From NCBI RefSeq assembly GCF_024498175.1, contig NZ_CP101823.1, positions 2,920,987 to 2,984,986 on the forward strand: a stretch of 64,000 nt of DNA, written 5' to 3'. Below, piece by piece: positions 1-64,000 of the stretch. The translations under genes and the position numbers were made by a program. The notes beneath the pieces are model-generated. The model was not told where the DNA came from, searched no databases, and was given only the letters and a program-made list of their open reading frames with translations. Source of the stretch: Haloplanus salinarum (GTDB lineage Archaea > Halobacteriota > Halobacteria > Halobacteriales > Haloferacaceae). Within the stretch, counting starts at the first letter, position 1; the number at the start of each line of letters is the position of its first letter.

Positions 1-138
1 ACGGGCGACTCCTACACCGTCCACGAGGTGAACCACACGGTGGAGTTCAAGGCGCTCGACTCCTGTGTCGACTTCGACGTGCCCGCGGCCATCGTCGACT
101 GGCTGGAGGGGAAGGCCCGGCAGGAGGCGACGGCATGA
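1..138 (+). CDS. argX: ArgX, glutamate--[ArgW] ligase, C-terminal fragment
   Basis: Only the last 45 codons are in the window. They read in frame from base 1 to the TGA at 136-138 and contain the EVNHTVEFKA stretch followed by a terminal helix (VPAAIVDWLEG). This matches the end of RimK-like ATP-grasp ligases of the LysX/ArgX type. In haloarchaea this enzyme joins glutamate to the C-terminus of the small acidic carrier ArgW (LysW type) at the start of ornithine synthesis. The stop overlaps the argC start (ATGA), which indicates translational coupling. The identification relies on these residues plus the position at the head of argCBDEF. The ATP-binding core lies outside the window. Confidence 0.8.
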   Translation, partial: TGDSYTVHEVNHTVEFKALDSCVDFDVPAAIVDWLEGKARQEATA

Positions 139-1172
139 GCTACACCGCGAGCGTCGTCGGCGGCAGCGGCTTCACTGGCGGCGAACTCCTCCGCCTGCTC
201 GACGGCCACCCGGAGTTCGAGGTTGTCCAGGCGACCAGCCGGAGCTACGAGCGCAAGACGGTGGGCCACCAGCACCCCAACCTCCGGGGGATGGACCTCC
301 GGTTTACCGACCCGTCGGAACTCGAACCCGTCGACGTGCTCTTCGCGGCGACGCCCCACGGCGTCTCGATGGAGCGCATCGACGCTTTCCGGGACGCCGC
401 CGACACCGTGGTGGACCTGAGCGCGGACTTCCGGCTGGGGAGCGAGACGCAGTACGACGAGTGGTACGACGGCCACGACCGGCCGGAGCTACTGGCCGAC
501 GCCGAGTACGCCCTGCCGGAGCTCAACCGCGAGAACCTCCCCGGCGCCGACCTGATCGCCTCCGGTGGCTGTAACGCGACGGCGACCATCCTGGGACTGA
601 AGCCCCTCTTCGACGCGGGCGTCCTCTCGGGCGACGAGGACGTCGTCGTCGACGTGAAGGTCGGCTCCTCGGAGGGCGGTGCGGGCGGCGGCGCGGCCTC
701 CTCGCACCCCGAGCGGTCCGGCATCGTCCGCCCGTACGCCCCGACGAGCCACCGTCACGAGGCCGAAATCGAGGAGTTCCTCGGACTCTCCGTGTCCTTT
801 ACCGTCCACGCGGTCGACATGACCCGCGGCGCGGCCGCGACCTGTCACGTCTTCCCGGACGGGCCGGTGGGGAAGAAGGACATGTGGAGCGCCTACCGCG
901 AGAGCTACGGCGACGAGCCGTTCATGCGCACCGTCGCCGGCGGTGGCGGCGTCTACCGCTACCCCGAACCGAAGGCGGTCGCCGGTACCAACTACGGCGA
1001 GGTCGGGTTCGAGATCGACCCCGGGAACGAACGGGTGGTGGTGTTCTCCGCCATCGACAACATGATGAAGGGCTCGGCCGGACAGGCGGTTCACGCCGCG
1101 AACGTCGCCCTCGGAATCGAGGAGACCGCAGGGCTAGCGTTCCAGGGACTCCACCCCGTGGGCGCGCCATGA
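135..1172 (+). CDS. argC: N-acetyl-gamma-glutamyl-phosphate reductase family (ArgC/LysY)
   Basis: 345 aa, a usual length for ArgC/LysY. It has an N-terminal NAD(P)-binding motif (VVGGSGFTGGELLRLL, about residues 7-22). The catalytic-cysteine segment SGGCNATA lies near residue 148, and a C-terminal region around VHAVDMTRGAAATC is typical of the family. The enzyme reduces the carrier-bound gamma-glutamyl phosphate to the semialdehyde, the third step of ornithine synthesis. The ATG sits inside the argX stop (ATGA). Because the neighbouring enzymes are of the ArgW/LysW type, the substrate is probably ArgW-linked glutamyl phosphate. A lysine-pathway role (aminoadipate) cannot be excluded from sequence. 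Confidence 0.93.
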   Translation: MSYTASVVGGSGFTGGELLRLLDGHPEFEVVQATSRSYERKTVGHQHPNLRGMDLRFTDPSELEPVDVLFAATPHGVSMERIDAFRDAADTVVDLSADFRLGSETQYDEWYDGHDRPELLADAEYALPELNRENLPGADLIASGGCNATATILGLKPLFDAGVLSGDEDVVVDVKVGSSEGGAGGGAASSHPERSGIVRPYAPTSHRHEAEIEEFLGLSVSFTVHAVDMTRGAAATCHVFPDGPVGKKDMWSAYRESYGDEPFMRTVAGGGGVYRYPEPKAVAGTNYGEVGFEIDPGNERVVVFSAIDNMMKGSAGQAVHAANVALGIEETAGLAFQGLHPVGAP

Positions 1173-1272
1173 CTTCAGAAAGACGTTCCTGCTCGCGGGC
1201 TCACGGCGCCGCCGTTCGCCGCTCCGCGGGCTGCGCCTTCCAGCGTCACGCGAGCCACCGGAGGTGCCTCGC
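1173..1272 (+). other. GC-rich spacer between argC and argB
   Basis: This is the only sizeable gap in an operon whose other junctions all overlap as ATGA or GTGA. The 100 bp hold two direct copies of CGCGGGCT and a 16-bp segment at 1212-1227 (CCGTTCGCCGCTCCGC). That segment recurs with one mismatch at 30445-30460, downstream of a rhodanese gene. No open reading frame with coding character was found. The end of the spacer (GGAGGTG at 1260-1266) is the ribosome binding site for argB. It looks like an inserted short haloarchaeal repeat. Confidence 0.5.
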
Positions 1273-2097
1273 GTGACCGTCGTCGTCAAGATCGGGGGTG
1301 CGAAGGCGGTCGATCCGGCCGGCGCCGTCGCCGACGTGGCCGACCTGGTCGAGACGGGCGAACCCGTCGCCGTCGTCCACGGCGGCTCCACGGCGGTCGA
1401 CGACCTGCTGGATCGCCTCGACATCGACCCGACGTACGTCGAGACGCCGGACGGCGTGGTCGGCCGCTTCACCGACGAGGCGACCATGGAGGCGTTCACG
1501 ATGGCGATGGGCAAAGTCAACACCGACCTCGTCGCGGCGTTCCGCGCGGCGGGCGTCGACGCCGTCGGCCTCTCGGGGGTCGACGGCGGCCTGCTCACGG
1601 GCGCCCGGAAGTCCGCAGTGCGGGTGGTGGAGGACGGCAAGAAGAAGATCAAGCGCGGCGACCACTCGGGGCGGATCGAGTCGGTGAACGCCGGCCTGCT
1701 GGAGTCGCTGCTTGGCGAGGGATACACGCCCGTCGCGGGCCCGCCGATGCTCGCCGACGACGGCGTGGCGGTGAACACGGACGCCGACCGGGCGGCCGCG
1801 GCCGTCGCGGGCGCGCTCGGCGCTCGGCTGGTCGTCCTCACGGACGTCGCGGGCGTGTACGCCGACCCCGACGACCCGTCGACGCTGATCGACTCGGTGA
1901 CCACCCCCGCGGAGTACGACGCGCTGACCGACGCCGCGGAGGGGTTCATGACCAAGAAGGTGATGGCCGCGACGGAGGCCCTCGAATCGGGGGCGTCCGA
2001 GGTGGTCGTCGCCGACGCCAACGCCGACGCGCCCGTGACGGACGCGCTCGGCGACGGCGGGACACATATCCACGCGAGCGCACTGGAGAATACATGA
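1273..2097 (+). CDS. argB: Acetylglutamate/acetylaminoadipate kinase family (ArgB/LysZ)
   Basis: 274 aa amino-acid kinase fold. The N-terminal VVVKIGGAKAV is the phosphate-binding loop, HGGSTAVDDLLD is the glycine-rich substrate region (about residues 37-48), and the nucleotide-binding segment VNTDADRAAAAVAGAL lies further on. It phosphorylates the side-chain carboxylate of carrier-bound glutamate. I place the start at GTG 1273, because GGAGGTG (1260-1266) is then an ideally spaced Shine-Dalgarno. An in-frame GTG at 1264 lies inside that motif and is unlikely to be used. The gene overlaps argD by ATGA. Confidence 0.92.
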   Translation: MTVVVKIGGAKAVDPAGAVADVADLVETGEPVAVVHGGSTAVDDLLDRLDIDPTYVETPDGVVGRFTDEATMEAFTMAMGKVNTDLVAAFRAAGVDAVGLSGVDGGLLTGARKSAVRVVEDGKKKIKRGDHSGRIESVNAGLLESLLGEGYTPVAGPPMLADDGVAVNTDADRAAAAVAGALGARLVVLTDVAGVYADPDDPSTLIDSVTTPAEYDALTDAAEGFMTKKVMAATEALESGASEVVVADANADAPVTDALGDGGTHIHASALENT

Positions 2098-3215
2098 GCG
2101 GATTCGTCTTTTCGGAGAAGCCGATCGGGATCGAACGCGGCGAGGGGGCGACCCTCTACGCCGACGACGGGACCGAATACCTCGACTTCGGCGCGAGTTA
2201 CGCCGTCGCGGCCGTGGGTCACTGTCACCCGCGGGTCGTCGACGCCGTGAAATCGCAGGCCGAGGACCTGCTGTACGTCCAGGCATCGTATCCGGTCGAG
2301 GCCCGGACGACGCTGTACGAGAAGCTGGCGACGGTGTCGCCGCCCGGCCTCGACAACGTCTGGCTGTGCAACTCGGGCACCGAGGCCAACGAGGCGGCGA
2401 TGAAGTTCGCCCGCAACGCCACCGGGCGGGAAAAGATCGTCGCCACCCGCCGTGGCTTCCACGGCCGGACGCTCGGCGCCCTCGCGATGACCTGGAAGGA
2501 CAAGTACAAGAAGCCGTTCGAACCGCTCGCGGGCGGGATCGAGTTCGTCACCTACGGCGACGGCGAGGAACTCGCCGAGGCGGTCGACGAGGAGACGGCG
2601 GCGGTCTTCCTGGAGCCCATCCAGGGCGAGGGCGGCATCCACCCTGCCCCCCCGTCGTACCTGAAGCGGGCACGCTCGGTTACGCGGAAGGCCGGCGCCG
2701 CCCTCGTCTTCGACGAGATCCAGACCGGCGTCGGCCGCACCGGAACGCTGTGGGCCTGCGACCGCGCGGACGTCGCTCCCGACATCCTCACGACCGCGAA
2801 GGGGGTCGCCAGCGGCCTGCCGCTCGGCGCGACGGTCTGTGCGGACTGGATCGCCGACGCCGACCCCGAACACGGGTCGACGTTCAGCGGCAGCCCCGTC
2901 GTCTGTGCGGCCGCCAACGCCACCCTCGACGTCGTCGTCGAGGAGGACCTCCCGACCCACGCCGCGGACGTGGGGAGCTACCTGATGGAGTCGATCGAGG
3001 CAGCGGACCTCCCGGTCCGTGACGTCAGGGGCGAGGGGCTGATGATCGGCGTCGAGGTGAAGCGGGGGTCGAACCGCCTCCTGCGGGACCTGGCGCTGGA
3101 GGAGGGGATCCTCGCGCTCCCGGCCGGGCGGACCGTCCTCCGGCTGTTGCCGCCGCTGATCGTCGAGGAGGACCACGCCGATCGGATGGTCGAGGCCCTG
3201 GAGGCGGTACTGTGA
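2094..3215 (+). CDS. argD: Acetylornithine/acetyl-lysine aminotransferase (ArgD/LysJ)
   Basis: 373 aa class III PLP aminotransferase. Visible motifs include CNSGTEANEAAMKFAR (cofactor phosphate binding, near residue 96), FHGRTLGAL, the PLP aspartate in FDEIQTGVGRTG, and the Schiff-base lysine in TTAKGVASGLPLGA. It transaminates the carrier-bound glutamate semialdehyde to ornithine, using glutamate as amino donor. It overlaps argB (ATGA) and argE (GTGA), consistent with a single translation-coupled operon. It differs clearly from the two larger class III aminotransferases in the downstream polyamine island. Confidence 0.93.
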   Translation: MSGFVFSEKPIGIERGEGATLYADDGTEYLDFGASYAVAAVGHCHPRVVDAVKSQAEDLLYVQASYPVEARTTLYEKLATVSPPGLDNVWLCNSGTEANEAAMKFARNATGREKIVATRRGFHGRTLGALAMTWKDKYKKPFEPLAGGIEFVTYGDGEELAEAVDEETAAVFLEPIQGEGGIHPAPPSYLKRARSVTRKAGAALVFDEIQTGVGRTGTLWACDRADVAPDILTTAKGVASGLPLGATVCADWIADADPEHGSTFSGSPVVCAAANATLDVVVEEDLPTHAADVGSYLMESIEAADLPVRDVRGEGLMIGVEVKRGSNRLLRDLALEEGILALPAGRTVLRLLPPLIVEEDHADRMVEALEAVL

Positions 3216-4282
3216 CCGTGAGCGAGACCGACGGGACCGAACTGACCGCGGCCCAACGGCTCCTCGTCGACCTAGTCGAGATCCCGTCGCCCTCGGGCGA
3301 GGAGGAGGCCGCGGCCCGGCGCCTCGTCGACTTCTTCGAGGCCCACGGCCGCGAGGTTCGGATCGACGAGGTGGGCAACGTCCACGCCCCGGGGGACGAC
3401 GCCGTCCTCCTGACCTCCCACATCGACACGGTGCCGGGTGACATCCCGGTCGAGGTCACGTCGACGGACGGCGAGCCGGCGCTGTGGGGGCGCGGGAGCG
3501 TCGACGCGACCGGGTCGCTGGCGGCGATGGCCGTCGCGGCCGTCGAGACGGGCGTGAGCTTCCTCGGCGTCGTCGGCGAGGAGGTCGACTCCCGGGGCGC
3601 CCGACACGTGATCGAGAGCGACCGGCCGGAACCCGGCGCGGTCGTCAACGGCGAGCCGAGCGGCTGGACGGGCATCACCCTCGGCTACCGCGGCCTGCTG
3701 GCGGGGACGTACGTCGCCACCAGCGAGTCGGGCCACACCTCGCGCCCGGAGAACAACGCGATCCAGGACGCGATGGACTGGTGGTCGCGGGTCGAGGCGG
3801 AGTTCGACCCCGACGAGTATCTGCCCGTCTTCGAGCGGGTCACCTGCAAGCCCACGTCGTTCGAGGGGGGCGCCAGCGTCGACGGCCTCTCAGTCGAGGC
3901 GACGATGGAGATCCAGCTCCGGGTTCCACCGAAGTACACCGTCGACGACGTCCGCGAGATGGCCGACGGCCAACTCGACGCGGGCACCGTCCACTGGTAC
4001 GACCGGGTCCCGCCGGTGATGGAGAGCCCGCGGACGCCCGTGGCGCGGGCGTTTCGGGCGGCCATCCGTGAGGCCGGCGGCGATCCGCGGCTCCTGCGCA
4101 AGACCGGGACGGCCGACATGAACGTCTTCGCGTCGGCGTGGGACTGCCCCATGGTCACCTACGGTCCCGGCGACTCGGACCTCGATCACGCGCCCGACGA
4201 ACACCTTCCGCTCTCCGAGTACGACCGGTCGGTCGACGTGTTGCTCGACGTCTGCGAGCGGCTCACGGAGGGAGAGGCATGA
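3212..4282 (+). CDS. argE: Carrier-linked ornithine/lysine deacylase (ArgE/LysK), M20 peptidase family
   Basis: 356 aa M20-family zinc hydrolase. The metal-site motifs are TSHIDTVPG (His and Asp, near residue 70), GRGSVDATGSLAAM, GEEVDSRGARH (catalytic Glu pair) and the late TGTADMNVFA segment. It releases ornithine from the ArgW carrier, the last step before carbamoylation. The GTG start overlaps the argD stop (GTGA), and the gene's stop overlaps argF (ATGA). The length and position match LysK-type enzymes. Whether it acts on ornithine only, or also on lysine precursors, cannot be decided from sequence. Confidence 0.9.
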   Translation: MTVSETDGTELTAAQRLLVDLVEIPSPSGEEEAAARRLVDFFEAHGREVRIDEVGNVHAPGDDAVLLTSHIDTVPGDIPVEVTSTDGEPALWGRGSVDATGSLAAMAVAAVETGVSFLGVVGEEVDSRGARHVIESDRPEPGAVVNGEPSGWTGITLGYRGLLAGTYVATSESGHTSRPENNAIQDAMDWWSRVEAEFDPDEYLPVFERVTCKPTSFEGGASVDGLSVEATMEIQLRVPPKYTVDDVREMADGQLDAGTVHWYDRVPPVMESPRTPVARAFRAAIREAGGDPRLLRKTGTADMNVFASAWDCPMVTYGPGDSDLDHAPDEHLPLSEYDRSVDVLLDVCERLTEGEA

Positions 4283-5178
4283 GTGTCGAGACGACCGACC
4301 TGCTGGACGTGGACGACCTCACGGCCGCGGAACTGGAGACGGTGCTCGACCGCGCGGCGGCGATCAAGGCCGGCGAGGACGACACCGACCTCTGCCGGCG
4401 GACGCTCGCGATGGTGTTCGAGAAGCCGAGCACACGCACCCGCACCTCCTTCGAGACGGCGATGACGCGGCTCGGCGGCCACGCCATCTTCCTCGGCCCG
4501 GACGACATCCACCTCGGGCGGGGGGAGCCGGTGAAAGACACCGCCCGCGCGCTCGCGGGCTACGCCGACGCCATCATGGCGCGGCTGTTCGATCACGCGG
4601 ACGCGGCGGAACTGGCGGCGTACGCCGACGTGCCCGTCGTCAACGGGTTGACCGACGACGCCCACCCCTGTCAGACGCTCGCGGACCTGCTGACGATCCG
4701 CGAGGCGTTCGGCGGGTTCGACGACGTGACCGTCGCCTGGATCGGCGACGGCAACAACGTCGCCCAGTCCTTCGTCCTCGGGGCGGCACTCGCCGACTTG
4801 GAGTGTACCGTCACGACCCCGCCGTCCTACGGCGTCGACGCGGGCGTGATGGACCGCGCGGCCGAACTCGGGACCGCGCCGACGGTCGTCGACGACCCCG
4901 AGACGGCCGTCGCCGACGCCGACGTCGTCTACACCGACGTGTGGGTGTCGATGGGCGAGGAGGACGTCCGCGAGGAGAAACTGTCGGCCTTCGAGGGCTA
5001 CCAGGTGAACGCGGACCTGCTCGCCGGACACGACGCCAAGGTGATGCACTGCCTGCCCGCCCACCGCGGGGAGGAGATCACCGACGACGTCATCGAGAGC
5101 GACCGCGAGTTGATCTGGCAGCAGGCGGAGAACCGCCTGCACGCACAAGCCGGCCTGTTGGTCGAACTGCTCGACTAG
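4279..5178 (+). CDS. argF: Ornithine carbamoyltransferase
   Basis: 299 aa, the usual length. It carries the carbamoyl-phosphate signature KPSTRTRTSFE (near residue 50), the HPCQ motif in DDAHPCQTLADL, and the ornithine-binding HCLPAHRGEEI near the C-terminus. It converts ornithine and carbamoyl phosphate to citrulline. The start ATG overlaps the argE stop (ATGA). The open frame continues upstream of it, but that part reads as the argE gene in another frame. It is the last gene of the arginine operon. The 139 bp that follow are non-coding up to the next gene. Confidence 0.95.
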   Translation: MSVETTDLLDVDDLTAAELETVLDRAAAIKAGEDDTDLCRRTLAMVFEKPSTRTRTSFETAMTRLGGHAIFLGPDDIHLGRGEPVKDTARALAGYADAIMARLFDHADAAELAAYADVPVVNGLTDDAHPCQTLADLLTIREAFGGFDDVTVAWIGDGNNVAQSFVLGAALADLECTVTTPPSYGVDAGVMDRAAELGTAPTVVDDPETAVADADVVYTDVWVSMGEEDVREEKLSAFEGYQVNADLLAGHDAKVMHCLPAHRGEEITDDVIESDRELIWQQAENRLHAQAGLLVELLD

Positions 5179-5317
5179 CCGATCCCCGGCGACACGACGA
5201 ATAGTCAACTGTCCAACCCTTGTCCTGTGTACCCCGTCGACATAACTCCGGCGGCGACGTGTGTCTCCCGCGTCCGATCCCCGAACGGGGTTGTTCCCGC
5301 TCGTTCTGTGGTGTGAC

Positions 5318-5791
5318 ATGGCAACACAGACCGAAAGCGCGACCGGAACCGGCGAACTGGACGGCAACTGGCGGGCGGGCGTCATCGGCGGGGTCGCCGG
5401 GGCGCTGGTCATGGGGGCGCTCGTCCTCGCGATGAACGCCCCGACGCTGGCGGTCGCGATACCGTCGCTGTACACGCTGGCGCCGCCGCCGAGTCCGGGA
5501 CTCGGCATGGTGGTCCACGTCTCCCACGGGGCGGTGCTGGGTGTGGTCTTCGCGGCGCTGGTCGACATGAGCGGCGTGCGGACACCGACGAAGCGGGTCG
5601 GCCTCGGCATCGCGTGGGGCGTCGCGACGTGGATCGGTCTCGCGGCCCTAGTCATGCCGCTCTGGTTGAGCGCGGTCGGCTCCCCCGCGTCGCCACCGTT
5701 CCCCAACTTCGCGCCGCCGTCGCTCCTGTGGCACGCCGTCTACGGGGCCGTCCTCGGCGCCGTCTACGTGGCGACCGAGGACGCGGTGTAG
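5318..5791 (+). CDS. Small haloarchaeal membrane protein, function unknown
   Basis: 157 aa with about four hydrophobic segments: WRAGVIGGVAGALVMGALVLA, VVHVSHGAVLGVVFAALV, LGIAWGVATWIGLAALVM and LLWHAVYGAVLGAVYVA. The Gly/Ala-rich helices and the two repeats of the form H-x2-GAVLG suggest a compact helical bundle made of two related halves. It resembles small haloarchaeal membrane proteins often mis-annotated as histidine kinases, but it has no kinase motif. The start is taken at ATG 5318. An in-frame GTG at 5261 would add 19 residues. It converges on the aminotransferase with only 4 nt between the stops. Confidence 0.7.
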   Translation: MATQTESATGTGELDGNWRAGVIGGVAGALVMGALVLAMNAPTLAVAIPSLYTLAPPPSPGLGMVVHVSHGAVLGVVFAALVDMSGVRTPTKRVGLGIAWGVATWIGLAALVMPLWLSAVGSPASPPFPNFAPPSLLWHAVYGAVLGAVYVATEDAV

Positions 5792-5795
5792 ACTG

Positions 5796-7112
5796 TCAGT
5801 CCCAGTCGTCGAGGGCGTCCTCGATAGCGGCGACGGTCCGTTCGAGTTCGTCGCGGGGGATGGTCAGCGGCGGCTGGAACCGGAGGACGTTCGAGTGGAA
5901 GCCACCGACGCCGATCACGATGCCCGCCTCGCGGAGGTGGTGACCGACGTGTTTCGCGAGTTTCGGATCGGGCGCGGGCGCGACGTCCATCGGGCCGGTG
6001 TCCGAGGGGTCGACGAGTTCGACCCCCTGCATCAGCCCGAGGCCGCGGGTCTCGCCGACGACGTCGTACGCCTCCAGGTCGGCGAGGCGGTCGCTCAGCC
6101 ACGCCCCCCGTTCGCGGGCGTCGTCGACGATACCGCCCTGTAGCTCCTCGATGGTCGCGAGGGCCGCCGCACAGGCGACGGGGTTGCCGCCGAACGTCGA
6201 GAGGTGATCGCCGGACTCGAAGGCGTCGGCGATCTCCGGGCGAGCGGTGAAGGCCCCCAGCGGGAGGCCGTTGGCGATCCCCTTCGCCTGGGGCATGATG
6301 TCGGGCACGACGTCGAAGTGGTCCGACGCCCACAGCTCGCCGGTGCGGCCGTAGCCGGACTGGACCTCGTCGACGATCAACAGGGCGCCGTGGTCGTGGG
6401 CGATCTCCTGCACCCGGGAGAGCCACCCCTCCGGCGGGACGATGATGCCGCCCTCGCCCATCACCGGTTCGACGACCACCGCCGCGAGGTCGTCGGCGGT
6501 GTGCGTGTCGATGACACGTTCGACGTCCTCGGCACAGGCACACGAACAGGGACCGCCGTCGCACAGCTGACACCGGTAGGCGTAGGGCGGCGCGACGTGG
6601 GCGACGTCGTTGATCGTCGGCGCCATGTCGGATTTGTAGGCCTTGTTGCCGGTCAGCGCGAGGCTGCCGAGGGTCCGGCCGTGGAACGACATCTCCAGGG
6701 CCAGCACTTCCTTGTTGCCGGTGTACTTGCGGGCGAGTTTGATCGCGCCCTCGACGGCCTCGGTCCCCGAGTTACAGAAGAAGGATTTCTGCAGGTCCCC
6801 CGGCGTCACCTCGGCGAGTTTCTCGCCCAGTTCCGCCGCGGGCTGGTGGGGGTGGACGTACGTACAGCCGTGGACGAACTCGTCGAGTTGCTCCTTGGCG
6901 GCCTCGACGACCGCCTCGTTGCCGTGGCCGACGTTCGTCACGGAGATGCCCGAGAAGACGTCCAGATACTCGTTGCCGTCGAAGTCCTCGACGGTCCACC
7001 CGTCGGCCCGCCGCACCGGGACGTTCAGCTCCTTCCAGATCGGCATCAGGTACTCCTCGTACTGCGCTTCGACCGTCGCGTTGGTCGTCCTCGATGTGTG
7101 CTCCTGTGACAT
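5796..7112 (-). CDS. Class III aminotransferase, GabT/omega-amine type
   Basis: 438 aa. It has the class III motifs FCNSGTEAVEGAIKLAR, FHGRTLGSLALTG, IVDEVQSGYGRTGE (PLP Asp) and PQAKGIANGLPLGA (Schiff-base Lys). A cysteine-rich loop (YRCQLCDGGPCSCAC, about residues 179-193) sits where many omega-amino-acid aminotransferases carry a similar Cys loop. It would transfer the terminal amino group of GABA, putrescine, ornithine or a related amine to a keto acid. The neighbours (aldehyde oxidoreductase, polyamine ABC importer, PuuA/PuuD-like genes) favour GABA or putrescine. A TATA-like box (7143-7149) and an ATTCTCGAAT operator candidate lie just upstream. The exact substrate is inferred. Confidence 0.85.
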   Translation of the reverse strand: MSQEHTSRTTNATVEAQYEEYLMPIWKELNVPVRRADGWTVEDFDGNEYLDVFSGISVTNVGHGNEAVVEAAKEQLDEFVHGCTYVHPHQPAAELGEKLAEVTPGDLQKSFFCNSGTEAVEGAIKLARKYTGNKEVLALEMSFHGRTLGSLALTGNKAYKSDMAPTINDVAHVAPPYAYRCQLCDGGPCSCACAEDVERVIDTHTADDLAAVVVEPVMGEGGIIVPPEGWLSRVQEIAHDHGALLIVDEVQSGYGRTGELWASDHFDVVPDIMPQAKGIANGLPLGAFTARPEIADAFESGDHLSTFGGNPVACAAALATIEELQGGIVDDARERGAWLSDRLADLEAYDVVGETRGLGLMQGVELVDPSDTGPMDVAPAPDPKLAKHVGHHLREAGIVIGVGGFHSNVLRFQPPLTIPRDELERTVAAIEDALDDWD

Positions 7113-7140
7113 CCGTTACCCGTGGCTATGTGGACGCTTT

Positions 7141-7165
7141 CCCATTAAATTAAGCATTCTCGAAT
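7141..7165 (-). promoter_or_regulatory. Promoter and candidate operator of the GabT-type gene
   Basis: On the minus strand the TATA-like ATTTAAT (7143-7149) lies about 30 nt before the ATG. Directly upstream is ATTCGAGAAT (plus strand ATTCTCGAAT, 7156-7165). The same ten bases occur upstream of the second aminotransferase at 14032-14041. The ATTC/GAAT half-sites and their place next to the TATA box suggest a regulator site, probably for the Lrp protein encoded at 9050-9538. Confidence 0.5.
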
Positions 7166-7193
7166 AATGCTCCAATATTCGGGGTGAAAATAG

Positions 7194-7207
7194 GTTCGTA
7201 TACGAAC
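7194..7207. promoter_or_regulatory. Perfect 14-bp palindrome GTTCGTATACGAAC
   Basis: A perfect palindrome 4 nt past the stop of the aldehyde oxidoreductase gene and about 85 nt upstream of the GabT-type start. It has the size and symmetry of a dimeric regulator site. It is too short and loop-free to be a useful terminator hairpin. A binding site for a local regulator is the likeliest reading, but this is unproven. Confidence 0.35.
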
Positions 7208-7211
7208 GAGG

Positions 7212-8897
7212 TCAGCCCTCGACGGCCGTCGCGCCGTAGTCGTCGGGGAGCGCCTCGTCGGGGACGACGCCGTCCTCCCAGCCGCGGCGGTCGTAATACT
7301 CGTCGAGCGCCCGGTCGAGGTCGGGGAGGTCGTAGGGGAGGCGGTCGTCCGCGCGGTCGAACCCGCGCTGGTTGTTGAAGTGGCGTTCGAGGGTCACGAC
7401 GCGGTCGCCGACCGCGAGCAGGTCCGCCATGTCGGCGTCGAACAGTCGCTCGTAGCGGTCCGGGTTCATGTACGACCGGGAGAACTTACAGACGACGCCG
7501 CTGTCGTTGAGCGCCATCAGGTTCTCGCGGTGGACGAGGGTGTCGGCCTTGCCGAGCGTCCCCGAGGGCTCCAGGGCCTGCTCCTCGTCGACGAGCGGAT
7601 ACTCGACGGAGTAGAAGGTCGCGTACATGTGGTCGGCGCCGCGGTTGGCGACGGCGTACGAGAGCCCCTGGCCGTGGAGGACGCGGCCCTCGTGGGCGGC
7701 GAAGTCCATCCCCTTGACCGACCAGTTCTCGACGCCCAGGTCGTCGTGGACGCGGTCGATACCCTCCGCGAGGATGTCGCCGACGCCCTCTCGGCGGGCG
7801 ATCTTCTCGACGGTCTCGTGGATCAGGTCGGTGTCGCCGAACGCGTCGTTCGCGGCGAGGTAGGCCGCGACCGTGTTGCCCGCGGAGATGGCGTCCAGCC
7901 CGTAGCGGTCACAGAGCTCGTTCGACTTCATCACCTCGACGATGTCGTCGACGCCGGAGTTCGAGCCGAAGGCCATCGCCACCTCGAACTCCGGGCCCTC
8001 CGTCTCGACGCCCGCCGCCTCGTCCTTCGTCGGCAGTTTGCAGGCGAAGGCACAGGCCGAACAGGTGCCTTTCTTGTACTTCTTCTCCTCCACTGCCGCG
8101 CCGTCGATCCCGTCGACGCCCTCGAACTGTCGCTCGGAGAAGTAGTAGGAGGGGAGTCCCTCGACCTCGTTCGCCAACTCCATCACCGCGACGGTCCCCT
8201 GCCGTTTCATGATGTCGTCGGCCGTCGCCGCCTCGCGGTGGACCTCGTTCTGGGTCGCGTCGATCTCGATCCCGCGGTCGGCGTCGCCGCCGACGGTGAT
8301 CGCCTTGACGTTCTTCGCGCCCATGACCGCCCCGAGACCGCCGCGGCCGAAGGCGCGCTCCTCGGAGGTCATGATGGACGCGAACCGGACCTCGTTTTCG
8401 CCGGCCGGGCCGATCACCGCCGTCCGATCGCTGCCGATGCCGTGTTCGGCTTCGAGGTAGTCGACCGTCTCCGGGACGGTCGCCCCCGCGAGGTCCGGGA
8501 CGGGTTCGAACTCGACGCCGTCGTCGCGGACGTGGATCGCCAGCAGTTCGTCGCTCTGGCCGGCAATCTCGACCGCCCCGTACCCCGTGTCCACGAAGTT
8601 CCGCGACATGAACCCGCCGGCGTTGCTCGACAGCAGACCGTCGGTCAGTGGCGAGATGCCCGTACAGTTCATCCGCCCGGTGAAGCTCATCGTCGAGGCC
8701 TGCATGGGCCCCGTCGTGAACACGAGCCGGTTCTCCGGACCGAGCGGATCGGCGTCGAAGGGGATGCGCTCGTGGGCCAGACGCGTCGCCACGCCGCGGC
8801 CGCCGATGTACCGTTCCTGGATCGTGTCGATGTCGGCCGTCGTCGCCTCGCGCTCCCCGACGTCGAGCGCCAGTAGCGGTCCGGTGTCGTGTATCAT
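7212..8897 (-). CDS. Aldehyde:ferredoxin oxidoreductase family, tungsten/molybdopterin enzyme
   Basis: 561 aa from the ATG at 8897; the frame stays open 24 codons further up, but the promoter fits this start. Fe4S4 ligands are visible as C279-x2-C282-x3-C286 (CSACAFAC) and C470 (GVVCKFS). Pterin-binding segments include FTGRMNCTG, GRGGLGAVMGAKN and CDRYGLDAIS. The enzyme oxidises aldehydes to acids and passes electrons to ferredoxin. It sits between a GabT-type aminotransferase and an Lrp regulator, in a cluster without an NAD-dependent aldehyde dehydrogenase. It is therefore the best candidate to oxidise the 4-aminobutanal or succinate semialdehyde formed during amine breakdown. That role is inference; the family assignment is firm. 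Confidence 0.9.
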   Translation of the reverse strand: MIHDTGPLLALDVGEREATTADIDTIQERYIGGRGVATRLAHERIPFDADPLGPENRLVFTTGPMQASTMSFTGRMNCTGISPLTDGLLSSNAGGFMSRNFVDTGYGAVEIAGQSDELLAIHVRDDGVEFEPVPDLAGATVPETVDYLEAEHGIGSDRTAVIGPAGENEVRFASIMTSEERAFGRGGLGAVMGAKNVKAITVGGDADRGIEIDATQNEVHREAATADDIMKRQGTVAVMELANEVEGLPSYYFSERQFEGVDGIDGAAVEEKKYKKGTCSACAFACKLPTKDEAAGVETEGPEFEVAMAFGSNSGVDDIVEVMKSNELCDRYGLDAISAGNTVAAYLAANDAFGDTDLIHETVEKIARREGVGDILAEGIDRVHDDLGVENWSVKGMDFAAHEGRVLHGQGLSYAVANRGADHMYATFYSVEYPLVDEEQALEPSGTLGKADTLVHRENLMALNDSGVVCKFSRSYMNPDRYERLFDADMADLLAVGDRVVTLERHFNNQRGFDRADDRLPYDLPDLDRALDEYYDRRGWEDGVVPDEALPDDYGATAVEG

Positions 8898-8928
8898 ATT
8901 CGAATACTGTCCTGTGCTCTCAATAAAT
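8897..8928 (-). promoter_or_regulatory. Promoter and palindrome at the aldehyde oxidoreductase start
   Basis: TTTATTG (plus-strand CAATAAA, 8921-8927) lies about 27 nt before the ATG, so the transcript should be leaderless. The perfect palindrome TATTCGAATA (8897-8906) overlaps the predicted transcription start. It has the same ATTC/GAAT half-sites as the operator candidates of both aminotransferase genes, but without their two-base spacer. Binding there would block initiation. Confidence 0.5.
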
Positions 8929-9049
8929 GTTGTTGTGTGTCCTCCCGAACCTATTCGATGCGGAGACAATACAGGTTACGCCACGATGTTGGGACGTGAT
9001 ACAACCACTCGGCGCGCGCAGGAGTGTGGGTCGGGGCGGCGGGCGCGTC

Positions 9050-9538
9050 TCAGTCCTCGACGACCGAGTCGACCAGCGCCTCCGTCCCGAAGTCGTTGAT
9101 GGGGTACGGCTCGCGTTTGACCGTCGTGATGACGAACCGCGAACTCGTGCGTCTGATCTCGTCGATGGCCTCGTAATCCTCGATCAGCGACTCGACCATC
9201 TGCCGGCTCGTGACGTGGGCGACGACGATGAAGTCGGTGTCACCCATCGTGAAATACACCTGATTTACCCCTTCGATGTCGGAGAGTTTCTCGCCGACGG
9301 TCGTGTGGTACCCCTCGTCGAACTCGGCGTACACCTCGCTGATGACCGTGATGTCGAGGCCGAGCTTCGAGAGGTCCATGTCGCCGAGGTCGTTTTCCAG
9401 GACGCCCCGCTCGCGGAGCTGGTCGAGCCGGTAGTGGACCGTCGATTTCGGGATGCCGGTGTGTTCCTGAATGCGATCCGGACTCGTGATGCCCTCCGAC
9501 GCGACCGTCTTCAGAATGCGGATGTCTTTCTCGTCCAT
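9050..9538 (-). CDS. Lrp/AsnC family transcriptional regulator
   Basis: 162 aa. The N-terminal winged helix-turn-helix (MDEKDIRILKTVASEGITSPDRI followed by TGIPKSTVHYRLDQLRERGVL) occupies about residues 1-50. It is followed by the RAM effector domain (about 65-140, including VNQVYFTMGDTDFIVVAHV). Such proteins bind DNA as dimers or octamers and respond to amino acids. It lies in the middle of the polyamine island between the aldehyde oxidoreductase and the ABC importer. It is therefore the natural candidate regulator for the ATTC-GAAT motifs found at three promoters here. The effector is unknown. Confidence 0.9.
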   Translation of the reverse strand: MDEKDIRILKTVASEGITSPDRIQEHTGIPKSTVHYRLDQLRERGVLENDLGDMDLSKLGLDITVISEVYAEFDEGYHTTVGEKLSDIEGVNQVYFTMGDTDFIVVAHVTSRQMVESLIEDYEAIDEIRRTSSRFVITTVKREPYPINDFGTEALVDSVVED

Positions 9539-9653
9539 AGTGTCCTCGTCGCGTTCCCCGCGACCAGTCTGGAACCGATGTCGACTCCTCCCGGTATCAA
9601 ACTTTCCAAGTCTTGGACGAGGTTCATCGTTCGCCGATCGAGTGAGACGACGT

Positions 9654-10778
9654 TCACTCGAAGATGAGTTCGCCCGAGGTGGCGGGGAACCCGACGGAGA
9701 CTTCGGCGCCCTCGTCGAACGCGCGGGTCGTCTCGTTGATCTGCCGTTCGACGTGGAGTTCGACGGGACCCACGTCGACGTGGTACTGCTGGATCGACCC
9801 CTTGTAGATGGCGTCCTCGACGGTACCCGTCCACTCGTTGGTCGTGTTCAGCGTCTCGCCGCCGTCGACTAGCTGGACCCGCTCGGGACGGACGGCGGCT
9901 GCCGCGTTCCGGCCGTCCGCGTCGTCGACGGACTCGACCGTGACGTCGAGGCCGTCGGTCCTGATGGTGCCGACGCCGTCGCCGGCCTCGTAGGTCCCCT
10001 CGAAGAGGTTCGTCTCGCCGAGGAAGTTCGCCACGAAGGTCGTCTCGGGGTGTTCGTACACCTCGCTGGCCTCGCCCACCTGTTCGATCCGCCCGTCGTT
10101 CATGACCGCGATCCGGTCGCTCATCGTCAGCGCCTCCTCCTGGTCGTGAGTCACGTAGAGGAAGGTGATGCCGAGTTCCTCCTGGATCTTCTTCAGTTCG
10201 ACCTCCATGTGCTGGCGGAGCTTCCGGTCGAGACTCGCCAACGGCTCGTCGAGCAGGAGGACGTCGGGTTCGCGGACGAGCGCCCGGGCCATGGCCACGC
10301 GCTGTTTCTGTCCGCCGGACAGCTCCGTCGCCCGCCGGTCGTGGTAGTCCGGGAGTTCGACGAGTTCGAGGATGTCGTCGATGCGGCGGTCCCGCTCGTC
10401 GGCCGGGACGCCGTCCATCTCGAGGCCGAACGCGACGTTCTCCTTGACGGTCATGTGGGGGAACAGCGCCCACTCCTGGAACACCATGCTGGTGTCGCGC
10501 TCGTTCGCGGAGAGCGGAGTCACGCGGTTTCCGCTGATGAACACGTCGCCGTCGGAGGGCGTCTCCAGGCCCGCGATCATGCGGAGCGTCGTCGATTTGC
10601 CACACCCCGACGGCCCCAGCAGGGTCAGGAACTCCCCGGCCCTGATCTCGAGGTCGACGCCCTCGACCGCGACGAGGTCGCCGTACTCCTTCCGGAGCGC
10701 CTCTAGCTGTATCCGCCCGGTCTCTTGGACAGTCCCGTCGGTCATCTCACTGTCGGGGGATAGTCGTGGTGAACTCAT
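9654..10778 (-). CDS. potA: Polyamine-type ABC importer ATPase (PotA family)
   Basis: 374 aa. Walker A is GPSGCGKST (about residues 54-62), the signature is LSGGQKQRVAMARALV, Walker B is DVLLLDEPLASLD, and the switch histidine is in YVTHDQEEA. A C-terminal TOBE domain (about 280-374) is typical of the PotA/CysA/UgpC group. It would power uptake through the two permeases at 12251-13968. It lies 21 nt downstream of the binding protein on the same strand and probably shares its transcript. An internal ATG at 10745 is an alternative start. Polyamine specificity is inferred from the partner proteins and the cluster. Confidence 0.87.
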   Translation of the reverse strand: MSSPRLSPDSEMTDGTVQETGRIQLEALRKEYGDLVAVEGVDLEIRAGEFLTLLGPSGCGKSTTLRMIAGLETPSDGDVFISGNRVTPLSANERDTSMVFQEWALFPHMTVKENVAFGLEMDGVPADERDRRIDDILELVELPDYHDRRATELSGGQKQRVAMARALVREPDVLLLDEPLASLDRKLRQHMEVELKKIQEELGITFLYVTHDQEEALTMSDRIAVMNDGRIEQVGEASEVYEHPETTFVANFLGETNLFEGTYEAGDGVGTIRTDGLDVTVESVDDADGRNAAAAVRPERVQLVDGGETLNTTNEWTGTVEDAIYKGSIQQYHVDVGPVELHVERQINETTRAFDEGAEVSVGFPATSGELIFE

Positions 10779-10799
10779 GGATCGTTCGGTTCCGACCGC

Positions 10800-12038
10800 T
10801 CAGATCCCGGCCCGGGCTTTCGCCTCGGTCCAGAGGTCGGTCCAGGTGTCGGTGATCGGCGAGAACTCGTAGGGCGTCGTGTTCTGGGAGATCTCCGCCG
10901 CGGCGTCGAACCCGTCCTCGTTGAACATGAGCGCCTGCTGTTGGCTGTCGTCGAACATGTCGAAGGACTCGGTGTTGACCGGCGGGCTCTTCGCGGAGGG
11001 CTTCCAGGCGACGTTGTACTGCCCCTGTGCGGAGATGATCTTCCGCTGGAACTCGACGGCGAGCTCCCGGTTGGTCGGGTTCTTCACGATGCAGAGCCCC
11101 TCGGTCCACTGCATCCCGCCCTGCTCCGGGATGACGACGTCGACCCAGTCGTTGCCCTCGGCGCGGAGCTGGCTCATCGCGAAGTTGCCGACGGGCGCCA
11201 TCACGATGTCCTCCTGCAGGAACGCCTGCCGGATCGCGCTGGTCCCGGAGTAGACGGCGTTCATGTTCGAGAACATGTCGACGAGCTTCGAGCGGATGTC
11301 CTCGAGCTGTGACTCCGTCTGCTCGAAGGGCGGGTAGCCGAGCGAGAGCGCGATCTTCGGGATGTTCCACGTCGGCCAGTCCATGATGCCGATCTCCCCC
11401 TCGTACTCGCCGTTCGGCCCGCCGGTCCAGAGGGTCTCGTACGACTGGTAATGCTCCTCGGGGACCTGATCCGTGTTCACGGTGAGCGTGTCCCACCCCC
11501 ACCGCGTCGGGAGGGCGTACATCTCCCCGTCGTGACGGAACGAACTGAACGGCTCCTGGAACCGCTCCAGGAAGTTCTCCCGCTCGGGGTAGTCCGCGGG
11601 GTCGAGCGGTTCGATCGTACCCGCCTGTGCGTGGCGCTGTGCCCACGTGTTGTTCAGCGTCAGGAGATCGAAGGTCTCCGTCCCACCGCTCTGGAGCGTG
11701 TTGAACCCCTCCGGGTCGCTCGAGAGGAGTTTGATGTTGACCGTCGCGTCGTGTTCGCTCTCGAACTCGCTGACGATTTCGTCGGTGCCGTACCCCTCCC
11801 AGGTCAGGATGTTCAACGTGTTCCCGTCACCGGAGGCGCTTCCGGTGGTCGTCCCGTCGGAACCACCGTCGCCGCCATCGCTGCCGTCGCCGCCGTCGCC
11901 GCCGCCGCCGACCTCACGACGGCCGGCACAGCCCGCGAGCCCCGCGGCCCCGACGCTGCCCGCCGCCACCAGGAAGGCACGACGGCCCGATCCGTTCGAT
12001 ACGCCACCCTCGCCCGCGTTCGACCTCGAATCCGTCAT
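10800..12038 (-). CDS. potD: Extracellular polyamine-type solute-binding lipoprotein (PotD family)
   Basis: 412 aa. The N-terminus has the twin-arginine motif GRRAFLVAAGSVGAAGLAGC, whose Cys (about residue 37) is the lipobox. This predicts Tat export and lipid anchoring on the outer surface. A Gly/Asp-rich linker (GGGGDGGDGSDGG) follows, then the binding domain starting at LNILTWEGYGTDEIV, which is characteristic of spermidine/putrescine-binding proteins. The start at 12038 is supported by a TATA-like box (12063-12070) about 28 nt upstream, giving a leaderless mRNA. The open frame upstream of it is not coding. It is divergent from the permease genes. Confidence 0.87.
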   Translation of the reverse strand: MTDSRSNAGEGGVSNGSGRRAFLVAAGSVGAAGLAGCAGRREVGGGGDGGDGSDGGDGGSDGTTTGSASGDGNTLNILTWEGYGTDEIVSEFESEHDATVNIKLLSSDPEGFNTLQSGGTETFDLLTLNNTWAQRHAQAGTIEPLDPADYPERENFLERFQEPFSSFRHDGEMYALPTRWGWDTLTVNTDQVPEEHYQSYETLWTGGPNGEYEGEIGIMDWPTWNIPKIALSLGYPPFEQTESQLEDIRSKLVDMFSNMNAVYSGTSAIRQAFLQEDIVMAPVGNFAMSQLRAEGNDWVDVVIPEQGGMQWTEGLCIVKNPTNRELAVEFQRKIISAQGQYNVAWKPSAKSPPVNTESFDMFDDSQQQALMFNEDGFDAAAEISQNTTPYEFSPITDTWTDLWTEAKARAGI

Positions 12039-12250
12039 ACACACCAATGCAAAATCTAACGACTTATACTTACTCCTTGTTTCGGACAAGATCTGATTAT
12101 GTACTCTATTTATGAATGAAGTCCATGTATTAATCGTCACACCGTACCACGTGTCTACTTTCGCCGGCGCCGCCCGGCCGTGGTCCCGTCGATCGGGACG
12201 ATCGGTGGCCACCACAACATATATTGGACATAGTATTACTAATCTGAGCC
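12039..12250. promoter_or_regulatory. Divergent promoter region of the polyamine importer
   Basis: This AT-rich, 212-bp region contains no gene. On the minus strand CTTATACT (12063-12070) serves potD. On the plus strand ACATATATT (12217-12225) lies about 30 nt before the potB start. A further AT-rich stretch (CTATTTATGAATGA, 12103-12116) lies between them and could be an operator or a third promoter. The two arms of one transporter could thus be controlled jointly from here. Confidence 0.55.
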
Positions 12251-13150
12251 ATGGCAGAACAAGCGTCTCAAGAATCGAAGGGAGGTTGGTCTCTGTTCGA
12301 ATCACCACCCATCTCCCGGGACCTCCTCGTGACCGCGGGGCCGCTGGTGTTGCTGGAGTTGTTGTTCTTCATCGGCCCGGTGCTCATCATGTTCTACATC
12401 GCGTCGATGCGCATGGAGGACCTGGTGCTGATCCCGGACTACGGGATCCGGAACTTCTTGGCGGTGTTCACGGAGTTCGTCAACCGGACCGCGTTCGTGA
12501 ACACGACGACGCTCGCGGTGTTGACGACGGTGACGGCGGCCGTCGTCGCGTACCCGCTCGCGTACTACATCGCCCGGTTCGGCGGGCGGTACAAGAACCA
12601 ACTCGCGGTGCTGGTGATGATCCCCTTCTGGACGAACTTCATCGTCCGCGTCTACGGGTGGAAGATCATCCTGGGTTCTCAGGGCGTCCTCAACTCCGCG
12701 CTCATCGCGGTCGGTATCCTGAACCAGCCCCTCGAGTGGATCATCAACACCCAGTTCTCCATCTGGCTCGGGCTGACGTATCTGTGGTTGCCGTTCATGA
12801 TCCTCCCGCTGTACTCGAGTCTCGAAAAGATCGACGGCGAGATCATCGAGGCCGCCTACGACCTGGGCGCCTCGCGGTACGCCGTGTTCCGCCGGATCGT
12901 CCTCCCGCTGTCGCTGTCGGGGCTCGTCGGGGGGTTCATCTTCGTGTTCATCTTCAGCATGGGGGCGTACATCGTCCCCGCGATGCTCGGCGGCGGCGAA
13001 CTGTTCATGGGGACCCGGATCGCCTACGAGTTCGGCATCGGCGGTGACTGGCCGATGGGCGCCGCGCTCGGGAGCGTCCTGATGATCGTCGTCGTCGGGG
13101 TGCTGTGGTCGCTGCTCGGCTACGTCAACCTGGAGGAGATGTTCCAATGA
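12251..13150 (+). CDS. potB: Polyamine-type ABC importer permease 1 (PotB family)
   Basis: 299 aa with six predicted membrane segments; the first is LLVTAGPLVLLELLFFIGPVL. The cytoplasmic EAA loop (IIEAAYDLGASRYAVFRRIVLPLS, about residues 198-221) docks to the ATPase. It forms the translocation pore with the next gene. The stop overlaps the next start (ATGA), so the two permeases are translated together. The gene begins about 30 nt after a TATA-like box. The family also contains importers for other small organic solutes, so polyamine specificity rests on context. Confidence 0.88.
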   Translation: MAEQASQESKGGWSLFESPPISRDLLVTAGPLVLLELLFFIGPVLIMFYIASMRMEDLVLIPDYGIRNFLAVFTEFVNRTAFVNTTTLAVLTTVTAAVVAYPLAYYIARFGGRYKNQLAVLVMIPFWTNFIVRVYGWKIILGSQGVLNSALIAVGILNQPLEWIINTQFSIWLGLTYLWLPFMILPLYSSLEKIDGEIIEAAYDLGASRYAVFRRIVLPLSLSGLVGGFIFVFIFSMGAYIVPAMLGGGELFMGTRIAYEFGIGGDWPMGAALGSVLMIVVVGVLWSLLGYVNLEEMFQ

Positions 13151-13968
13151 GCACGCAGTCGCAACACGAGCGGGGAACCGAGTTCTCCGTGGCGTCGGTC
13201 GTCCGATTCGTCGAACGCAACTGGATCCGCGCCTGGTCGGCGCTGGTCTTCCTGTTCCTCTATGCGCCCATCATCGTCCTCATCGTCTTCTCCTTCGAGC
13301 GGGGGACCTTCTCGACGGTCCCCTGGGACGGCTTCACGTTCCGGTGGTACCGGCAACTCGCGGCCAACAGCCGGCTGATCGACGCCGCGGTGAACAGCCT
13401 CTACGTCGGCGCCGTCGTCACGACGGTCGCGACGGTGCTCGGTACCCTCGGGGCCGTCACCCTCGTCCGGTACGACTTCAAACTCAAGAGCCTCTATCGC
13501 CTGCTCGTGGTCGCGCCGATGACCATTCCCGGCCTCATCCTCGGGGTGGCGCTGCTCAACTGGTTCAACTACATCGGCATCTCGACGTCGCTGAAGACGG
13601 TCATGATCGGACAGCTGGTGTTCGTCACGCCGTTCGTCCTCATCACCGTCACCTCGCGGCTCCGAGGGTTCGACCCGGCCATGGAGGAGGCGGCACGTGA
13701 CCTCGGCGCGAGCCGGTGGCAGGCCTACCGCCGCGTCACCCTGCCGATCCTCATGCCCGGCATCGTCAGCGGCGCGCTCTTTGCCTTCACGCTCTCCTTC
13801 GACGACTTCCTCATCGCGTTTTTCACCAGCGGCGTGAAAAACACCCTCCCCATCTACATCTGGTCGAAGATCCAACACGGTACGAGCCCGGTCATCAACG
13901 CCATCAGCACCCTCGTGCTCCTGTTCAGCATCTCGCTGGTCCTCATCAGCTACTACTTCACCGACTGA
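13147..13968 (+). CDS. potC: Polyamine-type ABC importer permease 2 (PotC family)
   Basis: 273 aa with six predicted membrane segments. It starts with a short cytoplasmic tail and then WSALVFLFLYAPIIVLIVFSF. The EAA loop is EEAARDLGASRWQAYRRVTLP (about residues 182-201). The segment IPGLILGVALLNWFN and the C-terminal FDDFLIAFFTSG are characteristic of PotC-type subunits. It overlaps potB by ATGA. With potB, the ATPase and the binding lipoprotein it completes one importer whose genes are split into two divergent transcription units. Confidence 0.88.
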   Translation: MSTQSQHERGTEFSVASVVRFVERNWIRAWSALVFLFLYAPIIVLIVFSFERGTFSTVPWDGFTFRWYRQLAANSRLIDAAVNSLYVGAVVTTVATVLGTLGAVTLVRYDFKLKSLYRLLVVAPMTIPGLILGVALLNWFNYIGISTSLKTVMIGQLVFVTPFVLITVTSRLRGFDPAMEEAARDLGASRWQAYRRVTLPILMPGIVSGALFAFTLSFDDFLIAFFTSGVKNTLPIYIWSKIQHGTSPVINAISTLVLLFSISLVLISYYFTD

Positions 13969-14031
13969 CGCCGGCAGTCGGATGCAATTCCGTACGACGA
14001 TGGCTCGTAAAGATGTACTGAGTTCTATAAT

Positions 14032-14068
14032 ATTCTCGAATGTGGTATACGATACAAAATTTTAAATT
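14032..14068 (+). promoter_or_regulatory. Promoter and candidate operator of the second aminotransferase
   Basis: TTTAAAT (14061-14067) lies about 27 nt before the ATG at 14090, so a leaderless transcript is expected. ATTCTCGAAT (14032-14041) lies upstream of it. The same ten bases precede the GabT-type gene at 7156-7165. GGTATACGATACAAAA, between operator and TATA box, may be part of the recognition element. Confidence 0.5.
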
Positions 14069-14089
14069 TCGAGCGGTCTAGCCGCACCT

Positions 14090-15436
14090 ATGGATCTCTG
14101 GAGCGACTACGAGGCGCGGTATCGCGAGCGGACCGCCGAGAGCGAGCGGGCCTACGAACGTCTCACGGAGGACGTTCCCGCCGGCGTCGCGAGCACCTAC
14201 CGCGCCTGGGACCCGTATCCCTTCGTCGTCGACCGGGCCGAAGGCGTCCACCTCCACGACGTCGACGGCAACGCCTACGTCGACTTCGACATGAACAACG
14301 GAGCCGGCATGGTCGGCCACGCACACCCCGCGGTGACCGAGGCCGCGGCCGATCAGCTCTCGGATGGAACGCTGTACACCCACCCCCACGAACTGCTCGG
14401 GGAGGCCGCGGCGGAGCTGAAAAAGCGGTGGTCGATGGTCGACAAGGTGCGGTTCACGAACAGCGGCACCGAGAGCACCATGCACGCCATCCGGGTCGCC
14501 CGCGCCTACTCCGGGCGGGACAAGCTCCTGAAGATCGAGGGGTCCTACCACGGCGTCCACGACTACGCCCTCATCAGCAAGTCGACCCCGGCGGGACAGG
14601 TCGGCCACCCGAAGCGCCCGAACAAGGTCGTCGAGAGCGACGGGATTCCGGACGAGGTGGCCGAGACCGTCGAGGTCGCCCCGTTCAACGACCTCGACGC
14701 CGTCGAGGACATCCTCGACGAACACGTCAACGAGATCGGCGCGCTGATCGTCGAGCCGGTCGTCCTCGCCAAGGGCGTCACGCAACCGTACGACGGGTTC
14801 CTGCAGGGGCTCCGGGAACTCTGTGACGAGTACGGCGTCGTCTACATCTTCGACGAGGTCAAGACCGGCGTGAAGATCGCTCCGGGCGGTGCGGCGGAGT
14901 ATTACGACGTCGAACCCGACCTCGTGACGATGGCAAAGAGCATCGGCGGCAACTTCCCCGTGGGTGCTTTCGGCGGCCGCGAGGAGGTCATGTCCGTCAT
15001 CGAGGATCACACCGCCCACTACGGCACCTACAACGGGAACCCGCTGGTCGCCCGCGTCGTCAAGACGGTCCTCCAAGACGTCCTCACCGAGGACGCCTAC
15101 CGACACGTCAACGACCTCGGGGAGCGACTCGCCGCGGGCTACGAGGAGATCATGGCCGACGCCGGCATCACCGGCCACGTCGAGAGCGTCAACTCCCAGG
15201 GAATCGTCTCGTTCACCGACCGCCGGATCGAGGACTACCGCGACTATCTCGATCACGTCGACGTGGAGTTCCACGAGAACTTCTGGTTCGGGATGCTCAA
15301 CCAGGGGGTCGTCCCCCACCCCCACGACGCGTCACAGCAGTGGACCATCTCGGTCCAACACGAGAAACGCCACATCGACGAACATCTGGAGGCGTTCAAG
15401 GAGATCGCGCCGCGGCTCGCCGAGGAACAGGGCTAG
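14090..15436 (+). CDS. Class III aminotransferase, HemL-like/omega-amine group
   Basis: 448 aa. Motifs are FTNSGTESTMHAIRVARAYSG, YHGVHDYALISKS, the PLP Asp in IFDEVKTGVKIAPGG, and the Schiff-base Lys in TMAKSIGGNFPVGAFGG. The sequence resembles the glutamate-1-semialdehyde aminomutase branch of class III enzymes. The N-terminal region and the amine-catabolic context argue for an omega-amine or beta-amino-acid aminotransferase and against a heme-synthesis enzyme. It lies directly after the importer and its stop is interleaved with that of the glutamine-synthetase-like gene (shared CTAG). A putative operator matches that of the GabT-type gene. The substrate is not known. Confidence 0.85.
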   Translation: MDLWSDYEARYRERTAESERAYERLTEDVPAGVASTYRAWDPYPFVVDRAEGVHLHDVDGNAYVDFDMNNGAGMVGHAHPAVTEAAADQLSDGTLYTHPHELLGEAAAELKKRWSMVDKVRFTNSGTESTMHAIRVARAYSGRDKLLKIEGSYHGVHDYALISKSTPAGQVGHPKRPNKVVESDGIPDEVAETVEVAPFNDLDAVEDILDEHVNEIGALIVEPVVLAKGVTQPYDGFLQGLRELCDEYGVVYIFDEVKTGVKIAPGGAAEYYDVEPDLVTMAKSIGGNFPVGAFGGREEVMSVIEDHTAHYGTYNGNPLVARVVKTVLQDVLTEDAYRHVNDLGERLAAGYEEIMADAGITGHVESVNSQGIVSFTDRRIEDYRDYLDHVDVEFHENFWFGMLNQGVVPHPHDASQQWTISVQHEKRHIDEHLEAFKEIAPRLAEEQG

Positions 15437-16746
15437 AGCGTCTCGACGTACTGGGTCCGCTCCCAGTCGGTCACGGTCTCGCGGAACGACTCCAGTTCCC
15501 GCCGCTTGCTCGCGGTGTAGGCCCGGACGAGGTCCTCGCCGAGCAGGTCCGTGAGCTTCGAATCCGCCTCCAGCGCACGCAGCGCCGCCTCGGGGGACCC
15601 GGGCAGTCGCGGCGCCGCGCCCGTTGGGTCGCCTTCGATCGGATCACCCGGATCGAGTTCGCGGCGCAGGCCGTCGTAGCCGGCCGCGAGCGTCGCCGCG
15701 GCGACCAGATACGGGTTCGCGCCGGCGCTCGGCATCCGGTTCTCGATCCGCGGGGTCCCCCTCGGCACCCGGATCCCGGTCATGCGGTTGTCCGCCCCCC
15801 AGGACGCCGTGTACGGTGCGAACCCGTCCGGGTCGAACCGCTTGAACGCGTTGAGCGTCGGCGCCCCGACCGCGGTGAGGGCGTCGGCATGCGCCAGGAC
15901 GCCGCCGACGAAGTGCCGGCCGAACGTCGAAAGGGCGCCGTCGTCCGCGGGGGCGAAGACGTTCTCGTCGCCGTCGAAGGCGGAGACGTGGAGGTGGTAG
16001 CCGCTCCCTTCGCGGTCGCCGAAGGGTTTCGCCATGAACGTCGCCCGCTGGTCGACGAGGCGTGCGGTCCGTTTCACCAGTCGCTTGAAGTCGAAGGTCG
16101 TGTCCGCCTGGGACAGGGGACGGCCGTAGTCGAAGAGTACCTCCAGCTGGCCGGGGCCGTGTTCGTGCTGGAGGGAGGTCAGGTCGACGCCGTAGTCGTC
16201 GGCGTAGTCGGTGAGTCGGTCGTAGAAGGGGGCGACCGCCTCGGTGGCCCAAGTGATACACTCGTGTTTGTGGTCGGTCGCGGGTTCGTAGCCGCCGTCG
16301 ACCGGATCCAGCAGGTAGAACTCCAGTTCGCTCCCGAGATACCACCGGTAGTCGAACGCCGCCTCCAGCCGCGAGAGCACGGAGCGGAGGACGGTCCGCG
16401 GCGCCGCCGCGACGGGCTCGCCGTCGTAGTGCAGGTCACAGATGACGCGGGCGGCGTCGTCCCGCCAGGGCAGGCGTCGGAACGTCGAGGGGTCGGGGTG
16501 GACGGTGCCGTCGCCGTAATCGATCTCCGCGCCGAAACCGCTTCCCGTGGGCACCTCGCTGCGCGGCGTCTGGACCAGCAGGAGCAGGTTCATCGGGAAG
16601 CCGTCCCGCCAGTTGTCGAGGAAGTAGTCCGCCCGCACCTGTTTCGAGCGGGAGATGCCGTTGATGTCCCCGAACTCGACGAACACGTGGTCGACGTCCG
16701 CCGACTCGATGCGCCGCTCCATCTCCGTGCCGTCGTCACTGGTCAT
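15433..16746 (-). CDS. Glutamine-synthetase-like ligase, probable gamma-glutamylpolyamine synthetase (PuuA type)
   Basis: 437 aa, GS-III/PuuA-like in length and slightly shorter than true GlnA. Visible motifs are YLGSELEFYLLDP (metal ligands), EHGPGQLEVLFDYG, GSGYHLHVSAFDG, the ATP-binding NAFKRFDPDGFAP, and the glutamate-site RGTPRIENRMPSAGANPYL. PuuA-type enzymes join glutamate to putrescine or similar amines at ATP cost. The adjacent PuuD-like amidotransferase and the polyamine importer support this over ammonia assimilation. The start is at ATG 16746; a TATA-like AAATACAAATAC (about 16789-16800) lies roughly 50 nt upstream. No tyrosine adenylylation motif was recognised. Confidence 0.82.
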   Translation of the reverse strand: MTSDDGTEMERRIESADVDHVFVEFGDINGISRSKQVRADYFLDNWRDGFPMNLLLLVQTPRSEVPTGSGFGAEIDYGDGTVHPDPSTFRRLPWRDDAARVICDLHYDGEPVAAAPRTVLRSVLSRLEAAFDYRWYLGSELEFYLLDPVDGGYEPATDHKHECITWATEAVAPFYDRLTDYADDYGVDLTSLQHEHGPGQLEVLFDYGRPLSQADTTFDFKRLVKRTARLVDQRATFMAKPFGDREGSGYHLHVSAFDGDENVFAPADDGALSTFGRHFVGGVLAHADALTAVGAPTLNAFKRFDPDGFAPYTASWGADNRMTGIRVPRGTPRIENRMPSAGANPYLVAAATLAAGYDGLRRELDPGDPIEGDPTGAAPRLPGSPEAALRALEADSKLTDLLGEDLVRAYTASKRRELESFRETVTDWERTQYVETL

Positions 16747-16856
16747 GGGTCCCTCGGTGATGCATCGTCCTCCGTGTGCGACGCGGAGTATTTGTATTTT
16801 CCTCAGTCGTGGAGGGCGTCCAACGTAGCACGCTCGATTCGGACACGAACCGATCA

Positions 16857-16894
16857 CGGAACGCTTTATTGTATCGGAGAGCCTCCATCCGACA
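16857..16894 (+). promoter_or_regulatory. Promoter of the amidotransferase gene
   Basis: CTTTATTGTAT (16863-16873) centres about 27 nt before the ATG at 16895. This predicts a leaderless or nearly leaderless mRNA. The region also separates this gene from the divergent PuuA-like gene, so both ends of the glutamylation pathway start from the same 150-bp interval. Confidence 0.5.
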
Positions 16895-17536
16895 ATGACG
16901 ATACTCGTCCTCGACGACGAAGTACAGCCGGACTACCGGTATCTCGGGCCGGAGATCGAACGTCTCACGCCGGACGGCGAGTATCACGTGTACGCGGACG
17001 ATCCGGAGACCCCCGATCTGGACGTCTACGACGGCGTGATCATCAGCGGGAGCACCGCCAGCGTCTACGAGGAGGACCACGCGTTTATCGACCGGCAGCG
17101 CGACCTGGTGGCGTCGTGTCTCGACAGCGGAGTGCCGCTGTTGGGGATCTGTTTCGGTCACCAACTCGTCAACGACGCCCTCGGCGGACGGGTCGTGGAG
17201 GACCGACGCCGGGCGACGTTCGTCGGGATGGACGTGACGGCGCCGGACGACCCGGTCCTCGACGGCGTCGGCGACGTGGTGCCCGTCCTGCACGCCGACC
17301 TCGTCGTCGAGCCCGGTCGGGGGATGGAAACCATCGCGACGACCGACTACAACGACTACTTCTGTACCCGACACGAGTCGGCGCCGATCTGGACGGTGCA
17401 GTACCACCCCGAGTTCACCGAGCGCGTCGAGGACAACCCGAGCGACTGGTCGCGGGGCGGGTACGACTTCGCTGACTCGAACGCGACGGCGACGATCACC
17501 AACTTCGCCGCGGTCTGTGAGCGGCGGGCCGACTGA
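16895..17536 (+). CDS. Class I glutamine amidotransferase, possible gamma-glutamyl-GABA hydrolase (PuuD-like)
   Basis: 213 aa. The catalytic triad is visible: Cys86 in LLGICFGHQL, His171 and Glu173 in QYHPEF. The N-terminal VYDGVIISGSTASVY forms the oxyanion region. There is no synthetase domain, so it hydrolyses a gamma-glutamyl amide or serves a partner enzyme. Divergence from a PuuA-like ligase within a polyamine cluster suggests hydrolysis of gamma-glutamyl-GABA to GABA and glutamate. Other stand-alone GATase I proteins (GuaA-like) look similar, so the substrate is inferred. Its stop codon lies inside a palindromic repeat that has a second copy at 34.7 kb. Confidence 0.8.
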   Translation: MTILVLDDEVQPDYRYLGPEIERLTPDGEYHVYADDPETPDLDVYDGVIISGSTASVYEEDHAFIDRQRDLVASCLDSGVPLLGICFGHQLVNDALGGRVVEDRRRATFVGMDVTAPDDPVLDGVGDVVPVLHADLVVEPGRGMETIATTDYNDYFCTRHESAPIWTVQYHPEFTERVEDNPSDWSRGGYDFADSNATATITNFAAVCERRAD

Positions 17537-17548
17537 TACGGATTATTG

Positions 17549-18091
17549 GCCTTGTTGAAACCCTCAGGCAGTGATCGGTCTCAGTTGGTGTGCTGAATAC
17601 AGAGGCTGTATGCAGCACGTCCCGTTGACGCTATCTCTACCTAGGCCAGTCGGGTTCGTCGTTTCCCTACGTGGTCGGAAGGACAACAGCGTTCTCGATT
17701 CGACGCCCTACGGCCCAGCGTTTCGCGGGCACGTACTCATGCCCAGGACGGAGTAGACTGGACAGGAGCGAGTCGCTGCCGTTCCAAGCATGATGAGCGC
17801 AACGACACCGAGCGCCGGTGAGGCAAGAGCTGGCGCGGCGAGCTGCCCGACGAGAATCGCAAGGGAAAGCACTCCGGCGACTGCACCGACTATTGTCCGC
17901 ACTGATTTATCGGTGGCTCCGACATTGACGTCCATATTATGGAGTCGCGCTACTGTATGTTAACAATGCCTCGGTTGTGCACTATTCTTGCAAGACCCGT
18001 TCGGGTGCGTAACCACCGTCGGCCTACGTGACGGATACGCGCTCCCTATTCAGCACACAGTTCCTATCAGCCGTTGAGCGTTTCAACAGAG
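17549..18091 (-). mobile_element. 543-bp transposase-less insertion cassette carrying a DUF2892 gene
   Basis: The ends form an imperfect inverted repeat of about 50 bp. The conserved blocks are TGTTGAAAC-x-CTCA at the tip and GTGTGCTGAATA inside, in opposite orientation (left from 17549, right from 18091). Direct repeats ACGGATTATTG flank it (17538-17548 and 18092-18102) and look like an 11-bp target duplication. The related intergenic repeat at 34705-34793 has the same sequence uninterrupted (ACGGATTATTGTAAC), which gives an empty-site comparison. The only gene inside is DUF2892, on the minus strand with its own promoter; no transposase frame is present. It would need a transposase in trans, like a MITE or mobile insertion cassette. 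Confidence 0.75.
17708..17935 (-). CDS. DUF2892 (YgaP-like) small membrane protein
   Basis: 75 aa. After a short polar start (MDVNVGATDKSVR) come two hydrophobic segments (TIVGAVAGVLSLAILVGQLAA and GVVALIMLGTAATRSCPVY) and a final Cys pair in RSCPVYSVLGMSTCP. This is the DUF2892 pattern, a family often fused to or next to rhodaneses; no rhodanese gene is adjacent here. TTAACATA (about 17958-17968) on the minus strand lies 27 nt before the start, so the gene carries its own promoter inside the cassette. Its function is unknown, possibly linked to persulfide or membrane stress. Confidence 0.75.
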   Translation of the reverse strand: MDVNVGATDKSVRTIVGAVAGVLSLAILVGQLAAPALASPALGVVALIMLGTAATRSCPVYSVLGMSTCPRNAGP

Positions 18092-18102
18092 ACGGATTAT
18101 TG

Positions 18103-18174
18103 TAACGGTGTACCGGTGGTTCGCCGGACTGTCCTGGCGACCCACCGGTACTGACTTACGATACCCAGTATGAC
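18103..18174. repeat. Palindromic intergenic repeat, copy 1 (interrupted)
   Basis: Together with 17531-17548 this is one copy of a roughly 90-bp repeat, split by the cassette. It contains a long hairpin (ACCGGTGGTTCGCCGGA pairing with CCTGGCGACCCACCGGT). The whole interval lies between the stops of the convergent amidotransferase and agmatinase-like genes. Copy 2 (34705-34793) is about 85% identical and also fills a convergent intergenic region, with the repeat end again supplying a stop codon. It probably works as a bidirectional terminator or a REP-like element. Confidence 0.75.
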
Positions 18175-19182
18175 TCACTCGGCGAACAGCCGTTCGAGCA
18201 GCGTCACGAGGAGGAAGGCCCCGAGGATGCCGGTCGAGTCGGTCGGATCGTGGGTCGGCGAGACCTCCATCAGGTCGGCGGCGCCGACGGCGTCGTGGGT
18301 GCCCAGGACCTCCATCGCCCGGAGCGCCTGGTGGGAGCTGAGCCCGTCGGGCTCCGGCGTCCCGGTGCCCGGCGCGACGCCCGGATCCACGGCGTCGATG
18401 TCGAAGGTGACGTAGACCGCGTCGGTCCCGGCGGCGGCGGCCTGGACGGCGCTCGTGACGACGTCCGTGATCCCGCGTTCGTGGACGTCCCGCATCGTGT
18501 AGCAGTCGATCCCCGATTCGGCGACGAACTCGGCGAAGTCGGGGCCCTCGTAGCCGCGGATGCCCACCTGGCTGACGTGTTCGTAGTCGCTCCACGGGCT
18601 CTCGGCGACGAGGCGCGTACTCGACCCGTGGTAGTGGCCCCCGAAGACGGGGCTCTCGGTCACCGTATCGCTGTGGGCGTCGATCTGAACGAGGCCGACG
18701 GTGTCGTGGCCGGCACCCTCGGCGAACCCGCGGACGGCGGGGTAGGTGCAGTAGTGGTCGCCGCCGAGCAGCACCGGAAACGCCCGCTCGGCGACCGTCG
18801 CGACGTGGGCCTCGATGCTCTCCACCGTCCGCTCGCGATCCATCGGGAAGACGGGGACGTCGCCGCAGTCGGCGACCGAGAGGTCGGAGAAGTCGACCTG
18901 CGCCCCGGTGTTGACGTTCGTGAGCCCGCCCTTGTAGTTCGAGAGGTAGGCCCACCACGCGCTCGCCCGCCGGAGCGCCTCGGGACCGTAGCGGGCGCCC
19001 GGGCGGTTGCTCAGGGCGCCGTCGTAGGGGGCACCGAGGACACCCACGTCGGCGGCGACGTCGTCGACGTCGCACGGATCGCCCTTGAGGAACGTGTTGT
19101 GCCCGGCGTAGGCCATCTCGACGCCCGCCCCGTCGTGAGCGTCACGGAACGCAGCGGCCGGCGTCCGACGAGGGTCGGTCAT
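18175..19182 (-). CDS. speB: Agmatinase/arginase-family ureohydrolase
   Basis: 335 aa. The binuclear manganese site is visible in LLGGDHYCTYP (His), QIDAHSDT (Asp-x-His-x-Asp) and FDIDAVDPGVAPGTGTPEPDG. GGHYHGSST forms part of the guanidino-substrate pocket. The longer N-terminal region differs from E. coli SpeB but fits haloarchaeal ureohydrolases. Agmatinase would make putrescine and urea. Guanidinobutyrase or guanidinopropionase activity is equally possible, and in this island either would feed the amine-degradation pathway. The start is at ATG 19182. The very long open frame continuing upstream on this strand is a shadow of the helicase gene. Confidence 0.85.
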   Translation of the reverse strand: MTDPRRTPAAAFRDAHDGAGVEMAYAGHNTFLKGDPCDVDDVAADVGVLGAPYDGALSNRPGARYGPEALRRASAWWAYLSNYKGGLTNVNTGAQVDFSDLSVADCGDVPVFPMDRERTVESIEAHVATVAERAFPVLLGGDHYCTYPAVRGFAEGAGHDTVGLVQIDAHSDTVTESPVFGGHYHGSSTRLVAESPWSDYEHVSQVGIRGYEGPDFAEFVAESGIDCYTMRDVHERGITDVVTSAVQAAAAGTDAVYVTFDIDAVDPGVAPGTGTPEPDGLSSHQALRAMEVLGTHDAVGAADLMEVSPTHDPTDSTGILGAFLLVTLLERLFAE

Positions 19183-19359
19183 CGAGCCCTCAGTCGGCGC
19201 CAGTCGACGTCTCGCTGTCGCACGCGACGGCCGGTGGTAGTGAGCGGTCGCATGGCGGAGGCTACCGTGTCGGCGATGTAAAGCGTGCCGACCGCGTGCC
19301 CCGAAGCGGTCCCCGCACCCGCCCGAGGGTTTTAATCCGGGCACGCGTAAGCCCGATCC

Positions 19360-21522
19360 GTGGCAGACACGGCGGGACACGAGCGGTTCTTTCCGTACGA
19401 GTCGCCGTACCCGAACCAGCGCGAGGCGATGGACCGCATCGCCAACTCGCTCGCCCGCGGCCAGGACGTGTTGCTGGAGGGCGCCCCCGGCACCGGCAAG
19501 ACGCTGTCGGCCCTGGTGCCCGCGCTCGCACACGCCCGCGACGAGGACCGGACGGTCGTCATCACGACGAACGTCCACCAGCAGATGCGCCAGTTCGTGG
19601 AGGACGCCCGCGCCATCGCGAGCGAGGAGCCGATCCGGGCGGTCGTCTTCAAGGGCAAGGGCTCGATGTGTCACCTCGACGTCGGGTACGAGGAGTGCCG
19701 GAGCCTCAAGGAGACCACGCGTTCGCTGGTCGAGGCCGAGGCGGACCGCCGGGAACTCGCCGAGCGGAGCGAGGCGCTCCTCGACGACGTGCGCGCGGGC
19801 GAGGAGGCGGCCGCCGAGGCCCGGGCGGCCGTCGTCGACGAACTCGAAGCGATCGAGGAGGAGATCGAGGAGTTGGAGTCCGCGAACGTCTGTGAGCACT
19901 ACCGCGCGAACCTGACCCGGGACACGGAGGCCTTCGAAGACTGGCTGTTCGAAGACGTCCGCACCCCGGAGGAGATCTACGCCTACGCCGACGAGCGGGG
20001 GCTCTGTGGCTACGAACTCCTCAAGGAGGGGATGGAGGGGGTCGACCTCGCGGTCTGTAACTACCACCACCTCCTCGATCCGACCATCCGCGAACACTTC
20101 TTCCGGTGGCTGGGCCGCGATCCCTCGGAGGTCGTCACCGTCTTCGACGAGGCACACAACGTCGAGTCGGCGGCCCGCGATCACGCGACGCGGACGCTCT
20201 CGGCCCGGACCCTGGAGGGCGCGCTGGCTGAACTCGACGAGGCCGACGACTCGCGGGCGGGACGCGCTCGCAACGTGATCGAGGCGTTCCTGACGGGGCT
20301 GGAGTCGGCCGTCGACGACGCGCTGGGGTTCGGCGAGCGCGAACAGGTCGGGGAGAACTGGCACGACCTCGACGTCGCCAACGACGACCGCCGCGACGAT
20401 CTCACGCTCGCCTTCCTCGACGCCTACGAGGGGGGCGGAATCGACACCGAGATCGACCTCGCGTTGCAGGTCGGGGAGGCGCTCGCCGAGGCCTACGAGG
20501 AGGCCTACCGGCGCGGCGAGACGACGACCCGACAGGAGTCGCCGACGCTCCAGGCGGCCGGCTTCGTCGCCGACTGGATGGCCGAGGGGACCGACCTCGG
20601 CCGCCACCCGATGGCCGCGGTGCGGCGCGACGCGGGCACCGACGAGGTGTACGGCCGAGCGGAGCTCTACACCGCGATCCCGCGGCGAGTGACCGAGGAC
20701 CTGTTCGACGAGGTGGCCGCGAGCGTGCTGATGAGCGCGACGCTCCGCCCGTTCGACGTGCTCGCGGACGTCCTCGGCCTGTCGGACCCCGCAACGCTCA
20801 CCTACGGGCTGGCGTACCCCGAGGAGCGCCGGCGGACGTTCGCCGTCGAGGGGCCGGCGCTGTTCGCCAGCGATCGGGAGGACCCCGAGACCCAGGCGAC
20901 CGTCGCGGAGACGCTCGCCAACGTGATCCGGATGACGCCCGGGAACACGCTCTGCTTTTTCCCCTCCTACGCCGAGGCCGAGCGGTATCACGACCTGCTC
21001 GGCGCGTCGGACGCTTACCTCGACGAGGCGGGGACGCCCACGGAGGACCTCCGCCGACGGTTCGTCGCCGAGGACGGCGCGGCCCTGTTCACGTCGCTGT
21101 GGGGCACCCTCGGCGAGGGGGTGAGCTTCGACGGCGACGACGCCCGAGCCGTCGTCGTCGTCGGCGTGCCGTATCCGAACCTCTCGAAGCGACTGGAGGC
21201 GGTACAGGACGCGTACGACCGAGTCTACGACGACCGCCTCGACGCGGGGTGGCGCTACGCCGTCGAGATCCCGACGATCCGCAAGACCAGACAGGCGCTC
21301 GGGCGGGTCATCCGCTCGCCCGACGACTACGGGGTGCGGGTCCTCCTCGATAAGCGCTACACGCGCGCCGGCCGGGATATGGGGAAATACGGCGTCCGCG
21401 ACTCGTTCCCGCCGGAGGAGCGCGACGAACTCATCGACGTGGCGACCGAGAAAGTCGAGTTCGCGATCCTGAACTTCTTCGCCGACCTCGACGCCTACGA
21501 CGGCGACCCGCCGGCGCCGTGA
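19360..21522 (+). CDS. XPD/Rad3-like Fe-S DNA helicase
   Basis: 720 aa superfamily 2 helicase. Walker A is GAPGTGKT (41-48) and the DEAH box is 263-266 (FDEAHNVES). Four cysteines placed as in XPD enzymes (Cys104, 113, 178, 216) likely hold the Fe4S4 cluster. The C-terminal motor has LFTSLWGTLGEGVSF and the arginine-finger motif QALGRVIRSPDDYG. It unwinds DNA 5' to 3' and probably acts in repair. The GTG at 19360 lies 27 nt after TTTTAAT (19330-19336), so it is a leaderless start. A hydrophilic, coiled-coil-like stretch (about 125-175) lies between the Cys ligands. Confidence 0.9.
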   Translation: MADTAGHERFFPYESPYPNQREAMDRIANSLARGQDVLLEGAPGTGKTLSALVPALAHARDEDRTVVITTNVHQQMRQFVEDARAIASEEPIRAVVFKGKGSMCHLDVGYEECRSLKETTRSLVEAEADRRELAERSEALLDDVRAGEEAAAEARAAVVDELEAIEEEIEELESANVCEHYRANLTRDTEAFEDWLFEDVRTPEEIYAYADERGLCGYELLKEGMEGVDLAVCNYHHLLDPTIREHFFRWLGRDPSEVVTVFDEAHNVESAARDHATRTLSARTLEGALAELDEADDSRAGRARNVIEAFLTGLESAVDDALGFGEREQVGENWHDLDVANDDRRDDLTLAFLDAYEGGGIDTEIDLALQVGEALAEAYEEAYRRGETTTRQESPTLQAAGFVADWMAEGTDLGRHPMAAVRRDAGTDEVYGRAELYTAIPRRVTEDLFDEVAASVLMSATLRPFDVLADVLGLSDPATLTYGLAYPEERRRTFAVEGPALFASDREDPETQATVAETLANVIRMTPGNTLCFFPSYAEAERYHDLLGASDAYLDEAGTPTEDLRRRFVAEDGAALFTSLWGTLGEGVSFDGDDARAVVVVGVPYPNLSKRLEAVQDAYDRVYDDRLDAGWRYAVEIPTIRKTRQALGRVIRSPDDYGVRVLLDKRYTRAGRDMGKYGVRDSFPPEERDELIDVATEKVEFAILNFFADLDAYDGDPPAP

Positions 21523-21565
21523 CCGTCCCGAAAGCATTTCACGACCGAATCCGCTCGCGTCGAAT

Positions 21566-22201
21566 ATGCGACGACTGGTCCCCCTACTCGTCGCGTGCTC
21601 GCTCCTCCTCGCCGGCTGTTCGGGGGTGGCGCCGGAGGCGTCACCGACGGCGACGGAGACGACCGACGCGACGACCACGACGGCACCGACAGCCGAACCG
21701 ACCGCGACGACTGCGGCGCCGGAACCGGTCGGCGTCGAGTACGTCGTCCGGGCCGGAACGATCCCCGACGACGTCGAATCGGTGACCGCGACGCTCCAGG
21801 TGGTCTTCGTCGAGCGGAGCGCGGACGTGGGACCGTGCTGGCGGGAGACGTTCGCCGGCCCGTACAAGCCGACGGTGACGCCCATCGCGCCGCCGGAGGG
21901 CGAGTGCCACCGGTCGGCGACGGTGACCGTCGACCTGACCGAACTCGACGGCGACCGGTCGCTCGCGCGGATCACCGCGCCCGGCCGGTTCGACGCGGGC
22001 CACGCCCTCGTGGTCACGAACGTGACGGCGACCTACGGGAACGGCACCGCGGTGGAGGGGGTCCGGGTCGACGAGCGCGCCGCCGTGGTGGCGGGCGAAC
22101 CCGCGGGCCCGTACCGCGTGACCCTCTCGCTCGAATCCTACCGGGACGAGGACCGGCCGTACGACTTCTGGTTCGTCGGGGAGGGTCCCGAGAGCGGGTG
22201 A
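21566..22201 (+). CDS. Secreted lipoprotein, function unknown
   Basis: 211 aa. Sec-type signal RRLVPLLVACSLLLAGC with the lipobox Cys at residue 18, then a Thr/Ala/Pro-rich linker (about 25-55). This linker is a typical surface or O-glycosylation stretch. A beta-rich domain (about 56-205) follows, with two Cys (in GPCWRE and GECHRS) that could form a disulfide. A TATA-like AAGCATTTC lies about 27 nt upstream of the ATG. No enzymatic motif was recognised. Confidence 0.7.
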   Translation: MRRLVPLLVACSLLLAGCSGVAPEASPTATETTDATTTTAPTAEPTATTAAPEPVGVEYVVRAGTIPDDVESVTATLQVVFVERSADVGPCWRETFAGPYKPTVTPIAPPEGECHRSATVTVDLTELDGDRSLARITAPGRFDAGHALVVTNVTATYGNGTAVEGVRVDERAAVVAGEPAGPYRVTLSLESYRDEDRPYDFWFVGEGPESG

Positions 22202-22578
22202 GGGGGGTACTGTTGCGATTAGCGCGATTGGATTGGAGACACCTCGAAAGCCCCGCCTCGCTGGAGTCGGGGGCCTCGCTGCGGTCCTCGGCCTTCGGCC
22301 TGCGGTCCTTGCGTCGGCCGCCTTCCTCCAGCGAGGCGCCCCTTTCAGTCCCACCCGCATCGGTTGGCCGACCGGCCGCCGCTGGGTGGGACTGAAAGGG
22401 GCCGGCGTCTCGGCGAACCCGGACGACGCAAGCACCGCAACGCAGTGAGGAGCGCAGCGAGTCCCGGGAGCCGAGACGCCGGGGGCTTTCGAGGTGGTCT
22501 CAGTTTCGAATGCGTATCTCAACACTACCGGTGAGGGGAGGCCACGCGCTTATGTCGCTCCCCGCCTAACCCCGGGCG
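22202..22578 (+). promoter_or_regulatory. Intergenic region with the P450 promoter
   Basis: Apart from the four-way-junction element this 377-bp gap holds no gene. CGCTTATGTCG (22547-22557) centres 27 nt before the P450 ATG and is the likely TATA box for a leaderless mRNA. The short open frames here are by-products of the inverted repeats. Confidence 0.5.
22236..22501. repeat. Four-way-junction inverted-repeat element
   Basis: A 266-bp non-coding element folds into an outer stem with three branches and almost no unpaired junction bases. The outer stem pairs 22236-22254 with 22482-22501 (CCTCGAAAGCCCC core). Branch 1 pairs 22254-22266 with 22326-22338 (CGCCTCGCTGGAG, perfect). Branch 2 pairs 22339-22356 with 22384-22401 (CCCCTTTCAGTCCCACCC, perfect). 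Branch 3 pairs 22404-22414 with 22470-22480 (GGCGTCTCGGC, perfect). It sits between the lipoprotein and P450 genes, upstream of the P450 promoter. Stop-containing frames and low codon bias argue against coding. Confidence 0.7.
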
Positions 22579-23925
22579 ATGCGCCAGCAGTCACGGCCTC
22601 CCGGTCCCCGTGGAGAGCCAGTCTTCGGCAACAGCAGACAGTACGCCCGGGACCCCTTCTCGTTCCTGACGGCGTGTGAGTCGGCCTACGGGGACGTGGT
22701 GGCGGCCGACCTCGGTCCGATGGAGACCTACATCGCGACGAACCCCGCCGACATCGAGCGGATCCTGGTCGGCGACCACGCGAAGTACCGGAAGCCGGCG
22801 TTCCAGGACGACGCGCTCGGCCGCCTCCTCGGCGACGGTCTGCTCCTGAGCGAGGGCGACCGGTGGCGGAAGCAACGCGACCTGGCCAACCCCGCGTTCG
22901 ACATGTCGCGGATCGCCGACATCGCCGACGTGATGGCCCGACACGCGACCGAGGCCGTCGAAACGTGGGCGGCGGGCGACGACCTGGACCTGGAACTGGA
23001 GATGGCACGGCTGACGGTTCGGATCATCGCCGACGCCATGCTGGGGGTCGACCTCGGCGAGGAGCGGGTGCGGACGATTCAGGAGAACCTCGAACCCCTG
23101 GGGGCGCGGTTCGAACCCGACCCGATCCGGTTCGTCACGCCGGACTGGCTCCCCACGCCCGAGAACCGGGCGTACGAGGCCGCAGTCCAGCGACTGGAGG
23201 ACGTGGTGGCGGACGTGATCGACGAGCGCCGCGGCACCGAGGGCAGCGCCGACGACGAGGACCCGCCGATGGACCTGCTCTCGATCCTGCTGCGGGCGCA
23301 AAACCGGAACGAACAGACGGACGAACAGCTCCGCGACGAGGTGGTGACGATGCTGCTCGCGGGCCACGACACGACGGCGCTGACGCTCACCTACGCGTTC
23401 TACCTGCTCTCGGAGCATCCCGACGCCGAGCAGCGGGTCCACGCGGAACTCGACGACGTCCTCGACGGCCCGCCGACGTTCGCGGACGCCCGGGAGCTGA
23501 CCTATCTGGATCGGGTGCTCCAGGAGACGATGCGGCTCTATCCGCCCGTCTACGTGATGTTCCGGGAACCCGTGGTGGACGTGAAACTCGGGGGCTATCG
23601 GATACCCGAGGGGGCGGCGATCATGCTCCCCCAGTGGGCGGTCCACCGCTCGCCGCGGTGGTGGACGGAGCCGGAGCGGTTCGACCCCGACCGCTGGACC
23701 CGGGAGCGGCGTGCCGACCGCCCGCGGTTCGCACACTTCCCGTTCGGCGGCGGGCCACGCCACTGCATCGGCAAACACTTCTCGCTCCTGGAGGCGAAGA
23801 TCATCCTCGCGGTCGTCGGTCGCGAGTACCGCCTCGAATACGCCCGCGACGAGCCCTTCGACCTCCGGGGGTCGCTGACGATGCATCCCGAAGACGGGAT
23901 GCCGATGCGGGTTCGGGAGCGCTAG
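22579..23925 (+). CDS. Cytochrome P450
   Basis: 448 aa. The heme-thiolate loop is FPFGGGPRHCIGKHF with Cys396. The oxygen-activation I-helix motif is LLAGHDTTALTL, and the K-helix ExxR is in LQETMRLYPP. It is soluble, without an N-terminal membrane anchor, and resembles the CYP102-like haloarchaeal P450s. It would hydroxylate an unknown hydrophobic substrate, possibly a fatty acid, isoprenoid or carotenoid, using an external redox partner; none is adjacent. The stop shares CTAG with the convergent RNA-ligase-like gene. Confidence 0.92.
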   Translation: MRQQSRPPGPRGEPVFGNSRQYARDPFSFLTACESAYGDVVAADLGPMETYIATNPADIERILVGDHAKYRKPAFQDDALGRLLGDGLLLSEGDRWRKQRDLANPAFDMSRIADIADVMARHATEAVETWAAGDDLDLELEMARLTVRIIADAMLGVDLGEERVRTIQENLEPLGARFEPDPIRFVTPDWLPTPENRAYEAAVQRLEDVVADVIDERRGTEGSADDEDPPMDLLSILLRAQNRNEQTDEQLRDEVVTMLLAGHDTTALTLTYAFYLLSEHPDAEQRVHAELDDVLDGPPTFADARELTYLDRVLQETMRLYPPVYVMFREPVVDVKLGGYRIPEGAAIMLPQWAVHRSPRWWTEPERFDPDRWTRERRADRPRFAHFPFGGGPRHCIGKHFSLLEAKIILAVVGREYRLEYARDEPFDLRGSLTMHPEDGMPMRVRER

Positions 23926-24431
23926 GGTCGGGGCAGGGACACGCGCCACGCCGTCTCCCGCCGGGCGCGACTCCAGAGGTGGAGTTCCGACACCGTCCAA
24001 CTGACGGGCTCGATATCCGTCGCCAGCAGTCGGTCGACCGCCTCGGGCGGGCCGTCGCGGGCGAGGGTGACGTGGGGCACGTAGGCCGCGCCCTCCAGGT
24101 CGTCGTGGACGACGCCGAACGTCTCGACCAGCCGCCGGTGCAGGTCCCGGAGTCCCGGGCTCTCGACGGCGAGGTAGACCACGGGTCCGGGACCGTGGGT
24201 GGGCGTCTCGAAGGCGTCGACGCCGGTCACCGTCGCCTCGAACGCGGGCGTCGGCGAGAGCGCCGTGCGGAGGCGTTCGCGCAGGCGGTGGTAGTCGTCC
24301 TCGTCGGCCGCGAACCGCTTGCAGACGACGGCGTGGCGGTCGCGGAGCCGGTCGAACCCCGTCAGTTTCGGGTGGAGGTCGTTCGCCAGACGCTCGACTG
24401 CGCCGGGGATGGGGACGTTGAGGCTGTACAC
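23922..24431 (-). CDS. 2'-5' RNA ligase-like phosphoesterase (2H family)
   Basis: 169 aa. The second H-x-T motif is clear (YVPHVTLARD, about residue 123). The first appears as RHAVVCK (about residue 32), with Val in place of Ser/Thr, so the active site may be altered. The family covers 2'-5' RNA ligases and cyclic phosphodiesterases. The GTG start lies 1 nt after the stop of the upstream membrane-protein gene, so the two form an operon. The stop overlaps the P450 stop in a shared CTAG. The substrate is unknown. Confidence 0.75.
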   Translation of the reverse strand: MYSLNVPIPGAVERLANDLHPKLTGFDRLRDRHAVVCKRFAADEDDYHRLRERLRTALSPTPAFEATVTGVDAFETPTHGPGPVVYLAVESPGLRDLHRRLVETFGVVHDDLEGAAYVPHVTLARDGPPEAVDRLLATDIEPVSWTVSELHLWSRARRETAWRVSLPRP

Positions 24432-24432
24432 G

Positions 24433-24621
24433 TCAGATGCGGTCGAGAAGCCAGAGGACGATCAACACGACGACGAGGAGACCGAGGAGGTCCGGGAGGA
24501 ACCCAAGCAAGCCGAAGAAGATGTCGAACACCTCGCCGACCACCCTGAGGACGAGCCAGACGAGGACGAGGAGGAGCACCAGCTTGAGCAGGTCTTCCAC
24601 GTCGAGTAGCGCACGGTTCAT
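24433..24621 (-). CDS. Small membrane protein, two hydrophobic helices
   Basis: 62 aa from ATG 24621. After MNRALLDVEDLLK it is almost wholly hydrophobic: LVLLLVLVWLVLRVVG, then VFDIFFGLLGFLPDLLGLL and LVVVLIVLWLLDRI. It is co-transcribed with the RNA-ligase-like gene, which follows 1 nt later. Haloarchaea have many such small DUF-type membrane proteins. The function is unknown. Another nine codons upstream are open but less likely to be used. Confidence 0.65.
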   Translation of the reverse strand: MNRALLDVEDLLKLVLLLVLVWLVLRVVGEVFDIFFGLLGFLPDLLGLLVVVLIVLWLLDRI

Positions 24622-24648
24622 GCCCGAATGTGGGCAGGGGACATGCAA

Positions 24649-24949
24649 AAGGGTAGTGGCGGTCCCCTCGTTCCGATACGGGAACCGCTCACACGGAGTG
24701 TTCGAACCTCAAGCCTTTTTGTGCGAACCGAGCTACCGACAGTCCGACAATGGGTCGTGACGCGGTCGACGGTACGTCGCGCGGTGACCGGTACGGTTCA
24801 CTCGAAGACGGGCGGACGGCCGGAACGGGGGGGTCGGGAACGACCGTGTGTCCGTCCGATCGGTCGGACGGGACGGTCGGAGAGGCCGCGTCCGCTCGGC
24901 TCCGACAACGAACCCCCGCGGCGACGGCCGCTCACTGCGCCCGCCATCG
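24649..24949 (+). other. 301-bp upstream region of the TauE/SafE gene with a possible 67-codon leader ORF
   Basis: CCTTTTTG (24714-24721) could be a TATA box for a transcript starting near 24745. ATG 24750 opens a 67-codon frame whose TGA (24951-24953) overlaps the exporter start as ATGA. That spacing would suit translational coupling. However, the predicted peptide is Arg/Thr/Gly-rich and unlike haloarchaeal proteins, and the segment is repetitive (CGGTCGGACGGGACGGTCGG). It may be only an untranslated leader. No other feature was seen. Confidence 0.25.
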
Positions 24950-26026
24950 ATGACTGCGTCCGCATACAGCCGTGCGCAGAAGTGGTTCCTGAAGTACCAA
25001 CACGTGTTCGTCTTCACGGCGCCGCTCGTCTTCGTCGTCGCAGTCCTCACCTCGGCGCCCACGACGGGGACCACGGACGTAACCTACTGGCTCGAATTCT
25101 GGTGGCTGTTCCCCGTCTTCCTGCTCGGTGCGACCATCGTGAACACCGTCGGGATCAGCGGGTCCGCCCTCTTCGTGCCGTTTCTCATCTTCCTGTTCCC
25201 CCTCTTCGCCCAGCCGCTCGAACCGGAAACCATCGTGAAAGTCGGGCTCATCAGCGAGGCGTTCGGACTCTCGAGTTCGTCGGTGGCGTTCGTCCAGTAC
25301 GGACTCGTCGACCGACGGCTGGCACTGACGCTCGTCGGCGGGTCGCTCCCCTTCGTCGTCGGCGGCGCGTTGCTCTCCTTCGTCATCCCGGAGCCGCTGT
25401 TTCACGCGCTGCTCGGTCTCGCTCTGCTGGCGGCCGCTTACCTCCTGTTCAAAACCAATCTCGATCACGGCGGCGGGACCGATAGCACCGCCACGGACGG
25501 GGGCGCGGCGGTCGGCGGCGAACTCCCCGACGACAGCGGCAAACTCGGGCCAGCGGGCGTCGAGACGGCCACCGACGGGACGGTGACACGCGTCGACCGC
25601 GAAGGCGACGACTACACCTACACCCGTGCGGGCTACCTGCGCCGGGCCGCGAACTACAGCGTCGGCGGCACCTTCCAGGGGCTCGCGGGCTTCGGCATCG
25701 GCGAACTGGGGCTCATCTCGATGCTCGGGACGCGGATTCCGGTGCGCGTGGCCATCGGGACGAACCACATCGTCGTCGCCCTGACGGCGGTGCTGGCCTC
25801 CCTCGTCCACGTCTTCGGCGGCGGGGTCGTCGGCGGTCACTCGCTCAGTCTCGCCTCGACACCCTGGAATATGGTCGTGTTCACGGTGCCGGCGACGGTG
25901 ACGGGCGGACAGGTCGCCCCCTACGTGTCGAACGCCCTCAGCACCCGAACGATCAAGCGGTTCGTCGCGATGCTTTTCGGCATCATCGCGACGGCGCTGT
26001 TCCTGATGGCCGTCGGCCTCGGGTAG
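24950..26026 (+). CDS. TauE/SafE family anion exporter
   Basis: 358 aa, about eight membrane segments in two halves. A polar loop (about residues 172-225, Gly/Asp-rich) separates them. The family hallmark glycine motifs occur in ATIVNTVGISGSALFVPF and, in the second half, FQGLAGFGIGELGLISMLG. Family members export sulfite, sulfoacetate or similar anions, or act as permeases for organosulfur compounds. The ATG overlaps the stop of a doubtful 67-codon leader frame. No sulfur gene is directly adjacent, so the substrate is unknown; two rhodaneses lie 5 kb downstream. Confidence 0.85.
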   Translation: MTASAYSRAQKWFLKYQHVFVFTAPLVFVVAVLTSAPTTGTTDVTYWLEFWWLFPVFLLGATIVNTVGISGSALFVPFLIFLFPLFAQPLEPETIVKVGLISEAFGLSSSSVAFVQYGLVDRRLALTLVGGSLPFVVGGALLSFVIPEPLFHALLGLALLAAAYLLFKTNLDHGGGTDSTATDGGAAVGGELPDDSGKLGPAGVETATDGTVTRVDREGDDYTYTRAGYLRRAANYSVGGTFQGLAGFGIGELGLISMLGTRIPVRVAIGTNHIVVALTAVLASLVHVFGGGVVGGHSLSLASTPWNMVVFTVPATVTGGQVAPYVSNALSTRTIKRFVAMLFGIIATALFLMAVGLG

Positions 26027-26068
26027 CCGGACTCGGTATCGCCACCGCGCCACGGGGGAGAAGGTGAA

Positions 26069-26230
26069 TCAGCGATCCGGATCGAGCGCGTCGACACGCA
26101 TCTCGACGTAGCGTCGTGGCCACTCGGCGAGATGCGCCGTGAGACGGCCGAAGAGACCCTGCTGCGCGGGGTCTTCGGGAGTCGATCGTCCCTCACTACG
26201 CAGGCCCGGTGAGTCGGTTTCGTGGCTCAT
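26069..26230 (-). CDS. 53-aa soluble protein, function unknown
   Basis: A short gene reading MSHETDSPGLRSEGR to a C-terminal EMRVDALDPDR. The middle (QQGLFGRLTAHLAEWPRRYVEM) could form one amphipathic helix. TAATAAAAATT (26258-26268) lies 28-32 nt before the ATG, so a leaderless mRNA is expected. This promoter is the main reason for calling the gene. It converges with the exporter gene and follows uvrB on the same strand. No family was recognised. Confidence 0.55.
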   Translation of the reverse strand: MSHETDSPGLRSEGRSTPEDPAQQGLFGRLTAHLAEWPRRYVEMRVDALDPDR

Positions 26231-26330
26231 CGATTGAGACGGTCGTGTGTCGCGGGTAATAAAAATTGGTGACGGATCCCACGGTCCCGTCGCGGAGGGC
26301 TAGCCACCGGCGGCGAGGGACGACCCACGC

Positions 26331-28391
26331 TCAGAACTCGGAGTCGAGTTCGGGGGCGACGCCGTCGTCGGCGTCCTCGAACTCGAACTCGGCGCGGAGT
26401 TCGCGGATGCGGTCGCGGATGTCGGCCGCGAGTTCGAACTCCAGGTTGTCGGCGGCGGTCTCCATCCGGTCTTCGAGCGCCTCGATCCGGGCGCGGGCCT
26501 CCTCGTCGGTCTCGGGGGCGTCGCCCGTCACCCCGGAGGTGTCCGTCTCGCTCCCCGGAAGGTTGGTCTCGCCGACCGCCTTCTCGATGGTCGTCGGGTC
26601 GTGACCGTGTTCCTCGTTGAACTCGCGCTGGATGCGGCGGCGACGGCGGGTCTCGTCGATGGCCGACTGCATGGCGTCGGTGACCTCGTCGGCGTACAAC
26701 ACGACCTCGCCGTTGACGTTGCGGGCCGCCCGTCCCATCGTCTGGACGAGCGTCGTCTCCGAGCGGAGGAAGCCCTCCTGGTCGGCGTCGAGGATGGCCA
26801 CCAGCGACACCTCGGGGATGTCGAGCCCCTCGCGGAGGAGGTTGATGCCGACGAGGACGTCGAACTCCCCGAGGCGAAGCCCCCGAATCAGTTCGTGACG
26901 CTCCAAGGTGTCCGTCTCGTCGTGCATGTACTCCACCGCCACGCCGGCCTCCGAGAGGTACTCGGTGAGGTCCTCGGCCATGCGCTTGGTGAGCGTCGTG
27001 ACGAGGACGCGTTCGTCGCGTTCGATCCGCTCGTCGATGCGGTCCATGAGGTCCTCGACCTGGCCGGTGGCGTCGGCGACTTCGACCGCGGGGTCGACCA
27101 GATACGTGGGCCGAACGATCTGTTCGACCACCTGGTCGGAGTGCTCCCGTTCGTAGTCGCCCGGGGTGGCCGAGACGTAGAGGGTGCGGTTCGTCTTCTC
27201 GACGAACTCGTCGAAGGTGAGCGGGCGGTTGTCGTAGGCGGTCGGGAGGCGAAAGCCGTTCTCGACCAGCGAGTCCTTGCGGGACTTGTCGCCCTCGTAC
27301 TGCCCTTTGATCTGGGGGAGGGTCTGGTGGGACTCGTCGATGACGGTGAGGAAGTCGTCGGGGAAGTAATCGAGGAGGGTGTAGGGCGCCTCGCCGGAGT
27401 CCCGGTCCGAGAGGTGGACGGAGTAGTTCTCGATGCCCGAGCAGTAGCCCGTCTCGCGGAGCATCTCGATGTCGAAGGTGGTGCGCTCCTCGATCCGCTG
27501 GGCGGCGACGAGGTCACCCTGGCGCTCGAAGTAGGCGACCCGATCCTCCATCAGGGCCTCGATCTCTTCGATGGCGTTTTCGAGGCGCTCCTCGGGGATG
27601 GAGTAGTGTTCCGCCGGGTGGATCAGGGCGGCGGGTTCGCGGCTCTTCACCTCGCCTTCCAGCGGATCGAGTTTCGTCAGGCGGTCGATCTCGTCGCCCC
27701 AGAACTCCACTCGGAGGGCGTAGCGGCCGTACATCGGGAACACCTCGACGGTGTCGCCCCGCACCCGGAAGGTGCCCTGGGTGAAGTCGACGTCGTTGCG
27801 CTCGTAGTTGAGGTCGACCAGGCGGGCCAGCAGTTCGTCGCGGTCGATCGCCTGGCCCGCTTCGAGGCGGAGGGCCATGTCGACGTAGTTCGCAGGGTCG
27901 CCGAGGCCGTAGATGGCCGACACCGAGGCGACGACGATCACGTCCTCGCGGGTCAACAGCGAGCGGGTGGCCGAGTGGCGCAGACGGTCGATCTCGTCGT
28001 TGATCGAGGCGTCCTTGTCGATGAAGGTGTCCGTCTGTTCGACGTACGCCTCGGGCTGGTAGTAGTCGTAGTAGGAGACGAAATACTCGACGGCGTTGTC
28101 GGGGAAGAGGTTCCGGAACTCCTCGTAGAGCTGTGCGGCGAGGGTCTTGTTGTGGGCGATGACGAGCGTCGGCTGCTGGAGTTCCTCGATCACCCACGAC
28201 ACCGTGTTCGTCTTGCCGGAACCGGTCACCCCGAGGAGCGTCTGCTCGGCCATCCCGGCCTCGTAGCCGGCGACGAGTTCCTCGATGGCGTCGGGCTGGT
28301 CGCCCGCGGGCTCGAAGGGAGCGTCGACCCGGAAGGCGCGGTCGGCGTCGGGGCGGTCGGGCTGGAGCGGCCCGGAGTTCTCGTCGCTCAC
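26331..28391 (-). CDS. uvrB: UvrABC excinuclease subunit B
   Basis: 686 aa. Walker A GVTGSGKT follows [22 protein letters not shown]. The damage-probing beta-hairpin region carries [11 protein letters not shown], the helicase motifs include [18 protein letters not shown] and the late [12 protein letters not shown], and a UVR domain (about 640-680) binds UvrC. The protein verifies bulky lesions handed over by UvrA in nucleotide excision repair. I place the start at GTG 28391 ([10 protein letters not shown]). A TATA-like GAATATGC near 28470 would put transcription start downstream of the alternative ATG at 28466. Halobacteria obtained uvrABC from bacteria (family knowledge). Confidence 0.95.
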
Positions 28392-28564
28392 GATGGGTGT
28401 ACGTGGGTACTGGACGGACTTGACGGATTCGCTCCGCCGGTCGAGGCCGACGCGGTCCGAACGCATATTCGAATTCGGGACTAACGGACCGTTATGGACG
28501 GCGCGTGCCCGGGCGGCCGGCGTGGACTCGCCGGGAACGAACACGACGAACGACGGGAGGGAGG

Positions 28565-29215
28565 ATGAGCGGAACGACGGTCGACGCCGCCGAGTACGTC
28601 CCGGTGGATCGCTGGCGACGACTGGGCCGGATCGACGCGATCCGAAAGCGGGTCAAGCGGATCGCGATCGGGGCGGGAGTCGTCTTCCTCGGCTTGACCC
28701 TGGTGCCGTCTCGCGGGGACCTGTCGCTGCTGGTCACGGCGATACGCCTGCTCTCGCTGTTGACCGGCGTCTCCGCGTGGTCGGTGAGCGAGGCGCTCGG
28801 GACGGCGACCGACGACGAGGACGGCGACGGCTCCGCCCTCGCGGCGGTCGGGGTCCTCGTCCTCGTGGCGCTGGCGTGGGGCGCCGAGCGCTCCGATGCA
28901 GGGTCGATACTCTGGCGGCTCCTCCTGGGCGAGACGGCGACGGCCGTGAGCGACTCCGGCGTCGGTGGGATGGGCACGGACGTCGGGACTGGATCGGCGG
29001 ACAGCCCAGTCACGGAGCGAAACGTGGATGGGGAGTCGCGACCCGCCGGGACCCCCCTCGGGCTACTGCTCGTGTTCCTCATCGGCGGCGCGGTGATCCT
29101 GTCGTCGTGGCCTCGAGCGGGAGGGTTCGAGTCGGGGGGACTGGCCGTGTTCCTGCTGCTGACGGCGGTCGTCGGGGGCGTTGTGGGACTGTTCGCGGGA
29201 CTCTCGCTGCAGTGA
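28565..29215 (+). CDS. Membrane protein, function unknown
   Basis: 216 aa with about five hydrophobic stretches: [64 protein letters not shown] and [21 protein letters not shown]. The polar loop between the third and fourth (about 118-165) is Gly/Ser/Asp-rich. A strong Shine-Dalgarno (GGGAGGGAGG) directly precedes the ATG, which is unusual in this mostly leaderless region. It is divergent from uvrB. No family was recognised. Confidence 0.7.
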
Positions 29216-29366
29216 TCGGGGGACGCGGCGACCGGGGCGACGGCGGATCGTGGACACGGTCGACCGTTCCCTTTCGGTCGGTGGCTGACGCCGGAGCGTG
29301 GCGGATCGCCGCCGGACGTCGGGAGTGCTCCGAAAAAACTTCATCCCCGACGGCGTAGCGTCGCGT

Positions 29367-29627
29367 ATGGCCCAGCAACTCGAACTGGCGAGCGAAGAAC
29401 TGCGCGCCGCGGCCGACTTGGCCGACGGCGACGAACAGGACCGACTGGAAACACAGGCCGACAGCCTGGCCGACCTGGTGGAGACGGGGGCGGACCACGG
29501 CCGCCTGGCGCGCCACGAGAACGCGCTCCGGGAGGTCGAAGCGGCGACCGGCGACGAGGTCGGCGAACACATCCAGGCGGCGATGGACGCCATCACCGAA
29601 CACCGGAAGACCCTCGACGGGGTGTGA
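29367..29627 (+). CDS. Small helical haloarchaeal protein, function unknown
   Basis: 86 aa, wholly alpha-helical in appearance (QLELASEELRAAADLADGDEQDRLETQADSL and then ALREVEAATGDEVGEHIQAAMDAITEHRKTL; described here as two amphipathic helix pairs). It is acidic with no Cys and no membrane segment. A TATA-like GAAAAAACTT (29333-29342) lies about 28 nt before the ATG. It looks like a conserved small haloarchaeal DUF protein, perhaps a dimeric bundle or a helper of another protein. Confidence 0.65.
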   Translation: MAQQLELASEELRAAADLADGDEQDRLETQADSLADLVETGADHGRLARHENALREVEAATGDEVGEHIQAAMDAITEHRKTLDGV

Positions 29628-29685
29628 GTCACCGTGCGGGTCGTTCCCGAACCCCTCCGCTTCGAGTGGAGATCGACCCGCCGGC

Positions 29686-30291
29686 TCAACAGACGTTCTT
29701 CGGTTTGATACCCATGGATTCGAGCGTCTCGACGTAGTCCTCGTAGGTCGCCTCGACGACGGCCGTCGCGGCGCTCCGGGCGCGGTCCCAGTCCGCGTCC
29801 GAGTCACAGCGGTCGTCGAGCGCGGCGACGATTCGATCCCGGTCGGCGTCGGCCTCGTCCCGGAGGTCACGGAAGGTGCCGGCCGTCGAGGGGTCGGCGT
29901 CGCCGACGAAGAAACCGACCATCTGGCCGACCGTCCGGTCGAGGACGAGCGAGTGGCCGAGGGCGCCCCCGAGGCGCGCGACGGGGTCGTCGAACCCGGC
30001 GAGCGTCCCGTAGGTCCGGCGGTCGGCGGGGTCGGCGTCGGCGTCGACGGTGTCGGCCCGGTCCGTGGCCGTGTCCGCGAGGTCGGCGAAGAGGTCCGCG
30101 GTCCCGCCGTCGGCCGCCCAGGCCTCGAACCGTTCGGCGGCCGCCGACGCGTCCGCCGCCGCCGCGGCGCGGACCGTCGAACCGGTCATCTCCCCCTCCG
30201 TCAGCGCGTAGAGCCACTTCGAGGAGCCGAGCCGCGAGAGCTCCGTCTCCAAGTCGTCTGTCAGCGTCTCGACGAGCGTCGTGCCGTCCAT
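29686..30291 (-). CDS. Helical protein, possibly ferritin/rubrerythrin-like
   Basis: 201 aa, Ala/Asp-rich and predicted mostly helical. LSRLGSSKWLYALTEGEMT at the start and ATAVVEATYEDYVETLESMGIKP at the end resemble the outer helices of haloarchaeal rubrerythrin-like proteins. The full set of iron-ligand Glu/His motifs is not apparent, so metal binding is doubtful. A terminal Cys (PKNVC) is notable. It converges with the 86-aa gene (58 nt between stops). The function is unknown. Confidence 0.5.
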   Translation of the reverse strand: MDGTTLVETLTDDLETELSRLGSSKWLYALTEGEMTGSTVRAAAAADASAAAERFEAWAADGGTADLFADLADTATDRADTVDADADPADRRTYGTLAGFDDPVARLGGALGHSLVLDRTVGQMVGFFVGDADPSTAGTFRDLRDEADADRDRIVAALDDRCDSDADWDRARSAATAVVEATYEDYVETLESMGIKPKNVC

Positions 30292-30411
30292 GGACCGCGG
30301 TACGAGGGGGGCCCGTTTGTATGCATCGCCAGCGGCTCGCCGTCCCGTACCGCTCCCGTCGCTACCCGGTGGACGGTCGAAAGAACGTGAGGACGGTGTG
30401 GCCGTGAGCGG

Positions 30412-30471
30412 CTAGTCGCCGCTGCCCTTCTCCGCGGCTCGCTACCGCTCGCCGCTCCGCTGCGAGGCCGA
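30412..30471 (-). repeat. Short GC-rich repeat behind the rhodanese gene
   Basis: Downstream of the rhodanese stop the minus strand repeats a version of the gene's own end. The coding tail GAGAAAGGCGAGGCC ends in GACTAG, and about 35 bp later GAGAAGGGCAGCGGC again ends in GACTAG. The bases between contain GCGGAGCGGCGAGCGG, which matches the argC-argB spacer (1212-1227) with one mismatch. It looks like a short repeat inserted at the stop codon with duplication of the flank. Confidence 0.45.
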
Positions 30472-31341
30472 CTAGTCGTCGGCCTCGCCTTTCTCGACCG
30501 GGGCACCGACGAGGTTGCCCCACTCGGTCCAGGAGCCGTCGTAGTTGATGGTGTCCTCGTAGCCGAGGAGTTCGTGGAGCGCGAACCAGGCGACCGAGGA
30601 TCGTTCGCCGATCCGGCAGTAGGCGACGGTCGTCCCCTCGCCGTCGATGCCTTCCTCGGCGTAGAGGTCCTGGATCTCCTCGCGGGTCTTGAACGTGCCG
30701 TCGTCGTTGGTGACGGCGGCCCACGAGATGTTCTTCGCGCCGGGGATGTGGCCGCCGCGCTGGGCGGTCTCCTGCAGTCCCGGGGGCGCGAGGATCTCGC
30801 CGGAGAACTCCTCGGGGCTTCGGACGTCCACGAGCGGAAGGCCGCGCTCGATGGCGTTCTCGACGTCCTCGCGGTAGGCGCGGATGCTCTCGCGGGGGCC
30901 GGACGCCTCGTAGTCGACCGCGGAGAACTCGGGGACCTCCTCGGTGAGCGGATAGTCGTTCTCGAGCCAGTAGTCGCGGCCGCCGTCCATCAGGCGGACG
31001 TCGTCGTGGCCGTAGTACTTGAACTGCCAGTAGGTGTAGGCCGCGAACCAGTTGGAGTTGTCCCCGTACAGGACGACGGTGGAGTCCTCGGAGATGCCGT
31101 GGCTCCCCAGGAGGTCCTCGAAGTCCTCCTTCGAGAGGATGTCGCGCGTCGTCTGGTCCTGCAGCTGAGTCTCCCAGTTGAAGCCGATGGCGCCGGGCGC
31201 GTGACCATCGTCGTAGGCCTCGGTGTCGACGTCGACCTCCACGAGCCGGTGGTCCGGATCGTCGCTCTGGAAGGCGTCCAGGTGGTCGTCCACCCAGTCC
31301 GCCGACACCAGAACGTCTTTCGCGTACGCTGAGTCTGACAT
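30472..31341 (-). CDS. Thiosulfate/3-mercaptopyruvate sulfurtransferase (two rhodanese domains)
   Basis: 289 aa. The first rhodanese domain (about 10-125) is inactive-type. The second (about 160-280) has the active-site loop VAYCRIGERSS with the persulfide Cys. The interdomain segment and length fit TST/MST enzymes. It transfers sulfane sulfur to cyanide, thiols or biosynthetic acceptors in the cytoplasm. ATTATA (31368-31375) lies about 28 nt before the ATG, so the mRNA is leaderless. A paralogue is divergently transcribed from the other side of a 231-bp region that contains repeated AAATATTG motifs. Confidence 0.9.
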   Translation of the reverse strand: MSDSAYAKDVLVSADWVDDHLDAFQSDDPDHRLVEVDVDTEAYDDGHAPGAIGFNWETQLQDQTTRDILSKEDFEDLLGSHGISEDSTVVLYGDNSNWFAAYTYWQFKYYGHDDVRLMDGGRDYWLENDYPLTEEVPEFSAVDYEASGPRESIRAYREDVENAIERGLPLVDVRSPEEFSGEILAPPGLQETAQRGGHIPGAKNISWAAVTNDDGTFKTREEIQDLYAEEGIDGEGTTVAYCRIGERSSVAWFALHELLGYEDTINYDGSWTEWGNLVGAPVEKGEADD

Positions 31342-31572
31342 AGCAACAGTCGTTACGACACCCTCCCCTATAATCCCCACACTGACGGCAGAGGCGGCCA
31401 TTCCTCCACCGAAGCGGAAAATATTGCAGCATCTACCGGGACCGAGCGGTTCAATGCGGGGACTACCCCGACTGACGGGCGTCGGGCGAGCGGTGAACCG
31501 GCAAATATTGTCTCGGTATGGGACGGGCGCCGAAGCGCCGTCACTAAATCCGACGGGCCTGTAGCGGCGGGT
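31342..31572. promoter_or_regulatory. Divergent promoter region of the two rhodanese genes
   Basis: There is no gene here. The minus-strand TATA box is near 31370. The plus-strand one (CACTAAATCC, about 31544-31553) lies 27 nt before 31573. Two direct repeats CGG-A/C-AAATATTG at 31415-31426 and 31499-31510 differ at one base and sit between the promoters, 84 bp (eight helical turns) apart. They are candidate regulator sites. Confidence 0.5.
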
Positions 31573-32355
31573 ATGAACGAGGACATCGTCGTCACCCCGG
31601 AGTGGCTCGCCGCCAACCGCGACGAGGTGCGGGTGGTCGACGTGCGCGACGCCTGGGAGTTCGACGGCATCGGTCACGTGCCCGGCGCGGTCAACGTCCC
31701 CTTCGACCGGTTCCGGAGCGAGGCGGGCGACGAGGGGATGCTCCCCGGAGCGGCACACTGGACGGAGCTGATGGAGGCGGCGGGAATCGACGCGGACGAC
31801 CGGCTGGTCGCCTACGACGACGAACACGGCGTCTTCGCGGCCCGGTTCCTGGTGACGGCGTTGCTGTACGGCCACCGCGACTGGCACCTGCTCGACGGCG
31901 ACTTCAGTGCGTGGAACCGGGAATACGAGACGACGACGGAAGCGACAGAGGTGGCGCCGTCGAGTTACGAGGTGCGGGAGCCGGAGTCCTCGCCGCTGGT
32001 GGATTTCGAGACGGTGCGGGCGGCACTCGACACCGAGGCCGTCATCGTCGACACGCGGGAGGAGTGGGAGTACGAGGAGGGACACCTCCCGGGCGCGGTA
32101 CAGCTCGACTGGCGGGAACTCGTCGACGAGGAGAGCCGGGGGCTGAAATCCCGCGGGGAACTGGAGTCGCTACTGGCCGACCGGGGGATCACGAGCGACC
32201 GACGGATCGTCCTCTACTGCAACACGGCCCGGCGCATCAGCCACACGTACGTCGTCCTCAGACACCTGGGATACGAACGGGTCGACTTCTACGAGGGCAG
32301 TCTCACCGAGTGGAACGAGCGGGGCGGACCGCTGGAGGGAAGCGAGGTCGAGTGA
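31573..32355 (+). CDS. Sulfurtransferase, rhodanese family (paralogue)
   Basis: 260 aa with two rhodanese domains. The active Cys is in the second (IVLYCNTARRISHTYVVLR, about residue 216). The loop CNTARR differs from the CRIGER of the divergent paralogue, suggesting another acceptor or donor. The first domain keeps the fold (VVDVRDAWEFDGIGHVPGAVNVP) but has no Cys in its loop. The gene begins 27 nt after a TATA-like box. The pair probably works in sulfane-sulfur handling. Confidence 0.88.
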   Translation: MNEDIVVTPEWLAANRDEVRVVDVRDAWEFDGIGHVPGAVNVPFDRFRSEAGDEGMLPGAAHWTELMEAAGIDADDRLVAYDDEHGVFAARFLVTALLYGHRDWHLLDGDFSAWNREYETTTEATEVAPSSYEVREPESSPLVDFETVRAALDTEAVIVDTREEWEYEEGHLPGAVQLDWRELVDEESRGLKSRGELESLLADRGITSDRRIVLYCNTARRISHTYVVLRHLGYERVDFYEGSLTEWNERGGPLEGSEVE

Positions 32356-32464
32356 CCGTAGGGAACGAGGCCTCGGATCGGAGCGGGGAGCGGGAGCGAA
32401 CCGCGGAGAAAGGCGACGCCGAGTGAGCGGGAGCGAACGAGCCCTCGAATCGATCCGGCACGTG

Positions 32465-33466
32465 CTACTCCTCCCCGACGTGGACGTCGTTGAGTTCCGT
32501 GGAGAGGAGTTCCGCCGTCTCGACGACGAGGCCGACGACGAGCGGGCCGGCGATGACCCCGACGGCACCGACCGTCAGGAGGCCGCCGACGAAGCCGACG
32601 AAATAGAGGCTCCCGGGCAGGTCGGCGGTTTCACGCGACAGCCGGGGGCGGATCACCACGTCGGGAAGCCAGGCCACGAGGAGGGACCCGGTGACGAACA
32701 CTAGGAGGGCCTGGGACGGGTCGCCCGACGCCAGGTGGACGAGAGCGAGGACGGCGATCAGGATCGATGGTCCGATCACTGGGAGGAACTGCAGGATGGC
32801 CGCGAGGACGGCGAGCGTGAGGAAGTAGGGGTAACCGAGCAGAAAAAAGAGCACGAGCGCGACGGCGAAAGTGCCGACGGCCGTCGCCGCCTGCAGGACG
32901 TAGATACCGAAGAGGGTGGCGCGGGTCCGTCGACTCAGCGCCCGGACCACGTCGCGGTAGCCGGCCGGAACGACCGCGAGGGTCGCCCGGTGCGTGTCGG
33001 CCGGGCGGGAGAGGAGGGCGAACAGCACCATTCCGAACACCGTCAGCTTGAGGGCGAGGACGGGGGCGACGACGGCGAAAGATCGGGCGAGCTGACGGCC
33101 GAAGGAGACGGCGACGGTCCGGGCCTGTGAGAGGGTGACGCTCGCCGAGAGCCCGTAGAGTTCCACCGAGAGAGTCGGTGGGAGCGCCGCGAGGAAGGCG
33201 ACGATGGCGTCGATGCGGGTGACGACCACCAACACCGGCGGCGCGGCGAGGACGACGACGGCGAGGGCGGCCACGAGCGTCGTGACGAAGCTGGCCCGCC
33301 ACAGCGAGAACCCTCGGCGGGTCAGCTCCTCGCGGAGGGGAAAGAGGAGGTAGGCGACGGTGATGGCGAAAAAGACCGTCGCGAGCACGTCAGCGAGGAG
33401 GGCGCCGGCGACGAGCGCCAGGAGGGCGAGGAGCGCACCCAGGACGTATCGACGTTGGAGGGTCAC
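32465..33466 (-). CDS. AI-2E family transporter (PerM-like permease)
   Basis: 333 aa with about seven or eight membrane segments, from YVLGALLALLALVAGALLADV to VGGLLTVGAVGVIAGPLVVGLVVE. The motif LPVIGPSILIAVLALVHLASG in the C-terminal half is characteristic of the family. Members transport autoinducer-2-like compounds, Na+/H+ or unknown substrates. The frame extends far upstream, but GTG 33466 is favoured: the hydrophobic core starts at once and a TATA-like CTTTCATTG lies about 27 nt upstream. It is divergent from the DUF2391-type gene. Confidence 0.8.
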   Translation of the reverse strand: MTLQRRYVLGALLALLALVAGALLADVLATVFFAITVAYLLFPLREELTRRGFSLWRASFVTTLVAALAVVVLAAPPVLVVVTRIDAIVAFLAALPPTLSVELYGLSASVTLSQARTVAVSFGRQLARSFAVVAPVLALKLTVFGMVLFALLSRPADTHRATLAVVPAGYRDVVRALSRRTRATLFGIYVLQAATAVGTFAVALVLFFLLGYPYFLTLAVLAAILQFLPVIGPSILIAVLALVHLASGDPSQALLVFVTGSLLVAWLPDVVIRPRLSRETADLPGSLYFVGFVGGLLTVGAVGVIAGPLVVGLVVETAELLSTELNDVHVGEE

Positions 33467-33608
33467 GCCGTCACCTGCGGCGGGCGCAATGAAAGTCGTT
33501 TCCCAGCCGCCGACCGGGGCGGGCCCGGAACCGCGTCGGCGAGCCATCGAAGAACGGACGGACACGCGGAAACACCGCTCCTTTACCGCGGGAGAGCGAG
33601 GTGGGGGT

Positions 33609-34064
33609 ATGGTCGGCGCGACGCGGCGGTTCAGGTTGGCCGACACCGCCCAGCAGATCGTCGGGGGGTTCCTCCTAGCGGGCCCGTTCGTCGTCACGGA
33701 GGAGGTGTGGACGCTGGCCGCCGACATGACGTGGATACAGGCGCTGGCGACCGTCGGGATCGTCCTCGCGATCGGGTACGGGACGCTCTACAAGGCCGAC
33801 GACCGGGACCCCGACAGCGAGTCCGAGGTCGGTGGCGTGCCGCTCCGGTTCGTCTCCCTGATCCTCGTCTCCTACTGCTCGGTGCTCGTCCTCGCCCTGT
33901 CGTTCGGGGCGCCCGGGACGTTCCTCGACGGGGAGGCGGGGCGGACGGTCGGAGTCGGCGGCCTCACCGTCGCGGTCGGTACCATCGAAGTGACGCTCAA
34001 GGCCGTCAGCGTCGGCGCGGTGTTCAGCGTCATCGGCGCCGCGACGGCCGATTCGCTGTTCTGA
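33609..34064 (+). CDS. DUF2391-type integral membrane protein
   Basis: 151 aa with four membrane segments (IVGGFLLAGPFVVTEEVWTLA, WIQALATVGIVLAIGYGTL, FVSLILVSYCSVLVLALSFG and the C-terminal VGAVFSVIGAATADSLF). The first helix motif GGFLLAGPF-x5-W is the mark of this family of short membrane proteins. A TATA-like CTTTACC (33582-33588) lies 27 nt before the ATG. The function is unknown. The downstream gene follows after 53 nt with its own promoter. Confidence 0.75.
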   Translation: MVGATRRFRLADTAQQIVGGFLLAGPFVVTEEVWTLAADMTWIQALATVGIVLAIGYGTLYKADDRDPDSESEVGGVPLRFVSLILVSYCSVLVLALSFGAPGTFLDGEAGRTVGVGGLTVAVGTIEVTLKAVSVGAVFSVIGAATADSLF

Positions 34065-34117
34065 TCGTCCGTGGCGGCCACCCGCAGTCTTAAGTCCGTT
34101 CGGTCGGAGAGACGGGT

Positions 34118-34702
34118 ATGGATTACACGCTCGCCATCGACGGCGCGCCGGAGACGATTCCCGGCGGGACGGGTATCCTCCTGTTGCACCCGAGCATCGG
34201 CGAGACCGACCGCATCGACACCGACTTTCTGAAGACCGACACGGACAACTTCCTCGTCGTTTCGACCCGGACCACCGCTCGCGAGGTCGAACAGAAGCTC
34301 GAACACTACGACGTCGACGAGTCCCGGGCGGACATCCTGGATACGCTCTCCGTCGAACGGGGCTACTCCCGACGCCCCTCGGACCGCGTCCACTACGTCG
34401 CCTCGCCGGACGACCTCGACGGCATCGTCGCCAAGACGGAGGCCTTCCTGGGGAGCCACGAGGGGAAACGGCGGGTGAGCGTCGACTCGCTCACCGAGAT
34501 GGCGTACTACGCGGACGAGGACCGGGTGTACGAGGCGACGAAACAGCTCCTCGATCTGCTGGCGGAGTACGACGCAGTCGGCCTGTTCCACCTCTCGAAG
34601 GAGGTCCACGACGAGGCGACGCTGACCCGCTTTCGCGAACTGTTCGACGGCGTCCTCGATCTGGGGGTCGACGGCGACGTCACCGCGACGTTCGACACCT
34701 GA
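34118..34702 (+). CDS. RecA/RAD55-fold-like haloarchaeal protein without Walker A
   Basis: 194 aa. The start (IPGGTGILLLHPSIGETDRIDTDFLK) and the alternating strand/helix pattern recall KaiC/RAD55-like domains. The P-loop GxxxxGK[ST] is absent and a serine-rich HPSIGETD stands in its place. It may be an ATP-independent regulatory relative. The second half (ASPDDLDGIVAKTEAFL to FHLSKEVHDEATLTRFRELF) resembles the helical tail of these proteins. A TATA-like CTTAAGTC lies about 27 nt upstream. The stop borders the palindromic repeat at 34705-34793. Confidence 0.6.
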   Translation: MDYTLAIDGAPETIPGGTGILLLHPSIGETDRIDTDFLKTDTDNFLVVSTRTTAREVEQKLEHYDVDESRADILDTLSVERGYSRRPSDRVHYVASPDDLDGIVAKTEAFLGSHEGKRRVSVDSLTEMAYYADEDRVYEATKQLLDLLAEYDAVGLFHLSKEVHDEATLTRFRELFDGVLDLGVDGDVTATFDT

Positions 34703-34704
34703 CG

Positions 34705-34793
34705 GGTCATACTGTTCATTGTAAGTCAGTGCCGGTGGTTCGCCAGGAGTCCGGCGAACCACCGGTGAACAGTTACAATAATCCGTATCAGTC
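34705..34793 (-). repeat. Palindromic intergenic repeat, copy 2 (intact)
   Basis: Read on the minus strand it runs from GACTGATACGGATTATTG through the hairpin arms ACCGGTGGTTCGCCGGA and CCTGGCGAACCACCGG to ACTGACTTACAATG. It is about 85% identical to copy 1 (17531-17548 plus 18103-18174), and it is uninterrupted at the point where copy 1 carries the cassette. It fills the gap between two convergent genes, and the GACTGA end supplies the stop of the minus-strand gene. It is probably a bidirectional terminator or REP-like unit. Confidence 0.75.
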
Positions 34794-35582
34794 GACGGGC
34801 CCCTCGCTCAGTTTCTCGAAGGTCGTCGCCGCCCACCGGACGGCGTACTCGGGGCCGTAGTCCACGTAGGCGGTCGTATCCAGGGCCGCGAAGGGGGCGG
34901 GCAGGTCCAGTCCGTGCTTGATCGCCGAGCAGGCCAGTTCGGTCGCGTCGGCGAACTCCGTCTCCCCGCGGGCGACCGCGCCGGGGAGGTCCGCGACGCG
35001 GCCCCGGAGGCTGTCGCCGGCGTCGGCCCACGCGTCGTGGAGGCGGGGCTGGTCGTCGTCCCAGTCGGCGAAGATCGGTCGGGTCCGGCGGCCGAGCCAC
35101 CCCTCGTAGAGCGCCGCCGCGATCTGGTAGACCGCCGCGGGTCCGAGCGGGATCGCCGCGTCGAGGTCGGGGTACGCGTCCCCGAAGAAGGGGAGAAACG
35201 ACTCGGGCACGTCGAGACCGATCCGGACGAACGCCTCCGCGAGGAGAAACTCGAGGAAGGCGTCCGGCGTACCCGCCGCACGGGCCTTCACGAGGACGGT
35301 CGGGGGGACGGTCTGGCGGGTCCACATCACCGTCCCGTCGCCCGGGAGGCCGACGGTAAAGTCCGAACCCGCGTACCGGTGAAGCGGCCGAGGGGCATCC
35401 TCGGGCACCCACGATTCGGGGTAGGTCGCTGGATCGAGGGCGTCGACCAGCAACCCGAGGTCCTCGGCCGTCGCCGGCGGCAGCGTCTCGAAGTCGGTGT
35501 CGGCGTCGAGGACGATCGAGTCCGGAGCGTGTCGCTCACGGACGGCCTCCAGGTGGTCGGGGAGCGCCCGGCGCTCGAACAT
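34788..35582 (-). CDS. Conserved hypothetical protein beside the origin
   Basis: 264 aa, acidic and soluble. Recognisable segments are VLDADTDFETLPPATAEDLGLL, ESWVPEDAPRPLHRYAGSDFTVGLPG, TVMWTRQTVPPTVLVKARAAG and the Trp-rich YEGWLGRRTRPIFADWDDDQP. No known catalytic motif is seen. The start ATG overlaps the stop of the 29-aa membrane protein gene (TGATG), so they are coupled. The gene borders the origin region, downstream of arvABC on the same strand but separated by ORB-like sites. Confidence 0.65.
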   Translation of the reverse strand: MFERRALPDHLEAVRERHAPDSIVLDADTDFETLPPATAEDLGLLVDALDPATYPESWVPEDAPRPLHRYAGSDFTVGLPGDGTVMWTRQTVPPTVLVKARAAGTPDAFLEFLLAEAFVRIGLDVPESFLPFFGDAYPDLDAAIPLGPAAVYQIAAALYEGWLGRRTRPIFADWDDDQPRLHDAWADAGDSLRGRVADLPGAVARGETEFADATELACSAIKHGLDLPAPFAALDTTAYVDYGPEYAVRWAATTFEKLSEGPVD

Positions 35583-35671
35583 CACCCGAGCAGGGCACCC
35601 ACGACGAGGATAGCCGCGAGGACCGCCGATACGCCGACCGTCGCTACCACGACCTTGGTCGCCTGACTCAT
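35582..35671 (-). CDS. 29-aa single-helix membrane microprotein
   Basis: The sequence is MSQATKVVVATVGVS followed by a hydrophobic run AVLAAILVVGALLG, a single transmembrane helix. The stop overlaps the next start as TGATG, indicating translational coupling to the 264-aa protein. That is the main argument for the gene. The frame stays open further upstream, but that part covers the ORB-like region and lacks a plausible start. The function is unknown; it could tether or regulate the neighbour. Confidence 0.55.
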   Translation of the reverse strand: MSQATKVVVATVGVSAVLAAILVVGALLG

Positions 35672-35761
35672 ACCGGAGGATCGGTGCGGTCCCGCATAAA
35701 CGTTGTAGTCTCCGTCGCCACGCACTGCGACCTCGGGGAGCGATTTCGACGCCCGACCGGC

Positions 35762-35856
35762 GAAACACCTTCGTTTCCCGTCCACACGGTTCTCGCTATT
35801 AAATCGCTTCGAAGGGGCTCTGAGGGTATACTACAGTTGAAACAAAGGGGTGTGGA
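35762..35856. other. ORB-like inverted pair around an AT-rich core (possible accessory origin site)
   Basis: On the minus strand GGAAACGAAGGTGT (within 35762-35792) and on the plus strand GAAACAAAGGGGTGTGG (35839-35855) share the GAAACRAAGG-N-GT core of the main origin boxes. They face the same way as the main pair (left minus, right plus). The AT-richer bases between them include CTATTAAATCG and GGTATACTACAG. The interval is non-coding, between the 29-aa gene and arvC. The matches are weaker than the main ORBs. Confidence 0.55.
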
Positions 35857-35958
35857 TCGGTGGCACAGAACGGGAAGAGATGGTGGCACGACGGGACGGT
35901 CGGAACGAGCGTCGCTGAGGGGTGGACGGGACGGATAGTCATGAATCCGGCGGAAGGG

Positions 35959-36636
35959 TTACGCGTCGTCGCGCCAGGTGTCGGCCACCTCGATGACGTA
36001 GTGGCCGTCCTCCTGCAGGGAGATGATGCACTCCTGGCGGTCGTACAGTTCCATCAGGTTGAGTTCGTACTGCCCGGGTTCGAGGATCTTGATGCTCTCG
36101 AACTGGTCGTTGAGCTCCGCTCGGAGGTCCTCGATCCCCGGCGACTCGTCCGACGTCGGCGGGACGGCGTGGGCGGCGTCGTCGACCGACTGGGGCGGGG
36201 ACGCGGCGTCGTCGAGCTCGTCGGGCGAGACCACGTCGCTCCGGGCGTCCGCCTGCGCGGTGTCCTCCTCGAGGGCGCTCGGGTCGGACTCGGCCTCGAT
36301 GAGGTCGTCGTCGGTGCCGGCGGCCGTGTCGTCCGCCGAGGCCGGCGTCGAGTCCGAGGCCGCGCCGGGATCGGCGTCGGCCGATACCGTCCCCCCGGAT
36401 GTCGACTCCCCGGCCGAGGGCGACGGCGAGGGAGCGGGTGACGTGTCGGCAGTCGTTCCCGTGGACGTTCCGGCGTCGGCGCCGCCACCCCCCGGTTCGT
36501 CGCCGAGCGTCGGCGTCTCGGTCGCGGAGTCCGGTTTGAACTGGAACTTGTTCCCCCCGCAGTCGGGACACCCGGAGAGCATCTCCTTGGACCCGTCGGC
36601 GAAGACGCGTTCACAGTTCGTACACTGGTGGGGCAT
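35959..36636 (-). CDS. arvC: ArvC/OapC, zinc-ribbon protein of the archaeal vesicle (Arv) system
   Basis: 225 aa. An N-terminal zinc ribbon has CTNCERVF and CPDCGGNKF (two CxxC knuckles, residues 5-8 and 23-26). A long disordered acidic and Ser/Thr-rich linker (about 35-160) follows, then a C-terminal domain (GIEDLRAELNDQFESIKILEPG to DGHYVIEVADTW). This matches the origin-associated OapC/ArvC family. Its ATG overlaps the arvB stop (TAATG). In Haloferax the Arv proteins were linked to GTPase-driven vesicle formation (published knowledge). Its function next to oriC1 remains unclear. Confidence 0.88.
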   Translation of the reverse strand: MPHQCTNCERVFADGSKEMLSGCPDCGGNKFQFKPDSATETPTLGDEPGGGGADAGTSTGTTADTSPAPSPSPSAGESTSGGTVSADADPGAASDSTPASADDTAAGTDDDLIEAESDPSALEEDTAQADARSDVVSPDELDDAASPPQSVDDAAHAVPPTSDESPGIEDLRAELNDQFESIKILEPGQYELNLMELYDRQECIISLQEDGHYVIEVADTWRDDA

Positions 36637-37022
36637 TACTTGCGTGAGACGAGGGCGCTGATGAGGTTCTCGTCCTTGTGGAGCGTCTGGATCTGGTTCG
36701 CCGGCCCGATGACGGTGAGTTTCTTCGTCGACTCCCGTCCCATCAGCCGGTCGAGGAAGCTCCGGTCCGCGGTCTCGGAGCGGGGGTAGGTCTCGATCTC
36801 GATCCCGTTGAACTCGTCGGGGCTGATCTCGGTCATCGTCACCTCGATGAGTTTCGACTCCTCGTCGGGGGAGAGCCCCTCCTCGAGGATGACGATGTTC
36901 CCCTCGCGGACGCCGTCGAGGATGAGGCGGATCTTCTCCATACCCGTGAGGTCCTCCATCCGCGCCCCGCTGATGAGGTCGATCTGGACGCCGTCGACGT
37001 CTGGCGGAGTTGCTTCAGGCAT
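36636..37022 (-). CDS. arvB: ArvB/OapB (DUF2073)
   Basis: 128 aa, matching DUF2073. QIDLISGARMEDLTGMEKIRLILDGV is the conserved N-terminal helix region, followed by GNIVILEEGLSPDEESKLIEVTM and the C-terminal GPANQIQTLHKDENLISALV. It is a soluble partner of the ArvA GTPase. The 3' end overlaps arvC (TAATG). The gene lies 6 nt downstream of arvA, so all three are one operon reading away from the origin. Confidence 0.9.
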   Translation of the reverse strand: MPEATPPDVDGVQIDLISGARMEDLTGMEKIRLILDGVREGNIVILEEGLSPDEESKLIEVTMTEISPDEFNGIEIETYPRSETADRSFLDRLMGRESTKKLTVIGPANQIQTLHKDENLISALVSRK

Positions 37023-37028
37023 GATTCA

Positions 37029-37670
37029 TCACCCGAAGTACTCCGCGATCTTGTCGTACACTTCGTCCATGTTGTCGCCTTCCAGCGCCGAGAGCGGGAT
37101 CGTCTCGTGTTGCGGGAAGGCGTTCTCGATCTGCTTGATGTTCGAGTCCTCGAGGTCCGTCTTGTTCGCGAGGATGAGCACCGGGAGGTCCTGGCTCTCG
37201 ATGATCCCGATAAGCATCGTGTTCACCTGCGTGAACGGGTCCTCGGTACTGTCGAGGACGTAGATGACGCCGTCGACGTCCTCGCGGAGCCAGTGCATCG
37301 CCTCCGCGACCCCCTCGGTCGCCTCGCGGGAGCGACGAACCGCGTCCTCCTCCTCGATGTCGTGTTCGAGGAACTCCTTGTAATCGACCTTCGTCGTGAC
37401 CCCGGGAGTGTCGACGATGTCGATGGTGACCGTACTCCCGTTGCGCTCGATCTCGACGTTCTCCTTCCGGCGGGCGCGACGGGTCTCGTGGGGGACGTGA
37501 CTCTCCGGGCCGACGGCGTCCCCCGTCCAGTCGCGTGCGATCCGGTTCGCGAGTGTTGTCTTCCCGGCGTTCGGCGGTCCGTAGATCCCGATGCGCTTGG
37601 GATCACTGGCCGAGAACAGTCGATCCGTAACTCGTGTGATGCTGTCTCTGAGTCCTGTGAGCAGTCCCAT
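37029..37670 (-). CDS. arvA: ArvA/OapA, Era/Obg-like small GTPase
   Basis: 213 aa from ATG 37670, which has a good Shine-Dalgarno (GGAGGATAGG). The GTPase motifs are G1 GPPNAGKT (31-38), G3 DTPG (87-90), G4 NKTD (169-172) and G5 around SALEG. Switch I probably covers the Arg-rich HETRRARRKENV. The family was first described as an origin-associated protein (OapA) and later as the GTPase of vesicle formation. The operon starts about 220 bp from the left ORB, so its promoter lies inside the origin region. Confidence 0.9.
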   Translation of the reverse strand: MGLLTGLRDSITRVTDRLFSASDPKRIGIYGPPNAGKTTLANRIARDWTGDAVGPESHVPHETRRARRKENVEIERNGSTVTIDIVDTPGVTTKVDYKEFLEHDIEEEDAVRRSREATEGVAEAMHWLREDVDGVIYVLDSTEDPFTQVNTMLIGIIESQDLPVLILANKTDLEDSNIKQIENAFPQHETIPLSALEGDNMDEVYDKIAEYFG

Positions 37671-38398
37671 CCTATCCTCCCGCACCTCCCGTCTACCGCC
37701 GCGAGAGGGCGTATGCGGGATGAAGGTCTCCGCGTTCACTTAAGTGTGCGTCAGACAACCATAACCGACCTGTCAGTAGCGGGCGACGTCGGACGGCGAA
37801 ACGCGCGGGCTACGGCGGACCGCCCGCCGACGAAACCCGGGTGACGGGAACGACCGGCATCACGGGATCGAGACGACGATACTGGCCGCCCCCCACCCCT
37901 TCGTTTCGGGTGGAGACGGACAGCCCCGTGGTCGACGGACCGGGTGACAATGGTGGTTCGATGACACGAAGCCGGGTCGATCCCTAGAATCCACACACAC
38001 TCCTAGTGAAAATAGAGTTGCAGATGGAGTACGGGTATGGTTTAATCGCCTTGTTCTTATAGCTTGCTGTACTAGTAATCCCTTCTCACCCCCACCCCCT
38101 CTTTCACCGTTCCACCCGAAACGAAGGGGTGGGGGGGTCCGGCCCGGGCCCGGGTTGCGTCCGTCGGACGAGTGATAGGCGACGACCGGTTTCGCCCGAA
38201 TCGCCATGCATCGGGCTGCAGACACGCTCTCGCGACTTCCCGGTTGCGAGGACCGACGAGGGGGAAGGTTTTTCTACCGCCTGCTCCTCTGTTTCCCCTG
38301 GATCATCTGGACGCGCCGAGGGGTTCGGCGGTGGGAAAAACGACCCGAACCGTCCCGTCTCGGCGCGTCTTCCAGTGGAAACGGCGGGGTTTCACCGA
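37671..38398. other. Replication origin oriC1 region
   Basis: This 728-bp gap has no gene. A perfect 26-bp inverted repeat (37889-37914 and 38111-38136) carries the ORB core GAAACGAAGGGGTGGGG. Each copy ends in a G-string pointing outward from the AT-rich core, the arrangement typical of haloarchaeal Orc1 boxes. Between them lies an AT-rich unwinding region (about 37985-38090, for example GTGAAAATAG, TATGGTTTAATCG and TTCTTATAGCTT). An extra C-run CCCCCACCCCC lies at 38091-38101. orc1 follows on the right, arvA on the left. Confidence 0.9.
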
Positions 38399-39940
<1,542 letters not shown>

Positions 39941-39998
39941 GCGTCGTCGCCGACGGGCACTGCGTCGTCGAACGCGCTACCCGATCCGAGCGGCAGCG

Positions 39999-40925
39999 CT
40001 ACGGCGTGGGTGCCTGCGCCGCCGGCGACGGCGTCGACACCCGGCGTGGCGTCGTTCGGTCGACCCCCGGTGGGCCTCCGACGGTCGGGGTGTCGACGGT
40101 CACGGCTGCGGCGGTCGGTCCCGTCGCCGTGTGGGTCGTCGTCCCGAGGACGGTCCCGGAGACGCCGAGACGCACCCAGCCGAGATACGGGATCCGGACG
40201 CGGGCGACCCCGACGATCCACTCCGGCTTGACGGGCTTGCTGATCCCGTTCACCTGGTCGTACGCCCCGTTGTGGTCGCCTTTGGTTACGAACCCGGCGT
40301 TCGGTGCCGGACAGTTCGGCACCTCGCCGCAGTCGCTCCCGGTGACGTAGTCGGGGTTCGCGCGGTCGTACCAGTTCTCCCCCTCCTCGACCCAGAACTG
40401 TGCGCGGTGGATCACGGGCGGTCCGGCGTCGGCGGGTTCGTCGTAGACGATCACCGACCCGTGGGCCCCGAACTTCCAGTAGCCGACCTCGCGACCCGTC
40501 TCACGGGTGACGACGCCCGTCCCTTCGTGGGCGGCGTCGGGTGCGAACCGGCTGGTGTCGGTGATGAAGACCAGGTCGCCTTTCTGCATGTGTGGCTCCA
40601 TGCTCCCGCTCTCGACGGCGACCATCGGCGGCCACACGCCGCTGATCGCAAAGAGCAACAGTCCGATGGCGACCACGGCACCGACGCTCAGCGCGGTCTC
40701 GCGGACGACGAGTCGGAGGCCCTCGTTCCCGGCCACCCGGTCGAGCGGCCCCGCCCGGTCCGACCTCTCGGCGTCGTGGTCCGCCGCCCGATCGGCCAGT
40801 CCCGCCGGACCCGGTCCCTCGGCGTCGTGGTCCGCCGCCCGATCGGCCAGTCCCGCCGGACCCGGTCCCTCGGCGTCGTGGTCCGCCTCCCGGTCGGACG
40901 GCCGCGGACCGTCGTCGGCACTCAT
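39999..40925 (-). CDS. sec11: Type I signal peptidase (Sec11-like)
   Basis: 308 aa. The N-terminal cytoplasmic part is made of 17-aa repeats (see repeat entry). One membrane helix (TALSVGAVVAIGLLLFAISGV) follows, then the catalytic Ser in VESGSMEPHMQKGDLVFI and the His in PVIHRAQF, as in archaeal Ser-His-Asp peptidases. A Thr/Pro-rich C-terminal tail ends the protein. It cleaves signal peptides of Sec-exported proteins at the outer face of the membrane. It lies between orc1 and DP1, a conserved haloarchaeal arrangement. Confidence 0.92.
   Translation of the reverse strand: MSADDGPRPSDREADHDAEGPGPAGLADRAADHDAEGPGPAGLADRAADHDAERSDRAGPLDRVAGNEGLRLVVRETALSVGAVVAIGLLLFAISGVWPPMVAVESGSMEPHMQKGDLVFITDTSRFAPDAAHEGTGVVTRETGREVGYWKFGAHGSVIVYDEPADAGPPVIHRAQFWVEEGENWYDRANPDYVTGSDCGEVPNCPAPNAGFVTKGDHNGAYDQVNGISKPVKPEWIVGVARVRIPYLGWVRLGVSGTVLGTTTHTATGPTAAAVTVDTPTVGGPPGVDRTTPRRVSTPSPAAQAPTP
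40767..40919 (-). repeat. 51-bp tandem repeat inside sec11
   Basis: Three units start at 40767, 40818 and 40869 with an exact 51-bp period. The junction between the first two is nearly identical in sequence and the third diverges at its far end. They encode 17-residue repeats with the core DRAADHDAEGPGPAGLA in the cytoplasmic N-terminus of the peptidase. Their length keeps the frame, so the copy number can vary without loss of function. Confidence 0.85.
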
Positions 40926-41013
40926 CGGTTGCCGTTTACCGTCACCGGAGTTGAAGCTTCTGGACTCCGGGGGCTTCCAGCATCCTTTTGCCGGCGCTTC
41001 CCGTGCCTCCCCT

Positions 41014-42630
41014 GTGTCCCTCGAGACGCCCGCCCGGATCGCCCGGGAACTCGCCCGCCGTGGCTACAACGCCGAACGGGAAGCGGTGACGCTCCTGGCG
41101 GGCGCCGCCGACCCTGCGACGGCCCTCGACGCCGCCGTCGAGTCGGCCCCCGACGACGCGCTCCGACTCACGACCGACCACGTCCGGTCGGCGCTGTCGT
41201 CGGCCGACGCCGCTTCCGGGACCGGCGGCGACGACGCGGCCGCCGCCCCTCCGTCCGCCGACGCCATCGACCCCGAACGTCCGGACGCCGCCGCCGACAA
41301 CACCGCCGTTTCGACTCCACCAGAAAAACCAAAAAATTCCGCGACCGAAAGTAGTTCTCCAGTCGAAACAAAGGGGTCTTCGGAGCTGGATACGGGGTCG
41401 GAGTCGGGGACGGCAACCCGCCAACCCCAGCAACCGGACGTCGCCGGCGACATCACCGGCCGGAGTACCGGCACCGGCGAGTACGGGGACTTCGTCTCCG
41501 TGTTCCGTGACCGGTACGAGAAGCTCTCGGAACAGCTACGGGGGCGGGTGAACCACCGTCCGGCGTCGGCCATCGACGACATGCCCGGCGGGAGCGACGT
41601 GGCCATGATCGGACTGGTGAACGACGTCCGCTCCTCGGCGAACGGCCACTGGATCGTCGAACTCGAGGACACGACCGGGACCTTCCCCTGTCTGATCACG
41701 AAGGACCGGGACATCGCCGACCTGGTGGACGAACTCCTCCTCGACGAGTGTGTCGCCGTCGAGGGCACCCTCTCCGACGACGCGGGCATCGTCTTCGTCG
41801 ACGCGCTCCACTTCCCCGACGTACCCCGGACGCACCGACCGAACACGGCCGACCGGCACGTGCAGGCGGCGCTCGTCTCGGACGTCCACGTCGGCAGCCA
41901 GGAGTTCATGGCCGACGCCTGGGAGCGGTTCGCCGACTGGCTCCACACCGATGAGGCCGCGGCCGTCGAGTACCTGTTGCTCGCCGGCGACATGGTCGAG
42001 GGGGTCGGCGTCTACCCCGACCAGGACGAGGAACTCGATATCGTCGACATCTACGACCAGTACGAGCGGTTCTCGGAGCATCTCAAGGCGGTCCCCGGCG
42101 ACATGGAGATCGTGATGATCCCGGGGAACCACGACGCCGTTCGGCTCGCGGAGCCCCAGCCGGCCTTCGACGAGGAGCTCCGGGACATCATGAGCGCCCA
42201 CGACGCGCGGATCGTCGGCAACCCCTCGACCGTGACCGTCGAGGGCGTCTCGGTTCTGATGTACCACGGCGTCTCGCTCGACGAGGTGATCGCCGAACTC
42301 CCCGAGGGGAAGGCGAGCTACGACGACCCCCACCGTGCGATGTACCACCTGCTGAAGAAACGGCACGTCGCCCCGAAGTACGGCGGCCACATGCGCCTGG
42401 CTCCCGAGGAGCGGGATTACCTCGTGATCGAGGACGTCCCCGATATCTTCCACACCGGACACGTCCACAAGCTCGGCTACGGGAAGTACCACAACGTCCT
42501 CGCGGTCAACAGCGGCTGCTGGCAGGCCCAGACCGCCTTCCAGAAGAGCGTCAACATCGACCCCGACGCCGGCTTCGCCCCCATCGTCGACCTCGACACG
42601 CTGAACCTGACGGTCCGGAAGTTCGCCTGA
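41014..42630 (+). CDS. polD1: DNA polymerase D small subunit (DP1, exonuclease)
   Basis: 538 aa. A helical N-terminal region (10-60) is followed by a disordered, Ser/Ala/Asp-rich linker (about 62-155). Then come an OB fold (about 195-265) and the calcineurin-like phosphoesterase domain with SDVHVG (289-294), GDMVEG (325-330), GNHD (371-374) and GHVH (482-485). All metal ligands of the Mre11-like 3'-5' exonuclease are kept. It partners the large subunit DP2, not in this window. The start is GTG 41014 (VSLETPARIARE). The open frame further upstream is antisense to sec11. Confidence 0.95.
   Translation: MSLETPARIARELARRGYNAEREAVTLLAGAADPATALDAAVESAPDDALRLTTDHVRSALSSADAASGTGGDDAAAAPPSADAIDPERPDAAADNTAVSTPPEKPKNSATESSSPVETKGSSELDTGSESGTATRQPQQPDVAGDITGRSTGTGEYGDFVSVFRDRYEKLSEQLRGRVNHRPASAIDDMPGGSDVAMIGLVNDVRSSANGHWIVELEDTTGTFPCLITKDRDIADLVDELLLDECVAVEGTLSDDAGIVFVDALHFPDVPRTHRPNTADRHVQAALVSDVHVGSQEFMADAWERFADWLHTDEAAAVEYLLLAGDMVEGVGVYPDQDEELDIVDIYDQYERFSEHLKAVPGDMEIVMIPGNHDAVRLAEPQPAFDEELRDIMSAHDARIVGNPSTVTVEGVSVLMYHGVSLDEVIAELPEGKASYDDPHRAMYHLLKKRHVAPKYGGHMRLAPEERDYLVIEDVPDIFHTGHVHKLGYGKYHNVLAVNSGCWQAQTAFQKSVNIDPDAGFAPIVDLDTLNLTVRKFA
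41355..41382 (+). other. ORB-like sequence inside the DP1 linker
   Basis: TCCAGTCGAAACAAAGGGGT within the linker codons of DP1 (residues about 115-124) matches the Orc1 box pattern (cCA-N3-GAAACRAAGGGGT) and is close to ORBs of other haloarchaea that read GAAACAAAGGGG. It faces the same way as the right-hand main ORB, 3.2 kb away. The linker is poorly constrained as protein, so the site could be kept for DNA reasons. Confidence 0.5.
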
Positions 42631-42638
42631 CGGCGGCC

Positions 42639-43070
42639 CTAGGACGGATCGAGCCGGTAGCGAACCGTCGGTTTCCCGTCGAAGGTCGGACCGTGGCCAT
42701 CGCGTTCGAAGCCCGTCGCCTCGGCGGCCGCCTGGACGCCGTCGTCGCCGCTGATCGCCAGCAGTTCGACGGTCATCCCCTCGTTCGTGGCGAAGCGGAC
42801 GGGTTCGCCGAGCAGCCGCTCGCAGGCCGTCTCGGTCCCCGCCAACTGTGTCACGTGGACGGTCCCCTCCCGGACGTCGAAGCTGACGAATCCGTCCACG
42901 TCGCGGGCGTCGCCGTCGTCGGCGTCGGCGTTCGGCCCCGCGGCCGTCGGTTCGCGCACCGCGACCCGGACCGTCCGGTCGTGGATCAGGTTCCGGATCA
43001 CGTCGGCCGGCACGTCCGCGATGGCCGAGAGCGCGTCGGCGTCGGCCTCGACCGCGTCGCGCACTTCCAT
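42639..43070 (-). CDS. GNAT-like protein, possibly degenerate
   Basis: 143 aa. The start MEVRDAVEADADALSAIAD and the end GFERDGHGPTFDGKPTVRYRL recall the outer strands of GNAT acetyltransferases. TVELLAISGDDGVQAAAEATGFERDG resembles the acetyl-CoA-binding end. The pyrophosphate loop Q/RxxGxG/A of true GNATs is missing, so it may have another role. It converges on DP1 with 8 nt between stops. The function is not known. Confidence 0.5.
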   Translation of the reverse strand: MEVRDAVEADADALSAIADVPADVIRNLIHDRTVRVAVREPTAAGPNADADDGDARDVDGFVSFDVREGTVHVTQLAGTETACERLLGEPVRFATNEGMTVELLAISGDDGVQAAAEATGFERDGHGPTFDGKPTVRYRLDPS

Positions 43071-43144
43071 ACCCTCACTAGCGGCGGGAGGCGCTTAAAC
43101 GCTCGCCGTCGTTCCGCCGCTTCGCGGATCGTTGGCGGCGGCGC

Positions 43145-43796
43145 TCAGTCGTCGCCGGGCGCCTCCGCCGGTTCGACGCCGACGTCTCCACGGCCGACGC
43201 CTCGTACTCGGGGATCTTCGCGCGCTCGTCGAGGACGTCGTTGGTGAGGCGGTTGGCCGACGACGCCGCGAAGTGGATCGTCGTCCAGATGGTACCCTCC
43301 TTGATGTCGTCGGTCACCTGCGCCGCGACGTCGATCTCGCCGCGCCGCGACCGGGGCGTCACGACGTCGCCGTCGCCGACCCCGTATCGCTCCGCGTCGG
43401 TGGGATGGACGTCGACGAAGTTCTCGGGATGCTGACGGTCGAGCGTCGGCGACCGCCTGGTCATCGTCCCCGTGTTGTAATGTTCGATCAGCCGTAAAAG
43501 CCCATGGCGTCCGCCCCGTGTTCGTCGCGGATGCGCTCCATCCCGTCGACGATCCGCCCGTAGGCCTCCTCTCACGTCGCCTCGCGGAGGTCGCCGCCGT
43601 CCCGGACCATCGGCTCGGTCAGCCGGTCCTCGTGCTCGACCACCTCCGTCGCCGCACCCCCCTCGATGCAGATCCGACCGTCGTTGACCGGCGCGTCCCC
43701 CCACGGCACGAACCGCATGTCGTCGGTCACGGCGATGCCACAGCCGACGCCACAGTACGGACGGATGGTCTTCGTCGTCTCTTGTCGGTCGTCCAT
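43145..43796 (-). pseudogene. Decayed molybdopterin oxidoreductase (formate dehydrogenase/nitrate reductase-like)
   Basis: The N-terminus (from ATG 43796) has the Fe4S4 motif PYCGVGCGI. It is followed by an in-frame TGA where REAT-stop-EEAYGRIVDGMERIRDEHGA shows a lost Trp codon (TGG to TGA). After DAMGFY a large internal deletion, near 43490, joins this in another frame to the C-terminal pterin-binding domain. That domain reads IEHYNTGTMTRRS, HPENFVDVHPTDAERYGVGDGD and HFAASSANRLTNDVL. Near the end a further frameshift separates ASAVET from VGVEPAEAPGDD. An intact gene would be about three times longer. The remains cannot encode a working enzyme. Confidence 0.85.
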
Positions 43797-43922
43797 GGTC
43801 GAGTTCCAGAGTGTCATAATACTAACCATACGCACAAAAACACCGGGCTCGCCGGCCAAGCCCGGATCACGCCCCGGAGCGAGTGAACACAGTTATTACC
43901 GTCCACCTCGCTACCCCCTGCC

Positions 43923-43970
43923 ATGATTGCGTACCGGTCGGCACCCGCGGAGGCTCCACGATGCGCGTAG
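43923..43970 (+). promoter_or_regulatory. 15-codon upstream ORF overlapping the aspartate kinase start
   Basis: ATG 43923 opens MIAYRSAPAEAPRCA and stops at TAG 43968-43970, nine bases inside the aspartate kinase gene (ATG 43961). A TATA-like GTTATTACC near 43891-43899 would start the mRNA close to 43921, so this short frame would be read leaderless. The kinase start has its own Shine-Dalgarno (GGAGG, 43949-43953) inside the uORF. Translation of the uORF could therefore compete with kinase initiation. Confidence 0.35.
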
Positions 43971-45142
43971 TGGCGAAGTTCGGCGGCACCTCGCTGGGCA
44001 GCGGTGACCGAATCGAACGCGCGGCCGACACCGTCGCGAAGGCCGTCGCGGAGGGCCACGAGGTCGCCATCGTCGCGAGCGCCATGGGATCGACGACCGA
44101 CGAACTCTTAGAGGAGATCACCTTCGAGGCCGAGGATCCCGACCGCGCGGAGATCGTCAGCATGGGCGAGCGGACGAGCGTCCGGATGCTGAAGGCGGCG
44201 CTGGCCTCCCGCGGCGTCGACGCAACCTTCGTCGAACCCGGATCGGCGGCGTGGCCGATCATCACCGACGAGTACGGCGAGGTCGACGCCGAGGAGACGC
44301 TGCAACGCGCCCAGGACCTCGCCGACGACCTCGACAACGTCGTCCCCGTCATCACGGGCTTTCTGGCCCAGACACTCGACGGTAAGGTGACCACGCTCGG
44401 GCGCGGCGGCAGCGACACCACGGCCGTGATGCTCGGCAAGTTCATGGACGCCGACGAGGTGGTCATCGTCACCGACGTCGAGGGCGTCATGACCGGCGAC
44501 CCCCGGGTCGTCGAGGGCGCACGCAACGTCGGCAACATCACCGTCGACGAACTCCGGAACCTCTCCTTCCGGGGCGCCGAGGTTGTCGCCCCCAGCGCCC
44601 TCTCCTACAAGGACGAGGACCTGACGGTCAGGGTCGTCCACTACCAGCACGGCGACCTGCTGACCGGCGGCACGAAGATCGAGGGCCAGTTCCAGAACCT
44701 CATCGACATGCAGGACGAACCCCTCGCCTGCATCACCGTCGCCGGCCGCGCCCTGCGGAACCGGCCGGGCATCCTCGCCGACCTCACGCAGTCGCTTCGC
44801 GACGAGAACATCAACATCGACGCCGTCGCCAGCGGCATGGACTCGGTCACCTTCTACGTCGACGAGGATATCTCCGAGGACGCCGAGTACGTCCTCCACG
44901 AACGGGTCGTCGAGGACGAGACCCTCTCCTCGGTGACCGTCGAGAGCCACTTCGCCGTCATCCGGGTCACGGGCGGCGAACTCCCGAACCGCCCCGGGAT
45001 CATCCTCGATATCGTCCAACCCGTCTCCAAGGCCGGTATCAACATCCACGACCTCATCACCTCGGCCACCTCGGTCGCCATCTTCGTCGACTGGGACGAC
45101 CGCGAGGAGACGCTCAAAATCGTCCAGGAACAGACGATCTGA
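43961..45142 (+). CDS. Aspartate kinase
   Basis: 393 aa. The N-terminal KFGGTSL loop (residues 6-12), MGERTSVRML and the catalytic TLGRGGSDTTAVML are aspartokinase signatures. Two ACT domains (about 255-320 and 330-393, with RNRPGILADLTQSL and NRPGIILDIVQPV) allow feedback control, probably by lysine or threonine. It makes aspartyl phosphate for the Thr, Met, Ile and lysine/DAP branches. ATG 43961 has GGAGG at 43949-43953. An upstream GTG-initiated extension is less likely. It stands alone, with no homoserine dehydrogenase fused or adjacent. Confidence 0.95.
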   Translation: MRVVAKFGGTSLGSGDRIERAADTVAKAVAEGHEVAIVASAMGSTTDELLEEITFEAEDPDRAEIVSMGERTSVRMLKAALASRGVDATFVEPGSAAWPIITDEYGEVDAEETLQRAQDLADDLDNVVPVITGFLAQTLDGKVTTLGRGGSDTTAVMLGKFMDADEVVIVTDVEGVMTGDPRVVEGARNVGNITVDELRNLSFRGAEVVAPSALSYKDEDLTVRVVHYQHGDLLTGGTKIEGQFQNLIDMQDEPLACITVAGRALRNRPGILADLTQSLRDENINIDAVASGMDSVTFYVDEDISEDAEYVLHERVVEDETLSSVTVESHFAVIRVTGGELPNRPGIILDIVQPVSKAGINIHDLITSATSVAIFVDWDDREETLKIVQEQTI

Positions 45143-45158
45143 CCGGCCAGCGCCCCCC

Positions 45159-45836
45159 TCACCGCCCCTCGTACAGCCGCGTCCCGATCCGCTCGGGCAA
45201 CCCCGCCTCCCGCACCGCGTCGACGACGGCGTCGACGTCGTACTCGACGCGCCGTTCCTCGACCGCCACCGCCCCGCCACCCGCCCCGTCGGTCAGTTCG
45301 ACCACCGCGTACCCCGCCCGCCGGTCGCCGTCCCGCGGTTGGCCGACGCTTCCGGGGTTCATCACGACGCCGTCCGCGAAGACGCGGTGGCCCTGGACGT
45401 GGGTGTGGCCCGTCACCAGCAGGTCCTCGTCGCCGAGCATCCGCGGCGAGAACTCCTCGGGGTAGGTGTACCGGTCGGGGTCCTCGGGGTGACCGTGGAC
45501 GAGTTTCACCCGCCCGTCGGCGACGACCCGCTCGGGCGGCAGGTCGGCCAGCCACGACAGGGCGTCGTCGTCGAGGGCCGCGCGGGCGTGATCGACGCCC
45601 GCCTTCGCCATCGCGTTGAACCGGAACGCGGTGTCCCGGGCGACCGCGCGGTCGTGGTTCCCCATCACCGTCGGCACCCCCCGCTCCCGGACGGTCGCCA
45701 CGCAGTCGGCCGGCCAGGGATTGTACCCGACCACGTCGCCCGCACACACGAGGCCGTCGACGCTCGGCATGTCGTCGAGGACGGCTTCGAGCGCGATCCG
45801 GTTCCCGTGGATGTCGGAGACGACGCCCAGACGCAT
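45159..45836 (-). CDS. Calcineurin-like metallophosphoesterase (YfcE/MJ0936 type)
   Basis: 225 aa. The full metal-binding set is present: SDIHGNRIALEAVL, GDVVGYNPWP, MGNHDRAVA, HGHPED and TGHTHVQG. These enzymes are small cytoplasmic phosphodiesterases of broad in-vitro specificity; the true substrate is unknown. The start at ATG 45836 begins the conserved domain at residue 1. It converges with the aspartate kinase (16 nt apart) and follows purO on the same strand after 85 bp. Confidence 0.88.
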   Translation of the reverse strand: MRLGVVSDIHGNRIALEAVLDDMPSVDGLVCAGDVVGYNPWPADCVATVRERGVPTVMGNHDRAVARDTAFRFNAMAKAGVDHARAALDDDALSWLADLPPERVVADGRVKLVHGHPEDPDRYTYPEEFSPRMLGDEDLLVTGHTHVQGHRVFADGVVMNPGSVGQPRDGDRRAGYAVVELTDGAGGGAVAVEERRVEYDVDAVVDAVREAGLPERIGTRLYEGR

Positions 45837-45921
45837 GGGCGTCGCTTGCGGTCCCGGTCGGTTAGGCGTTGCCGTCCCCCGACAGGTACGACCTCGCGGC
45901 CCGTCGCCGACGCCAGCGAAC

Positions 45922-46494
45922 TCAATCCCCGTTGACGACGGCCGTCTCGACGCCGCCATCGACGGCGACCCCCGCCGCACAGACGGCGTGTTCGAAGTCC
46001 AGGTCGTACGCCTCGCGGGCCGCGGCCGCCGCGTCCGCCGCCGCGAACTCGAACGGTCGGGGCCGGTCCTCCTCGTACGTGGCGACGAGGGTCGGTTCGT
46101 CGACCCGTTCGACCACCAGCGCGTCCCGGCGGACGATACCCACCGTCGCGGCGTCGTCCGCGACGACCCCCGCGACCCGTGGGGTGTCGTAGTCGTCCTT
46201 CTCGTAGTCGAGCGAGAGGAGAGCCGTCGCCAGCGCGTCCCGCGCCGGGTAGCCCAGGTCGAGTTTCTCCGTCACCGGATCGACGTGGGAGCCGTTGCCG
46301 AGCACCGCCCGGCCCTCGCTCTCCCGCACGCAGTTGTAGGAGACGTAGGGGTTGTCCGTCTCGGGGGCCTCGGGCGTCGGCGCGACGGTGAGCGTGCCGT
46401 CGCGTTCGACGATCCGACGGTTCGGGAACGACCGGGAGGAGACGCGGTAGGCGCCGATTCCCGGTCCGACGACGACGAAGCGGCCGACGTACAT
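45922..46494 (-). CDS. purO: IMP cyclohydrolase, archaeal PurO type
   Basis: 190 aa, the standard PurO length. Conserved stretches are [12 protein letters not shown] at the start, [33 protein letters not shown] and [30 protein letters not shown]. The enzyme closes FAICAR to IMP, the last step of de novo purine synthesis in many archaea. ATG 46494 is taken as the start; an upstream ATG would add six residues. Confidence 0.93.
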
Positions 46495-46639
46495 ACCCGA
46501 CCCTTTCGCCACCGGCTACCTGGGTCTTTCTCTTCCGGGGCCGCCGAGTGTGGCGTCCCGCGTACCCTCGACCGTGCCGTTCCCACCGACTGAAAACGAC
46601 GCCCCAGCTTTTCCTTTCGTCTCGTTGACCGTTTTTGGC

Positions 46640-47089
46640 ATGAGTTCGTCGTACGAAACCCTGCTCGGGTCGGAGATGGACGAATCGGGCATCGACGAGT
46701 TCCTCAGACGAACCGGCGTTGGGGTGCTCTCGATGAGCGCCGACGGCGTCCCCTACGGCGTCCCGTTGTCGTTCGGCTACGACGGGGAGCACCTCTATTT
46801 CCTGTTCGTCGGCCGGTCCGCGGAGCTCAGAAAGGAGACCTACGCCGAGCGGTCCGAGGAGGCGAGTTTCGTCGCCTTCGACGTCGACGCCGACGGGAAC
46901 TGGCGGAGCGTCATCGTCGCGGGACCGATCGACCGGATCACTCCCGGCGAGTGGGACGCCGCGCGGGCGGCGTTGGCCGACAACGCGTTCGAGTCGGACC
47001 TCCTCTCGGCACACGACCTCCGGGAGCATCCCAACGTGTGGGCACTCGACGTCGAGGAACGGTCGGGGCGGGTCGTCGGCTCCGAGTGA
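46640..47089 (+). CDS. Pyridoxamine-5'-phosphate-oxidase-like flavin-binding protein
   Basis: 149 aa split-barrel fold. FLRRTGVGVLSMSADGVPYGVPLSFGYDGEHLYF, written here as its typical strand order, and RSAELRKETYAERSEEASFVAFDV belong to the PNPOx-like family, which binds FMN or F420. Members reduce quinones or degrade heme-like substrates, but no specific role can be given. The gene lies between purO (divergent) and the histidine kinase. A GTTTTTGGC sequence just precedes the ATG. Confidence 0.8.
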   Translation: MSSSYETLLGSEMDESGIDEFLRRTGVGVLSMSADGVPYGVPLSFGYDGEHLYFLFVGRSAELRKETYAERSEEASFVAFDVDADGNWRSVIVAGPIDRITPGEWDAARAALADNAFESDLLSAHDLREHPNVWALDVEERSGRVVGSE

Positions 47090-47164
47090 GTTTCGCCGTC
47101 CCCGCTCGCGACACCCTCACTCGACCCACGACCTCTTTGCCGTCCGGCTTCGACCACCCCGCGT

Positions 47165-48898
47165 ATGGCACTCGCCGGTACGGTCACCGCCTGGCCCGCG
47201 GTCGGCTCGTTCGCGGCCGTCGCCGGGACCCTCGTGCTCGCGCGGTACGTCCTCGACTACCGCGACCGGCCGGGTGCGACGTGGTTCCTCGGCGTCCTCC
47301 TCGCGCAGTCGGTGTGGTGTGGCGCCTACGGCACCGCCCTGCTGACCTCCGATCCAACGGTCCGGGTGGCGCTCGAACAGGTCGTCTGGATCGGCACCGT
47401 CTGGACCGGTCTCGCCTTCCTAGCGTTCGCGCTCGAATACACGGGTCGGGGCGACGTCGTCTCCGGCCCGGCGTTCGGAACCGTGGCCGCTCTCGGCGTC
47501 GTCGCGACGGCACTGGTCGTCACGAACCCGCTCCACGGCGCGATGTGGACCGGCTTCCGCCTCGATCCGGTCTTCGGCGTCGCGACGGCGACGTACGTCC
47601 TCGAACCCGCCGCGTACCTGACCACCGGGGGCGCGACGCTCGCGGTCACCGTCGGGGTCGTTCTCCTCGTCGACACCTTCCTCAACTACGGGCCGCTCTA
47701 CCGCCGCGAGACGGCCGCCGTCGCCGTCAGCGCGCTCCCACCGGGCTTCGCCCTGCTCGCCTGGGCCGGCGGCGTCGGCCCGATCCCCCAGCTGAACCTC
47801 GCGCCGATCATGTTCGTCCCGCACGTCGCCCTCGACGCCTACGCCTTCGGCCGCGCCGAACTGTTCGAGCGGGATCCGACGACCGTCCGCGCGGCCGAGC
47901 GGACCGCCATCGACGACCTCGCCGACCCGATCGTCGTCGTCGACCGGGAGCGCCGGGTCGTCAGGTACAACGCGGCCGCCGGGGCGGCGTTCGTCGCCGA
48001 CGTCGGCACCGACCCCCTCGACGCCCCACTTACCGAGCTACTCGGCGTCGCCGTCGGCGACGACGGCGATCCGGAGCCGGCGACCATCGAGTCGACCGTC
48101 GGCGGCGAGCGTCGGACGTACGCGGTGTCGACGTCCACGCTCCGGGATCCGAGCGGCACCCACGTCGGCTGGACTGTCGTCTGTTCGGACGTGACCGAGC
48201 GGGAACGCCGCCGCCAGCAACTCGAAGTCCTCAACCGCGTCCTCCGACACAACCTCCGGAACGACGCCGGCGTCGTCCACGGCTACGCCGAGATCTTGGT
48301 CGATCGGGTGAACGACGACGCGACCCGCGATATGGCCGACGCCATCGAGCGCCGTGCCGCCGCCCTCGCCGCCCTCGGCGACAAGGCACGGACGGTCGAG
48401 CGGTTGATCGACGGCGAGCGTCCCCAAGACGTCGACGTCACCGCGTGTCTCGACCCCGTCGTCGCCGACGTCCGCGAGCGCTATCCCGACGCCGACGTCG
48501 CCCTCGACACCCGTGCCGCCGTCACCGCGTCCCTGTCGAAGCGCGCGCTCGTCGCGGCCGTCGAGAACCTCCTCGAGAACGCGGTCCGGCACCACGACGG
48601 CGACGGCGTCGAGCGGGCGGACGGGGGTGCGTGGGCCCGCGTCGTCGTCGAGCGGGCGGACGGGACGCTGCTCGTGCGCGTCCTCGACGACGGCCCCGGC
48701 ATCCCCGACGCCGAACTCGAGGCGGTCGAAGCCGGCGAGGAGACGGACCTCAGCCACGGCTCCGGCCTCGGCCTGTGGATCGTCCACTGGGCGGCCGGGG
48801 CGCTCGGCGCCGATCCGACGTACGCCGACCGGGAGCCACGGGGGACCGTCGCGACGCTCCGGGTTCCGACCGACGGCAGCCGACTCACGTCTCGATGA
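47165..48898 (+). CDS. Histidine kinase with N-terminal 7TM domain and PAS
   Basis: 577 aa. Seven membrane helices (about 1-230, the His-kinase N-terminal 7TM domain) are followed by a PAS domain (about 245-350, LADPIVVVDRERRVVRYNAAA). The phospho-acceptor His is in VLRHNLRNDAGVVHGY, the N box in ENLLENAVRHH, and the G boxes are DDGPGIPD and GSGLGLWIVHW. No response regulator is adjacent. It overlaps the convergent ABC ATPase gene by 14 nt at the 3' ends. The signal is unknown. Confidence 0.92.
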   Translation: MALAGTVTAWPAVGSFAAVAGTLVLARYVLDYRDRPGATWFLGVLLAQSVWCGAYGTALLTSDPTVRVALEQVVWIGTVWTGLAFLAFALEYTGRGDVVSGPAFGTVAALGVVATALVVTNPLHGAMWTGFRLDPVFGVATATYVLEPAAYLTTGGATLAVTVGVVLLVDTFLNYGPLYRRETAAVAVSALPPGFALLAWAGGVGPIPQLNLAPIMFVPHVALDAYAFGRAELFERDPTTVRAAERTAIDDLADPIVVVDRERRVVRYNAAAGAAFVADVGTDPLDAPLTELLGVAVGDDGDPEPATIESTVGGERRTYAVSTSTLRDPSGTHVGWTVVCSDVTERERRRQQLEVLNRVLRHNLRNDAGVVHGYAEILVDRVNDDATRDMADAIERRAAALAALGDKARTVERLIDGERPQDVDVTACLDPVVADVRERYPDADVALDTRAAVTASLSKRALVAAVENLLENAVRHHDGDGVERADGGAWARVVVERADGTLLVRVLDDGPGIPDAELEAVEAGEETDLSHGSGLGLWIVHWAAGALGADPTYADREPRGTVATLRVPTDGSRLTSR

Positions 48899-49646
48899 GG
48901 TCGAGGATACGCCGGTAGACGTCCCCGAACGCCTCGTCGGACCGACTCCGCGGGCGCTCGATGTCCACCTCGACGACCTCCCGGATCCGCCCCGGATCCT
49001 TCGCCATGACGACCACACGGTCGGCGAGTTTGACCGCCTCCTCGACGTCGTGGGTGACGAAGAGGACGGTCTTTCCGGTCTCCGCCCAGATGTCGAGCAG
49101 TTCGTCCTGGAGCATCTTCTTCGTCTGTGCGTCCACGGCGCCGAACGGCTCGTCCATCAGGAGGAGGCTCGGATCGACCGCGAGTGCACGGGCTAGCGCG
49201 ACCCGCTGTTTCATGCCGCCGGAGAGGTCGCGCGGATAGCTGTCCGCGAACCCGTCCAGGCCGACCAGGTCGAGCAGGTCACGGACGCGTCGCTCGCGCG
49301 TCTCGGCCGGGACGTCCCCGCGCTCCAGTCCGAACCCGACGTTGCCAGCGACGGTGCGCCACGGGAACAGGTGATACTCCTGAAAAACCAGACCGAGGTC
49401 CGTGCTGGGGCCGTCGACCCGTTCGCCGTCGAGTGAGACGCTCCCCGTCGTCGGCGGTTCGAGGCCGGCGATGATGCGAAACAGGGTCGTCTTTCCGCAT
49501 CCCGAGGGGCCGACGAGACAGACGAACTCCCCTTCGGCCACGGCAAAGGAGACGTCATCGAGCGCCTGCACCGGTCCATCCCCGCCCTCGAACCGCTTGC
49601 CGACGCCGTCGATGCGGACGCGTGCGTCGGCGTCGTTCACCGCCAC
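48885..49646 (-). CDS. ABC importer ATPase, SsuB/TauB/NrtD family
   Basis: 253 aa. Walker A GPSGCGKTT, signature LSGGMKQRVALARALA, Walker B SLLLMDEPFGAVD, switch His in FVTHDVEEA. The short length, without a TOBE domain, marks the nitrate/sulfonate/taurine group. It overlaps the permease gene by 10 nt, so the two are coupled. With permease and binding lipoprotein it forms a complete importer. Sulfonates, taurine, nitrate or a thiamine precursor are possible ligands. Confidence 0.9.
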   Translation of the reverse strand: MAVNDADARVRIDGVGKRFEGGDGPVQALDDVSFAVAEGEFVCLVGPSGCGKTTLFRIIAGLEPPTTGSVSLDGERVDGPSTDLGLVFQEYHLFPWRTVAGNVGFGLERGDVPAETRERRVRDLLDLVGLDGFADSYPRDLSGGMKQRVALARALAVDPSLLLMDEPFGAVDAQTKKMLQDELLDIWAETGKTVLFVTHDVEEAVKLADRVVVMAKDPGRIREVVEVDIERPRSRSDEAFGDVYRRILDLIET

Positions 49647-50443
49647 GCCAGCGCCCTCCGTTGGAGCGCCCGAAAGGCGACGTCCACGAGCAGATACATC
49701 AGGCTCAACACGAGGATGTAGGTGATGACGACGTCGACTTGGAGGTTGTTCGACGCCCGGAGGATACGCCGGCCGATGCCGGCGACGCCGAAGATCTCGG
49801 AGGCGACGACGAGCATCCAGCAGCGGCCGATCCCCGTCCGGATCCCGGTCGTGATCTCGGGGAGCGACGCCGGGACCACGACGGTCCGGATGAGTTCGAG
49901 GTCCCCCTGGACGCCGAGGCTACGGGCAACGTCCAGCAGATCCTCGGAGACGCCTTCGACGCCCCCGTAGGTGGCGTAGAAGTTGATCCAGAACGCGCCG
50001 ACCGCGATGATGAAGGCCGCACCGGCGTGGTTGATGCCGAACCAGGCGATGGCGAAGCCGATCAGCGCGAGCGGGGGCACGGGACGGAGCATCCGCACGA
50101 TCGGCGAGGAGACGTCGTCGACGTACGGGCTCCACGCCAGCGCGATCCCGGCCGCGATCCCGAGACCGGTCCCCGTCACCGCTCCGGGAATCCAGTGGAG
50201 GACGCTGTTGCCGAGCGCGACGAACACCTCCCCGCTCGCCGTCTGTTCGTAGAACGTCCCCGCGACGACGAACGGGCTCGGGAGGACGTACGCGGGCTGG
50301 GTGAGGGAGGCGGCGGTCCAGAGCGCGAGGAAGACGCCGACGCCGCCGAGCCCCCGGAGTGCCCGCCGCCAGTCGAGGACTGCGAGACCGTCGCCCGCCG
50401 TCCCGTCCTCGACGTCGACCTCCTCGGTCACGTCGATCGCCAT
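49637..50443 (-). CDS. ABC importer permease, SsuC/TauC family
   Basis: 268 aa with six predicted membrane helices. The EAA loop lies in SEDLLDVARSLGVQGDLELIRTVVVPASLPEI (about residues 163-194; the core is DVARSLGV). RPVPPLALIGFAIAWFG and SEIFGVAGIGRRIL are typical of SsuC/TauC proteins. It is preceded by the binding protein after 22 nt and overlaps the ATPase. It forms the membrane channel of the importer. Confidence 0.9.
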   Translation of the reverse strand: MAIDVTEEVDVEDGTAGDGLAVLDWRRALRGLGGVGVFLALWTAASLTQPAYVLPSPFVVAGTFYEQTASGEVFVALGNSVLHWIPGAVTGTGLGIAAGIALAWSPYVDDVSSPIVRMLRPVPPLALIGFAIAWFGINHAGAAFIIAVGAFWINFYATYGGVEGVSEDLLDVARSLGVQGDLELIRTVVVPASLPEITTGIRTGIGRCWMLVVASEIFGVAGIGRRILRASNNLQVDVVITYILVLSLMYLLVDVAFRALQRRALAWR

Positions 50444-50465
50444 CGCTCACCCCGTACGCGGCCGT

Positions 50466-51467
50466 TCATAGCTCCTCGTAGACGCTGTAATCGAAGATCC
50501 GTTCGAGCGACAGTTCCTGGTCGATCTGTCCGTTCTCGTTCGCGAACCGGGCGAAGATCTCCGTCCCGTTTTCGATCTCCCGGGGATCGGTGACGAAATT
50601 CGAGAGCGGTCCCTGGAGCGCCGAACGCGCCTGCTCCGCCGCCATACCGATGCTCGACTCGACGATTTCGGCCGTCGCCTCGGGTTCTTCCCGGATGAAC
50701 TCAGTCGCGCGGACGTGCTGTTCGAGGAACTGCCGGGCGATCGGCGTTCCCCGAATCCCGTCGCTCATCAGCGTCACCGCCGCGGGCTGTCCGGGCATGA
50801 TCTCGGCGGCGGTTCGGAACGTTCCGATCGGCACGTCCTCCTGAGCGGCCCGCGTCGGCACCGGTTCCATGATCGACGCGCCGTCGACCTCGCCGTTGGC
50901 GATGGCCTGCCAGACGGCGTTCGCGCCGTTGATCTCGATGATGTCGACCGCCGACTCGTCGACCCCCTCCTGCTGGAGCCAGTAGCGGAGGAGAACGTCC
51001 GGGACCGACCCCTGCGGGAAGGTCCCGAACCGAAACTTCCGCCCCCGCTCCTCGCGCCACGCGGCGAAGGCGTCGGCCCCGTGTTCGTCCCACAGCCCTC
51101 CGAGGTCCTCGTGGGCCATGATCGCCATGGGTTCCTTGATGTTCGCGGCGGTCACTTTCGCCGGGATGCCGCGGTCGATGACGATCATCGACGGGACGAT
51201 GCCGAACATCGCCACGTCGAGTTCGCCCCCGCCGTACGCCTGCACGATGGCGGGCCCGTCGGTGAACTCCCGGCTCTCGATGCTCGCGTCGACGTTCTCG
51301 AAGTAGCCCTCCGATTCCATCACGAAGTACTGGAGATCGGGAAAGATCGGCATGTACGCCACCGACACCGAGTCGACACCGCCATCGCCGCCCGTACAGC
51401 CGGCGAACCCGGCCGTCACCGCGGCACCGGCCCCCGCGAGATAGGTTCGGCGTGAAATCTGCGTCAT
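50466..51467 (-). CDS. ABC importer substrate-binding lipoprotein, NrtA/SsuA family
   Basis: 333 aa. The Tat motif SRRTYLAGAGAAVTAGFAGC carries the lipobox Cys at residue 24, so it is exported folded and anchored outside. The binding domain has VAYMPIFPDLQYFVMESEGYF, a signature of NMT1/THI5-like and SsuA proteins. A TATA-like TTATACA (51491-51497) gives a leaderless start. It is first in the operon with the permease and ATPase. The ligand is not predictable from sequence; an organosulfonate, nitrate or pyrimidine precursor is possible. Confidence 0.88.
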   Translation of the reverse strand: MTQISRRTYLAGAGAAVTAGFAGCTGGDGGVDSVSVAYMPIFPDLQYFVMESEGYFENVDASIESREFTDGPAIVQAYGGGELDVAMFGIVPSMIVIDRGIPAKVTAANIKEPMAIMAHEDLGGLWDEHGADAFAAWREERGRKFRFGTFPQGSVPDVLLRYWLQQEGVDESAVDIIEINGANAVWQAIANGEVDGASIMEPVPTRAAQEDVPIGTFRTAAEIMPGQPAAVTLMSDGIRGTPIARQFLEQHVRATEFIREEPEATAEIVESSIGMAAEQARSALQGPLSNFVTDPREIENGTEIFARFANENGQIDQELSLERIFDYSVYEEL

Positions 51468-51691
51468 GTCCGTGGTAGTGGATACGTCTGTATAACCCGC
51501 CGGGAACTGGCAAGGCTGGTCCGTACTCCGGATCGATCCAAACTGTCGAAATCGCTGGCTTCGTCTCTTCTATCCGACGATCGCTGGTTCTATCCGTTCC
51601 CCTCTCTCCGAGATAGCGGCAATTGTATCTGCTATCGTCGTCGGGCGTCCCCGCCCAAAGAGCCTTGGACGGTCCCGACCGAACTACCCCC
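51468..51691 (+). promoter_or_regulatory. Divergent region with a GATAGC palindrome
   Basis: Besides the promoter of the binding lipoprotein, GATAGC (51612-51617) and GCTATC (51631-51636) form an inverted pair around the AT-rich AATTGTATC, a possible TATA box for the plus-strand gene. A regulator binding the pair would control transcription from it. No other feature was seen. Confidence 0.35.
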
Positions 51692-52168
51692 GTGTTCGAT
51701 CCGTCGGAGTACGACGCGAACGAACTCCGCTCGCTCGCCGGCGTCGACGACGCCGACGCGGGTACGGGGGTCAGCCTCCCGCCGGTCGAGGGATCGGGCT
51801 ACCGGCCGGCCGCGCCGGACGAGCCCTCCCGCGCACAGTGCGAACGGCTGGTCGCCATCGGCGGCGTCGACCCCGCCGCCCTCGGGGAGCGACCCTACCT
51901 CCCCGCGTTCCCGGACGCGCCCGCGGCCCGCCGCGTCGGGCGCGACTGGATCGCCTACCTCGTCCGGACCGCGGGCGAGGCGCCGACCCGGGACGCCATC
52001 GGCCGCTACCGCGCGCTGGGCTGGCTCGGCGAGGACGCCGCGGCGACCCTCGCCGACCGCGTCGCCGACGCCGTCGCCGCCCTCGATCCGGGCGACGGCG
52101 AACTCGACCGTGCGGACCACCTGCTGAGCTTCGCGCACGTGATCCGGTTGCTCGGGATCGACGACTGA
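51692..52168 (+). CDS. FlaD/E-domain protein, stand-alone
   Basis: 158 aa from GTG 51692. The C-terminal half (about 90-155) has the pattern of the archaellum accessory FlaD/FlaE domain: RVGRDWIAYLVRTAGEAPTRDAI followed by YRALGWLGEDAAATLADRV. The aromatic WIAYL and the GW(L/I) turn are conserved. No archaellum gene is nearby, so it is probably a paralogue with another, possibly structural, role. The N-terminal part (about 1-70) is unique and acidic. An open frame upstream of the GTG is less likely to be used. Confidence 0.6.
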   Translation: MFDPSEYDANELRSLAGVDDADAGTGVSLPPVEGSGYRPAAPDEPSRAQCERLVAIGGVDPAALGERPYLPAFPDAPAARRVGRDWIAYLVRTAGEAPTRDAIGRYRALGWLGEDAAATLADRVADAVAALDPGDGELDRADHLLSFAHVIRLLGIDD

Positions 52169-52333
52169 GCGCCGTCCCGTCGCGGCCGTCCCGTCGACGG
52201 CGACGCCACGGAACGCCGGACCCGGCGGACCCCCAACCGTCGGTCGCCCGTCGGTCGCCGAGCGACTTCGCAACACTCATATGCGTTTCGTGGGTACTGA
52301 CGGGTGTCACCGGACGCCGACTCCGGATCGGTC

Positions 52334-52406
52334 AGTCCCATGGGGTAGCGGCCAATCCTGAAGCCTTCTGGGGGCTTCGACCCAGGTTCGAATCCTGGTG
52401 GGACTA
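52334..52406 (+). tRNA. tRNA-Gln (anticodon CTG)
   Basis: A 73-nt cloverleaf. The acceptor stem pairs AGTCCCA with TGGGACT, the anticodon stem AAGCC pairs with GGCTT around the loop TTCTGGG (anticodon CTG, reading CAG), and the T arm contains GGTTCGAATCC. Position 33 is T and position 37 is G as expected. CCA is not encoded, and there is no intron. The discriminator base is A. CTCATATGCG (52277-52286) is the likely TATA element about 50 nt upstream. Archaea charge this tRNA through Glu-tRNA amidation. Confidence 0.95.
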
Positions 52407-52499
52407 TTCTCCCGACACCACCCGACAGCTCGCTCCACGTCGGGGACTCGCGGCTCGTGCGGACAAAGCGTATGTCCCTCCGTCGTACACCCGATACGT

Positions 52500-53753
52500 A
52501 TGCCACCTCGTTCCCGACGCGCCGTCCTCGGCACCGCGGCGTTCGCCCTGACCGGCGCCGTGACCGGGTGTCTTGCCGCCCCGCGGACCGACCCCGAGCC
52601 GATCGACGACGACGGCCGCCCGCCCTCGACGGGCGCGACAGCCCAGTTCCGGGGCGGCCCCCGGCGCCAGGGGATCTTTCCCGACGCGACGGTGCCCACC
52701 GATCCGACCGTCGAGTGGGTCCACCGTGGCGTGAACACGGGCGATCACACGGCCGCGAAGGCCAGTCCCGTCCCCACCCCGGACGGCGACGTCGTCGTCC
52801 CCGGCGACACCGGCGAGGTTCGGCGGTTCACCCCGGACGGCGACGTCGTCTGGACCGCCGCCGTCGAGGAGACGGCCCGGGGGATCCACGGCACCCCCGC
52901 CCTCGCGAACGGGACGGTCTACGTCGGCGCGTACGACGGCGCGCTCTACGCCTTCGACCTGGAGACGGGCGAGCGGTTCTGGCGCCGGAAGCTCGGCGAC
53001 GCCATCGGGTCGAGTCCGGGCTATCACGACGGCGTCGTCTACATCGCCGTCGAGTATTACGAGCCGAGCGGCGCGATGTTCGGCGTCGACGCCGTCACCG
53101 GCGAGGTGGTGTGGGAGGACCGGCGGCCGACGGACCACCCCCACTCGACGGCCGCGGTCGACCGCGAGGCCGGACGGTTGGTGGTCGGCGCCAACGACGG
53201 TCACCTGTACGCCTGGACCTATCCGGACCGGTCGTTCGCGTGGGCCTTCGAGACGGGCGACGCGATCAAGGGCCCCGTCGCCACCCACGACGGCAGCGCC
53301 TTCTTCGGCTCCTGGGACCGCCGCGTCTACCGGGTCGACCTCGCCGACGGCAGTCGGGAGTGGGCCGTCGAGACCGACGGCCGCGTGATGTCCGGGCCGG
53401 CCGTCGAGGCGGCGACCGACACCGTCTACGTCGGGAGCCACGACTCGCGGTGTTACGCCCTCGACGCCGCGACCGGCGCCGTGCGGTGGACGTTCGACAC
53501 CGGCGGCCGGATCACCGGCTGTCCGACCGTCGCCGGCGACCACGTCCTCGTCGGCTCCTACGACGGCTCCTGTTACGCCCTGGAGAAAGGGACCGGCGAC
53601 CGGGCGTGGGCGGTCGACGGCGTCGGCGAGGTGACGAGCACGCCGGTAGTCGTCGACGGCGCCGTCTACTTCGCCGACCGCGCCGCCGAGGCGTACCTCG
53701 ACGGCGACGCCGAGGGACGACCCGGTGGGGTGTACAAGGTCGGCGGCGGGTGA
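52500..53753 (+). CDS. PQQ-like beta-propeller lipoprotein
   Basis: 417 aa. Tat signal PRSRRAVLGTAAFALTGAVTGC with the lipobox Cys at residue 23, then at least six propeller blades. Typical strand pairs are VVVPGDTGEVRRFTPDGDVVW, YVGAYDGALYAFDLETGERFW and VLVGSYDGSCYALEKGTGDRAW. The repeats G-x-LYA-x-D-x2-TG-x3-W are those of the YfgL/BamB and PQQ-dehydrogenase propellers, but the catalytic acids of true dehydrogenases are not seen. It is probably a surface scaffold or carbohydrate- or peptide-binding protein. Confidence 0.85.
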   Translation: MPPRSRRAVLGTAAFALTGAVTGCLAAPRTDPEPIDDDGRPPSTGATAQFRGGPRRQGIFPDATVPTDPTVEWVHRGVNTGDHTAAKASPVPTPDGDVVVPGDTGEVRRFTPDGDVVWTAAVEETARGIHGTPALANGTVYVGAYDGALYAFDLETGERFWRRKLGDAIGSSPGYHDGVVYIAVEYYEPSGAMFGVDAVTGEVVWEDRRPTDHPHSTAAVDREAGRLVVGANDGHLYAWTYPDRSFAWAFETGDAIKGPVATHDGSAFFGSWDRRVYRVDLADGSREWAVETDGRVMSGPAVEAATDTVYVGSHDSRCYALDAATGAVRWTFDTGGRITGCPTVAGDHVLVGSYDGSCYALEKGTGDRAWAVDGVGEVTSTPVVVDGAVYFADRAAEAYLDGDAEGRPGGVYKVGGG

Positions 53754-53921
53754 CGTCCGTGAGCGGCCCCTCCCTACCGGTTCGGCGCCGGCCCGTTCGG
53801 CAGTTCGAGGATCGGCGACCCCCCGCGGCCGATCCGTTGACGATGTCCGACGACTGACGGTCTTCGCGTGACGCGACGGCATCCAGAGGGCCTAATAGCC
53901 TCACGAGCGTACGACCTCGTA

Positions 53922-54785
53922 ATGAGTGAGGCATTACTGGTCGTCGCGCACGGCTCCCACCTCAATCCCCGGTCGAGCACGCCGGCACAGGACCACGCCG
54001 ACGCTATCCGGGCGTCGGGCGCGTTCGACGAGGTCCGGGAGGCCTACTGGAAGGAGGAGCCCTCGTTCCGCAACGCCCTCCGGACGGTGGCCGCCGACGA
54101 GGTGTACGTCGTCCCGCTGTTCGTCAGCGAGGGCTACTTCACCGAGGAGGTGATCCCGCGGGAACTCCGACTCGACTTCGACGTCGCGGACTGGGAGTCC
54201 GACGGCACGAGCGCCGACTCGGTCACCCTCCGCCCCGCGGACGTGGACAAGGCCGTCCACTACTGTGGGCCGGTCGGGACACACGACGCGATGACCGACG
54301 TGATCGTCCGCCGGGCCGAGACGGTCACCGGCGACCCGGACGTCGGCGACGGGGTCGGCCTGGCCGTCGTCGGTCACGGCACCAAGCGTAACGAGAACTC
54401 GGCGAAGGCCATCGAGTACCACGCCGGCCGCATCCGCGACGGCGGCCGGTTCGCCGAGGTCCGAGCGCTGTTCATGGACGAGGAGCCCGAAGTCGACGAC
54501 GTGACCGACCACTTCGAGAGCGAGGATATCGTCGTCGTCCCCCTCTTCATCGCCGACGGCTACCACACCCAGGAGGACATCCCCGAGGACATGGGCATCG
54601 CCGACGACGGCGGCTACCCGGTTCCGGCCCGCCTCGACGGACACGACGTCTGGTACGCCGGCGCCATCGGGACGGAGCCGCTCATGGCCGACGTGGTCCT
54701 CGAACGGGCGGCCGACGCGGGCGCCGACGTCGACGTCGACGTCCGGATCACGCCTCCGACGACGGCCGTCGCCGACGGTGACTGA
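53922..54785 (+). CDS. cbiX: Sirohydrochlorin cobalt/ferro-chelatase (CbiX type)
   Basis: 287 aa built from two CbiX-like halves (about 1-140 and 141-275). Each has a metal-binding His region: VVAHGSHLNPRSSTPAQDH and VVGHGTKRNENS, then VPLFVSEGYFTEEVIP and VPLFIADGYHTQEDIP. Insertion of Co2+ or Fe2+ into sirohydrochlorin leads to cobalamin or siroheme. A TATA-like CTAATAG (53892-53898) lies 27 nt before ATG 53922. The downstream DR2241-family gene starts 1 nt after the stop. Confidence 0.9.
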   Translation: MSEALLVVAHGSHLNPRSSTPAQDHADAIRASGAFDEVREAYWKEEPSFRNALRTVAADEVYVVPLFVSEGYFTEEVIPRELRLDFDVADWESDGTSADSVTLRPADVDKAVHYCGPVGTHDAMTDVIVRRAETVTGDPDVGDGVGLAVVGHGTKRNENSAKAIEYHAGRIRDGGRFAEVRALFMDEEPEVDDVTDHFESEDIVVVPLFIADGYHTQEDIPEDMGIADDGGYPVPARLDGHDVWYAGAIGTEPLMADVVLERAADAGADVDVDVRITPPTTAVADGD

Positions 54786-54786
54786 G

Positions 54787-58202
<3,416 letters not shown>

Positions 58203-58337
58203 GCGCGGCCGCGACGCCGCCGTCCCCGCCGTCGTCTGGACGGCGACCGCTCCCCCCGTTCGTTCCTTCGAACCGCGAACGGCGCGTTCCATCCCCGATC
58301 GGTGCGTATTCGTCGGTCCCCCGCCTACGGTCCCTCG

Positions 58338-59483
58338 ATGGTCTCCGAGCGCGCGGGCGACGTGACCCCGTTCCTGGCGATGGACGTGCTGGAGCGAGCG
58401 AACGACACCGACGACGTGATCCATCTGGAGGTGGGCGAACCGGACTTCGATCCGCCCGAGCGGGTGACCGAGACGGCCGTGGCGTCGCTGCGGGCCGGCA
58501 ACACGAACTACACCGCGGCGCGCGGCAAGCCGGCGCTTCGCCGGGCCATCGCCGCCCACTACGACCGGACGTACGGCGTCGACGTCGACCCCGACCGGAT
58601 CGTCGTCACCCCCGGATCGTCGCCGGCGCTCCTGCTCGCCATGGCGGCGCTCGTCGACCCCGGGGACGAGGTGGTCCTCACCGACCCGCACTACGCCTGC
58701 TATCCGAACTTCGTGCGGACGGTCGGCGGACGCGTCGAGACGGTCCCCCTGCGCCCGGCCGAGGGCTTCCGGCCGCGCGTGTCGGCGTTCGAACGGGCGA
58801 TGGGGTCGGAGACGCGGGCCCTGTTGCTCAACTCCCCGGCCAACCCGACCGGGGTCGTCATGTCCGGCGGGACGCTCGCGGACCTCGCCACCCTCGCGGC
58901 CGAACACGACGCCACGCCCGTCGTCGACGAGGTGTACCACGGCCTCGCGTACGACGCCGAGACCCACACGATGCTCGAGTACACCGACGACGCCGTCGTC
59001 CTCGACGGCGTCTCGAAGCGCTTCGCGATGACCGGTTGGCGGCTGGGGTGGATGGTCGTCCCGCCGGCGCTCGTCGACGCGGTGAACCGCCTCGCGCAGA
59101 ACCTGCTCATCTGTGCCCCCAACTTCGTGCAGGACGCGGGGGTCGCCGCCCTGGAGACGCCGCCGGAACGACTCGACGCCGTCCGCGAGACCTACCGCGA
59201 GCGCCGCGACCTGCTCGTCGACGCCGTCGCCGACTGGGGGCTCGACCTCGGATACACCCCGCAGGGCGCCTACTACTTGCTGGCGGACGTGAGCGACCTG
59301 CCCGGCGACGCCCTCGACGTCGCGGACCTGTTCCTGGAGGAGGCCGGCGTCGCGGTCACCCCCGGCGTGGACTTCGGCGACGCGGCGGCCGACTACCTCC
59401 GATTCTCCTACGCGACCGACGCCGACGCCATCCGCGAAGCGATCGACCGGCTCGACGACCTGCTGGCGACCGTCGAGCGCTGA
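58338..59483 (+). CDS. Class I/II PLP aminotransferase
   Basis: 381 aa. The PLP-lysine motif is SVSKRFAMTGWRLGW in variant form (LDGVSKRFAMTGWRLGW, Lys about 229). NSPANPTGVV binds the cofactor, and the C-terminal LRFSYATD binds the substrate carboxylate through Arg. It is an AspC/aromatic-type enzyme, and the substrate cannot be fixed. It is monocistronic and converges with the receiver-PAS kinase gene (7 nt between stops). The start is ATG 58338; twelve upstream codons are open but less likely. Confidence 0.9.
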   Translation: MVSERAGDVTPFLAMDVLERANDTDDVIHLEVGEPDFDPPERVTETAVASLRAGNTNYTAARGKPALRRAIAAHYDRTYGVDVDPDRIVVTPGSSPALLLAMAALVDPGDEVVLTDPHYACYPNFVRTVGGRVETVPLRPAEGFRPRVSAFERAMGSETRALLLNSPANPTGVVMSGGTLADLATLAAEHDATPVVDEVYHGLAYDAETHTMLEYTDDAVVLDGVSKRFAMTGWRLGWMVVPPALVDAVNRLAQNLLICAPNFVQDAGVAALETPPERLDAVRETYRERRDLLVDAVADWGLDLGYTPQGAYYLLADVSDLPGDALDVADLFLEEAGVAVTPGVDFGDAAADYLRFSYATDADAIREAIDRLDDLLATVER

Positions 59484-59490
59484 CGCCGGC

Positions 59491-61626
59491 TCACTCGACG
59501 ACGTCGACGTCGGTGATCTCGAAACGCGCCCCGCCGGCCGCCCCCTCGGTCACGCGGATCGACCACCCGTGGGCCTCGGCGACTTCCTTGGCGATGGCGA
59601 GGCCGAAGCCGGTGCCGTCCTCGTCCGTCGAGTAGCCGCTCTCGAAGACCCGCTCGTGTTTCGCCTCGGGGATCCCCGGCCCGTCGTCCGCGACGAAAAA
59701 CCCCTGCCCGTCGTCGAGCGTGCCGACGGTGACGGTCACGTCATCGTCCGTCGACCCGTGTTCGACCGCGTTCCGGAGGAGGTTCGTCAGCAGGTGTCGG
59801 AGGCGCCCCGGATCGCCCCGCAGCGTCAGTTCCGTCTCGACGACGAGGTCCGCGGCCGGCGTCTCGACGTGGTGCCAGCAGTCCGCGACGAGGTCCGTGA
59901 GCGCGACCGACTCGATCTCGTTCACCCGTTTCCCCTCCCGAGCCAGCCTGAGCAGGTCCGTGATCAGCTCGTCCATCCGGCCGAGCGCGCGTGCCGCGTC
60001 GTCGAGGTGGTCGCTGTCGGACTCCTCGCGCGCCAGTTCGAGTCGCCCTTCGGCCACGTTCAGCGGGTTCTGGAGGTCGTGGGAGACGACGCCGACGAAC
60101 TCCTCCAAGCGCTCGTTCTGCCGGCGGAGCTCCGCCTCCCGGCGCCGGCGTTCGGTGATGTCCACCGCGATGCCGATCACCTCCGAGACGGCGCCGTCGT
60201 CGACGATCGGCTGGTAGGCCGTCTCGAAGAACCGTTCACCGATCTTCTGGACCATGGTGACCACCTCGCCGTCGAGGGCCCGTTCGATCGCGTCGATCAC
60301 GTCGGGCTGGTCCGCGTAGCGATCGAGCGCCGACTCGCCAACCACCTCGCCCGGTTCGAGGCCGAGCGTCTCCAGGCCGCGCCCCTCCGACAGCGTGAAC
60401 GTGCCGTCGGCGTCGAGCGCGAACAGCACCACCGGCACGTTCGAGACGACCGTATCCAGCCGCTCTTTGGTCTCCCGGAGGTCGCGTTCGTACTCCTTCC
60501 GGGCGGAGATGTCGCGGCTGATGACGACGAACCGCTCGTCACCCTCCAGATCGAGGCGTCTGAGGTGGATCGCGACCGGGAACGTCGAGCCGTCGCAACG
60601 ACGATAGACGCCCTCGAACCGCCGACGGTCGCCGACGTCCATCCGCTCCCAGATCGCCCGCACCTCGTCGGCTTCGACCGACTCGTCCAGCTCCCACACC
60701 TTCATGCCCGTGAGTTCGTCGGCGTCGTACCCCGTCTCCTCGCACAGCTGGGGGTTCGGATCGACGATGTTCCCCTCGGTGTCGTGGACGTTGATCATGT
60801 CGGGCGAGTTCTCGAAGAGGGCCTCCAGCCGGGCCCTGCTCCGCCGCAGTTGTGTCGCCCGCCGCTCCCGCTCGGTCACGTCCTGGAACTGCGAGAAGAC
60901 GGCGACGGCGTCGCCGTCGTCGTCGGTCACGACCCGGTTGTACCACTCACAGACGATCCGCTCGCCGTCCGGGCGGACGTTCTCGTTGACGCTCCGGTAG
61001 CCGCCGCGGTCCGACAGGAGGGACTCGACGACCTCGCCGACCCGTTCGGTCTCGGACTCGGGGACGATCCACTCCCAGGACTTCCCGAGCAGCTCCTCGG
61101 CGTCGTAGCCGAGGATCTCGAGGGCGGCGTCGTTGACGCGTGCGACCTCGAAGTCGTCGTTCCACTCGATCACCCCGAGCGGCGACTGCTCGAAGAACAG
61201 CGAGAGGCGCTCGCGGCTGGCTTCGAGTTCCCGTCGCGAGCGATACTGCTCGACCGCGTTCGCGATCCGGTTCGCGAGGACGGTGTACTGGCTCGTCCCG
61301 CTGCTTTTCTCCAGGTAGTCGGTGACGCCGGCCGAGATGGCCTCGCTGGCGATCTCCTCGCTGCCCTTGCCGGTGAAGAGGACGAAGGGGAGGTCGCCGT
61401 GTCGCTCGCGGACGGCGGCCAGGAACTCGATGCCGTTCCGCCCCGGCATGTCGTAGTCGGAGACGACACAGTCGATCCCGCCCGCGTCGAGACGGTCCAG
61501 CCCCGCGGCGGCGCTCGTCGCCGTCTCGACGTCGAACCGCTCGTCTTCCCGTTCCAGAAACTCGCCAGCCAACTCGGCGAACTCCGGATCGTCGTCGACG
61601 TGCAACACCCGGATGGATGGCTCCAT
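59491..61626 (-). CDS. Hybrid receiver-PAS-PAS-PAS histidine kinase
   Basis: 711 aa from ATG 61626 (a GTG two codons earlier is possible). The receiver domain (about 5-120) keeps Asp in VSDYDMPGRNG, DDD at the start and the conserved Lys in GKGSEE. Three PAS domains follow (about 150-265, 275-385, 400-505; blocks such as FEQSPLGVIEWNDDF and FENSPDMINVHDTEG). The kinase has the H box FVGVVSHDLQNPLNV, the N box LLRNAVEH, and the G boxes DDGPGIPEA and GTGFGLAIAKEV. It is soluble, with no membrane helix. The signal is unknown. Confidence 0.93.
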   Translation of the reverse strand: MEPSIRVLHVDDDPEFAELAGEFLEREDERFDVETATSAAAGLDRLDAGGIDCVVSDYDMPGRNGIEFLAAVRERHGDLPFVLFTGKGSEEIASEAISAGVTDYLEKSSGTSQYTVLANRIANAVEQYRSRRELEASRERLSLFFEQSPLGVIEWNDDFEVARVNDAALEILGYDAEELLGKSWEWIVPESETERVGEVVESLLSDRGGYRSVNENVRPDGERIVCEWYNRVVTDDDGDAVAVFSQFQDVTERERRATQLRRSRARLEALFENSPDMINVHDTEGNIVDPNPQLCEETGYDADELTGMKVWELDESVEADEVRAIWERMDVGDRRRFEGVYRRCDGSTFPVAIHLRRLDLEGDERFVVISRDISARKEYERDLRETKERLDTVVSNVPVVLFALDADGTFTLSEGRGLETLGLEPGEVVGESALDRYADQPDVIDAIERALDGEVVTMVQKIGERFFETAYQPIVDDGAVSEVIGIAVDITERRRREAELRRQNERLEEFVGVVSHDLQNPLNVAEGRLELAREESDSDHLDDAARALGRMDELITDLLRLAREGKRVNEIESVALTDLVADCWHHVETPAADLVVETELTLRGDPGRLRHLLTNLLRNAVEHGSTDDDVTVTVGTLDDGQGFFVADDGPGIPEAKHERVFESGYSTDEDGTGFGLAIAKEVAEAHGWSIRVTEGAAGGARFEITDVDVVE

Positions 61627-61736
61627 CTTCACCGGTTGGTCGGGACCCGGTCACCAAAGTGATTCCGGCGCCTGCAGGACGTGTCCGGCCGTTTCGCCGC
61701 CAGCTATTTGCGCATCTCGCCCGTCTGCGACACGCG

Positions 61737-62648
61737 ATGGCCGGCTACGCCGCGATGGCTCGACGTCTCGATTCCCGTCACCTGCGGGCGGCGGTCCGCG
61801 GGATCCGGGCGGCGCCGCCGGACGCCCCCGATCACGCGACCGATCCGGCGCTCGTCGACCGGTTAGAGCGGCCGTTCGAGGGCGTCGACGACGTCTACAC
61901 CCGCCTGAACGACCTCGAATCCCGATTGCGGGCCGCCGGCGACCGCCGCGCGGTCTTTCTCACGATCTACACCCGCATGACCGCCGCCGTCCGGGCGGCC
62001 ATCGCGGACGGCCGCTTCGCCGACCCCGCGTGGCTGCGCCGGTACACCGTCACCTTCGCCGACCACTACCGGCGGGCCCTCCTGTCGTTCGAGCGCGGCG
62101 ATCACGACGTCGTCCCGGGCCCGTGGCGCGTCGCGTTCCGGACGGCCGTGGCCGGCTCGGCGCTCGTGGCACAGGACGCCTTCCTCGGCATCAACGCGCA
62201 CATCACCTACGACCTCGCGTTGGCGCTCCGGGACGTCGGGATCGACCCCGACCGTGCGACGAAACGCGCCGACCACGACCGGATCGACGGCGTGCTCGCG
62301 CGCCTCGTCGACGCCCAGCAGGCCGCCCTCGTCGACCTCTACGCGCCGGGTCTGTCGAGGATCGACGACACCCTCGGCCGGTTCGACGAGGCGCTCTCCC
62401 TGTTCTCGATGACCGAGGGCCGGGCGTGGGCGTGGCTGGTGGCGACCGTCCTGACCGACGTCCCCGCCGCCCCGGCCCGCGCGGCCGTCCACCGGTTCCT
62501 CGAGGCGACTGCGACGGGGAGCGCTCACTTCGTCCGCTCGCCGCCGGTCGATCCGGCCGTCGTGACGGCACTCCGCCGGGTCGAACGCGACCGCGGGGGC
62601 GGCGCCATCAACGTCCTCGCGGCGTCCTTCGACGAACACCTCGCCTAG
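61737..62648 (+). CDS. DUF5995 family protein
   Basis: 303 aa, matching DUF5995. It is helical with the conserved VFLTIYTRMTAAVRAAIADGRFADPAWLRRYTVTFADHYRRAL region (about 75-118). Other marks are DAFLGINAHITYDLALAL and the late GRAWAWLVATVL. The His and Asp residues in NAHITYDL could bind a metal, but no catalytic mechanism is known for the family. It is divergent from the hybrid kinase. ATG 61737 is preferred over an earlier, poorly supported start. Confidence 0.8.
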   Translation: MAGYAAMARRLDSRHLRAAVRGIRAAPPDAPDHATDPALVDRLERPFEGVDDVYTRLNDLESRLRAAGDRRAVFLTIYTRMTAAVRAAIADGRFADPAWLRRYTVTFADHYRRALLSFERGDHDVVPGPWRVAFRTAVAGSALVAQDAFLGINAHITYDLALALRDVGIDPDRATKRADHDRIDGVLARLVDAQQAALVDLYAPGLSRIDDTLGRFDEALSLFSMTEGRAWAWLVATVLTDVPAAPARAAVHRFLEATATGSAHFVRSPPVDPAVVTALRRVERDRGGGAINVLAASFDEHLA

Positions 62649-62679
62649 GATTAACTCGCCCGCGAACGACGTGTGGAGT

Positions 62680-63840
62680 GTGACCGAACCACACGTCGCG
62701 GCCGCGGGGACCTCCCCGCTCGGCCGAACCGACCTCACGGGCCGGGACCTCTTCGCGGCCGCCCTCACCGAGGCGTTCGAGGGATTGCCCGACCCCGCCG
62801 ACGTCGTCGATGCCGTGTACGTCGGCAACCAGTCCGAATCCTACGAGGGACAGATCATGTACGGGACGCTCCTCGCGGAGTGGGCGGGTCTGCGTCACGT
62901 GCCCGCCGAACGCGTCGAGGGTTGTGCGGCTGCGGGCGCGATGGCGCTCCGTCACGCCGTCGAGGACGTGCGAACCGGCCGGCGGGACGCGGTGCTCGCC
63001 TGTGGCGTCGAGAAGATGACCGCCGGGGGCACCGGCGGTGCCACCACCGCGCTGGCGTCCGCGTTCGACCGCGCGCTCGAAGCGCGGTCGGGCGTCACGG
63101 CGCCGAGCCAGTACGCCCTCCTCGCCCGACGATACCTCCACGAGACCGAGGCGACCGAGCGGGACCTGGCTCGGATCGCGGTCAAGAACCACGCCAACGC
63201 GGTCGCCAACCCCCGCGCGCAGTTCCGCCGCGAGGTCGACGTCGAGACGGTCCTCGACTCCGACTACGTGGCGCCGCCGCTGAAGCTGTACGACTGTGCG
63301 CCGCTCACAGACGGTGCGGCCGCCGTCCTCGTCGCGAGCGACGACGTGGCGTCGACGCTGCCCGGCGGGACGGTCCGGGTTGCGGGCGTCGCCGCCGGCG
63401 CGAACAACATCGCCGTCGCGGAGCGGAACCTCTCCTTCGTCGAGGGAGCCCACGAGGTGACGACCCGCGCCTACGCGGACGCCGGAATCGACCCCGCGGA
63501 CGTCGACGTGGCCGAAGTCCACGACGCGTTCACGGTTTCGGAGGCGCTGCTCGCCGAGGCCGCGGGGCTGGCGCCACGCGGCCGGGGTTTCGAGAGCGCG
63601 CTCCCCCCCGCCGAGCGCTCGGCTGGCTGGACCGACACGCGTCTGAGCACGAGCGGCGGGCTCAAGGCCCGCGGCCACCCCATCGGCGCCACCGGCCTCG
63701 CCCAGGCGGTCGAAGTGTACGAACAACTCACGGGCACCGCGACGCCCGAGCGACAGGTCGACGACGCGACGACCGGCCTGCTGATCAACGAAGGCGGCGT
63801 CGCCGACGCCGTCACCGTCGCACACGTCCTCGCCACATGA
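62680..63840 (+). CDS. Thiolase family acetyl-CoA acetyltransferase (archaeal, DUF35-linked type)
   Basis: 386 aa from GTG 62680 (three codons earlier another GTG is possible). The active-site Cys is in VEGCAAAGAMALRHA. His are in VHDAFTVSE and GGLKARGHPIGATG. The family makes acetoacetyl-CoA for mevalonate and isoprenoids or breaks acyl-CoA. The ATGA overlap with a DUF35 zinc-ribbon/OB protein matches the archaeal arrangement in which the DUF35 protein bridges thiolase and HMG-CoA synthase. TAGGATTAAC near 62646-62655 is a possible TATA box. Confidence 0.9.
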   Translation: MTEPHVAAAGTSPLGRTDLTGRDLFAAALTEAFEGLPDPADVVDAVYVGNQSESYEGQIMYGTLLAEWAGLRHVPAERVEGCAAAGAMALRHAVEDVRTGRRDAVLACGVEKMTAGGTGGATTALASAFDRALEARSGVTAPSQYALLARRYLHETEATERDLARIAVKNHANAVANPRAQFRREVDVETVLDSDYVAPPLKLYDCAPLTDGAAAVLVASDDVASTLPGGTVRVAGVAAGANNIAVAERNLSFVEGAHEVTTRAYADAGIDPADVDVAEVHDAFTVSEALLAEAAGLAPRGRGFESALPPAERSAGWTDTRLSTSGGLKARGHPIGATGLAQAVEVYEQLTGTATPERQVDDATTGLLINEGGVADAVTVAHVLAT

Positions 63841-64000
63841 CCGACGACCCGTCCGATCCCACGACCCCGCCGCGCACCGCCGACGCGTTCACCGCCGACA
63901 GCCCCTTCACCCTCCCCGGGTTCTTCGCCGCGCTCGCCGAGGGCGACCTGCTCGCCGCGGTCTGTGCGGACTGCGGGACGCGTCTGCTCCCGCCGCGGCC
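63837..64000 (+). CDS. DUF35 Zn-ribbon OB-fold protein, N-terminal fragment
   Basis: The first 54 codons only. TLPGFFAALAEGDLLAAVCADCGTRLLPPR contains the start of the rubredoxin-like zinc ribbon (CxxC). The gene runs off the window. Overlap with the thiolase stop (ATGA) supports co-expression. These proteins help shuttle acyl-CoA between thiolase and HMG-CoA synthase. Confidence 0.85.
   Translation, partial: MTDDPSDPTTPPRTADAFTADSPFTLPGFFAALAEGDLLAAVCADCGTRLLPPR

Follow-up and report, generated by a model that had tools for sequence, protein, structure and literature searches.

A transposase-less insertion cassette of Haloplanus salinarum that probably belongs to a group of cargo-exchanging IS5-family passenger transposons in haloarchaea

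Haloarchaea are known for heavy gene exchange, and the vehicles that carry single genes between their genomes are poorly defined. Among described elements, IS copies with passenger genes form a known kind, the transporter IS (tIS) (PMC3129680, PMC9330008), and mobile insertion cassettes (MICs) are known in bacteria (PMC3129680). For haloarchaea, the consulted part of a Haloquadratum survey gives the ISH2-type HqIRS32 as the only coding MITE there (PMC3119063). We analyzed an element within a 64,000-nucleotide stretch (the window) of the 3.45-Mb chromosome of Haloplanus salinarum and compared it with related loci in other Halobacteria. The element is very probably a transposase-less mobile insertion cassette, one of a group of haloarchaeal IS5-family transposons that carry passengers and exchange their cargo. 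Sequence comparison establishes that the end modules are shared, that insertions are flanked by 8-bp duplications, that some members bear a transposase and that, in one genome, an entire element occurs twice with the same cargo.

The window element and its insertion site

The element occupied positions 17548..18093 (546 bp, no strand assigned), with ends GGCC...GAGAC and modules common to 31 other cassettes. Its boundaries were taken from its relatives, whose termini start with GGCC, usually end with GAGCC and are flanked by an 8-bp duplication. When these termini (GGC...GCC) were applied to 17548-18093, GGATTATT lay on each side, at 17540..17547 (left copy) and 18094..18101 (right copy), both on the plus strand and identical at 8/8 positions; the right terminus, GAGAC, departed from the consensus GAGCC. 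The earlier note had claimed an 11-bp duplication. The flanks it saw do match, as ACGGATTATTG was found at both 17538-17548 and 18092-18102, but alignment of the relatives reduced the duplication to 8 bp, and the 11-bp reading arose because an extra AC and G (three bases) match beyond it. An 8-bp duplication is the best reading, the alternative being 10 bp with a shortened right end. The inverted ends described in the same note were real but longer than stated there, with an outer TGTTGAAAC plus an inner GTGTGCTGAATA at both ends. The sole supported gene was the passenger at 17708..17935 on the minus strand, which encodes a 75-aa YgaP-like transmembrane protein (PF11127, formerly DUF2892; Pfam E = 1e-16). 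No transposase was found in the element, so the initial description of a transposase-less cassette with a passenger held. A search of phage records gave no match to the window element.

The neighboring genes, named by inspecting their translations, were a class I amidotransferase-like gene upstream, ending at 17536, and an agmatinase-like gene on the opposite strand. The element interrupted a host palindromic repeat (consensus TSATACGGATTATTGTAAC...TTACAATAAACAGTATSA), of which the left part lay at 17534..17547 and the right part at 18094..18172, both on the plus strand, and its joined flanks rebuilt the start of this repeat, TGATACGGATTATTGTAAC. An uninterrupted copy of the same repeat was present on the minus strand at about 34705..34793 (also locus L041), as had been claimed, and the 8/8 GGATTATT flanks within the interrupted copy bear out a recent insertion into the repeat. 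The repeat itself is intergenic, palindromic, ~85 bp long and REP-like, with at least 57 chromosomal copies; a chromosome-wide search for its 15-base core ACGGATTATTGTAAC found 36 exact copies and a further 21 with one mismatch, and a reversed control gave none. In the congener G024 both neighboring genes were adjacent, with neither repeat nor element between them, so that the locus is empty there but does not provide an exact empty site. The same 543 bp (the element as first delimited) was not found at this locus in distant genera. Targeting of hairpin repeats as a general habit, which the first reading had included, was rejected as a family rule: the duplicated sequences of other members showed no obvious shared motif.

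End modules, transposase-bearing relatives and transposase-less cassettes

A search with the whole element against its relatives returned mostly 50-70-bp matches at either end, adjoining unrelated genes. The ends of the element are two different modules of ~60 bp, L and R, and not short repeats. Both contain an outer GGCYYTGTTGAAACCCTCA and an inner TGCTGAATACAGAG, with a spacing of 38 bp in L (consensus GGCCTTGTTGAAACCCTCAATCGGTGATAGGTTTCAG..G.CGTGCTGAATACAGAGCGCGTATC...CAC) and 33 bp in R (consensus GGCTCTGTTGAAACCCTCAGCA.CTGATAGGAA..GCGTGCTGAATACAGAGG.TG.AT.CAGCAC). The L-type module of the window element lay at 17548..17604 on the plus strand (GGCCTTGTTGAAACCCTCA...GTGATCGGTCTCAG...TGCTGAATACAGAG, 38-bp spacing) and the R-type module at 18042..18093 on the minus strand (GTCTCTGTTGAAACGCTCA...CTGATAGGAAC...TGCTGAATAGGGAG, 33-bp spacing). 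The strict pattern TGTTGAAACN(22-32)GTGCTGAATA was detected in 75/292 Halobacteria genomes, representing 33/77 genera, and its reversed control in 0. We also compared the inner arm of each end with its core. At R ends the arm was complementary to the core at ≥7/9 positions in 26/67 cases (control stretch, 1/67). At L ends the same threshold was reached in 24/102 cases (control, 6/102), and the idea of a hairpin under strict conservation was rejected for these modules. By this comparison the inner site is palindromic in part only. Its palindrome is variable as well as imperfect, most of all beside L modules, and may therefore not be the recombination substrate.

The earlier note had anticipated transposases between the same ends, and such partners were identified. 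Loci L116, L090 and L079 share the right end and carry an IS5-family transposase in the left module (NCBIfam NF033579, E = 4e-62). After the transposase stop codon lies GAGAGGAACGGACTGCTGAATACAGAGG, which resembles the inner half of R, so that R looks like a left module minus the transposase gene. Close relatives of the transposase were present in 108/292 genomes and fell into two subgroups by transposase length and inner sequence. Thirty-three copies could be delimited with both ends and a duplication (31 perfect), and all of these complete copies carried 322-2424 bp beyond the transposase (0/33 cargo-free). In these autonomous relatives a single pair of ends and a single duplication thus enclose both a transposase and an unrelated passenger. 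Only L198 and L206 shared cargo; they are separate insertions in one genome, each with its own duplication, and they indicate that the whole unit moves, cargo included. At L116 32-4160, a 2.7-kb transposase-bearing member interrupted an apparent multicopper oxidase gene. On the chromosome of the window, locus L129 2305-3850 (about 1.554 Mb) contained a frameshifted transposase pseudogene, then a cupin-like gene and the fused junction of two cassettes that have lost their outer ends. Since this pseudogene was the only cognate transposase found in the genome, the window copy is probably now immobile unless a transposase comes from outside.

Forty further regions were added to the first set, giving a sample of 66 facing end pairs. 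Thirty-two of these pairs were elements whose 8-bp flanks matched at 7 or 8 positions, compared with 4/990 matches at ≥7 of 8 bases when flanks were paired at random, and a chance origin of the matching duplications is therefore excluded. The 32 elements spanned 427-4977 bp, 28 of them had one L and one R module, and transposase was absent from all. A recognizable duplication was missing from roughly half of the facing end pairs and from many of the transposase copies inspected; these are probably old or rearranged. For solo ends in the own genome (L092, L093, L095 and L091 2598), the duplication search found no partners. Stacking was observed at L089 and at the pseudogene-bearing L129, each of which held two cargos in one array.

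The own chromosome carried a second cassette at L094, 1617 bp long with the duplication AACTGAAT. This cassette was intact, and its 431-aa protein, at L094 4190-5485 (about 1.069 Mb), matched the PADLOC candidate phage-defence family PDC-S54 (E = 4e-90). A 3.5-kb cassette with a perfect duplication at L088 772-4267 encoded a DUF6414 protein and an AAA ATPase that PADLOC classed as IetA-like, a possible mobile defence operon. At L115 4030-4137 the L and R modules were joined in a 108-bp element with no cargo and no clear duplication, possibly an empty cassette.

Cargo replacement, inversion and the explanations weighed

Cargo differed in nearly every copy, with one same-genome pair as the single exception. 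The families represented included type IV pilin, DUF7344, TehB-like methyltransferase, SnoaL, HD, GNAT, PAS/histidine kinase, formate/nitrite transporter with TrkA_C, phosphate permease, SRPBCC, Amphi-Trp, PDDEXK nuclease, AAA ATPase with DUF6414 (the ATPase matching PADLOC IetA), a HicA pair, Na/H exchanger, MgtE and HpcH aldolase. Most cargos comprised one or few genes with no evident common function. The earlier note described the element as MITE-like or as a mobile cassette; the cassette part of that description stands, while the different gene in nearly every copy and the exchange of cargo at fixed sites had escaped it.

The evidence for precise exchange comprised two module pairs and one cargo pair. 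Locus L079 (G091) and locus L163 (Halorussus halophilus plasmid NZ_CP044525) belong to different families. Their left modules differed by 2 mismatches over 946 bp (a nested 140-bp element of L079 excluded) and their right modules were identical (60/60 bp), with unrelated cargos of 0.7 kb and 2.3 kb, respectively. The second module pair, L134 and L167, was 97.4% identical over 886 bp and had one mismatch in the right 67 bp, again with unrelated cargo. In the cargo pair, the transposase-less L246 (G288, a third family) carried the 2.3-kb cargo of L163 at 98.3%; this likeness started exactly at the left TGCTGAATA and stopped at the right TATTCAGCA, and the modules differed beyond. Near-identical modules with unrelated cargo, together with the same cargo between different modules, require recent exchange, and comparison of these pairs shows cargo apparently replaced at fixed points, with breakpoints in the inner TGCTGAATA sites. 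In the RefSeq-derived annotation of L163, the IS5 transposase and the cargo genes stand separately and no element is marked. The nested 140-bp element of L079 (3254-3393; ends GGCCTTGTTTAGACGC...AACAAGGC) lay exactly at the module-cargo boundary, with a duplication of approximately 9 bp (CAGAGGGTG).

A second copy of the window cargo, about 92-93% identical, was identified on the same chromosome at L091, and this copy sits at the same place in the congener G111 (L096). At L091/L096 the L module lay on the upstream side of the gene and the R module downstream, and both had their usual inner arms. The window element differed in that both arms were swapped: the arm GCTGTATGCAGCACG next to the L module (17605..17622, plus strand) is of the kind that normally adjoins R modules, its native order being that of L091/L096, and the arm CGCGTATCCGTCACG next to the R module (18024..18041, minus strand) is of the kind that normally adjoins L modules. 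By this alignment the DUF2892 gene is inverted relative to the end modules when compared with the second copy in the same genome. The end modules were exchanged while the inner arms stayed with the gene, which places the break at or beside TGCTGAATA. Both arms were also swapped in L117 and L229. Among elements with duplications that could be classed by their arms, about 12 were native, 3 had both arms swapped and one had a single-arm swap; numbers this small are to be read with care, and the paired swaps point to inversion between the two inverted inner sites. A relative of the DUF2892 gene (87% aa) at L130 2797-3021 (G046) was chromosomal and had no cassette ends; it is a possible source gene or decayed cassette.

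A full member of the group consists of a left terminal module with the IS5 transposase, an inner site TGCTGAATACAGAG, one or more passengers, a second inner site and a right module of ~60 bp, and cassettes keep the short R module, which resembles a left module with the transposase removed. The shared ends and the duplication length suggest that the cassette is mobilized in trans by an IS5 transposase, which would bind the L and R modules. Cargo may be exchanged by recombination at the inner sites of co-resident elements, or alternatively by template switching at these sites during repair after excision.

A serious contender, if somewhat short of an even chance, is that cargo exchange is plain homologous recombination in the shared modules, with inner sites that merely mark where homology ends. 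The modules are long enough for it (about 900 bp left, 60 bp right), breakpoints where homology stops are what it predicts, and much the same pattern could result. However, the L079 and L163 modules showed no mosaic up to the boundary, the L163 and L246 modules share little past the inner site (about 14-27 bp for a crossover), and the inverted cargo of the window element, L117 and L229 requires a crossover between short inner cores. More tentatively, the group may be a haloarchaeal integron-like cassette system built on IS5, in which partly palindromic inner sites would be the points of swap, inversion and stacking. As an equally tentative part of this proposal, a left module with or without transposase and a short right module would have spread single genes across the class. 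A dedicated site-specific recombinase, or the transposase itself, could act on the inner palindromes in the style of integron cassettes. Such an enzyme would agree with the precise boundaries that unrelated cargos have at a conserved motif, with the inversions in which the two arms are swapped together, with the stacked cassettes of L089 and L129 and with the empty 108-bp L-R element at L115, but no recombinase gene was noticed in linkage at the loci read and the arms beside L modules are poorly palindromic; we consider it unlikely. It is highly improbable that the element is an ordinary MITE or cassette of a normal IS, with cargo gained once, old diversity and no movement between modules: bacteria are known to have such cassettes without a transposase (PMC3129680), but left modules identical at 944/946 positions and right modules at 60/60 enclose unrelated cargo here, and the same cargo (98%) occurs between different modules. 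Finally, an ISH2-type element of Halobacterium, a likeness that the earlier note drew only from size and to which a single ORF can be added, can be given almost no weight, since the element matches IS5-type modules in many genera and the plasmid search gave no full-length match, the best plasmid matches being other L/R-module sequences plus a DUF2892 cassette, none covering 80%.

Comparison with known systems

The preferred reading, a transposase-less cassette of a cargo-exchanging IS5-family group, offers a concrete vehicle for single-gene transfer. Roughly a quarter to a third of the Halobacteria genomes sampled contain the ends or the transposase of the group, whose passengers include transporters, signalling proteins, candidate phage-defence genes and a HicA toxin-antitoxin pair. 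If the integron-like proposal is true, such a system would distribute genes for transport, regulation, toxin-antitoxin pairs and defence throughout the class. In the full-text literature searched, with most subscription papers and ISfinder outside its scope, we found no description of passenger-carrying haloarchaeal IS5 elements, of IS5 copies that nearly all carry different passengers or of inner sites at which cargo is exchanged, and the group is apparently large and undescribed. A DDE transposon that exchanges its cargo at fixed sites would represent a mechanism undescribed in that literature.

Like a tIS, a transposase-bearing member has one transposase, IS-type ends and a duplication, plus genes unrelated to transposition; it differs in that a passenger was present in 33/33 complete copies, nearly all different, and was apparently replaced at fixed inner sites. 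The cassettes resemble MICs in the lack of a transposase, the IS-like ends, the one or few passengers and the presumed mobilization in trans, but have two asymmetric modules (L and R) with inner sites, many unrelated cargos, inversion and stacking. The transposase is of the IS5 family (NF033579), as in other haloarchaeal IS5 elements, and an 8-bp duplication is typical of the ISH1 subgroup of IS5. In contrast, a different IS5 element on the same chromosome (L129 about 1365-2295; ends GCTCTGTTGAAGAG) had no passenger, which shows that not all haloarchaeal IS5 elements carry cargo. The MITEs, PATEs and ISH2-type elements of Haloquadratum are likewise transposase-free haloarchaeal elements moved in trans, whereas L/R modules and cargo exchange are not described in the consulted part of that survey (PMC3119063). 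In its modular cargo, its arrays and perhaps its partly palindromic boundary sites the group recalls integron cassettes, a resemblance and not membership: no integron integrase or attI is known here from the loci read, and the cargo is enclosed in a DDE transposon, with which it moves.
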